From Planctomycetia bacterium (lineage in GTDB: Bacteria; Planctomycetota; Planctomycetia; Pirellulales; Thermoguttaceae): a stretch of DNA of 36,368 nucleotides. Location: NCBI GenBank assembly GCA_026401055.1, contig JAPLNP010000454.1, positions 1 through 36,368 of the forward strand. The letters are read 5' to 3'. How positions within the stretch are numbered: position 1 is the first letter of the stretch; the number at the start of each line of letters is the position of its first letter. Below, piece by piece: positions 1 through 36,368 of this stretch. Position numbers and translations under genes: made by a program. A model generated the notes under the pieces. It saw nothing but the letters and a program-made list of their open reading frames with translations. It was not told the DNA's origin and searched no databases.

Positions 1-17
1 GTACAATAACTCATCTC

Positions 18-88
18 GGCCTCCTTGCCGGTTTTCAAGGGTCTTGTGACGCAAACAAAACACCCTTGTAGGCAAGGTAGGCCGTTTT
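18..88 (+). terminator. Nested hairpin followed by T-run, possible terminator
   Basis: Outer arms GGCCTCCTTGCC (18-29) and GGCAAGGTAGGCC (71-83) pair with one bulged base. Inside them CAAGGGT (36-42) pairs with ACCCTTG (62-68). The right arm is followed by GTTTTTG. This could be a rho-independent terminator for a plus-strand gene lying left of the window. The large central loop and internal asymmetry also fit a palindromic repeat element. Confidence 0.35.
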
Positions 89-119
89 TGCTATGTCATT
101 TTCAACAAATCACTTACGA

Positions 120-369
120 CCCAGGAAGTGCCATTAGGGCAACGCCCTGGTGACAGGAAACGTCGTGGACGTTGGTCGGGCCAACGGCCCAAGTGTTCCT
201 CAGCGGAACGGTTGGCCCGTTGGGCCGGAGGAAAGACAGAGTGTGTGCCCTCGGTCCCCAGGGCGGCGCCCTGGGCTGGGTGAACCAAGCCCCTTCGGGG
301 CAAACTGCGCGTCGCGTGGCGCGGCACAAGATCGGCCGCCAGGTTCCTGGGCCTGGTGTCCAGATTCCT
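120..369. repeat. Multi-hairpin interspersed element
   Basis: A run of perfect short hairpins packs this stretch: AGGGC/GCCCT at 136-148; GGGCCAAC (178-185) with GTTGGCCC (211-218) enclosing GTTCC/GGAAC (195-209); CCCAGGGC/GCCCTGGG at 257-275; GCCCC/GGGGC at 289-301. The minus-strand translation reads like the low-complexity 'RPNGPTV' and 'HQGVALMAL' text that I recall from many planctomycete hypothetical proteins. I take it as a non-coding interspersed repeat. It begins exactly where the dinD-type homology stops, so it may have truncated that gene. Confidence 0.5.
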
Positions 370-615
370 TCGTTGCGCACCCTTCCCAAGGGGGACCATT
401 TTGCCGACCCCGGCAAAATGATCCTTTGGATCGTAACCCGAGTTCTGACAAGCGGTTACGGCCTTCCGCACGACCTCCTCGAATCGCCGCCATGTTTGGT
501 AGCCCAGAATCCGCTGGAGGTCCCGGGCAAGCCAGAACTCGACGCCGGTCTCCTCCTCGACGTGTACCAGTTGCTCGAAGCTGCCGTGCAGCCGCTCGAT
601 CAGTTCTCTTTTCAT
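370..615 (-). pseudogene. dinD: DinD-type protein, N-terminal fragment
   Basis: The first 82 residues from the ATG at 615 resemble the start of DNA damage-inducible protein D (BRO-N-like domain). Recognisable pieces are EFWLARDLQRILGY, 'KAVTACQNSG' and 'DHFAGVGKMV'. DinD is known in E. coli as an inhibitor of RecA filaments. In the family a conserved 'LSRYACYLI' block follows the GAQR motif. Here the frame instead enters the multi-hairpin repeat and continues for about 90 unrelated residues to a stop at 91. The full-length family is about 270-300 aa, so less than a third remains. A perfect 10-bp hairpin (397-406 with 411-420) lies inside the fragment, in the conserved HFAGVGKM codons. I infer a decayed gene cut by the repeat; expression of the remnant cannot be excluded. 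Confidence 0.6.
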
Positions 616-735
616 CACCGCATTGCTCCTGTTCGGTTGCGGGCGGCCAAGCCAAGAACGACACTGAAAGAGTCAACACGCAATTCGCACGCGTTTTGCC
701 GGTGCCACCCTCCCGTCCAGATGCACGCGGCGAGC

Positions 736-1475
736 CTACTTCGCATCGGGCATCTTGCTGGCGGCATTTTCGCCAATATCAACGAGCGTCAGGTGCCAAA
801 CCAGGGTCCCGTTCACCGAATGGAGCGTCCAGCGACTGGTGACGACGCCGAAGGGGCTGGCGGCGTGCATGCGGTTCTCCAGTTCGCACTTCTGATAGAC
901 GTCCGGTAGGGCGTCGCCTCGGCTGCTATTCAACTTGAGCGTTCCCCGCACCCCTTCGCAGGCGAGTTTGCCCAGCTTGCTGTCGATCTCGGCTGTTGCC
1001 AGCCGTTCACCGTCCTGAAGCGGTCCTGAGAGAATGATTGGCAGCGGCGTCCTGCCGTCGCCGAGGTTTTCCATCTTCTGGGAGGAATCGTCTGCCTCCG
1101 ACCGATACCAAGCGCGCAACACGTGGTCCAGCGGCGACTGTCCCTTGACGAGATGCTTTTCAGCAATAAGCACTTTGCACCAATCACTTTTTCTCAATTG
1201 CCCTTCCCCGTTTGCCAGCTTGAAATCAAATTGAACTTCAATCCAACGGCACGGCTCGCTCTTTTCGATGACGCGACCCACGGAGGCAATGCGTAATGCG
1301 CCTGTCATGGTCGCGGTTGTCCCAAGCTCTCTCCCGCATTCTTGGAGATGCCGTCAAGCTGGTAGGTCGCCCAGGTACCGTCCTTGGGCAGTCTATGGAG
1401 CAGACCATCGGCCTGGGTCACACCGGCAGGCACCGCGAACAGCAGAATCGCCGTGATCCAGCGGAATGCGAACAT
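736..1475 (-). pseudogene. Secreted protein of unknown function, frameshifted
   Basis: Two minus-strand frames appear to be one gene. The first (1475 to 1305) encodes a signal peptide (MFAFRWITAILLFAVPAG, cleavage near AQADG) and then 'LPKDGTWATYQLDG'. The second (1308 to 736, 190 aa) continues with 'GALRIASVGRV' and 'PCRWIEVQFDFKL'. Planctomycete proteins I recall run these two pieces together in one frame ('DGTWVKYE...GTLTIASVG...PCRWIE'). The junction is an ATGA, so the stop of part one overlaps a possible ATG of part two; translational coupling could still make both halves. The upstream xylA stop is 44 nt before the ATG at 1475, and an alternative ATG lies at 1484. The function is not known to me. 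Either a real frameshift mutation or a sequencing error would explain the break. Confidence 0.55.
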
Positions 1476-1519
1476 GGCAAGCATCCCTTCGGATGAACAG
1501 AAAACGGCGGGCGGCCGCC

Positions 1520-2830
1520 TCAAAACACGTACCGGTTGACCAGGTTCTCGAACGCTTCTTGGCGGCCGCTTTGGTTGGCGCGGACGTCGCCTTGGGCAAG
1601 CATGTACTTTTCGAGCGAGGCGAAGTCGTGCTTGCCGGACTCGATCTCGGCGCCGATGCCGGCGTCCCAACTGGCGTAGCGGTCCTTGACCCAGGCGGCC
1701 AACTCGCCGTCGGCGCGGATGGCGGCCGCGATTTTCAGGCCCTTGGCGAACGTGTCCATGCCTCCGACGTGGGCATGAAACAGGTCGATCGGCTCGATAC
1801 TCTCGCGGCGCACCTTGGCGTCGAAATTCAGCCCGCCGGTCGTCAGCCCGCCGTACTTCATGATGATGAGCATGATCTTCGTGGTCAGGTACACGTCGGT
1901 CGGGAACTGGTCGGTGTCCCAACCCAGCAGCAGGTCGCCCGTGTTGGCGTCGACCGAGCCCAAAAAGCCCTGCGAGCCGGCGTAGTCCAGTTCGTGCTCG
2001 ACCGTGTGGCCGGCCAGCGTGGCGTGGTTCGTCTCGATGTTCATCTTGACGTGGTCCGCCAGATCGTACGCGCGAAGGAAGTTGATGCACGCCGCCGAGT
2101 CGAAGTCGTACTGGTGTTTCGTCGGTTCCTTGGGCTTGGGCTCGAAGTAGAACTGGCCCGTGAAGCCGATCCGCCGGGCGTAGTCGACCGCCATGTGCAT
2201 GAACGCGGCCAGGTGGTCCACCTCCCGCTTCATGTCGGTGTTCCACAGGTTCTGATAGCCCTCGCGGCCGCCCCAGAACACGTAACCCGCGCCGCCGAGT
2301 TCCTTGGTCACCTCCAGGGCTTTCTTGACCTGGGCGGCGGCATGGGCGAAGGCGTCGGCGTTGCAGCTCGTGGCTGCGCCGTGCACGTAGCGGGGATTGC
2401 TGAACAGATTGGCGGTGCCCCAGAGCAGCTTGACGCCGGTCCGCTTCTGCTCCTCTTTGAGCACCCGGACGACCTGGTCGAGGTTGCGGTTGGTCTCGGC
2501 GAGGTTTCCGCCCTCGGGCGCGACGTCGCGGTCGTGGAAGCAGTAGAACCCCGCGCTGAGCTTCTCGCAGAACTCGAAGAAAACCCGGACGCGGTTGCAG
2601 GCGTTGTCGACCGTGTCTGCCCCTTCCCACGGCCGGAGCATCGTGCCGGGGCCGAACGGATCGGAGCCCGTGCCGCGCATCGTGTGCCAGTAGGCGACGC
2701 TGAAGCGGAGGTGGTCCTTCATTGTCTTGCCTTCGACCACTTCGTTTTCGTCGTAATGGCGAAACACCAAGGGGTTTTTCGAATCGGGGCCCTCGAAGGC
2801 GATCTTCTGGACGTTTGGAAATCCGGTCAT
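1520..2830 (-). CDS. xylA: Xylose isomerase
   Basis: This 436-aa protein matches the long (group II) xylose isomerases, which interconvert D-xylose and D-xylulose, and glucose and fructose, in the cytoplasm using two divalent metals. Visible family signatures are [10 protein letters not shown] near the N-terminus, the catalytic His/Asp stretch [12 protein letters not shown] (about 96-107; His99 and Asp102 match the catalytic pair), VFWGGREGY with the following LWNTD, and the metal/substrate segment YFEPKPKEP near residues 215-235. The length is normal and the frame is intact. It follows the SDR gene by 331 nt on the same strand, so it may have its own promoter in the repeat-containing gap. 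No xylulokinase gene is nearby. Its product would feed the pentose phosphate pathway. Confidence 0.95.
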
Positions 2831-3161
2831 GGTGAGTTCTCCGTGATTACTGGTTGAATTAGAGAGGAGCGAACGACTTCAACACAAATAGTGGGCAACG
2901 TCCGGATGTTTCACGCAAAGGCGCGGAGGCGCAAAGAGCTTTCGGACCGATGGGAACACCGTCGGCACAAGTCAATCATCGTGCTTCGAGCCTTCGAGTT
3001 GGGAAAACAGGTTTCTTTGCGTCTTGGCGCCTTTGCGTGAGCCCTTCTCGCGATAGCGACGCCAAAGTGTCCGGACTGACAAGATCAAGGAGATGACCTT
3101 GCGACGCCCCACTCATTGGCATTCCATCGTGCTTGTATTGACAATCCGGTCGAACACGCTT
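2831..3161. other. Gap between SDR and xylA
   Basis: The 331-nt gap has no convincing ORF. It contains an inverted pair of about 27 nt (2911-2937 and 3014-3040) that could form a long stem with a 76-nt loop. No clear promoter for xylA was found. Confidence 0.6.
2911..3040. repeat. Inverted repeat pair of the CGCAAAGGCGC type
   Basis: TCACGCAAAGGCGC at 2911-2924 is perfectly inverted as GCGCCTTTGCGTGA at 3027-3040. The match extends over 27 nt with 24 matches (2911-2937 against 3014-3040). Short repeats built on 'ACGCAAAGGCGCAAAG' are widespread in environmental bacterial genomes. The pair lies between the stop of the SDR gene and the start of xylA on the same strand, so it could end or attenuate SDR transcription. 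Confidence 0.7.
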
Positions 3162-3956
3162 CTACGTCTGCCGCAGGACGAGCCAGTCGCCCAGACGGGG
3201 CCACAGTTGGGCCAAGGCGAACAGCAGCCGGGCACGGCCGGGCACGACCAATTCCGGTTGGCGGCGCTCGCACGCGCGGAGGATCGCGCCGGCGAGCCAC
3301 TCCGGCGGGATGGCCTTGGTTCGCACGCCCGCCCCAGGACGCCGCGCTCGCTCGGGCACGTCTTCGAGGCCCGCGAGCGGGTAAAGCCGCTCGTCTTTTC
3401 TGGCGACCGGACCCGGGCAGACCAGCAGAACGTGCAGCCCCTCGGGTCCCAGTTCCAGCCGCAATTGCTGCGAATAGGCCGCCACGGCGAACTTCGTGGC
3501 CGGATACGCGCCCACCCAACGCGCGGCCGACTTCGCCGCCAGCGAGCCGATATTGACGACGTGTCCCCGCCGCTTGAGCAGATGAGGAACCGCCGCCCGG
3601 GTGCAGCGGACCGTGGCCAGAAAGTTCAGCTCCATCCACTGGCGGAACACGTCCGGCGTGGTGTCGAGCACCTTGCCGCGATGGGTCCGCCCGGCGTTGT
3701 TCACCAAGGCGTCCAGGCGTCCAAAGCGGTCGAGCGCGGCATCGAACAGCCGGTCGACGTCCTCCTGCCGGGTGATGTCGGCGTGGACGCCCAGCGCGGC
3801 GGGCCCCAATTCGTCCGCCGCCCGGGCGACCGCCTCCGGCTCCAAGCCCGCGATCGCCACCTTCGCGCCCACGTCGATCATCGCCCGGGCGATCACCCGG
3901 CCCAATCCGCTGGAGCCGCCCGTGACCAGAACGACTTTGTCCTGCCAATAGCTCAT
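3162..3956 (-). CDS. SDR family oxidoreductase
   Basis: This 264-aa classical short-chain dehydrogenase/reductase has a complete NAD(P)-binding Rossmann fold: cofactor glycine motif TGGSSGLG (12-19), NNAG (86-89), and catalytic Ser138 (NIGS) with Tyr151 and Lys155 (YPATK). The post-catalytic 'VCPGPV' segment is also typical. The C-terminus is rich in Arg and Leu, ending LWPRLGDWLVLRQT, and could form an amphipathic or membrane-associated helix, as in some DHRS7-like SDRs. The substrate cannot be inferred. The gene starts 39 nt after the MocA-type oxidoreductase stop and is probably co-transcribed with it. The ATG at 3956 gives the full N-terminal strand before the glycine motif. Confidence 0.9.
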   Translation of the reverse strand: MSYWQDKVVLVTGGSSGLGRVIARAMIDVGAKVAIAGLEPEAVARAADELGPAALGVHADITRQEDVDRLFDAALDRFGRLDALVNNAGRTHRGKVLDTTPDVFRQWMELNFLATVRCTRAAVPHLLKRRGHVVNIGSLAAKSAARWVGAYPATKFAVAAYSQQLRLELGPEGLHVLLVCPGPVARKDERLYPLAGLEDVPERARRPGAGVRTKAIPPEWLAGAILRACERRQPELVVPGRARLLFALAQLWPRLGDWLVLRQT

Positions 3957-3995
3957 GCGGATAGGGTACAGGAATCGGGGGCCGGGGGCCAGGGG

Positions 3996-5330
3996 TCACC
4001 CAATCAGATACGGTGCCCTCCGCGTCCGGCTCATCAGGGCATTGGCTTGTTCGTCGCCGACGAACTGGTACTTGGCCGGATCGAACGTCACTTTGCGCTT
4101 CAAGAGCATGGCGATGTTGGCCATGTGGCAGGCGTTGACCGAGTTCGCGTGGGTGTAGACGTCCGAGATCGGCAGTTCCCGGGTCTTGACGCACTCGAAG
4201 AAGTTGGCCATGTGGCCGCGGCGGGGCTTGCCGCGGTAGAGCTTGAGCACGGCTTCGTCGAGCCATTGGCGGTCGGCGGGGTTCTTCTCGATCTCTTCCA
4301 CGGGACGCCCCGTCAGGCCGCCGCGGTTGACGCGGATCTTGCCCTTCTCGCCCTCGATCAAGAGTTCGTTCTCCCCGCTGGTCAGGTTGATGGTGTTGCC
4401 GTTGGGGAGCTTGAGATTGCAGTTGAACGCCGCGGCCACGTTGAACGCCGGCGGGATTTTCACCTTGCCGTTGAGGAAGTCGAAGATATTGACGTCGGCC
4501 GGCAGTCCGGGGAACTCGCCCTTGCCCTCGGCCTCGACGATGCCCGTCTTGTCGCCGCTCAGGGCCCAGAGGGCGATGTCCGTGTGATGCACCCCCCAGT
4601 CGGTCACCTGGCCGCCGGAGTACTCCAGCCACCAGCGGAAATCCCAGCCGATCCGCTTGGGGCAAAAATCGACCTTGGGAGCCTGGCCGAGCCAGAATTC
4701 CCAGTCGAGCACCTTGGGCGGCTCCTCCGACGGGAACGGCCCGCCCGTCGTCGCCGTGCCGACCGAACTCAGGGCGCGCAGCTTGTCGCCGAGCCGGCCG
4801 CTCTGGGCAATCACGACGGCCTTGAGGAAGCGGTCTTCGTGCTCGCTGCGCTGCTGCGTGCCCACCTGGAAAACCTTGCCCGTCGCCTTCACCGCGTCCT
4901 GAATCTGCTTGCTCTCCTCCATCGTCAGGGTCAGCGGCTTCTCGCAGTAAACGTCCTTTCCAGCGCGCATGGCGTCGATGGAGATTTTGACGTGCCAATG
5001 GTCGGGCGTGCCGCAGGTGATCGCGTCGACGTCCTTGCGGTCGAGGATTTTGCGGTAGTCGCCGTGGATTTCGCACTTGCCGCCGTAGGGCTCGGCGAAC
5101 TTCTCGGCATTGGTGCGATGGACGTCGGCGCAGGCGACCATGTTGCCCAGCCCGGCGGCCTGGCGGCCGATGTCGGTGCCGCGTCCCCCCACGCCGATGG
5201 CCGCCACAGTCAACTTGTCGTTCGCCGCCTGGGCCACGGCCCGGGCACTGGTCCAGAAGTACGGCGCGGCGACCAGCGTCCCGGCGGCCCCCTTGAGAAC
5301 GTCACGACGGGTGAACTTGGCATGACTCAT
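3996..5330 (-). CDS. Gfo/Idh/MocA family oxidoreductase with Tat signal
   Basis: This 444-aa NAD(P)-dependent oxidoreductase of the glucose-fructose oxidoreductase family starts with a twin-arginine signal (FTRRDVLKGAAGTLVAAPYF at 6-25), so it is probably exported folded with its cofactor. The Rossmann motif GVGGRG follows, then the family EKP motif in DVYCEKPLTL (Lys is catalytic in relatives). A tryptophan-rich segment near 'DWEFWLGQAP' and 'VTDWGVHH' is typical of planctomycete members of the PF01408/PF19051 type. I chose the ATG at 5330 because a GAGGAG ribosome-binding site precedes it and the Tat motif then lies at the usual position. An in-frame upstream start at 5411 is unlikely. The substrate is probably a sugar or sugar derivative. 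It heads the group with the SDR and xylA. Confidence 0.92.
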   Translation of the reverse strand: MSHAKFTRRDVLKGAAGTLVAAPYFWTSARAVAQAANDKLTVAAIGVGGRGTDIGRQAAGLGNMVACADVHRTNAEKFAEPYGGKCEIHGDYRKILDRKDVDAITCGTPDHWHVKISIDAMRAGKDVYCEKPLTLTMEESKQIQDAVKATGKVFQVGTQQRSEHEDRFLKAVVIAQSGRLGDKLRALSSVGTATTGGPFPSEEPPKVLDWEFWLGQAPKVDFCPKRIGWDFRWWLEYSGGQVTDWGVHHTDIALWALSGDKTGIVEAEGKGEFPGLPADVNIFDFLNGKVKIPPAFNVAAAFNCNLKLPNGNTINLTSGENELLIEGEKGKIRVNRGGLTGRPVEEIEKNPADRQWLDEAVLKLYRGKPRRGHMANFFECVKTRELPISDVYTHANSVNACHMANIAMLLKRKVTFDPAKYQFVGDEQANALMSRTRRAPYLIG

Positions 5331-5596
5331 GGGTGGACTCCTCGTGTCAGGTGGGATCTGGTAGATTGGAGGGGAGGTACGATGGCGGGCAGCAGGACGC
5401 CGGAGCGGCACAACCTCTCTCAGCGTGCCAGTCTAACCGCAGGAAGGATCCCGGGGCAAGATCCCGCGGCGGCAGGTAGTGGTAGAATTTCGCCCAAGAA
5501 ATCCTGGATGTACAGGACGAATGCCGATTTGGCCTTGCCGCGCCCCCTATCTTTAGGTAAAGTCCTGCCCCGGTAAAGGAATACCAGGAGGCGATC
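5331..5596. other. Divergent spacer between oxidoreductase and nuclease genes
   Basis: A 266-nt spacer between two divergently oriented genes must hold promoters in both directions. The only firm signal is the AGGAGG ribosome-binding site at 5586-5591, five nt before the nuclease ATG. No well-spaced -35/-10 pair was recognised. Confidence 0.5.
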
Positions 5597-6223
5597 ATGG
5601 ACGAACATGCGGCTTGTACTCCGGTTCCACTATCCCGAGAAGGATTCAACAGGAAGGTAGTCTTGCCGTGTGGGCTAAAGACGGCGCACGTCCAGAAGGC
5701 AATGGCGGACTTCCTTGACTTTCTTGGGTTCCTCAATCAGCAGTTGAGTACGCGCGAATTGCCCCGGCTCGAATCGTCCCTCATGCCCGCGAACTTCTCC
5801 AGCATGGTTGGTGAGTTCATGTCGGCAACGATCCCGAAGTACTGCAGGACGCTGGCAAAGAACACCTACCACAACGGGCACCCGGATCTTGTGCCGGCGG
5901 GCAGATTTCAGCGCAACGCTTGCCAACATGGAACGGAGGGAATCGAAATCAAAGCCTCCCGGCACGGGAGCGGCTGGCAGGGGCACAACGTCGAAGACAC
6001 TTGGCTTATGGTCTTCGTTTTCCATGCCAACAGCGCGCGAGATGCCAGCCTGGAAATCGAGCCAAAGCCCTTTCGATTCGTCAAGGTCGTTGGGGCACAA
6101 CTGGAGAAGAGCGATTGGGCCTTCTCCGGTCGGTCAGAGACAAGCCGGCGGACGATTACCGCAAGCGTGACCCGTAGCGGCTTTGAAAAAATGGAAGCAA
6201 ACTGGGTCTACCGGTCAGAATAG
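5597..6223 (+). CDS. Putative type II restriction endonuclease (PD-(D/E)XK)
   Basis: This 208-aa protein has a plausible PD-(D/E)XK nuclease core: HPD (Asp97), then 19 residues later EIK (Glu117, Lys119), followed by ASRHGSGWQGHN, a pattern of substrate-side basic and aromatic residues. A hydrophobic strand (WLMVFVF, 136-142) follows the catalytic strand as expected for the fold. Its stop overlaps the end of a convergent DNA methyltransferase gene by 9 nt. Nuclease with adjacent methyltransferase is the signature of a type II restriction-modification system that cuts unmethylated DNA in the cytoplasm. An ideal AGGAGG site lies 5 nt before the ATG. The base composition looks less GC-rich than the neighbouring genes, suggesting transfer. 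I cannot assign a recognition site, and the nuclease role is inferred from motif plus context. Confidence 0.75.
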   Translation: MDEHAACTPVPLSREGFNRKVVLPCGLKTAHVQKAMADFLDFLGFLNQQLSTRELPRLESSLMPANFSSMVGEFMSATIPKYCRTLAKNTYHNGHPDLVPAGRFQRNACQHGTEGIEIKASRHGSGWQGHNVEDTWLMVFVFHANSARDASLEIEPKPFRFVKVVGAQLEKSDWAFSGRSETSRRTITASVTRSGFEKMEANWVYRSE

Positions 6224-7141
6224 CCGCGCGCCGGCGCCGACCAATTCGTCAACATTGGTTTCCAGGTCTCTGAGGCGGGGAATCGCCCGTTGCGCCAACT
6301 CAAAGTATTCGCGGTGCCGTTCAACGCCGATGCTCTGGATGCCCACCGCCTCGCAAGCGGCGATCGTTGACCCGGATCCCATGAAAGGATCGGCAACGAC
6401 ACCCTCGCCCAAGGGCAGCGCGGCATAAACTAGGCGCCGGAGAAGGGATTGCGGCTTCAGGCTGGGGTGGTCCGCAATGTCGCGTTCCCTCTGGGGAGTG
6501 CGCTCACTGGGGATTAGATCCTCAAAAGGACCGTCCGGGTATCGGCGCAGCCCACCCGTTTGGTACTTCCGAAGGCAATCGGAGACTTTTAAGTCACCCA
6601 TTGGCTTACGGAGCAAGCCCCAGGGTTCATAGCAACCCCGCGGCATCGAAGACACACCGGGAAACTCCTCTTCCGCATTCTTCGGCCGATCGCCACCTCG
6701 CAGGGTCCGAACAAGGCGGATGATTTCGCCCCGAAACTCCAGGCCGCCGTCAACCAAGGCGTCATAGAGAAGCTGAGCAATGAAGGCGTTCGTTGCAATG
6801 AAGACGTGAGCACCCGGGCGAAGTGCGTGGCAGACAAGTCGGCCCCATTCAACGAAAAACTGCCGGAGACGGTCCCGCTCTTTCGCGTTCAATGCCGTGA
6901 AACGAGGGAGCGGGGAACGGGTGTGACCGTCGAACGACGGCGGTATCCGCCAGATTCCGCCATTGCCGTTTGCGCGCTTCTCCAGTTGGTCAATATCGTA
7001 TTCCTTTACCCCATAGGGAGGGTCCGTCACAATGGCGTGTAGCGTGTTCTCCGGCAGTGCCGCAAGCCACTCGACACAGTCCGCGTGAATGATTGCTGAC
7101 TTGCCAACCTTCGCATGTTCGTATGTGAGAAAAATGTCCAT
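6215..7141 (-). CDS. DNA methyltransferase, beta-class N4/N6 type
   Basis: This 308-aa site-specific DNA methyltransferase transfers a methyl group from S-adenosylmethionine to adenine N6 or cytosine N4. The catalytic motif IV DPPY is at 40-43. The AdoMet-binding motif I DPFMGSG is at 251-257, preceded by the motif X-like HPSLKP (225-230). The order IV, target-recognition domain, X, I defines the beta class. The region between (about 60-220) is the likely target-recognition domain. Family length is normal. It converges on the putative nuclease gene with a 9-nt overlap, so antisense read-through could affect both. The upstream spacer carries two palindromic sites that could be operators for self-limitation. 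The ATG at 7141 places motif IV at the usual distance from the N-terminus. Confidence 0.93.
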   Translation of the reverse strand: MDIFLTYEHAKVGKSAIIHADCVEWLAALPENTLHAIVTDPPYGVKEYDIDQLEKRANGNGGIWRIPPSFDGHTRSPLPRFTALNAKERDRLRQFFVEWGRLVCHALRPGAHVFIATNAFIAQLLYDALVDGGLEFRGEIIRLVRTLRGGDRPKNAEEEFPGVSSMPRGCYEPWGLLRKPMGDLKVSDCLRKYQTGGLRRYPDGPFEDLIPSERTPQRERDIADHPSLKPQSLLRRLVYAALPLGEGVVADPFMGSGSTIAACEAVGIQSIGVERHREYFELAQRAIPRLRDLETNVDELVGAGARLF

Positions 7142-7177
7142 GATCTCAGTTTATCGGCTGGTTGGTGGGTGACAAGG

Positions 7178-7226
7178 AGGATATCCTGTGACTTATACCA
7201 CACGTTAGTAGGGTATACAATATCCT
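7178..7226. promoter_or_regulatory. Palindromic sites upstream of the methyltransferase gene
   Basis: AGGATATCCT (7178-7187) is a perfect 10-bp palindrome. A second dyad, AGGGTAT-ACA-ATATCCT (7210-7226), shares the half-site ATATCCT and matches its inverse at 6 of 7 positions. Both lie 37-85 nt upstream of the methyltransferase ATG, in the divergent spacer shared with the plus-strand gene at 7276. They could bind a dimeric regulator, or the methyltransferase itself, but no controller protein gene is seen beside the pair. Confidence 0.35.
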
Positions 7227-7275
7227 ATGATGGGCTAAAAAGGCTTTTGTCGCCGATCCCACGGAGATTCGTTCC

Positions 7276-8502
7276 ATGACACTGGCACCCAGCAGCACGC
7301 GACATAACGTACTTTGCGCGATGGCTCTCGCGCTCATCGCGATTCCGACGCCGGAGTGCGTTGCCGCGGATTACCGCTTCGACGGTTCGATCTCTCGGCC
7401 CGTGCTGGAGAACTATCTCGCCCGAGCGATCACGATGCAGGACCTGTTGACCGGGCGGGGCAACCTGGACGACAACATCCGGATGCTCAAGAACATCGGC
7501 GCGAAGTTCGCCGGGCGAACCGTGTTCGTCTGGGGCGGCGAAAGCCGCCTTCCCGCGCGGCTGGACGCGGCCCGCCGCAGCGCGCCCAAAATCCACGCCG
7601 CCGATCCCGAGATGATCCTCCAGGCGGCGGTGTTCGAGATCGTCTCCCGCGACGTCGAGTCGATCGCGGTGCCCCGCTGGGCGTTCGAGGCGCTGGGCCA
7701 AACGCCCGAGGAACGCCATTTCCGCTACGAGGCGATGCTTTACCCCGGCGGCCGAGGGCACGACCATTGGGGCCGCGGCGAGTCGATCCCGGACATCAGC
7801 CAGCCGGAAACGAAGCTCTGGTTCTACTACCTGGCGGCGTCGTACATTGACGCGGGCTGCGAGGCGATTCACTTCGGCCAGGCCGAAATCATGGACGGCA
7901 ACGATCCGGACGGGCGGCACTGGTGGGACGTGCTCCAGCGGGTGCGGCAACATGCCAAAGACCACGCCCGGCGGCATTTCGTGCTGTGCGACGCCCACGT
8001 TCCCAGCGGTGGAAAGCGGCACGAGGAGCGGCTTTTGTTCGACTTTCATGCGTTCCCGTTGCGGATCATCGACGTGCCCGAGAAACCGCAAGAGGGCGTC
8101 TTGAAAGTCGGGGCGTTGGACAGCATCTACGGCCGCAGCAGCGGCGGGATCGCGCCGAGCGGCTGGCGGTGCGAGCACCTGCCGTACCTGGTCGAGTTGG
8201 ACAACTGGGGCGTCAGCGATCGGCCCGGCCAGGGGGGGCTCGGCTGGTGGGTTTGGGGGTACGACGAGATCTCGTGGTTCGCCCATCAGGACAAGGCTTA
8301 CCGCGACCAGTGGCTGCGATACGCCTGGGACTGGGTGCGGACGCACGATCCGGCCGGCTTCCTCGAGATGCCCGGCGCCCGCGGGCTGGCGGCCCCGGTT
8401 AGCGGCCGCGAGTGGTACAGGGCCAACACGCCCAGCCCCGCCACCCAGGACGGCTTCGGCCAGGAGGAAGCGATCAAGGCGATCTGGGCGGCGGATCGTT
8501 GA
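7276..8502 (+). CDS. Secreted protein of unknown function, glycosidase-like
   Basis: This 408-aa protein starts with a signal peptide (hydrophobic segment about residues 13-25, cleavage near VAADYRFDG). I do not recognise a named family. Visible features are an 'FAGRTVFVWGGES' strand near residues 78-90, many Trp/Tyr/Asp/His clusters (HDHWGRGES, GCEAIHFGQAEIMDGND, RHWWDVLQ) and several acidic residues at ends of predicted strands, all in keeping with a TIM-barrel carbohydrate-active enzyme. The C-terminal 'GWWVWGYDEISWF' resembles the aromatic end of a barrel. A GGAG lies about 9 nt before the ATG. The gene stands alone, divergent from the methyltransferase and convergent with the surface-protein group, with a terminator-like hairpin in between. 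The enzymatic role is inference from composition and export. Confidence 0.8.
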   Translation: MTLAPSSTRHNVLCAMALALIAIPTPECVAADYRFDGSISRPVLENYLARAITMQDLLTGRGNLDDNIRMLKNIGAKFAGRTVFVWGGESRLPARLDAARRSAPKIHAADPEMILQAAVFEIVSRDVESIAVPRWAFEALGQTPEERHFRYEAMLYPGGRGHDHWGRGESIPDISQPETKLWFYYLAASYIDAGCEAIHFGQAEIMDGNDPDGRHWWDVLQRVRQHAKDHARRHFVLCDAHVPSGGKRHEERLLFDFHAFPLRIIDVPEKPQEGVLKVGALDSIYGRSSGGIAPSGWRCEHLPYLVELDNWGVSDRPGQGGLGWWVWGYDEISWFAHQDKAYRDQWLRYAWDWVRTHDPAGFLEMPGARGLAAPVSGREWYRANTPSPATQDGFGQEEAIKAIWAADR

Positions 8503-8511
8503 GGCGTGTAG

Positions 8512-8578
8512 GGTGGGTCGAGGCCGCCGCGATGAGCGGTTTTGCGTCAATCACGCGCGACGGCGGCCGAGCCCCACC
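8512..8578. terminator. Hairpin between convergent genes
   Basis: GGTGGGTCGAGGCCGCCG (8512-8529) and its near inverse (8561-8578) match at 15 of 18 positions around a 31-nt loop. It fills the 83-nt space between the stop of the plus-strand gene (8502) and the stop of the minus-strand gene (8586). It could act as a bidirectional terminator. It lacks a long T-run and may be another interspersed palindrome. Confidence 0.45.
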
Positions 8579-8585
8579 AAAACCG

Positions 8586-9119
8586 CTACTCGGCCAAGTC
8601 GATGTCGTGCGTCTTGGAACCTCCGCCCGCCTCGATCGTGACGGTCAGGCCGGAGGTCGCCGGGTCGGCGTAGCGCGGGGGCAGCACCATGTTGTTGGCG
8701 GCCGCCTTGGCGGCCTGGGCCGGCGACACGTCGAAAAGCGGTGCCTTCACGAGCACGACCGAGACGCGGTACTCGCCCGGCATGATCCCGCGGTCGTTCT
8801 CCAGCGTCGCGGCGACGAACGAGCCGTCGGGCTGGATGCTCGCCGTGGCCGGTCGGCATTTCGCCGCATCGACCGGGTGAAACGTGACCGTTCCGCCGAC
8901 GAGCGGCTGGCCCTTGTAGGTGACCCGGCCCGACAGGGGAACCGTTCCCAGACGGGAGCCGCCGCATCCTTGGCCGACGATGACCGCGCCCAAGAGCACA
9001 ACCAAGGCCGCCGGCGTGAGCCGCGCCTTTGCGACGTGTGGCACAGCCACCCTCGGCTGTGCAGAATCGTCCGACACAGCCGAGGGCGGCTGTGCCACGT
9101 AAGATATCGCTTCACCCAT
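8586..9119 (-). CDS. Lipoprotein with regulatory-like beta-sandwich domain
   Basis: This 177-aa protein has a lipoprotein signal: hydrophobic ALVVLLGAVIV and then GQGC, with the Cys as probable lipidation site. The mature part 'SGRVTYKGQPLVGGTVTFHP' followed by 'DGSFVAATL' and 'GEYRVSVVL' is the carboxypeptidase-regulatory or transthyretin-like domain common in planctomycete lipoproteins, ending with 'PPRYADPATSGLTVTI'. Its role is unknown; relatives usually sit next to DUF1559 proteins, as here (21 nt after that stop). The ATG at 9119 has an AAGGTGA just upstream. The first about 34 residues are unusual because they include VAQPPSAV and 'RVAVPHV', encoded by a 61-nt interspersed palindrome. 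A GTG start just after most of it would give a normal signal peptide. Confidence 0.82.
   Translation of the reverse strand: MGEAISYVAQPPSAVSDDSAQPRVAVPHVAKARLTPAALVVLLGAVIVGQGCGGSRLGTVPLSGRVTYKGQPLVGGTVTFHPVDAAKCRPATASIQPDGSFVAATLENDRGIMPGEYRVSVVLVKAPLFDVSPAQAAKAAANNMVLPPRYADPATSGLTVTIEAGGGSKTHDIDLAE
9038..9098. repeat. VAQPPSAV-type palindromic repeat
   Basis: Two 24-nt arms (9038-9061 and 9075-9098) are inverted copies with 23 of 24 matches and a 13-nt loop. The core is GTGGCACAGCC, one variable base, then CCCTCGGCTGTG. Read on the minus strand it encodes VAQPPSAV and 'RVAVPH', peptide text I recall from many planctomycete annotations. Here it lies in frame inside the 5' part of the lipoprotein gene. 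Confidence 0.85.
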
Positions 9120-9140
9120 CAAATCACCTTGGACGGAGCA

Positions 9141-10205
9141 CTACTCTTGTGTGACGACCTCGCCCTGGTTTCTCGTTCCCAGGTAGGCGAAGAGCATCAA
9201 GGAAATCGTTTCGTCGACGAAATGGACGGAGCCGTCGGCGTAGAGGAAATTGGCGCCGCCCGCATGATGGCTGCTGAAACCCTGGTGATAGTAGCCGTAC
9301 GTGGCGACGTCCCTGGGGGCGTTGATCCCGTAGACGCAGGTTCCCAGCGAGTAGGGCTCCATCCAGGCGACGAAAACGCCGACGGCCACGCTGCCGCCCG
9401 CCTTGGGGTCGATCTTCTGCTCGCCGACGAACAACGTGTTGGACGTTCCGTCGGCGACGTCGCGGACCTTGACGGCGGTGGCGCGGTGGCAGAACATGCC
9501 GATGCAGCTTGCCTCGTCGCTGCCGATCCAGGAGCCCAGGCCGTTGTTGTTGGCTATGTAACAGGGACAGACGGCCGGACTGACGCACACTCCGCAGGCG
9601 TAGGGCGACGTCTTGCCCACCGAGGCCGGCCCGCCGCTCCCAAAATAGTTGGCCGTCGACGCCTCATAGGTCGCCGCGGCATAGTCGGCGCCGGTCAAGG
9701 CCCAATGCGGAGGCTGCAAGGTTTGAATCTTGCCGGCCAACGGATCGCTGGGGCATTGGAAGGAGTCGATGACGGACCGCTGGGCCGGCAGCGCGGCCAG
9801 AACCTTGCACCACGCCGCAGCCGGCCGGGCGCTGGGCGGCTCGAAAAACTGGGGGTCCATCGCCGCGCCGATCTGATCGTAGAGGCCCTCCTGCTCCAAA
9901 AACGGCAGGATGAAGCTCCGCCAGTTGAACAACCCGGCGCCCGTGCTCCCCGGAAGCCCGTTGGGCGAGTCGTAGCTTCCGCCGTAGGGGAAACTGCCGT
10001 GGGACGAATCGTAGTTGTACAGCGCGACGCCGATCTGCTTGAGGTGGTTGGTGCACTGCATTCGCCGGGCGGCCTCCCGCGCCGCCTGCACGGCCGGCAG
10101 CAACAGCGCGATCAGAATCCCGATGATCGCGATCACCACCAACAGTTCGACCAGCGTAAAGCCGAACTGGCGGCCGGGCCGGTCGGATCGAGCGATCTTC
10201 CGCAT
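9141..10205 (-). CDS. DUF1559 domain protein, pilin-like
   Basis: This 354-aa protein has the type IV pilin-like N-terminus [19 protein letters not shown] with Glu at +5 after the probable prepilin cleavage site (Gly-Phe), then the diagnostic DUF1559 text '[17 protein letters not shown]' and '[20 protein letters not shown]'. Other family marks are ADYAA in the middle and '[15 protein letters not shown]' near the C-terminus. The family is greatly expanded in Planctomycetota and its members are thought to be exported and processed as pseudopilins, but their function is not established. The ATG at 10205 follows an AAGGAGA site; the first in-frame codon at 10220 is less likely. It lies 28 nt after the chimeric surface protein gene and 21 nt before the lipoprotein gene, so these probably form one transcript. 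Confidence 0.95.
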
Positions 10206-10233
10206 TGTGTCTCCTTCCATGTCAGCGGTGTGA

Positions 10234-12156
10234 CTACCGCCGTCGCCACGTCGCGCCCAGCAGGGCGATGACGCCCATCACCAGGAGCGTTGCGGTCGAG
10301 GGTTCGGGCACGGAGCCGCCTTTGGCCATCTCGCCCCAGTGCGCGGCGAGGATTGCGGCGTCCTTGTCGTCGACGTTGAAGTCGCCGTTGAAGTCGCCGT
10401 CGGCCCAGGTGGCGTCGCCCTGCATCAGCCAGTGTGCCCCCAGGATCGAGGCGTCCTTGTCATTGACGATCTTGTCGCCATTGGCGTCGCCCAGCAGTGT
10501 CGGTTCGGGGGCGGCGATCCAGGTGAAGTTGTCGAAACGCAAGGACACGTCGCCCTCGGGGAACGACGGCACGTAGAGCCCGAACGCGGTGATGTCGCCC
10601 GCGGGCAGCGCGCCGACGGAGCCACCGATGCTCAAGTCCAAGCCCGGAATGAAGTTCAAGAGCGACCATGTGGCCGAGTCCATGTCTATTCCGGCGACGT
10701 CGAACCAGCGCAACGCATTGCGGGGCGTTTGGGCGATGAACGTTCCCAACTCATTGGTCACGTACCAGTCGTTGCCGACTTGGACCGCAAGGCCGGGGAT
10801 GACGTCAGTGTCGTCGCCCGTCTCGGTTTTGGCGCCCGTGTTGTACTGCTGCCACTCGGCGGCGATGAGGTCGACGTCGGCGTCAATCGTATACTCGTTG
10901 GTCCACAACAACTGCGGTTCGTTCGGGGCAGTGATCGCGCCGTAGTGGTACGTGTAGCCGTAGATCGTCTGGCCGGTGGTCGATGGATTCGAGTTGACGC
11001 CTTCCCGGTCAACTCCGCCTTCGCTGTACGAAATGTTGACCGGATCGGCGCCGCTGGCGCCGCCGACCTGGGCTGCGAAGTTGCCGCCATGCGCCTGCCA
11101 GCCTTCCACAGTCAGACCCTTGCTATTTCCGTCCCCCAGCAGGTTGGGGAAGGTTTCACGGTAGATGACCCGTTCGTTCGGGTTGCCGTGCAGGATGGCG
11201 ATGTCGCGGATCGTGCCGAAGCCGCCGCCGGACGCCTCGGTTGTGAACGAGGGCGCGGGGCCGGAGAAGTCGATGCGGACCCGCCGCAGGTCGCCCCCCT
11301 GGTTGCCGACGATGATCTCGTTGTCGCTTTGCACGGCGATGGCCGAGATGGCGCCGTAGCCGCTATTCGAGCCCAGGTTGACCATGTCCGAGCCGCGCAG
11401 GGCGTAGATCGTTCCCGCGGTTGTGCCGGCGATGACCGTGTCGTTGCCGAGGCACGCCAGAGCGGAGATCAGGCCGTCGGCGGCGTCGAACTGGTGGAGG
11501 CTGCCGATGGCGCTGTCGTACTGGAACACCTGACCACTGGCGTTGCCGGTGACGATGTTGTCGTTGCTCTGGATCGCGATGGTCGTGGAAAGCCCAAGAT
11601 TGCCCCGGTTGGTCACGACGTCGAAGGCCGCCGCTGCGGCGTTGTAGCGATAGATGTGAATGTCGCCGCCGACCGGCGCGTAGTTCCAGAGCACGACGGC
11701 ATCGTTGTTGCTTTGCAGGCCGATCGGACCGAGCGAATTGGCGAAACCGGAGGCCTGCGCCAGGTAGCCCAGGTTAGGGTCTCTCAGACGCAGATCCTCG
11801 ATCGACGCCACGAAGATGTTGCCGGTGGAAGCCACCGCCGCGTCGACGACCGAGCCGTAGCCGGCGTCCTGCAACCCTTCGAAGATGTTGTCCGCGCTGC
11901 GGTACCAGACGTAGCCGTGCGTGCCGGAGATCACCAGGTTGTCGTCGGGGGACGCGGCGACCGTCGTCATCTCCACGCCGGGCCAGGCGAAACCACTGTG
12001 GCTGAGCACCGGCAGCAGCGAGTTGCGTTCGCGGACGTACACCCAGCCCTCGCTGTTGACCACCGCGACGTCATCGATCAGGGCGGCCTCGGCAGGCACG
12101 GCCGCGACGATCGCCAGCACCACCAACCCGCCGAGAAACGCGATTCGAGCAAACAT
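10234..12156 (-). CDS. Chimeric beta-propeller/dockerin/PEP-CTERM surface protein
   Basis: This 640-aa exported protein has a signal peptide (about 1-25), a repeat-rich beta-propeller-like region (about 26-330, with recurring '[12 protein letters not shown]' and '[13 protein letters not shown]' units), a second module (about 335-545, starting '[14 protein letters not shown]'), a type I dockerin pair ([21 protein letters not shown] and [21 protein letters not shown]; about 555-612), and a PEP-CTERM anchor ([19 protein letters not shown] then WRRR). The propeller part aligns with the next protein upstream (12249-13304), while everything after about 335 aligns with the protein at 13301-15532. 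Dockerins bind cohesins or calcium. PEP-CTERM proteins are processed by exosortase and sent to the cell surface. The start is fixed by TAGGAGGTGA just before the ATG at 12156. Confidence 0.9.
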
Positions 12157-12182
12157 CGTCTCACCTCCTATTGGCGCGCGGC

Positions 12183-12218
12183 TGCGGCGGGCGGATGGCT
12201 CGTGCTCCGTCCGCCGCA
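12183..12218. repeat. Intercistronic GC-rich hairpin
   Basis: TGCGGCGGGCGGA (12183-12195) pairs with TCCGTCCGCCGCA (12206-12218) at 12 of 13 positions around a 10-nt loop, with more GC pairing possible on both outer sides. It lies between two related surface-protein genes on the minus strand, just upstream of the ribosome-binding site of the second. It could be a weak terminator or an RNA-processing site that sets different expression of the two genes. Confidence 0.5.
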
Positions 12219-12248
12219 ACCGGCGCGTGAAAATCATAGTCCAATCAT

Positions 12249-13304
12249 CTAACCGCGGCGTTTCCGCCACCGCGACAACGCCAGCACGGCCATCCCGACG
12301 GCCAGCAGCGCGACCGACGACGGTTCGGGGACCTTCAGCACGGCGACGTCGGTGATGGTGCCGAAACCGTCGCCGTAGCCGGTGACCTGGAAGATCTCCT
12401 CGGGGCTTCCGCCCGAGAAGTCGATCGTCACGCGCCGCAGCACGCCTTCGGCGTTGGCGACGATCACGTCGTCGTCGCTCTGCACGGCGATGGCCGAGAC
12501 GGTGCCGTATCCGCCCGCGGAGGCGAGGATGCTCGAGCCGTCGGCCGCCAGGGCGTAGAGCGTGCCGGACGTGTTGCCCGCGATGACCGTGTCGTCGCTC
12601 AGGCACGCCAGGGCGCTGATTGACCCCAGACCGTTGATCTGGCCGAGGTAGCCGATCGCGCTGTCGCGGAAGAACAGGTTGCCCGACGTGTTGCCGACCG
12701 CGATGCGGTCCGCGCTCTGGATGGTGATGGCCGACAGCCCAACGAATCCGTTGGCGTTCGTGACCACGTCCATGGTTCCGTCCCCCCTGTCGCGGTAGAT
12801 TCGCACGTCACCGCCATTGAGTTCCCAGTTGACCACCATGTCGTTGTTGTCCTGCAGGGCGACCGAGTCGATACCCTGCGTTCCCACCTGAAATCCGGTG
12901 GCCCGAGAGATGTCACCGAGTGTCGCGCTGCGAAGAAAGAGGATGTCCTTCGACGCCACGACGATGTTGCCGTTGGAATCGAAGGCGGAGTCGACGACGG
13001 AGCCGTAGCCGGCGTCGTGCGCGACGTCGCTGTGGAGGTCAGCCGCGTTGCGGACCCACACTTGTCCCAGATCGCCCGCGATCACCAGATTGTTGTCCGG
13101 GCCGGCCGAGACGGTCCGCAGCGCGCCGAAACCGTCATTATACGTCTTCGGGTCGGGCAAATCGCTCAGCGTGTCGTGATGGCGGACCCAGACGTTGCCT
13201 TCGGCATTGACGACCGCGACGTCGTCGATCGTCACCGCCGGGGCCGACGCGGCCAGGCAGCACCACGCGATGCCCACGGCGAGCATCCACATTCGTACAT
13301 TCAT
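12249..13304 (-). CDS. Beta-propeller PEP-CTERM protein
   Basis: This 351-aa protein has a signal peptide (MWMLAVGIAWCCLAASAPA), then seven or so propeller-like repeats with units such as 'ALQDNNDMVVNW', 'TIQSADRIAVGN' and 'AVQSDDDVIVAN', and ends with the sorting signal VPEPSSVALLAVGMAVLALSR followed by WRKRRG. PEP-CTERM signals are recognised by exosortase; none is encoded in the window. It has no dockerin. Over its whole mature length it resembles the N-terminal half of the protein encoded just downstream (10234-12156), for example '[16 protein letters not shown]' against '[16 protein letters not shown]'. A GGGAGG site precedes the ATG at 13304. The ATG overlaps the stop of the upstream gene as ATGA, so translation is probably coupled. 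Confidence 0.88.
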   Translation of the reverse strand: MNVRMWMLAVGIAWCCLAASAPAVTIDDVAVVNAEGNVWVRHHDTLSDLPDPKTYNDGFGALRTVSAGPDNNLVIAGDLGQVWVRNAADLHSDVAHDAGYGSVVDSAFDSNGNIVVASKDILFLRSATLGDISRATGFQVGTQGIDSVALQDNNDMVVNWELNGGDVRIYRDRGDGTMDVVTNANGFVGLSAITIQSADRIAVGNTSGNLFFRDSAIGYLGQINGLGSISALACLSDDTVIAGNTSGTLYALAADGSSILASAGGYGTVSAIAVQSDDDVIVANAEGVLRRVTIDFSGGSPEEIFQVTGYGDGFGTITDVAVLKVPEPSSVALLAVGMAVLALSRWRKRRG

Positions 13305-15532
13305 CGCTGTACCTCCCATCGGTTGAAGAAAAGATGCAACATCTTTGAAGACAACGGATGCCCCATTGGCGAAAAGAGAAGCATGAGCACGGCGGGCGCC
13401 AATAGCGCGAGCGTGCCGGGCTCGGGAACCGAGGATTCCGCGGCGCCGGCGCCCCAGTGCGCGGCGAGGATCGCGGCGTCGCGATCGTCAACGGCGCCGT
13501 CGCGAGTGAAGTCGCCCTCTTCCCAGGTCGCTCCGGAGGACTTCCGCCAGTGCGCGCCCAGGATCGAGGCATCCAGATCGTTCACGGCGCCGTCGTGGTT
13601 GGCGTCGCCCGGGATCGCGGCGGCCTTCCTGGCCAGAAGCGTAATGTTGTCGAAACGGAGGAAGGCGTCGGCGGGGTTCTGTTCGATGAACAGCCCGAAC
13701 GCCGTAATGTCGCCTTCCGGCAGTGCCGCGACCGGCGCGCCGACGGTCAGCGCCTGGCCGTGGCGGAAATCCAGCGCGGACCACGTCGCCGTGGTCAAAT
13801 CGAGCGAAACGACGTCGAACAGCGGATCGGTCGATTCAATCGTGCCGGTCTGGTCCGTGACGAACCAGTTCGTGCCCACTTGGACGGCGAACGACGGGGT
13901 CAGCGACGCATTGTTGAGCAGTTGCTCCCAGCGAACTTCGGTCAAATCCCACGCTTCGTCGACCACGTACTCGCTGGTCCAGACGATCTGCGGCTGGCCC
14001 GCGGGCACCATCGACGTTGTGTGGAACGTGTAGCCGGAGACCGTGTCGGTCGTCGCGGCATTGGAGTTGATCGCCGGCTGGGGCGGCGCGCCGTCGCTGC
14101 CGGCCACGTTGACCGCGTCCGTGCCGTTGAGCTTGCCCACCAACGCGGCGTTGGCGCCGCCGTGGGCGATCCAGCCGCACGTGTTCAGACCCACGGGCGA
14201 CCCGGTCGTGTTCGGGAAGATCTCGCGGTAGATCGGCCGAATCGTCTCGTCGGCGATGAGCGTGAGCGTGTACTTTCGCACGGGCGCTTCGTAGAGGCTG
14301 TTCGGGTTGACGCCCAGCGGCGACACGTACATTTCGAGCTGGCGCGTCTCCTTGTTCTCCAAGAACGAGAAATTCGAGAACTGGATCGTCGACGCTTCAC
14401 CCGGCTGGCGGGTGTCGATCATCGTCACCGTGTCCTTCTTGATCGACGGCACGCCCGTCTCGTCGATTTCGGCGATCACCAGCGGGTAGCGCGGCGAGTT
14501 GCCCGAGGGAGCGTCCATCGTGATGTTGCCGAGGAAGTACAGCTTGCCCGTTTCGCTGCTGCGGAACATGTGGGAGATGCTCGAGGGCGAGTAGAACTGG
14601 GTGCCGTCGTTGTACTTCAGCTCGGTCGGCTCGCCGATGGTCTGTCCGCCGTCGGTCGAGAGGCCGTAGTAGCGCCGGCCCATGTCCGTCCGCCAGGTGA
14701 TCATCAGCCGGTGGTCGGTCAACTCGGCGACCTCGGGTTCCATCAGCCCGCGAGGAGACGACGCGGTGGAAATGTGCGTCGGCGCGCCGGCCTGCCAATC
14801 GTAATCCTGGTTCGTCGGGTTCCAGGAGCCGATCATGCAGAGCGAACCGATGGGCATGGGCGTTGTCTGGCCGCCCTGCTCGTACGGGATCATCACGCCG
14901 CCCGCGGCCATGACGACCGTCCCATTGCTGTGACGGATGATGTTGTTGCCCAGGTCGGCCTGGTTGTAGCGCAAGGCGTTCTCGTTCAACGGATGCGCGA
15001 TGTCGTACGGATCGCCGAGGTCTTCGTAGCGGAGTTGCTCGGGCTCGGCGTAGGTCTGGCCGCCGTCGAGCGACAGCCGGTAGAACATGTGGACCTGCTG
15101 GCCGTAGCCCGCATAGTTGTGGACGACGTACTGACTGGTTCGGATCGTGGCATTCGTGACCGGATCGACGAACGCCCGCTCCAATCGGCGGAACTGCACG
15201 CGCGTGCCGTCGATGTAAAAGGTGATGGGATCCTGCGGTATCATCTCGGTCCACGTCAACCCGTTGTCCGAGGAATAGCGGCGCCGCGGATTCATGTGGA
15301 AGTCGTCGCCGGTGGCCGCCGACTCCTCGACGTAGTTCTCCTCCCGGAGGTTCGGCCCGATGTACGACGCCCAACACCAAAGGACCGTGCCGGGCGCCGG
15401 AACGGGTTGGTAGAGTTCTTTCTGGACCGTCACGATGGGCATGTTGACGTCCCAGGGGGCAACCGCCCAACTCGGCGCCGCCAACGACAGCACGAAAAGA
15501 CTTGTTGCCAGCAGCAGACAGAGGCGTCTCAT
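13301..15532 (-). CDS. Sialidase-like, dockerin and PEP-CTERM surface protein
   Basis: This 743-aa exported protein has a signal peptide (LCLLLATSLFVLSLAAPSWA). The N-terminal 420 residues carry BNR/Asp-box-like motifs ('SSDNGLTWTE', 'SLDGGQTYAEP', 'STDGGQTIGEP'), typical of exo-alpha-sialidase six-bladed propellers, which remove sialic acids or act as sugar-binding scaffolds. A module starting 'PIYREIFPNTTG' (about 435-620) follows, then two dockerin EF-hand-like repeats ([42 protein letters not shown]) and a PEP-CTERM motif SVPEPGTLALLAPAVLMLLF. Unlike its two neighbours, the anchor is not followed directly by a basic cluster: about 22 more residues (PMGHPLSSKM to EVQR) run into the next gene, overlapping its ATG. 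The ATG at 15532 is preferred over an in-frame GTG at 15535. Confidence 0.88.
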   Translation of the reverse strand: MRRLCLLLATSLFVLSLAAPSWAVAPWDVNMPIVTVQKELYQPVPAPGTVLWCWASYIGPNLREENYVEESAATGDDFHMNPRRRYSSDNGLTWTEMIPQDPITFYIDGTRVQFRRLERAFVDPVTNATIRTSQYVVHNYAGYGQQVHMFYRLSLDGGQTYAEPEQLRYEDLGDPYDIAHPLNENALRYNQADLGNNIIRHSNGTVVMAAGGVMIPYEQGGQTTPMPIGSLCMIGSWNPTNQDYDWQAGAPTHISTASSPRGLMEPEVAELTDHRLMITWRTDMGRRYYGLSTDGGQTIGEPTELKYNDGTQFYSPSSISHMFRSSETGKLYFLGNITMDAPSGNSPRYPLVIAEIDETGVPSIKKDTVTMIDTRQPGEASTIQFSNFSFLENKETRQLEMYVSPLGVNPNSLYEAPVRKYTLTLIADETIRPIYREIFPNTTGSPVGLNTCGWIAHGGANAALVGKLNGTDAVNVAGSDGAPPQPAINSNAATTDTVSGYTFHTTSMVPAGQPQIVWTSEYVVDEAWDLTEVRWEQLLNNASLTPSFAVQVGTNWFVTDQTGTIESTDPLFDVVSLDLTTATWSALDFRHGQALTVGAPVAALPEGDITAFGLFIEQNPADAFLRFDNITLLARKAAAIPGDANHDGAVNDLDASILGAHWRKSSGATWEEGDFTRDGAVDDRDAAILAAHWGAGAAESSVPEPGTLALLAPAVLMLLFSPMGHPLSSKMLHLFFNRWEVQR

Positions 15533-15839
15533 CACGGGGGGGCCTTTGTGCGTCTATTCTGATCGGGCGAGGAGCCGCCAGCGAGTTACCGATGAGTATT
15601 TGGGGCTAGGGGAGGCAACTCCGGTGCCGGCGGGATAACCGCAGTATGTGGGAATCGCGTAGCGAAGTCAAGCAAGTTTGCCCCGTGCGTCCGGGGGATC
15701 AGGGGCATAAGATGCCAGCCGCGCGGAGGACGAAACCGCGGGGGGCCTCAGCCGGCTGACACGGACGAGCGGGCTGGAAATCGGGTGCCGCCGGCTCCGC
15801 CAGTGCCGGGGTCGGCCCCGCGCCGCACGACCGGAATCA
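15533..15839. other. Gap upstream of the surface-protein group
   Basis: These 307 nt lie between the ceramidase-like gene stop (15840) and the first surface-protein gene (15532), both on minus. The stretch should contain the promoter for the five-gene surface group. It is GC-rich with short self-complementary stretches, but I see no clear -35/-10 pair and no protein-like frame. Confidence 0.55.
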
Positions 15840-17177
15840 CTACTTGTTCGACGCCAATTCGCGGAGCATATCGAGTGCCTGAGCCACTATCCGCTCGCCG
15901 GTGCCGGGCTCCGCATAGCTGTGGTGGCCCATCCAGAACTGGTATCCGCCCAACTTGTGGGAGTCGCGGTCGCCGACGTAGCCGATCCAGTCGTTGCTCA
16001 GTTCCGCGACCACGGTGTTCTTGAAGGGGGATTGGCGCTTGATGTCCATGCCCAGCTTGGTGAAGAACTCGGCGGGCACGCCGACAATGGCCATGTCGCC
16101 GATGGCCACGACCTGGAGCCACGTCGCGCGATCCTTGCCCTGGTTCGGGGCCAACTCCTTGCGCATCTGCCGGAAGACGGCGACCACGGGCTCGGCGTTT
16201 CCGCCAAGCTTCTTCGTGCAGTACTCGGCGACCGCCTTCTCCTCGGCCGCCTCGTCGAACGCGCGGACCTTGAACGTGAACTCGCGCTTCAGCGAGGCCA
16301 GCTTTAGCACCTGACGCGGCTCGGCCGCGTCCATCGCGGCCGACACCGCCGCGCGAATCCGCTGGAACATCACGTCGGGCGCGAGATTCAGGTTGTGGGT
16401 CGATCCGCTGGCGCCCTCGAGGAATGCCACCGTGCCGCCCAACTGCGATTCGAGGTCCTGCGCCGCCATGCCGTAGAAAGACGGCGAGCGCACTCCCGCT
16501 TTTAGCGAACCGATCGAGTGCGTCGAATGGCCGAACAGAAGCGCCTGGAGCTTGCCGGCCGGACTGCGAAAGACGAACACCGGCAAGTCGGGATCGAACG
16601 GCCCGGTGGGACCGACCACGTCGTCCCGCGATCCGATCCAGTAGGTCGTGCCGTCCTTCAACAGCAGCCGGCTGTTTTGGCCCACGGTCCGCTCCTCGGC
16701 GAGCTTGAAGGCGAACGTCGTGTCGGCCAAGGCGCCCTTGGCCTTGCCAACGGCCTCGACGATGCCGTGTTGCAGTCGATCGGCGAACGCCTGGCAGCGA
16801 TCGTAGCCGTGGACCCGGGTTACGCTCGGCGCGTGGTGCGTGTGGGTGGCGTGCACCAGCACGTTGGCCGCCGGGATGCCGCAGGTCTTTTCGATCTCGG
16901 CCAGGGCGGGGTCGACGAAATCCCGGCACACGAAGAGCACGTCGCAGGAGACAACGGCCACCGGCGGATCTCCCGCCTTCTGGAGCACCACCGCCGTCGC
17001 CCGCAGCTTGCCTTCCTGCCCGTGGGCATACCAGGGGTCAATCCCTCCGGCGATGGGCATCGAGTCGTCGGCCTCGATGTCGACGGCCGCGGCGCCGACG
17101 CGAAGCGATTGGCCATGCGCCGCCGTCGTCGCCAGCCAACAGCATCCCAGGACGATCAATAACGGATTCGTTTTCAT
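15840..17177 (-). CDS. Neutral/alkaline ceramidase-like secreted protein
   Basis: This 445-aa protein starts with a signal peptide (MKTNPLLIVLGCCWLATTAAHG) and then 'LRVGAAAVDIEADDSMPIAGG', the hallmark opening of neutral/alkaline non-lysosomal ceramidase N-terminal domains. The metal-binding style motif 'HATHTHHAPSVTRVHG' is about 100-120 residues in, and 'SCDVLFVCRD' lies just before it. 'GYVGDRDSHKLGGYQ' near the C-terminus is also in keeping with this family. True ceramidases are 650-750 aa; planctomycete relatives of this length are common and their substrates are unknown, so activity on ceramide should not be assumed. The ATG at 17177 gives a compact signal peptide. It is 23 nt after the RmlD-like gene and probably co-transcribed with it. 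Confidence 0.85.
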   Translation of the reverse strand: MKTNPLLIVLGCCWLATTAAHGQSLRVGAAAVDIEADDSMPIAGGIDPWYAHGQEGKLRATAVVLQKAGDPPVAVVSCDVLFVCRDFVDPALAEIEKTCGIPAANVLVHATHTHHAPSVTRVHGYDRCQAFADRLQHGIVEAVGKAKGALADTTFAFKLAEERTVGQNSRLLLKDGTTYWIGSRDDVVGPTGPFDPDLPVFVFRSPAGKLQALLFGHSTHSIGSLKAGVRSPSFYGMAAQDLESQLGGTVAFLEGASGSTHNLNLAPDVMFQRIRAAVSAAMDAAEPRQVLKLASLKREFTFKVRAFDEAAEEKAVAEYCTKKLGGNAEPVVAVFRQMRKELAPNQGKDRATWLQVVAIGDMAIVGVPAEFFTKLGMDIKRQSPFKNTVVAELSNDWIGYVGDRDSHKLGGYQFWMGHHSYAEPGTGERIVAQALDMLRELASNK

Positions 17178-17200
17178 GGCATTGATTCTCCAAACGTTAG

Positions 17201-18208
17201 TCACGCCACCCGGCGCGGATTGACGCACAACGCGCGGTGGAGGTGCTCGGGCGAACGGGGCTCGCCGGGCGGGCGCTCGCGGTGCCAGTCGCGATGCGTT
17301 GGCACCAGGGCGTCGTCCAACGGCCAGGGATCGAACGGCTCGTAGCCCAGCGTCTCGGCGAGTCTCCCGGAGTCCATGGCGACGTTGCCGGCGCGAGGCG
17401 GGATCGGGCCGGCCTCGATCCGCGGGATGCCCTCGAGATGATCGGGATCGTAGCCGCCGACGCGGTTGATGATCTGCGCGATCTCGTACAGACTCAACCG
17501 CCGCGGCCCGCCGGCGTGGAACAAGCCGCCGGCGTCGTTGGACAGCATGACCGCGAACAGGTCGTTGAGACAGTCGGTGTAGGTCGGCGTGCGGATCTCG
17601 TCGAAATAGAGCGTGGCCGGACGCGACTTCTTGAACCGCGACGCGATCCAGTCGATCGCCCCCGCGTGCCCGTTGAAACTGACGCCCATCGGCAGCGAGA
17701 TCCGCAGGATGCAGGCGCTCGGGTCGGCGCGGCGGATCAGATCCTCGGCCGCGACCATGGTTTTGCCGTAGACGGTGACCGGGTCGGTCGGATCGTCCTC
17801 GACGTAGCCGCCGGCGCCCACGCCCGAGTAGACGAGGTCGACCGACAGGTGGACCAGGCGGACACGCCGGGGCGCCGTCACACCGAGCAGATTGGCCACG
17901 CCCTCGACATTGATCCGCCAGGCCAGCGCGGGATCGAGTTCGCAGGGCTTCAGCGCGCAGTTGCCCGCGCAGTCGAGCACCGAGGCGAAGCCGTACTCGT
18001 CAAACAGTCGGTCCAGCCCGCGACGGTCCTCGGCATTGCACGCGACGACGCCGGGACCGGTGAGCCGCCAGTTTTGCGTCTCGCGGATCCCGACAACCCG
18101 GCCGGGGTATTTCACCCGGAAGTGGTTGAACGCATTGTAGCCCGCCACGCCGGCAATTCCGGTGATCAACAAGGGCAATGGGGGGTCGCAGGCGGCGGTG
18201 CGAAACAT
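17201..18208 (-). CDS. RmlD-like NAD(P)-dependent sugar-nucleotide reductase
   Basis: This 335-aa extended-SDR protein resembles dTDP-4-dehydrorhamnose reductase (RmlD) and related NAD-dependent epimerases. Visible are the cofactor motif LLITGIAGVAGYNAF (about 12-26), 'VVHLSVDLVYSG'-type substrate strand (here VHLSVDLVYSGVG), and the catalytic 'VTVYGKTMVAAEDLI' stretch in which Tyr and Lys of YxxxK are present (YGKTM: Tyr, then Lys two residues on, atypical). The C-terminal GNVAMDSGRLAETLGYEPF is typical of RmlD. The role is probably in sugar-nucleotide or surface polysaccharide synthesis. The start at 18208 gives a normal N-terminus; the open frame extends to 18775 but that part looks random and overlaps the neighbouring gene. 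It follows the HEMGH protein gene by 46 nt. Confidence 0.85.
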   Translation of the reverse strand: MFRTAACDPPLPLLITGIAGVAGYNAFNHFRVKYPGRVVGIRETQNWRLTGPGVVACNAEDRRGLDRLFDEYGFASVLDCAGNCALKPCELDPALAWRINVEGVANLLGVTAPRRVRLVHLSVDLVYSGVGAGGYVEDDPTDPVTVYGKTMVAAEDLIRRADPSACILRISLPMGVSFNGHAGAIDWIASRFKKSRPATLYFDEIRTPTYTDCLNDLFAVMLSNDAGGLFHAGGPRRLSLYEIAQIINRVGGYDPDHLEGIPRIEAGPIPPRAGNVAMDSGRLAETLGYEPFDPWPLDDALVPTHRDWHRERPPGEPRSPEHLHRALCVNPRRVA

Positions 18209-18254
18209 GGCTTGCTGATTCTTGTTCAACTCGAAATGTCCGACTTCGTGCCGA

Positions 18255-19133
18255 TTATGCCGGACGTTGGCGGAGCCCGAGCGGCCCAGTCTGCCCCCGC
18301 GGTCCTTCACGCGGGACATAAGAGGAGCTGGTCGGGGCGACCCCCGAACCACCGGGGCTGCCCGAGGCGGGCTGGCCGGACGGCGCCGGCGCAGTGCCCA
18401 TGCCAATGCTGACAAACGGCTCGGTTTGCAGCAACGCCGAATATCGGAGCTCAACGACTTCGCGATTTGACGCCGGCAACCCGGCCTGCCCCCCACATCG
18501 CCGGAAGAGCGACGCGCAGGCCTCGACCGTGCAGCCGTCGCGATTGACCTCGCCTGCAAGTCCGGTAGTGGGCCGCCCCCTGCGCACGAAATTGAAATAG
18601 TCGGCGTAGACGTAGGCGAAGTGTTCGTTGGGCGTTCGGGTGGAGCTGCCATGACGCCGGGTGAGCATCGCCGCGCATCCCGCCGGATTTTGCACGGCAA
18701 CCTGGTACATGCAATTGCGCGGTCTGCCCACGCCGCGGTTCTGCTGCCAGAAGTCGACCTGGTGGCCCATTTCATGGAGCAGGGACGAATTGATCTCGGC
18801 CACCGCGCCTCGGCCTGCCCGAAAACAGTCGTAGTTCAGCCAAATGTGGGGCGCCGGAGCGATGCCTCCCACCGGCTCGGCGCCGCCTCCGGAGCCCGGA
18901 CGTCCCCAGACCCGAATGTTCCCCTCGGGCGAGGCTGCCAGCAGGGCCACGTGTTCCGGGGGCAAGTGGTTGAGCGTGTCCATGATCGACTGGAACCAGA
19001 GTTGCACGTCCGCATCCGTGTCCTGGAAACGCCCGTCAGCCTCTCGGCCGTAATAACGCTGGTCGATTTGGATCGGGATGCGCGCGCTGCCCGCCGAATA
19101 CACCCGCTCGTGACGGATCGTCCCCATGGCCAT
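18255..19133 (-). CDS. Putative zinc metalloprotease with HEMGH motif
   Basis: This 292-aa protein is not a family I can name. The zinc-binding signature HExxH is present as LLHEMGHQVDF (His120, Glu121, His124), with a possible third ligand in NEHFAYVYADYF about 50 residues later, a gluzincin-like arrangement. Similar proteins are treated as metallopeptidase-like hypotheticals. Six cysteines are clustered in the second half (CMYQ, GCAAM, CTVEACASLFRRC), so disulfides are possible, but I see no signal peptide. The last 45 residues are Gly/Ser/Pro-rich and likely disordered. GAGGAG precedes two ATGs; the one at 19127 has better spacing than the one at 19133. It is the first gene of a three-gene minus-strand group. 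The function is inferred from the motif only. Confidence 0.75.
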   Translation of the reverse strand: MAMGTIRHERVYSAGSARIPIQIDQRYYGREADGRFQDTDADVQLWFQSIMDTLNHLPPEHVALLAASPEGNIRVWGRPGSGGGAEPVGGIAPAPHIWLNYDCFRAGRGAVAEINSSLLHEMGHQVDFWQQNRGVGRPRNCMYQVAVQNPAGCAAMLTRRHGSSTRTPNEHFAYVYADYFNFVRRGRPTTGLAGEVNRDGCTVEACASLFRRCGGQAGLPASNREVVELRYSALLQTEPFVSIGMGTAPAPSGQPASGSPGGSGVAPTSSSYVPREGPRGQTGPLGLRQRPA

Positions 19134-19554
19134 GGCTCCTCTTGGGAAAGACGAGGGACGGGATAGACTTGGTGGCGGAAGCTCTCAAAGTACCAGAGAA
19201 GCGCGATCGGGTCGAGGGCAGCGAGCTCGCGGGGAGGCTCGGAGGCTCGTGGGCGGAGGAGACTGGCCCGTGACACAACACAGACACGCCGTTAGGGGGC
19301 ACGGTTACATGCCGTCATATATGATGGTACAGCCGTGAGGAGTGCTGGCATTGCGGGGATGAATCGCCGTATACCGTTCTCTCGAAACAGGTTGCGACCG
19401 ACGTCGCTCTTCGCCCTTCGCCGGCACGCCGGTTGCTAAGAGTCATCGAGGCATTGCCAGAGAGGCATTGCCAAGGAAGAGAAAACGCCGGCGGACTCCT
19501 CGTGGAGTTGTCCGGGCTTGGGACGGGCGGGCACATCCACGGGGAGCGCAACCG
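19134..19554. other. Divergent spacer before the cysteine desulfurase gene
   Basis: This 421-nt spacer separates the minus-strand metalloprotease-like gene from the plus-strand cysteine desulfurase. It holds a direct repeat GAGGCATTGCCA at 19448-19459 and 19462-19473 (14-nt period), about 80 nt before the desulfurase ATG. No RNA gene or clear promoter was recognised. Confidence 0.5.
19448..19473. repeat. Direct repeat GAGGCATTGCCA x2
   Basis: Two exact 12-nt copies start 14 nt apart, 82 nt upstream of the cysteine desulfurase ATG. Closely spaced direct copies can be regulator sites, and a regulator of the Rrf2 type is encoded nearby, but there is no direct evidence linking the two. Confidence 0.4.
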
Positions 19555-20805
19555 ATGGTCCATCGCATCTACTTCGACAACGCGGCGACCACGCCAATCG
19601 ACCCCCGCGTCCTCGATGCCATGCAGCCCTTCTTCCGCCAGGGCTGGGGCAATCCGTCGAGTCTGCACCGCGAGGGCCGCGAGGCGCGCGCGGCGGTTGA
19701 CTTGGCCAGGCGACGGGTGGCGGAATTGCTCGGCGCCCAGCCGAGCGAGATCGTGTTCACCTCGAGCGGCACCGAGGCCGATGCGATGGCGATCCGCGGT
19801 TCGCTCTTGGCCGCGGGGCCTCGGGACGCCCATCTGGTGACCAGCGCCGTCGAGCACCCCGCGGTCCTGGCCTGTTGTCAACGGCTGGAACGAGAGGGCG
19901 TCGCGGTAACGCGTCTGCCGGTGGATCACGACGGCGTCGTCGATCCGGATTCGCTGAGACAGGCGATGAGGCCAAACACCCGATTGGTGTCCATCATGGC
20001 GGCCAACAACGTGGTCGGCACGCTCCAGCCCATCGCCGAGTTGGCGCGGATCGCGCATGAGCACGGCGCGCTGTTTCACACCGATGCCGTTCAGGCGGCG
20101 GGTAAGATCCCGCTATCCATGCGGGATCATCCAATCGACTTGCTGTCGCTTTCGGCGCACAAGCTTCACGGTCCGAAGGGGACGGGAGTGTTGTATGTGC
20201 GAACGGGAGTCCCGTTGACGCCGCTTCTGGAGGGCGGGGGGCAGGAGGGTGGACGGCGCTCCAGCACCGAGAACGTCGCCGGCATCGTCGGATTGGGAGC
20301 CGCCGCCGCCATCGCCCGAGAGGAGATGTCGGACGAGGCGGTGCGTCTTGTCCGGATTCGCGATCACATCATCGATTCGATCGCGGCGGTCCTTCCCAAT
20401 GCCTATCTGATTGGCGACCGCTATCGGCGTTTGCCGGGGCACATTTGCCTCGGCTTCTCCGGGTCGGAGGGCGAGGCCATCCGGCTGCTGCTCGACTTGG
20501 ATGAAAAGGGGATCGCGGTCTCGTCGGGAAGCGCGTGCAGCGCTCGGCACTCCGGCGAACCGTCCCACGTGCTGGAGGCGATGGGATTCGATCCCCTCCG
20601 GGCTCGCGGCTCGCTGCGGATCACGCTCGGACGATTCAATACGATGGAAGAGGCGAACCGGCTGGTGGAGGTGCTGCCCGAGAGCGTGCGTTCCCTTCGG
20701 ACTATTACGAGCGTCGCCTCGCCAGGGCAACCCGCCGCCACGCATCGCCCGACCGGAAGTCAAATACCCGGATCGAATCGCCAGTTCCAGAACCAGTACC
20801 AGTAG
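19555..20805 (+). CDS. Cysteine desulfurase (NifS/IscS family)
   Basis: This 416-aa PLP enzyme takes sulfur from L-cysteine, making alanine and an enzyme persulfide for Fe-S clusters and other sulfur uses. Signatures in order: 'IYFDNAATTP' (5-14), 'SSGTEADAMAI' (70-80), His101 stacking on PLP (VEHPAV), Asp177 in HTDAVQ, the Schiff-base lysine Lys203 in SLSAHKLHGPKGTG, 'GGGQEGGRRSSTEN' (227-240), and the catalytic cysteine Cys328 in SSGSACSARHSG. This class I loop makes it a NifS/IscS/IcsS-type enzyme. I chose the ATG at 19555 because it gives the standard N-terminus; an upstream in-frame start at 19468 would add a basic 29-residue leader. Its 3' end overlaps the convergent CcbP-like gene by 46 nt. 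The C-terminal about 30 residues are atypical and lie in that overlap. Confidence 0.95.
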   Translation: MVHRIYFDNAATTPIDPRVLDAMQPFFRQGWGNPSSLHREGREARAAVDLARRRVAELLGAQPSEIVFTSSGTEADAMAIRGSLLAAGPRDAHLVTSAVEHPAVLACCQRLEREGVAVTRLPVDHDGVVDPDSLRQAMRPNTRLVSIMAANNVVGTLQPIAELARIAHEHGALFHTDAVQAAGKIPLSMRDHPIDLLSLSAHKLHGPKGTGVLYVRTGVPLTPLLEGGGQEGGRRSSTENVAGIVGLGAAAAIAREEMSDEAVRLVRIRDHIIDSIAAVLPNAYLIGDRYRRLPGHICLGFSGSEGEAIRLLLDLDEKGIAVSSGSACSARHSGEPSHVLEAMGFDPLRARGSLRITLGRFNTMEEANRLVEVLPESVRSLRTITSVASPGQPAATHRPTGSQIPGSNRQFQNQYQ

Positions 20806-21146
20806 TCGTCCAGCAGTTGGAAGTTGGGGTGATCCGCATCCACTTCGATGTCCACCAGCGACAGTCGGAGTTGTTCCCTCTCATCGTGGGCGAGGCAGAC
20901 GAGGCCGTCGTATTCCGACGTCTCGCCGGGGTCGATCAGCGCGACGACCGTGACCAGGGGGACGCTTTCTCGAACGCGGGCGAGGTCGGCGGTATAGTGC
21001 GCGGCAAACGGCAAGCGAAGATGGGCGGTCAGATGCTTGTGGTAGTTGCGCAGCCAGCGGCGCTCCACGCGCGGCAGCGGCCCGCCCGGAAGCCCCAGGG
21101 CCGCTCGGACACGGCTTTCCCGGTCGTCGGGTTGCTCGGGTTCCAT
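20760..21146 (-). CDS. CcbP-like calcium-binding protein
   Basis: This 128-aa protein resembles the CcbP family (Pfam Calci_bind_CcbP), small acidic proteins first described in Anabaena as calcium-binding. The pattern 'RRWLRNYHKHLTAHLRLPFAAHY', then 'VVALIDPGE', 'DGLVCLAHDERE' and the end 'DYWYWFWNWRF' is the family signature I recall, with many Asp and Glu residues in the C-terminal half. Start ATG at 21146 overlaps the stop of the broken cysK as TAATG, so translation is probably coupled to whatever upstream part of that gene is still translated. Its 3' end overlaps the convergent desulfurase gene. Calcium binding is inferred from the family. Confidence 0.75.
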   Translation of the reverse strand: MEPEQPDDRESRVRAALGLPGGPLPRVERRWLRNYHKHLTAHLRLPFAAHYTADLARVRESVPLVTVVALIDPGETSEYDGLVCLAHDEREQLRLSLVDIEVDADHPNFQLLDDYWYWFWNWRFDPGI

Positions 21147-22056
21147 TATCGCTTTCCCGGACTCGACGCAACGTTGTTTGTCGGGTCGCGTGGTTCTTGA
21201 TAGAGCGGAGTCGACAGGTATCGCTCGCCGAAGCTGGGGGCGATGGTGACAATCACCTTGCCCCGGTATTCGGGCCTGGCCGCCACGCGCGCCGCGGCGG
21301 CCACGTTGGCCCCGGTGCTGATGCCGGCCAGAATGCCTTCCTCGCGGGCCAACCGTCGAGCCCAGGCGAACGCCTCTTCGTTGGTGACCGTCTCCACGCC
21401 GGAAAGCAGCGTTGTGTCGAGGTTCTTGGGAATGAAGCCGGCCCCGATGCCTTGGATCTTGTGCGGACCGGGTTTGCCGCCGGAGATGACGGGTGAATCG
21501 GCCGGCTCGACGGCGATGGCCGCAAATCGCGGGTTCTTGGCCCGGATGTATCGAGTCACCCCGGTGATCGTGCCGCCGGTGCCGACTCCGGCGACGATCG
21601 CGTCGACGTGTCCTTCGGTGTCCTCCCAGATTTCCTTGCCGGTGGTTCTTTCGTGGATGTCGGGGTTGGCCGGGTTCTCGAACTGTTGCGGCATCCAACT
21701 GTTGGCGGTGTTGGCCACGAGTTCCTCCGCCTTGGCGATCGCGCCTTTCATGCCGTCTTTGGCGGGCGTGAGCACGAGCTTGGCCAGCCCCGGGCCGTGG
21801 CGACGAAAGCCAGGGCAACGCCCGTGTTGCCACTGGTCGGCTCAATGATCCGGGTTTCCGGCGTCAGGATGCCCTGCTTCTCGGCCGCCTCGATCATCGC
21901 CCGGCCGATGCGGTCTTTGACGCTGGAGTACGGATTGAAGAATTCGAGTTTCACCAGGACGGTGGCCTGTCCCGGCGGAACAAGTCGCCGCAACTGGACC
22001 AGCGGCGTATTGAACGTGGTGTGGACGATGTCGGGGTAGATTTGCTGATGCGGCAT
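21146..22056 (-). pseudogene. cysK: Cysteine synthase A, internally deleted and frameshifted
   Basis: O-acetylserine sulfhydrylase makes cysteine from O-acetylserine and sulfide, using PLP. The first part (22056 to about 21800) has 'NTPLVQLRRL', the PLP lysine motif SSVKDRIG, and [18 protein letters not shown]. The second part, in a different frame (from about 21790 to 21146), has [20 protein letters not shown], '[16 protein letters not shown]', '[10 protein letters not shown]', '[13 protein letters not shown]', '[14 protein letters not shown]' and 'GERYLST'. In E. coli CysK 24 residues ([20 protein letters not shown] region) separate ARG from LVLT. Here they are absent and the frame changes, so about 70-71 nt are missing. 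The remainder is well conserved. It is probably non-functional, or the sequence has an assembly fault. It follows the Rrf2 regulator by 232 nt. Confidence 0.8.
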
Positions 22057-22212
22057 GGTTACGAACCCTTTCCTTGTTAATTCGATTCCTCAAGGGAAAA
22101 CACGTCCAGAAGACACTGGATACCACTGGCCGCTTGTCACGCGGCGCGATCGATTCGCGCTCCGGCGCGCGAGCGACCCTTGGCTCCCTACAAAACACGC
22201 CCGACAAACCAC

Positions 22213-22272
22213 TTACCCCCGGGGCGAGATTCCGAGCGGCCGCGAGTGGATGCCGAACGTCTCGAGCGCCAT
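22213..22272 (-). CDS. Small ORF of 19 codons after the Rrf2 gene
   Basis: Directly after the Rrf2 stop (16 nt), GGGGAGG followed by AAAAGGACC leads to ATG at 22272 and a 19-residue frame, MALETFGIHSRPLGISPRG, ending in TAA at 22213. The ribosome-binding site is strong. It may be a leader peptide, a remnant of a lost gene, or chance. It ends 156 nt before the cysK ATG. Confidence 0.3.
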   Translation of the reverse strand: MALETFGIHSRPLGISPRG

Positions 22273-22288
22273 GGTCCTTTTCCTCCCC

Positions 22289-22744
22289 TCAGATCACGTA
22301 CATCGGAATCCACGGCTCGCGGGACGGCGGCGCCGACTCTCGCTTGACGAGGTCCTCGAGCGTGGTGTTGTCGTACACGTTTTCCACGGCCTGGCGGGCC
22401 TCGTCCCACAACGACCGGAATACGCAGGAGCCGCGCAGCACGCACTGCCCGGCGCGACCCCCGTCGATGCACCCGACCGGTCCGATCGGGCCCTCGATGA
22501 AGCGGATCAGTTCGCCGACGGTCAGACTGGAGGGTGGTCGGGCCAAAAGGTACCCCCCGTCCGAGCCGCGTCGCGATTCGACAAAGCCCCCCTGCCTCAG
22601 TTGGTTGAGAATCGCCGCCAGAAACCGGGGGGGAATCGCCTGGGCCGAGGCAATCTGGTCGATTTTCGTCGGCCCTTGGCCAAACCGCTTGGCAACCTCG
22701 AAAACCGCCCGCAAGGCATATTGGCACCGCTGTGAAATCAGCAT
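22289..22744 (-). CDS. Rrf2 family transcriptional regulator, three-Cys type
   Basis: This 151-aa Rrf2-type winged-helix regulator resembles IscR and CymR. The DNA-binding part is MLISQRCQYALRAVFEVAKR (1-20) with 'IPPRFLAAILNQLRQGGFVES' and 'RRGSDGGYLLARP', the classical Rrf2 wing. Three cysteines, Cys92, Cys101 and Cys107, are in the region that holds an Fe-S cluster in IscR (Cys92, 98, 104), but the spacing is 8 and 5 residues here rather than 5 and 5. A GCIDGGRAGQC segment before the second Cys is typical of planctomycete and CymR-like members. The ATG at 22744 gives the standard start. It precedes a small ORF and the broken cysK on the same strand and is divergent from the protease gene. 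An Rrf2 regulator next to cysK suggests cysteine/sulfur control like CymR of Bacillus. Confidence 0.9.
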   Translation of the reverse strand: MLISQRCQYALRAVFEVAKRFGQGPTKIDQIASAQAIPPRFLAAILNQLRQGGFVESRRGSDGGYLLARPPSSLTVGELIRFIEGPIGPVGCIDGGRAGQCVLRGSCVFRSLWDEARQAVENVYDNTTLEDLVKRESAPPSREPWIPMYVI

Positions 22745-22764
22745 GTTGTACCTTCTCAACTACG

Positions 22765-23838
22765 ATGATAGAGATGGTATCTTATCTCGCTTCCGCGTTT
22801 CTGTCAACGACACTTCCTCCCCAATCCACCATTTTCTGGCTGGCCCAGTTGGCACTGCCACTGCAGGGTGGAGAGCCCGGAGGGCTCACTTCGGTCCGGT
22901 TTCGCGCGACCGCCGCGCTGGGGCGCCCCGCGCCCCCATCGTACGTCCACCCGGCGGTCGTCCGGGTCATCGCGCCCGAACGAAACGGCGCCTCGCTCGG
23001 TTCCGGGACGCTGGTGGCCGTCAACGAGCGGTACGGGCTGGTGCTGACGAACTGGCACGTCGTCCGCGACGCCAGCACTCCGCCGACGGTCGTCTTCCCC
23101 GACGGGTTCCGCTCCGGCGCAACCGTCGCCCGCGTGGACCGCGACTGGGACCTGGCCGCGCTGGTCGTCTGGCGTCCGAACGTCCGGCCGGTTCCGCTGG
23201 CCGCCAAAGTCCCGGGGTTGGGCGAGCCGCTCTCGATCGCCGGCTACGGCGGCGGCAACTATCGGCTGGCCACCGGCCGCTGCACGCAGTACGTGTCGCC
23301 CGGCGGAAGCCTCCCGTACGAAATGATCGAGCTATCGACCGCCGCGCGGCAGGGCGACTCCGGCGGGCCGATCCTCAACCAGCAAGGCGAACTGGCCGGC
23401 GTCCTGTTCGGCGCCTCGTGGACCAAGACGGTCGGAAGCCACTGCCTCCGGGTGCGGCAGTTCCTGGCGCCGATCATGGCCGACTTCGACACCACGCCGG
23501 GCGCCGAGGGGACGATGATCGCCCAGCGACCGCAACCGCGTCCGACCTCGCCCGAGGCGTCTGCCGCCCGGGCTGCTCCGCCGACGGCGACGATCCCGTC
23601 GGGCGGGCGGCGTGCCTCGGCGGCGGACGCCTCGCCGAATAACTTCGACGACGGTTGGACGGCCGCTTCGCCCGAGCCGTGGTTGCCGCCGGAGGGTCCC
23701 CTGGCCCAGGGGACGTCGCCGGCGCCAACGCCGGGCGCCGCCGCGCCCGGCCTGGGCGACCAGACGAGGAACATCCTGGCGATCGTCGGGCTGCTCGCGC
23801 TCTTCTTCCACGGCCTGCGTCTTCTCGGCGCTCGGTAG
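22765..23838 (+). CDS. Trypsin-like serine protease with C-terminal membrane anchor
   Basis: This 357-aa protein has the chymotrypsin-fold catalytic triad: His in VLTNWHVV, Asp in RDWDLAAL and Ser in RQGDSGGPI, in the right order and spacing as in HtrA/DegP-like trypsins. No PDZ domain follows; instead a Pro/Ala/Ser-rich linker of about 100 residues leads to a C-terminal hydrophobic segment LAIVGLLALFFHGLRLLG, suggesting a single membrane anchor with the protease outside the cytoplasm. The N-terminus before the protease domain (about residues 1-35) is hydrophobic and may be a signal peptide. The start is uncertain: ATGs at 22732, 22765 and 22774 are possible and none has a good ribosome-binding site. 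An inverted repeat at 22771-22788 overlaps the start region. Divergent from the Rrf2 gene with a 20-nt gap. Confidence 0.85.
   Translation: MIEMVSYLASAFLSTTLPPQSTIFWLAQLALPLQGGEPGGLTSVRFRATAALGRPAPPSYVHPAVVRVIAPERNGASLGSGTLVAVNERYGLVLTNWHVVRDASTPPTVVFPDGFRSGATVARVDRDWDLAALVVWRPNVRPVPLAAKVPGLGEPLSIAGYGGGNYRLATGRCTQYVSPGGSLPYEMIELSTAARQGDSGGPILNQQGELAGVLFGASWTKTVGSHCLRVRQFLAPIMADFDTTPGAEGTMIAQRPQPRPTSPEASAARAAPPTATIPSGGRRASAADASPNNFDDGWTAASPEPWLPPEGPLAQGTSPAPTPGAAAPGLGDQTRNILAIVGLLALFFHGLRLLGAR
22771..22788. promoter_or_regulatory. Candidate operator between Rrf2 and protease genes
   Basis: GAGAT-GGTATCTT-ATCTC is an inverted repeat with 5-nt arms around 8 nt, with nested AGAT/ATCT symmetry. 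It lies 27 nt upstream of the Rrf2 start and covers the protease start region. Rrf2 regulators often bind such short dyads in their own promoters. Direct evidence is lacking. Confidence 0.3.
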
Positions 23839-23970
23839 GCGCAGTCTGGAGAGACTTGACGGATTCTTCGGATGGTAGCGGCGAGGAACGCCCCGCATAC
23901 AACTCAAGTGTCGCACATTTGCGGGTCGATACCCCAAAGGGGCGGTAGTGACTCCCGCGAGTCGTCGGCC

Positions 23971-24969
23971 ATGATTGAGCGAGAACCACTGCCGACCGAT
24001 CGGATCATCGCTGATACCGGCCCGTCGGCGGTGGGCTCGATGAAAACGAACGATCTCTACTTGCTGTACGTGGCCGACGGCACGACGGTGCTCAAGTTCT
24101 ATCGCGGAAGCGACCCGTGGCGGCGCCGAACTCGCGAGCGCGCCATGCTCGAACTGTGGAACCAACACGGAATCAACGTGCCGAAGCTGCGCGCGTTGAC
24201 GCTGCCGCGAGTTTCCCGCCCGTATCTGGCGATGTCGTTCGTGCCGGGCCCCAGCCTCCGGGAGCGGCTTCGCGGCAAGGACGGCGCGGAAGTCGAGAAG
24301 CTCGCGCTTTTGGACCGCGTCTATCGCGAGATGCGGCGGCGTCATGAATTGGCCATCGAGGCGAAGGAACCGCGACTGATTCACCCCGACTGCAACACGG
24401 GGAACGTGATCCTGTCGGAGAATCGCGTCGTATGGATCGACCTGGAATGCGAAGGCCGATTCGCCGACGTGATTGACGGCGCCGCGGCGGAGATCTGCAA
24501 GTTCACCCGTTGGGTCGTTCGCGATTTGTCGATCGACAGCCTTGCTCGGGTGTGCGAGGTGTTGTGCGGGGCATACTGCGGGCTTGAGGTCCTGTTGGAG
24601 TACGCCCGCCATCGCACGTGCTGCCGGCCCCTTCAATTCCTGCACCGCTGGCGAAACCGTCGGCGGAAACTCGTCGCGCCCGCTCAGGTGACCACCTATG
24701 ACGTCGTCGACGGCGTGGACCGGACACTGAGTCGAGCCGGTTGGCGGCACGGGCTCGTTTCTCGGGCCGCGCTGCGGTCGAGGATCGAGGCCGTGGTTTC
24801 GGCCCACCGGACGCGAACGGGACTCGCGACGCCCCCGGTCATCGCGGGACTCCGGATTCATCGCGAACCGAGCATTTCCGACACCGCGGCTCAAACCAAG
24901 GCACCGTCGCCTTGCGGCCACGACAACTCGATCGACGGGGAAACAGCTTCGCGCCGCCGCGCGGCGTGA
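23971..24969 (+). CDS. Protein kinase-fold phosphotransferase
   Basis: This 332-aa protein has the kinase-like fold of aminoglycoside/sugar phosphotransferases and Kdo kinases. ATP-site lysine Lys42 is in TTVLKFYRG, with Glu61 as its possible partner. The catalytic loop is LIHPDCNTGNVIL, with Asp140 and Asn145. The metal-binding Asp157 is in VWIDLECEGRF. The HPDxxxxN pattern is the one used by small-molecule and lipid A core kinases rather than the HRD of protein kinases. The last about 100 residues are rich in Arg, with no recognisable domain. I cannot name the substrate; candidates are LPS core sugars or a metabolite. The ATG at 23971 is preferred over an upstream frame at 23872 because the N-terminal strands then begin correctly. 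It follows the protease gene by 132 nt on the same strand. Confidence 0.82.
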   Translation: MIEREPLPTDRIIADTGPSAVGSMKTNDLYLLYVADGTTVLKFYRGSDPWRRRTRERAMLELWNQHGINVPKLRALTLPRVSRPYLAMSFVPGPSLRERLRGKDGAEVEKLALLDRVYREMRRRHELAIEAKEPRLIHPDCNTGNVILSENRVVWIDLECEGRFADVIDGAAAEICKFTRWVVRDLSIDSLARVCEVLCGAYCGLEVLLEYARHRTCCRPLQFLHRWRNRRRKLVAPAQVTTYDVVDGVDRTLSRAGWRHGLVSRAALRSRIEAVVSAHRTRTGLATPPVIAGLRIHREPSISDTAAQTKAPSPCGHDNSIDGETASRRRAA

Positions 24970-24990
24970 ACCCGCCGCGACGCCGACGCC

Positions 24991-26742
24991 CTACCGCACC
25001 TCCTCGGCGAAATACCGCGAGGTCAGGCTCTCGCCGGTGACGCTTCGGACGAACTCGGGCCAGGGCAAGAGCGAGCCGGGGCGGAATACCTTGGTCTTGA
25101 GGAACTCGCCGAAGGGCTTCCGGCCGTTGAAGTCGAGCGTCGCGGCCGGGCCCTGGTGTCCGGCCTGTTGGGCCAGCACGTGGCGCAACTGCGCGGCGAA
25201 CAACTCGCCCAGCATGTAGTTGTGGTAGTAGACCGGCGCGATGGTGAAGTGCGGCTTGGCCGCCCAGTCGGGCTCGTCGCGCGACGCCGGACGCTGGACC
25301 AACTGGTACCGTTGGACGTCGTCCCACCACAGCTTGTTCAGGTCCTGGTCCGGGTTCTCGTACAGCGCCTTCTCGAAATGGAGCATGACCAGCGTCCACC
25401 GGGCGAAAATCAACTGCTCGCGGCGCCGCTGCTGGCGGATGGCCTCGGCAAGATCCTTCACGCGAGCCGGATCGGCCCCCGCGTAGCCGACCAGCCACGT
25501 CGGGTTCTTGCCCAGCGCCCCGAAGAGCATGGCCACGCCCTCGGTCGTCAGCGTGTGGGCGGCGTCGCGCAGGTTAAACGGCAGCGACCGGTCGATATGC
25601 ATGCTGTAGACGGCGTGGCCGCTCTCGTGCAGCATCGTGTCCATCCACTCGGCCGTCGGCTTGATGTTGCACAGCGTGCGGACGTCGCCGGCGCGGTCGA
25701 TGTCCGTGCAGAAGGCGTGCTGGTCCTTGCCCTCGCGCTCGTAAAGATCGCTCCGGGCGACGATCTCGTCGATCGGCAGGCCGATGCCGGCGTAGAACTT
25801 CTCGGCCAGCGCGACGACGTCTTCCTTCTTCTTGTTCTCGTAGAACTCGTCGAGATTCACCCGATCCGACGGCGGCGCGGCTTGGAAGTACGGGTTGTCG
25901 TAGTGCCAGGGCATGATCGCCTCGGGCTCGACCTTGAATCGCCTGGCCAGCTCGCCGTCCACGTCGCGCTTCATCTTGGCGAAAGGCTCGGCGGTCAGCC
26001 GGTCCAACTCGGCGAAGATGGCCAGCAGTTGCTCCGGATCATGCTCCTGGAGCCGGATCTCCATGTCCCAGTAGTTGGCGTACCCCAGGCGCCGCGCGGC
26101 CTCGTTGCGGACCTTGGCCAACTCGCGCAGCTTCGCGGCGACCTGACCGCCGACCTGCTTCAGGGCCATCCAGATCTTCTCGCGCCGGGCGCTGTCGGTC
26201 TCCTTGCGGAGCATGTCCAGAAGGTCGTTGTTCGTCACGCGGCGGCCGTCGATCTCGGCCCGATACGTGTTGAATATCTGCTCGATCTCGGTCGACAGGT
26301 TGACCATCTTCTCGAGCATTTCCGGGGGCAGTTGGTTGCTCTCGAACGCAAGCTCGGCGAGACGCATCGCCCGGGCGTCGACGGGATCGAGCCGGTCCTT
26401 GATCGTCATCAGCCGCTTGATCCGGCGGTAGGTATCGGGATTGCTGTGGTACAGTCTCAGGGCCAGCGAGGCCTTGGCCGCGGCGTCGAAATCCTCCTTC
26501 TTGCCCGAGTTGGCCGCGACCCACCCGGCCAGGTTCGCGCGGATGTCCAACTCGGCGAGCTTCGCCTGGTAGTCCGCCAGCAGCGTCTTCGCCTCGGCGA
26601 TCATTTGCTCCGTCTCCTTCTCGGTGGGAGCCTTTGCGGCGTTGGCGCCGCCGGTCGCGGGTTGCTCGGCTATCGAGGGCGTCGTCGCCCCGAGGAGAAC
26701 TGCCAGGCCGACGACGAGGGACGCCACAACGATCTTCTTCAT
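24991..26742 (-). CDS. M2 family metallopeptidase (ACE-like)
   Basis: This 583-aa protein is a peptidyl-dipeptidase of the angiotensin-converting enzyme type (Pfam Peptidase_M2). The zinc motif HESGH is in DTMLHESGHAVYSMH, with TTEGVAMLFG about 25 residues later supplying the third ligand Glu. Other family text is 'MEIRLQEHDP', 'NPYFQAAPP' and 'APVYYHNYMLGE'. A signal peptide (KKIVVASLVVGLAVLLGATTPSIA) predicts export, so it would trim peptides outside the cytoplasm. Length is normal for a single-domain M2 enzyme. The ATG at 26742 follows AGGAG by 7 nt; an upstream open frame to 26892 is not convincing. It is convergent with the kinase-fold gene and downstream of the EF-hand gene on the same strand. 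Confidence 0.93.
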   Translation of the reverse strand: MKKIVVASLVVGLAVLLGATTPSIAEQPATGGANAAKAPTEKETEQMIAEAKTLLADYQAKLAELDIRANLAGWVAANSGKKEDFDAAAKASLALRLYHSNPDTYRRIKRLMTIKDRLDPVDARAMRLAELAFESNQLPPEMLEKMVNLSTEIEQIFNTYRAEIDGRRVTNNDLLDMLRKETDSARREKIWMALKQVGGQVAAKLRELAKVRNEAARRLGYANYWDMEIRLQEHDPEQLLAIFAELDRLTAEPFAKMKRDVDGELARRFKVEPEAIMPWHYDNPYFQAAPPSDRVNLDEFYENKKKEDVVALAEKFYAGIGLPIDEIVARSDLYEREGKDQHAFCTDIDRAGDVRTLCNIKPTAEWMDTMLHESGHAVYSMHIDRSLPFNLRDAAHTLTTEGVAMLFGALGKNPTWLVGYAGADPARVKDLAEAIRQQRRREQLIFARWTLVMLHFEKALYENPDQDLNKLWWDDVQRYQLVQRPASRDEPDWAAKPHFTIAPVYYHNYMLGELFAAQLRHVLAQQAGHQGPAATLDFNGRKPFGEFLKTKVFRPGSLLPWPEFVRSVTGESLTSRYFAEEVR

Positions 26743-26878
26743 GGTCTCACTCCTGATGATGTTCACCCGGTTCCGAACCACTCCCCCATCCCCTGCCCCA
26801 GGATAGCTCGGGGGGATAGCGAGTGCAAAAATCCGCCGGGTGGGAGAATGCCCGAAATGGGGGTTTTGCGATGCGCGG

Positions 26879-27619
26879 CTATTTCCGTCCACCGTCCGCC
26901 GCCTTCGGAGCGGCGGCCTTGTTCGCCCCGGCGCATTCCTTCGCCGTGATCAGCCCGTCGCCGTTGGCGTCGTATCGGGCGAACTCGTCGATGTCGGTCT
27001 GGGTCGCCTTGGGAGCAAACTCGGCCATCGTGAGTTGTCCGTCGCCGTCGGCGTCGCGGGCGGCGAACCAGTCGGGCAGCCCCGGCAGTTGGCTCCGCGG
27101 CGAGACGTGGAACTTCTGATCGCGACGGGGTTCCGGCTTGGGCGTTCCCTCGGCGACCGTGCCCGCCCCGGCGCCGGGCGGCGTGCCCTCCTTCGCCGTC
27201 GCGGCCGTCGCGGCGGCATCACCCGACGCCGCGGCGGTGCTCGGCTGCAACAGCGGCGGCGCCGCCACGAGTTCGTCGAGTTGTGCCGAAAGCAGCCGGA
27301 TCTTGCGCCGCCGACCATAGTTGGCGACGTATTGCGCCAGTTCTCGCGAGCCGATCTTCTTGTCGCCATCGCCGTCGATCACCTCCGGCGCGCCTCGCAT
27401 CCGGCTCCACTCGCCCTGATCGAGCGCCGCATCGTCGTTGGCGTCGTACTGACGGATCAATCGCTCGGCATAGCGGAGCACTTTGGCGGGAATCGGCGCG
27501 TCGCCTTCGTCGGCAACGACCTCGGCCCGCAACCCGCCGGCCGACGGCGCGAGCAATAGTCCCGCCAACACGAAGGCGAACCCGGCGGAGTGCCCCACTG
27601 TTCTTGAATCGCGGATCAT
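26879..27619 (-). CDS. Exported EF-hand calcium-binding protein
   Basis: This 246-aa protein has a signal peptide (about 1-32) and four EF-hand-like loops: DANDDAALDQGE (59-70), DGDGDKKIGSRE (82-93), DADGDGQLTMAE (189-200) and DANGDGLITAKE (217-228). Each has Asp at 1, 3 or 5 and Glu at position 12, so calcium binding is likely. The middle (about 115-165) is an Ala/Pro/Thr-rich, low-complexity linker. The role is unknown; EF-hand exported proteins are abundant in planctomycetes. The ATG at 27619 follows AAGGGAG. It is upstream of the M2 peptidase on the same strand (136 nt) and divergent from the secretion operon. Confidence 0.88.
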   Translation of the reverse strand: MIRDSRTVGHSAGFAFVLAGLLLAPSAGGLRAEVVADEGDAPIPAKVLRYAERLIRQYDANDDAALDQGEWSRMRGAPEVIDGDGDKKIGSRELAQYVANYGRRRKIRLLSAQLDELVAAPPLLQPSTAAASGDAAATAATAKEGTPPGAGAGTVAEGTPKPEPRRDQKFHVSPRSQLPGLPDWFAARDADGDGQLTMAEFAPKATQTDIDEFARYDANGDGLITAKECAGANKAAAPKAADGGRK

Positions 27620-27780
27620 GGAAAACTCCCTTCGCCCCTGGTGAAAGCGTTCACCGGCGCACAGCGCATTCATGCGGATGGACTTGAAGAACCGCAGCGC
27701 CATCCAGCCTTATCTTGGATCCGTCGGCGGTCCGTGTCCAGTGTCTCGACCCTGACGCCTTGGGCGCGCGGCCCGTCGAA

Positions 27781-27809
27781 TTGCCGCCGGCGGCACGCCA
27801 CCGGCGCAA
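27781..27809. repeat. GC-rich hairpin in the spacer
   Basis: TTGCCGCCGGCGGC (27781-27794) pairs with GCCACCGGCGCAA (27797-27809) except for a bulge and a mismatch. It is probably an interspersed palindrome rather than a terminator, because no T-run follows. Confidence 0.35.
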
Positions 27810-28026
27810 GTGTCCCCCCCGGTGTCGGGGTTCAGCGACTCGGCGCGGCGACATTTTTTCTTTGCCCCACCCGACGACGAGCGCTTTCCCTATCTTCCCA
27901 AACCAGTCTTATCCTAAGCTGAATCGCGTCTTACGCACCCCCCGAGCTAGTTACACCACGGACAAAAATGACACTATGGAGTGGTTTGCTACTACATACA
28001 AGAGTCATTCTCGGGTTAGGCCTGTC

Positions 28027-28054
28027 TTGACGGGGCCGAAAAGGTCCGTACAAT
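28027..28054 (+). promoter_or_regulatory. Putative sigma70 promoter for gspE operon
   Basis: TTGACG at 28027-28032 and TACAAT at 28049-28054 with a 16-nt spacer fit the -35/-10 consensus closely. It would give a 5' leader of about 220 nt before gspE. It is the best-matching promoter I saw in the window. Confidence 0.55.
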
Positions 28055-28279
28055 CGAGGCTAGCAATACATTCCGTTTACAGCGGCCAGAGGTCAATCGC
28101 TCGACCATGGCCGCCCTGCCTTAGACAACTCGCCTTCCTTCGTGTGTTGCTGGTTGCTTGAAGTGTTTCCAGCAAAGCCGCCCTGGAATCAGGGATGATT
28201 CACCGCCTGGCCGACCGCGGTTGCTCGCGTGCCCGGCGACGTCGATGACGACAACTGGCTTTAGCCCACCGAGCGAATC

Positions 28280-29977
28280 ATGATTACCGCCCGAACTCTG
28301 CCCCCGGGGGCACGATTGGACGCGACCCAGATCAAGCTGGCGCGAGACGCCCAAGCCGCCGACGGCCATCTCGCGCTGGTTGCCTCCGATTTGGGATGCG
28401 AGACCGAGGAAGAAGCACTGGCGGCGGTGGGCGAGGTGCTCGGCCTCGAGGTGGTCGACCTCTCCACTGTGGAGGTGGACCTGGGCTTGCTGAAGGACTT
28501 TCCGCTCAAGTTGATTCACCGTCACGGCATCTTCCCGATCCGGATCGAGAAGGGTTCGGTCGTGGTGGCCACCGGCAACCCGTTCGACCTGCACGCCCTG
28601 GACGCCGTCGGCGCCGCCACCGGCAAAAGCGTGCTGCCGGTGCTCGCCGTGCCCGACGAGTTGGCCAAGCTCATCAAGGCCCACCTGGGCGTCGGCGCCG
28701 AGACGATCGACGGTCTGATGGCGCAGGACGAGCAGCGTCACGGCAACGTCGAGATGCTCGAGGAGATCGACTGGAACCAGTCCGAGGCGTCGGAAATGGT
28801 CCAGCAGGCCTCGGTCGTCCGGCTGGTGAACGAGATTCTCGAGGAGGCGGTGGAAACTCGGGCGAGCGACATCCACATCGAGTCGCAGGCCAAGGGTTTG
28901 AAGATACGCTACCGCATCGACGGCGTGTTGCAGAAGCAGACGCTCCCGTCCGAGTTGAACCGTTTTTCGGCCGCGATCATCAGCCGGTTGAAGATCATGG
29001 CCCGGTTGAACATCGCGGAAAAACGCTTGCCGCAAGACGGCCGGATCAAGCTCAAGGTGGCCGGCCGCGAGGTGGACGTCCGCGTCTCGATCATCCCGAT
29101 GCTGCACGGCGAGGGCATCGTCATGCGCGTGTTGGACAAGGACCGGATGCAATTCTCGCTGCGCGGCGTCGGCATGGACGAGGACACCTACGCCCGGTTC
29201 AACCGCCTGATCCAACTGCCGCACGGAATCATCCTGGTGACGGGTCCGACCGGCTCCGGCAAGACGACTACGCTCTACAGCGCGCTGAACGAGATCAAGA
29301 ACGAAGACACGAAGATCATCACGACCGAAGACCCCATCGAGTATCAACTCGAAGGGATCAACCAGATCCAAGTGCACACGAAGGTGGGGCTGACGTTCGC
29401 GTCGAGCCTGCGGGCGATTCTGCGCCACGATCCCGACGTCGTGCTGGTCGGCGAGATCCGCGACCTGGAAACGGCCGAGAATGCGGTGCAGGCGTCGTTG
29501 ACCGGCCACCTGGTGTTCAGCACGCTGCACACGAACGACGCGGCCGGCGCGTTCATGCGGTTGATCGACATGGGCGTCGAGCCGTTTTTGGTCAGCAGCA
29601 CGGTGGAGGGCATCATGGCCCAGCGTCTGGTCCGCACGCTCTGCCGCGAGTGCTGCGAGTCCTACCTGCCCCGGTCCGAAGACCTGCCCGACGACTTCCC
29701 CGTGGCCGAACTGCGCGAAAGCGGCCAGCGGATCCTTCGGCCCGTGGGTTGCCGCCAGTGCCGTGGGACGGGATATTCCGGCCGGCTGGGGATTTACGAA
29801 CTGCTGGTGGCCGACGACGAGATCCGGCGGTTGGCCGGCGAGCGGGTGGGCTCGAACGTCATCAAACAAGCCGCCATGAAGGCCGGAATGCGAACGCTCC
29901 GCCATGACGGCTGGCGAAAAGTCCTTCGGGGCAAAACCACCATCGACGAAGTCCTGCGCGTCACCAAGGCCGACTGA
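28280..29977 (+). CDS. gspE: Type II secretion ATPase GspE
   Basis: This 565-aa cytoplasmic ATPase drives assembly of the type II secretion pseudopilus. The N-terminal MshEN-type domain (about 30-140) is followed by the T2SSE core: 'RASDIHIE' (194-201), Walker A GPTGSGKTTT (322-331), Asp box-like TTEDPIEYQ (348-356), Walker B VVLVGEIRD (387-395), and the His box 'LTGHLVFSTLHTND'. The zinc-finger cysteines Cys455, Cys458, Cys491 and Cys494 (CREC, CRQC) are present, typical of GspE rather than PilB. The length is normal. The ATG at 28280 has only a weak ribosome-binding site. It heads the gsp operon and is probably transcribed from the promoter at 28027. Partner membrane protein GspL is not seen in the window. 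Confidence 0.95.
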   Translation: MITARTLPPGARLDATQIKLARDAQAADGHLALVASDLGCETEEEALAAVGEVLGLEVVDLSTVEVDLGLLKDFPLKLIHRHGIFPIRIEKGSVVVATGNPFDLHALDAVGAATGKSVLPVLAVPDELAKLIKAHLGVGAETIDGLMAQDEQRHGNVEMLEEIDWNQSEASEMVQQASVVRLVNEILEEAVETRASDIHIESQAKGLKIRYRIDGVLQKQTLPSELNRFSAAIISRLKIMARLNIAEKRLPQDGRIKLKVAGREVDVRVSIIPMLHGEGIVMRVLDKDRMQFSLRGVGMDEDTYARFNRLIQLPHGIILVTGPTGSGKTTTLYSALNEIKNEDTKIITTEDPIEYQLEGINQIQVHTKVGLTFASSLRAILRHDPDVVLVGEIRDLETAENAVQASLTGHLVFSTLHTNDAAGAFMRLIDMGVEPFLVSSTVEGIMAQRLVRTLCRECCESYLPRSEDLPDDFPVAELRESGQRILRPVGCRQCRGTGYSGRLGIYELLVADDEIRRLAGERVGSNVIKQAAMKAGMRTLRHDGWRKVLRGKTTIDEVLRVTKAD

Positions 29978-30004
29978 AGTTGTCGGTTGTCCGTTATCCG
30001 TGGA

Positions 30005-30092
30005 TGGCACGTCCCTGAGCCTGGGGCGAAGGGCGTGGCTGATCCGTCGCGGGTGCCCGCCACGCCCTTCGCCCGAGGCTCAGGGCGTGCCA
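30005..30092. repeat. Large palindrome between gspE and gspF
   Basis: A 35-nt arm (30005-30039) and its inverse (30059-30092) match except for one inserted base and one mismatch, with a 19-nt loop. The arms begin TGGCACG and end GAAGGGCGTGGC. It lies in the 159-nt space between gspE and gspF in the middle of the operon. It could be a third family of interspersed planctomycete palindrome, and may reduce or stabilise the downstream mRNA. Confidence 0.85.
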
Positions 30093-30136
30093 CCCGGCCG
30101 TCTTGGAATGAACTCAACTACCGAACCCCTCCGCTC

Positions 30137-31351
30137 ATGCCTCAGTACGTCTACACAGCCCGAACCACCGACGGCCAAGACGTCGTCGGAACGATGACGG
30201 CCGGCAGCAAGCGCGAGACGCTTAACGCCTTGGCCGAGCGGTCGCTGTTCGCGATTCGGGTGGAGGACGCCAAGCCCGCGCGCCGGACGTTTCAGTTCCA
30301 ATCGCGGATCAAGCCGTCGCTGGTCGCGACCACACTGAGCCAACTGGCCGACCTGCTGCAGAACGGGGTTCCGCTGCTGAAGTCGCTGGACGTCCTGGCG
30401 AGCCAGACGGCCCATCCGGGCCTGGCCGAGATCCTCGAGTCGGTCCGCGACGCGGTCGCCGAGGGCAACTCGCTCGACGCGGCGATGGCGAAGCATCCGC
30501 GGATCTTCGGCGAGTTGGCGGTGAGCATGGTCCGGGCCGGGTCGGAGGGCGCGTTTCTGGAGGACGCCCTGAAGCGGACGGCGGATTTCCTCGAACTGCA
30601 AGAGGAGCTCAAGGGCCGGATCGTCGGCGCGATGTTCTACCCGGCGTTCCTCGCCGTCGTCGGCTCCATCATCACCGTCGTGTTGATCGTATTCTTCGTG
30701 CCCAAGTTCGCCGAACTGTTCGAGCGGCTGGAGAAGGAAGGGGGCGGTCTGCCGCTGGCCACGGTGATCCTGCTGGGGCTGAGCGGTTTCTTGGGACGCT
30801 ACGGCATATTGGTGCTGGCCGCTTTGGGCGGAGCGGCCTACTGGCTCCGCGGCGCGGCGGTGAGCGAGCGGGGACGAGAGTTCGTCGACCGCTGGAAGCT
30901 CAAGATTCCGCTGGTGGGCAAGGTTCTCCTCGGCGCGGCCACGTCGCGATTCTGCCGCGTGCTGGGCACCCTGCTGCGCAACGGCGTGCCGCTGTTGCGG
31001 TCGCTGGAGATCAGCAGCGCGTCGACCGGAAACGTCGTCCTGGCCGCGGCCATCCGCGCGTCGGCCGAAAACATCTCGTCCGGCGAAACCCTCGCCCAGC
31101 CGCTGGCCGCCTGCGGACTGTTTCCGCGCTCGGTGATGGCCATGATCACGATCGCCGAGGAATCGAACAACCTGGACGAAGTGCTCGTGAACATCGCCGA
31201 CGGGATCGACCGGAAGACCAGCCGGCAGTTGGACACGATGGTCCGATTGGTCGAGCCGATCATGCTGCTGGTGATGGGCTTGGCGATCGGCTTCGTCATG
31301 GTCGCGCTGTTGCTGCCCGTGTTCGACATGAGTTCGGCCATGGGAGGATAG
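30137..31351 (+). CDS. gspF: Type II secretion inner membrane protein GspF
   Basis: This 404-aa polytopic platform protein of the type II secretion inner membrane complex has two T2SSF domains (about 65-190 and 270-390), each starting with an 'LADLLQNGVPLLKSLDVL' or 'LLRNGVPLLRSLEI' helix. Membrane segments are near 170-190, 215-240 and 370-395. It starts MPQYVYTARTTDGQ, the usual GspF/PilC opening. No good ribosome-binding site precedes the ATG, and the frame is open upstream to about 29987 through the palindrome, but the ATG at 30137 gives the normal N-terminus. It interacts with GspE, GspL and GspC in known systems. The gene ends 167 nt before gspG, with repeats in between. Confidence 0.94.
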   Translation: MPQYVYTARTTDGQDVVGTMTAGSKRETLNALAERSLFAIRVEDAKPARRTFQFQSRIKPSLVATTLSQLADLLQNGVPLLKSLDVLASQTAHPGLAEILESVRDAVAEGNSLDAAMAKHPRIFGELAVSMVRAGSEGAFLEDALKRTADFLELQEELKGRIVGAMFYPAFLAVVGSIITVVLIVFFVPKFAELFERLEKEGGGLPLATVILLGLSGFLGRYGILVLAALGGAAYWLRGAAVSERGREFVDRWKLKIPLVGKVLLGAATSRFCRVLGTLLRNGVPLLRSLEISSASTGNVVLAAAIRASAENISSGETLAQPLAACGLFPRSVMAMITIAEESNNLDEVLVNIADGIDRKTSRQLDTMVRLVEPIMLLVMGLAIGFVMVALLLPVFDMSSAMGG

Positions 31352-31455
31352 TTGTCAGTGGCCAGTTGTCAGTTGCCAGTGGGAGTAGAACAAACGCCCG
31401 CCGACTGCGTCGGCGGGGTGCGTTGCGGCCATGCGAGTGCCACGCTGTCGTGGCA
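31351..31455. repeat. Direct repeat and hairpins between gspF and gspG
   Basis: GTTGTCAGT occurs at 31351-31359 and 31365-31373, followed by GCCAGT. Next come a hairpin CCCGCCGAC/GTCGGCGGG (31397-31417) and a hairpin TGCCACG/CGTGGCA (31438-31455). The spacing suggests two or three short interspersed elements stacked in one intercistronic gap. Confidence 0.55.
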
Positions 31456-31518
31456 ACCAAGAACCATCGAAAACCATTTTGAAACCACCTGGTTTCCCGT
31501 CTTAAGGAGAAACACGTC

Positions 31519-32130
31519 ATGAGAAATCTCACGCATCGCCGCCGGCGAGGTTTTACGCTGGTCGAGGTCCTGGTCGTGATGGCCATTCTCGTCCTCCTGG
31601 CCGGCTTGGTCGTGCCGAGGATCCTCGGCTCGAAGAAGAAAGCCGACATCAGCGCCACGCAGACGCAGATCGGCGCGTTCAAGGGCGCCCTGGAACGATA
31701 CGCCCTGGACATGAACGACTTCCCCACGACCGAGCAGGGGCTGGCCGCGCTGGGCCAAGAGCCCGACGCCGCCCAAGAGGGCGAGTCCGGCACCGGCAAA
31801 TTGGACGGGCCGTATCTGACAGGTGAGGACGTGCCGGCCGATCCCTGGGGAAACGCCTACCAGTACGAGTACCCGCCCACCCACGGTAAGGGCAAGGATC
31901 CGGAAATCTGGTCCTATGGCCCCGACGAGCAAGACGACACCGAGGACGACATCGTCAGTTGGAAGAAGGTCGACGAAGGTAGCGGCGAGTCCGTCGAAAA
32001 CGAGGCGGCGGGAAGCAAGAGCGGCGGCGGAAGCAAGACCGGCAACGGCAACAAGAGCGGAAGCAAGAGCGGCAGCAAGAGCGGTAGCACGAGCGGAATG
32101 AGCAGGGAAGCCCCGCCGAACAAGAAATAG
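31519..32130 (+). CDS. gspG: Major pseudopilin GspG
   Basis: This 203-aa protein is the main subunit of the type II pseudopilus. The prepilin leader is short (MRNLTHRRRRG), cut before Phe: GFTLVEVLVVMAILVLL, with Glu at +5. The GspG core includes 'TQIGAFKGALERYALDMNDFPTTEQGL' and 'DPWGNAYQYEYP', where calcium-binding residues of the family lie. Unlike typical GspG proteins (about 140 aa), it has a low-complexity tail from about 150 to the end, made of Ser, Gly and Lys with SGSKSGSKSG repeats. An AAGGAGA site precedes the ATG at 31519. The stop at 32130 is 12 nt before the first possible gspH start. Confidence 0.94.
   Translation: MRNLTHRRRRGFTLVEVLVVMAILVLLAGLVVPRILGSKKKADISATQTQIGAFKGALERYALDMNDFPTTEQGLAALGQEPDAAQEGESGTGKLDGPYLTGEDVPADPWGNAYQYEYPPTHGKGKDPEIWSYGPDEQDDTEDDIVSWKKVDEGSGESVENEAAGSKSGGGSKTGNGNKSGSKSGSKSGSTSGMSREAPPNKK
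32010..32100. repeat. Short tandem repeat encoding a Ser-Gly-Lys tail
   Basis: The last about 90 nt of gspG contain imperfect 9- to 12-nt units (AGCAAGAGCGGC and variants) encoding Ser-Lys-Ser-Gly. Such slippage-prone repeats may vary in copy number between strains. Confidence 0.6.
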
Positions 32131-32142
32131 GCAACCCGGCCC

Positions 32143-32874
32143 ATGACCACGAGCCGCCAACCACCGCCGAGCGTCCGGCGAGCGGGGGACTGGTCCATTT
32201 TTCGGCGGAAAGACGTGTTTTGCGAGAAGACGTCGGCCGAGAACATGGACCTGTCCCCTTCCTCGCCGCGCGGCTACACGTTGGTCGAGATGCTGATCAT
32301 TCTCGCGGTCCTCGTGCTCATGGCCGGCGTCGCCTGGCCCGTGCTGCGCGCGCCCTGGCGAAGAACCCAGGTCGAGGACGCGGCCAATCATGCCCGGGTC
32401 ACGCTGGCCCGGGTCCGCGTCAAGGCCATCGAGTCCGGCACGGCCTGGCAGTTTTGTTTTCTGCCCGGCACGGGCCTATTCGCGTACCGACCGGTTGTTC
32501 CGGGGCGCGACGCGCGACGGATGGCCGAGGCCGGGCCGTCGCAGGACTCGCTCGACGAAGAGACCGTCGAGGGCGAGCTTCCGCACGGCGTGTTCTTCCG
32601 CGACCCCCGGGAGCGCGAGACGTTCAACTCGCTTGACACGTCCGACGCGGCCCCGCTGCCGGCGGAAGAGATCTCGCGGCTGGACGCGGCGGACTGGTCC
32701 GAGCCGATCCTGTTCTACCCCAACGGCCGCGCCGCCAACGCCCGACTCGAACTCCAGGGCCCCAAGGGCCTGTCCGTCGACGTGACCTTGCGGGGTCTGA
32801 CGGGCATGGCGAAGGTCGGGAAGCTCCAACGCCCGCGGCCGCAGGAGGAGCCGCAACAGGAACCGCGCGAATGA
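32143..32874 (+). CDS. gspH: Minor pseudopilin GspH with repeat-encoded leader
   Basis: This is a minor pseudopilin of the GspH type. From the first ATG (32143) it is 243 aa; the cleavage site is after Gly44 in SPRG-YTLVEMLIILAVLVLMAG, Glu at +5. The leader then contains WSIFRRKDVF and SAENMDLSPSSP, encoded by an 85-nt interspersed palindrome (32185-32269). If the ATG at 32245 is used, the leader is only ten residues (MDLSPSSPRG), normal for prepilins, and the repeat itself supplies the start codon. Neither start has a clear ribosome-binding site. The mature part (about 200 aa) has a hydrophobic N-terminal helix, a charged middle and an Arg/Pro/Gln-rich tail. It ends with ATGA, overlapping gspI. 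Confidence 0.85.
   Translation: MTTSRQPPPSVRRAGDWSIFRRKDVFCEKTSAENMDLSPSSPRGYTLVEMLIILAVLVLMAGVAWPVLRAPWRRTQVEDAANHARVTLARVRVKAIESGTAWQFCFLPGTGLFAYRPVVPGRDARRMAEAGPSQDSLDEETVEGELPHGVFFRDPRERETFNSLDTSDAAPLPAEEISRLDAADWSEPILFYPNGRAANARLELQGPKGLSVDVTLRGLTGMAKVGKLQRPRPQEEPQQEPRE
32185..32269. repeat. Palindromic repeat P, copy 1 (in gspH leader)
   Basis: The ends GGGGACTGGTCCAT and ATGGACCTGTCCCC are near-inverse (13 of 14), so the element is itself a long imperfect palindrome. An inverted copy of about 88-90 percent identity is at 34771-34856, in gspK. Here the right end supplies the ATG at 32245. Confidence 0.8.
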
Positions 32875-33329
32875 AACCGAACCGAGCCGCTTTCTCGTTG
32901 CTCGAGGTGCTGCTGGCCACGAGCCTGCTTCTGGCCTGCGCGGTCGTGCTGGCCGAGTTGGCCAACATCGGCCGCGCCCATGCCAAATCGGCCGACGAGC
33001 TGGCTTCGGCCCAGTTGGCGTGCCAGACGAAGCTCAACGAGATTCTCTGCGGGGCGACGCCGGCGGCAACGGTCGAAAAACAGCCGCTGGAGGACATGCC
33101 CGGCTGGCTGCTGTCGGTCGAAATCACTTCGCTGGAGCAGCCCGGCCTGGCCGCGCTGCGCGTGACGGTGGCGGAGGACGTCGAGGACCTCGATGACAAG
33201 GACCAGCAGCGGGGAAAAGCGTTCTCGCTGGTCCGCTGGATTCGCGATCCCTACGGCCAGGCCTCCGGCTCCGGGTTCCTCACGGAACCATGGTCGCGCA
33301 CGCCGCTGGACGGAGGATCCCCGCCATGA
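32871..33329 (+). CDS. gspI: Minor pseudopilin GspI
   Basis: This 152-aa pseudopilin has a very short leader (MKPNRAA) and the mature N-terminus FSLLEVLLATSLLLACAVVLAE, with Glu at +5; Ala rather than Gly precedes the cut. The family (GspI/PilV-like) helps form the pseudopilus tip with GspJ and GspK. A conserved Cys (about 53-60) lies in the middle. Its ATG overlaps the gspH stop (ATGA, 32871-32874) and its own stop overlaps the gspJ ATG in the same way, so H, I and J are translationally coupled. No repeat DNA is seen in its 5' end, unlike gspH and gspJ. Confidence 0.9.
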   Translation: MKPNRAAFSLLEVLLATSLLLACAVVLAELANIGRAHAKSADELASAQLACQTKLNEILCGATPAATVEKQPLEDMPGWLLSVEITSLEQPGLAALRVTVAEDVEDLDDKDQQRGKAFSLVRWIRDPYGQASGSGFLTEPWSRTPLDGGSPP

Positions 33330-34624
33330 CGCGTTCTTCGCGGCACAAACCGAGCCGCGACCGTGAGGGAGCGGTGGTGAAAACTCGCCAATCCCGCCAC
33401 GTGACACCGCTTCCTGACGGGCGCGGCTCGGTTCCTGCTCGTGCCTTTACCCTGCTGGAAGTCCTCATCGCCTTCCTCCTGGCCACGACGCTGCTCTTGG
33501 GCCTGTGGGGCATCATGGGCATCTACAGCCGACTGTTCGAGTCGGGCAAGGCCAAGACCGAGCAGTCGCAGCTCGCCCGGGCATTGCTGGAGCAACTCGC
33601 CGACGATCTGCGAAGCACGATCCAGGACGCGCCCGCCGAGGGGCAACTCGCCGGCGCCGCCGCCCCCGCGGGAAGCGACGCCCAGACCGCCGGGGCGTCG
33701 TCGGGCTTCGAGACGCCGACCGCCGTGCGGCGGTTCGGGCTGTTCGGCTCCGCCCACGCCATGACGTTCGACGTCCTGCAAGTGACCCCCGAGCAGGCGG
33801 TTCCCCCGGCCGAGGACGCGACGAGCCCGAACGCGGACGTGCCGGCGCTGGGCCGGGCGCCCGAGTTGCGGACCGTCCAGTACACGTTTGTCGAGCCGGA
33901 AGTCTCCACGGAGAAGGACGTTTCCGCCGCGGTGGAGGTGCAAAGTGACCGCGACAAAGACCGCGTCGAGGCACGCCCCGGCCTGACGCGGCGGGAACTG
34001 GACTTCGAGCCGCCCAAGGAGCGTCGTGCCGACTCCAAGTTCGACCGCACGATCGCGAAGGCGACCGCGGAGGCAGCGGGCCGCCGCGACGGCGATCTCG
34101 ACGACCCCGGATCGGAGGACCGGCCCGACGATCCGTCGATCACGTGGGTGCCGGAAGTCGTCGGTCTGTCGCTGCGCTACTTCGACGGCCGCGGTTGGTC
34201 GAGCACGTGGGACAGCCTCCAGCGCAAGTCGCTGCCGGTGGCCGTCGAGGCGCGGATCGAAATCGAGTCGTTCGATCCCCGGGACCGGCGACGGCGTCTG
34301 GCCGAGCAGGAAACGCTCGACGACGAGGTGACCGTGGTCGGCGCCGAGGGCCCCGATCCGCTGGAAACCGACCGGCCGAAAGCCGCCGGCGCCGCCGCGG
34401 TCCGGGACGACGGGCGACGCGTTTATCGCCTGGTAATCGATCTGCCCACGGCCACGTCCTATCGGGGCGTCCAAGCCGCGTCGAGCCGCTCCGCGCTGCC
34501 GGCCGCGCGCTCGATCGTCCCCCGGCCGCTGCCGACGCCGAGCTTGCGCGTGCCCCGGACGAAGAGCGAGGCCAAACCGGCAACGCGGCCCTCGGATCAG
34601 TGGATGAGGACCAACTCGCCATGA
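33326..34624 (+). CDS. gspJ: Minor pseudopilin GspJ with 40-residue repeat-derived leader
   Basis: This 432-aa pseudopilin has its cleavage motif RA-FTLLEVLIAFLLATTLLLG at residues 40/41, with Glu45 at +5. The leader before it is 40 residues (normal is 6-20) and contains KPSRDREGAV and PLPDGRGSV, the translation of a 97-nt interspersed repeat (33337-33433). GGAGG lies 8 nt before the ATG at 33326, which overlaps the gspI stop, so the long leader is probably truly translated. The mature protein is longer than usual GspJ (about 200 aa) because of an acidic, Pro/Ala-rich insertion in the middle and an extended C-terminus. It still ends with typical GspJ strands ('LSLRYFDGRGWSSTWDS'). It is placed at the pseudopilus tip in known systems. 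Its stop overlaps the putative gspK start. Confidence 0.88.
   Translation: MTRSSRHKPSRDREGAVVKTRQSRHVTPLPDGRGSVPARAFTLLEVLIAFLLATTLLLGLWGIMGIYSRLFESGKAKTEQSQLARALLEQLADDLRSTIQDAPAEGQLAGAAAPAGSDAQTAGASSGFETPTAVRRFGLFGSAHAMTFDVLQVTPEQAVPPAEDATSPNADVPALGRAPELRTVQYTFVEPEVSTEKDVSAAVEVQSDRDKDRVEARPGLTRRELDFEPPKERRADSKFDRTIAKATAEAAGRRDGDLDDPGSEDRPDDPSITWVPEVVGLSLRYFDGRGWSSTWDSLQRKSLPVAVEARIEIESFDPRDRRRRLAEQETLDDEVTVVGAEGPDPLETDRPKAAGAAAVRDDGRRVYRLVIDLPTATSYRGVQAASSRSALPAARSIVPRPLPTPSLRVPRTKSEAKPATRPSDQWMRTNSP
33337..33433 (+). repeat. Repeat D (SRDREGAV type), copy A in gspJ
   Basis: A 97-nt element, 86 of 97 identical to 34653-34749 in gspK, in the same orientation and the same reading frame. Its ends are inverted: AACCGAGCCGCG near the left and CGCGGCTCGGTT at the right, with about 25 of 28 nt pairing. 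It encodes KPSRDREGAV and PLPDGRGSV. Confidence 0.85.
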
Positions 34625-36368
34625 GAACCATTTGCGGGGGACTGTCCCGATTTTCGCGGCGCAAACCGAGCCGCGACCGTGAGGGAGCGGTGCTGGAGAC
34701 TCGCCAATCCCGCGGTGTCATACCGCTTCCTAACGGGCGCGGCTCTGTTTCGCGCGGGACTGTCCCCCTTGCGGCGAGGAAGGGGACAGGTCCATGTTTT
34801 CGGCCGGCGCTGTTCTCGCGAAACTCGTCTTCCCGCCAAAAAATGGACCAGTCCCCAGCGCGTTCTCGCCCCCCGCGCCGCGGGATCGTCTTGATCCTCG
34901 TGATGGTCGTCGTGGTCATGATCAGCCTGGCCGGCATGAGTTTCGTCGTGCTGATGTCGACCGAGAACAAGGCGGTTCACCTCCGGGGCGACGAGTTGGA
35001 AGCGCAGTGTCTCTTGGGCTCCGGCGAGGAATCCATCAAGGCCCTGCTGGAATTGGACGACGAGAAGCGCGGGGCGGCGGGCGGAACCTGGGACAATGCC
35101 GATCGGTTCCACGGGGTGGTGGTTCTCGGCAAGGAGTCGAAGCGCCGGGGCCGCTTCAGCGTGCTTTCGCCTCGAAGCGAGGACGGCAAGATCACCGGCG
35201 TCCGTTGGGGGCTCGACAGCGAGTCCGCCCGGCTGAATCTGGCCGTGCTGCCCGACTGGGAGCGTCGCGTCCCCGGCTCGGCCCGGGCGGCCCTGTTGAA
35301 CCTGCCCGGCATGACCGAAGCGATCGCCGACGCGATTCTCGACTGGCTCGACGCCGACGGGGCCCAGCGGCAGTTCGGCGCCGAGGCCGATTACTACGCC
35401 GGGCTGCAACTGCCGTACGCGCCGCGCAACGCGACGCCGGGCTGCCTCGAAGAGCTGCTGTTGGTCAAGGGCGTCACCCGGGCGCTGTTGTTTGGCGCCG
35501 ACGCGAACTTCAATTACCAGACGGAGCCGGGCGAGTCGCGGGGGGCCAAGGATGCCGGCGTCGCCGACGGCCCGCCCTGGGCGTCGCTCGTGACGCTCTA
35601 CAGCGCCGAGCGGAACCTCGCGCCCGACGGCAAGCCCCGGATCAACCTGAACCAGCAAGACCTCCGGAAGCTCCACCAGCAACTCACCGGCGCGCTGGGC
35701 GAGGAGCAGGCTCAATTCATGATTCTCTACCGCCAATTCGGCCCCAGCACCGCCCAGCCCGGCGCCGCCCAGCCCAATGTCAACCAGGGACCGGCCGCGC
35801 CGAAGCCGTCGGTTCGACTCGATCTCAGCCTGCCCGGCAAGGTCAAGTTCGAGACCGTCTTGGACGCGATCGACGCCCGGGTCGAGGTGCCGGGGCGTGG
35901 AACCGAAAAGCCGGTTGTCGTCGCCAGCCCCTTTGCAGACGATTCGACCGCCATGGGCGACTACCTGCCCAAGCTACTTGAGCAAACCACGGTCGTGCCC
36001 GGCCCGGTGATTCGCGGCCGGGTGAACGTCGATCTGGCGCCCCGCGAGGTTCTGTTGGGCGTTCCCGGGATGGACGAGGCCACCGTCGGGCGGATCGTCG
36101 CCAGCCGCGGTTCGCGGGGCTCTCCCGGCACGGATTCGACCCCCCGCCACGCCACATGGCTCTTGACCGACGGACTGGTCGACCTGGACCAGATGAAGAA
36201 GTTGCTGCCGTGCCTGACCGTCGGCGGCGACGTTTACCGCGGGCAGGTGAGCGGTTTCTACGACCGTTCGGGCCCCATCGCCCGGGCCGAATTGGTGGTC
36301 GACGCTACCGGCCGCCCTTCGCGGCGAGTATACTGGAAGGACCTGCGTTTGTTTGGGCCGGGCTACTC
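34621..36368 (+). CDS. gspK: Minor pseudopilin GspK, partial, with 88-residue repeat-derived leader
   Basis: The frame is open from the ATG at 34621 (overlapping the gspJ stop as ATGA) to the window end; 582 residues are visible and the 3' end is missing. The mature start is RRG-IVLILVMVVVVMISLAG at residue 89. GspK typically lacks Glu at +5, as here. T2SSK features follow: 'ARLNLAVLPDW', the helix-hairpin-helix 'LLNLPGMTEAIADAILDWLDADG', and later 'LAPREVLLGVPGMDEATVGRIV', a second HhH. Residues 12-43 derive from repeat D and 51-79 from repeat P. An in-frame ATG at 34843, supplied by repeat P, would give a normal 14-residue leader MDQSPARSRPPRRG. A GAGGA about 10 nt before 34621 is a modest ribosome-binding site. 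GspK caps the pseudopilus tip with GspI and GspJ. Confidence 0.85.
   Translation, partial: MRTICGGLSRFSRRKPSRDREGAVLETRQSRGVIPLPNGRGSVSRGTVPLAARKGTGPCFRPALFSRNSSSRQKMDQSPARSRPPRRGIVLILVMVVVVMISLAGMSFVVLMSTENKAVHLRGDELEAQCLLGSGEESIKALLELDDEKRGAAGGTWDNADRFHGVVVLGKESKRRGRFSVLSPRSEDGKITGVRWGLDSESARLNLAVLPDWERRVPGSARAALLNLPGMTEAIADAILDWLDADGAQRQFGAEADYYAGLQLPYAPRNATPGCLEELLLVKGVTRALLFGADANFNYQTEPGESRGAKDAGVADGPPWASLVTLYSAERNLAPDGKPRINLNQQDLRKLHQQLTGALGEEQAQFMILYRQFGPSTAQPGAAQPNVNQGPAAPKPSVRLDLSLPGKVKFETVLDAIDARVEVPGRGTEKPVVVASPFADDSTAMGDYLPKLLEQTTVVPGPVIRGRVNVDLAPREVLLGVPGMDEATVGRIVASRGSRGSPGTDSTPRHATWLLTDGLVDLDQMKKLLPCLTVGGDVYRGQVSGFYDRSGPIARAELVVDATGRPSRRVYWKDLRLFGPGY
34653..34749 (+). repeat. 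Repeat D, copy B in gspK leader
   Basis: Second copy of the 97-nt repeat, 86 of 97 matching copy A, same orientation and same reading frame, encoding KPSRDREGAV and PLPNGRGSV. It lies in frame in the gspK leader, immediately before repeat P copy 2 (22 nt apart). Confidence 0.85.
34771..34856. repeat. Palindromic repeat P, copy 2 (in gspK leader)
   Basis: Inverse copy of 32185-32269 at about 88-90 percent identity with one gap. In this orientation the other end of the palindrome reads ATGGACCAGTCCCC and provides the in-frame ATG at 34843. Confidence 0.8.

Follow-up and report, generated by a model that had tools for sequence, protein, structure and literature searches.

Intercistronic REPs are known as RNA elements, and Rickettsia palindromic elements (RPE) are palindromic repeats that are translated in frame within functional proteins. 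The repeat described here resembles RPE in being a palindrome placed in frame within a protein-coding gene, but differs in that most of its copies are intergenic. It lies in a 36,368-nt stretch of DNA from a Planctomycetia bacterium, which as a whole is called the window below; this is one contig of a 6.68-Mb assembly of 673 contigs (genome G000). The repeat family to which it belongs is designated family A.

The closest described systems are the REPINs, or REP doublets (Bertels and Rainey 2011, PMC3116915), with which the family shares a pair of inverted REPs that folds into a long hairpin, a copy number in the dozens with dispersed positions, a mostly extragenic location and the occurrence of several families in one genome. 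It is unlike them in that no cognate RAYT was found for family A, and in that the copy at 9038–9098 is probably translated. REPs inside open reading frames, more common at the N-terminus, were described by Di Nocera et al. 2013 (PMC3733652), with DNA-repair genes among the targets; Planctomycetes are also reported in that paper. The intragenic GTAG/CGTC REPs treated there are similar to the present copies in lying within reading frames, in their N-terminal bias and in their DNA-repair targets, to which a copy in a MutL linker of genome G004 corresponds; however, the head of family A is GTGG, and signal peptides and prepilin leaders are not a subject of the section of the paper concerned. A literature search of partial coverage retrieved no paper on REPs in either kind of leader. 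REPs in genes, with an N-terminal excess, were published in 2013, and the hairpin in the probable leader adds an instance to an already described type of insertion.

Structure of the palindrome and its repeat family

The initial annotation had described a near-perfect 61-nt palindrome inside the gene of a lipoprotein, and both its position and its complementarity were confirmed: two 24-nt arms, complementary at 23/24 positions (96%), enclose a 13-nt loop (Table 1). The predicted RNA fold has a minimum free energy of −58.9 kcal/mol, compared to −23.9 ± 3.2 for shuffled sequences, none of which was as good in 200 trials (z = −11). When the 6.68-Mb genome was searched with the arm TGGCACAGCCNNCCTCGGCTGTG, 97 matches at ≤ 3 mismatches were obtained, whereas the reversed pattern, used as a control, gave 0; this excludes a chance origin of the palindrome.

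Each arm also forms a hairpin by itself: in a comparison of 67 distinct arms, 92.5% of the stem cells are paired and 27 compensatory double changes occur, whereas slid control versions of the stem were only 24–37% paired. The copies have TG...CA ends with a flank consensus of CAYG-TGGCAC, the arms often occur as inverted pairs, and several copies have the spacer in common. The commonest core length is 59 nt, present in 16 of the 23 fully flanked two-arm copies and here at 9039–9097, and the family comparison suggests a unit of 63 nt (TG/CG + 59 + CA), equal to 21 codons, at 9037–9099. The paired arms, shared spacer, common unit length and compensatory stems together correspond to REPIN anatomy, and by these sequence features family A is a REPIN-like dispersed element of two inverted REP hairpins, approximately 63 nt long. 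Among the relatives, a strong population is present in G004, fewer copies in G058 and G005 and a handful elsewhere, while most relatives have none.

Table 1. Features of the lipoprotein locus and its palindrome (positions in the window)
Feature	Position	Strand	Remarks
REPIN-like element, family A	9038..9098	.	61 nt; two-arm repeat, fold
5' arm on coding strand	9075..9098	-	REP GTGG + CACAGCC-GCCCTC-GGCTGTG; encodes VAQPPSAV; self-hairpin with compensatory changes
Central spacer TCGGACGATTCTG	9062..9074	-	13 nt; the C458 contig copy has the same spacer, several others a near-identical one
3' arm, inverted REP	9038..9061	-	holds in-frame GTG codons at 9050 and 9044
Lipoprotein-like CDS	8586..9119	-	177 aa; residues 1–51 predicted as REPIN-extended leader
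Upstream operon partner	9141..10220	-	DUF1559 (SBP_bac_10) protein, N-methylation motif; stop 21 nt before ATG 9119
Hydrophobic core and imperfect lipobox LTPAALVVLLGAVIVGQGC	8964..9020	-	homologue leaders end with the same Cys
Shine-Dalgarno-like AAGGTGAT	9123..9130	-	3 nt before ATG 9119; duplex with 16S tail −10.1 kcal/mol

The unusually stable fold, together with the general role of intercistronic REPs as RNA elements, would be consistent with a hairpin kept because it regulates the operon from its position between the DUF1559 and lipoprotein genes, as an attenuator or by stabilising the mRNA. A function of this kind is also suggested in Di Nocera et al. 2013 (PMC3733652). Family A is not limited to such operons, however, and an Rfam search with the hairpin gave no match; this explanation is very unlikely.

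The genome holds six Y1_Tnp loci, none of which is flanked by family-A REPs. Family-B REPs (see below) are found on the flanks of the locus on C471, and at the locus on C593 the flanking REP pairs share the GTGGCAC head while the loop differs. At the RAYT-like genes of these two contigs (L207:3110-3706 on C471 and L228:2865-3599 on C593), the flanking REPs appear to encode the predicted C-terminal ends. In G004, a remnant of a Y1 gene close to one family-A copy (L279) was considered as a cognate transposase and rejected; it has no convincing match among the own-genome RAYTs and resembles a decayed IS200-type fragment. Two further features of the window are an inverted repeat at 2911–3040 (TCACGCAAAGGCGC..., with 27-nt arms that are 89% complementary and lie 76 nt apart), and a row of tandem paralogous genes at 10234–15532 with dockerin-like repeats, a PEP-CTERM-like tail and shared stretches of 74–86% identity.

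The start codon of the lipoprotein gene

Lipoprotein signal peptides consist of a positive n-region, a hydrophobic core and a lipobox, [LVI][ASTVI][GAS]C. The open reading frame that contains the palindrome had no match in Pfam, and belongs to a large paralogous family in this genome and its relatives. Its translation reads MGEAISY-VAQPPSAV-SDDSA-QPRVAVPH-VAKARLTPAALVVLLGAVIVGQGC, so that the earlier placement of the repeat, which follows ATG 9119 in its reading frame, encodes VAQPPSAV and ends directly in front of the core, was correct, though the lipobox proved imperfect: it reads G-Q-G-C, without L/V/I at −3. The cysteine is common to the homologues, which show clearer boxes, e.g. VTGC.

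Whether the repeat is translated depends on the start codon, and the initial annotation had itself pointed to GTG codons near 9050 as a possible downstream start. Four in-frame GTGs are indeed present within the element, at 9098, 9077, 9050 and 9044. Had translation begun at GTG 9044 or 9050, supplied by the 3' arm, the REPIN would lie in an intercistronic 5' untranslated region, would have donated the start, and would leave a product, MPHVAKARLTPAALVVLLGAVIVGQGC, with a leader of ordinary length. This agrees with the choice of our home-made gene caller, which put the start inside the repeat at GTG 9044 and not at ATG 9119, and with the GAGG-6 nt-GTG arrangement offered by the arm. Many copies also lie ≤ 60 nt upstream of gene starts, and family C apparently supplies the ATG of some genes, e.g. 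L205. A preference of family C for donating an in-frame ATG would be a tentative idea; by eye, about 12 of 26 were in that frame, where one third would be expected. A caution in Di Nocera et al. 2013 (PMC3733652) points to the downstream start as well, as many N-terminal REPs may be extragenic if translation starts downstream of them.

Against this stands the stronger Shine-Dalgarno (SD) sequence of ATG 9119. Scored as a duplex with the 16S tail, for which the standard sequence was assumed, it reaches −10.1 kcal/mol, compared to −7.3 kcal/mol for GTG 9044, and outscores 96% of sites picked at random and 89% of the ATG starts assigned with confidence (n = 341). The GTG and its SD are, moreover, buried in the stem of the hairpin, while ATG 9119 lies outside it, 21 nt past the upstream stop, and the gene must have had a start before the insertion, for which 9119 is well placed. 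Leaders of the homologues measure approximately 18–40 residues to the Cys; the leader of the window gene is 51 residues long, and would be about 30 if the 21–22 repeat codons were absent. Arguing against a translated leader are the seven codons between ATG 9119 and the repeat, too short a segment for a measure of coding potential, the unusually long n-region that results (33 aa, with acidic residues), and the hairpin of −59 kcal/mol close to the start, which could hinder translation. A scan of the genome contigs revealed no close orthologue of the gene free of the repeat. As the SD of ATG 9119 is strong and the rival GTGs lie inside the hairpin, translation of the repeat within the n-region of the signal peptide is probable, and a start within the 3' arm is the less probable alternative.

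A fairly likely account of the locus is thus that of a selectively neutral, translated REPIN insertion in a lipoprotein leader. A non-autonomous mobile copy, perhaps mobilised by a RAYT-type transposase, would have inserted in frame approximately 7 codons after the start, into the signal-peptide n-region of a small lipoprotein gene in an operon with a DUF1559 gene. Translation would proceed from ATG 9119 through the repeat into the unchanged hydrophobic core, with MGEAISYVAQPPSAV within the product, and the extra residues would be removed with the leader, leaving the mature lipoprotein unaffected. The copy would then persist because it keeps the reading frame and lies in a segment that the protein can spare, and not through any known benefit.

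Distribution of the repeats between genes and proteins

The positions of the repeats were assessed in 157 stretches, mainly around copies of family A and of two families from the gsp genes of the window (B and C), amounting with the window to 0.99 Mb; genes were called with a home-made hexamer model. Although 83% of this sample is coding, 178 of the 213 mapped elements (84%) are wholly intergenic. The same pattern holds for family A in this genome (61/67 sampled elements) and in G004 (34/44). Single-arm matches within genes (at L079, L124, L190, L312 and L313) were excluded from the insertion count, as they may represent chance or ordinary coding sequence. A copy on C270, initially a candidate for a second family-A insertion in a paralogous lipoprotein leader, was rejected because a clear SD and ATG follow the repeat, which places it in 5' untranslated sequence.

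Coding insertions were checked with Pfam and by reading the sequence; L205 (HemG/Y-like), L128 (Lnt-like), L175 (ATPase) and L217 (hydrolase) were labelled from reading and not from Pfam. One family-A REPIN extends, without a change of frame, the linker of a Ser/Thr kinase-like protein directly behind the transmembrane segment (L134:1658-1716), and another lies in the MutL linker mentioned above (L311:2954-3023). Further copies occupy the C-terminal tails of MurG-like (L180), MatE (L191) and proton-antiporter-like (L154) proteins and the N-terminal tail of a NuoB-type protein in G004 (L308). Since linkers, C-terminal tails and cytosolic N-terminal tails also carry copies, insertions are tolerated in several kinds of segment, of which leaders are one.

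Repeats in predicted cleaved leaders

Four leader repeats within 36 kb had been proposed, comprising the lipoprotein and gspH, gspJ and gspK. The gsp repeats (window 32143–34890) lie upstream of the prepilin hydrophobic cores and belong to families B and C, both distinct from family A: CCGAGCCGCGACCGTNAGGGAGCGG, in gspJ and gspK, with 176 arms in the genome, and GGGGACNGGTCCATNTTT, in gspH and gspK, with 180. The gspK leader, of 87 codons, holds both. The starts of gspJ (33326) and gspK (34621) are ATGA overlaps with the preceding stop and lie upstream of the repeats; together with the strong SD of gspJ (scored one base off), this places their repeats inside the leaders. In gspH, an ATG at 32245 within the repeat would also give a leader of normal length, which makes this case ambiguous. 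A separate hairpin repeat, with 27-nt arms (96%), lies at 30013–30085 between the gspE-like and gspF-like genes.

A trypsin-like/PDZ protease is the strongest support for tolerated insertion into leaders. In this genome a family-B REPIN lies between its ATG and the signal-peptide core (L119:2975-3079), while in G004, which belongs to another genus, family A occupies the same n-region segment of the orthologue (L299:2965-3058). As the families differ, these insertions must be independent events. Among 30 orthologues including the G000 copy, 28 (one of them, L325, cut by a contig end) lack repeats of all three families at this position, and most of these have short leaders. In G000 the repeat comes after the ATG, and this ATG stands directly behind an upstream-gene tail that also leads up to the start codon in several relatives (...SEARQ-M; ...SEALQ-M), which places the repeat within the ancestral leader; in G004, a GTG start downstream of the repeat may be used.

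That cleaved leaders tolerate insertions is partly supported, by the SD-backed ATG 9119, the ATGA starts of gspJ and gspK and the protease with two families, whereas the claim that they are preferred sites, through target choice or strong differential survival, is unproven. It would be compatible with the favoured account of the lipoprotein locus, and several comparisons suggest it. N-terminal coding cases, curated by eye and not blind, were followed by a hydrophobic core in 11 of 15, against 37.4% of genes (P = 0.005), the same protease leader received two different families, and in GspK-like genes the leaders, 2.45 kb in all, contain 3 hairpins while the mature parts, 40.2 kb in all, contain 1, counting a 40-bp perfect palindrome in the leader of a gene from another taxonomic family (L376, G040:C91). 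However, the 11/15 include the ascertained window, where the three gsp genes form one operon; with this operon counted once the figure is 9/13 (P = 0.02), and outside the window it is 7/11 against 37% (P = 0.07), two of these seven (Lnt-like and HemG/Y-like) not being cleaved leaders. Genes with an element 0–100 nt upstream already have hydrophobic N-termini in 45% of cases, the GspK-like comparison without the window is reduced to one leader hairpin against one mature, and most copies are intergenic. A general preference of repeats for disposable leaders is thus suggested but not proven, and at present it is the unlikely reading. Tentatively, REPINs of unrelated families could, in these bacteria, repeatedly enter the segment between the start codon and the core of exported and prepilin-like proteins, with independent hits in orthologues from different genera, and leader length would then evolve by insertion of mobile elements.

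Clean test cases are at hand in the two orthologous proteases, whose leaders carry different REPINs in one and the same segment, and in gspJ and gspK with their ATGA-fixed starts. Should leaders in general act as a sink for in-frame repeats, mobile hairpins would supply new signal-peptide and prepilin-leader sequence, and the annotated starts of repeat-rich genomes would have to be revised.
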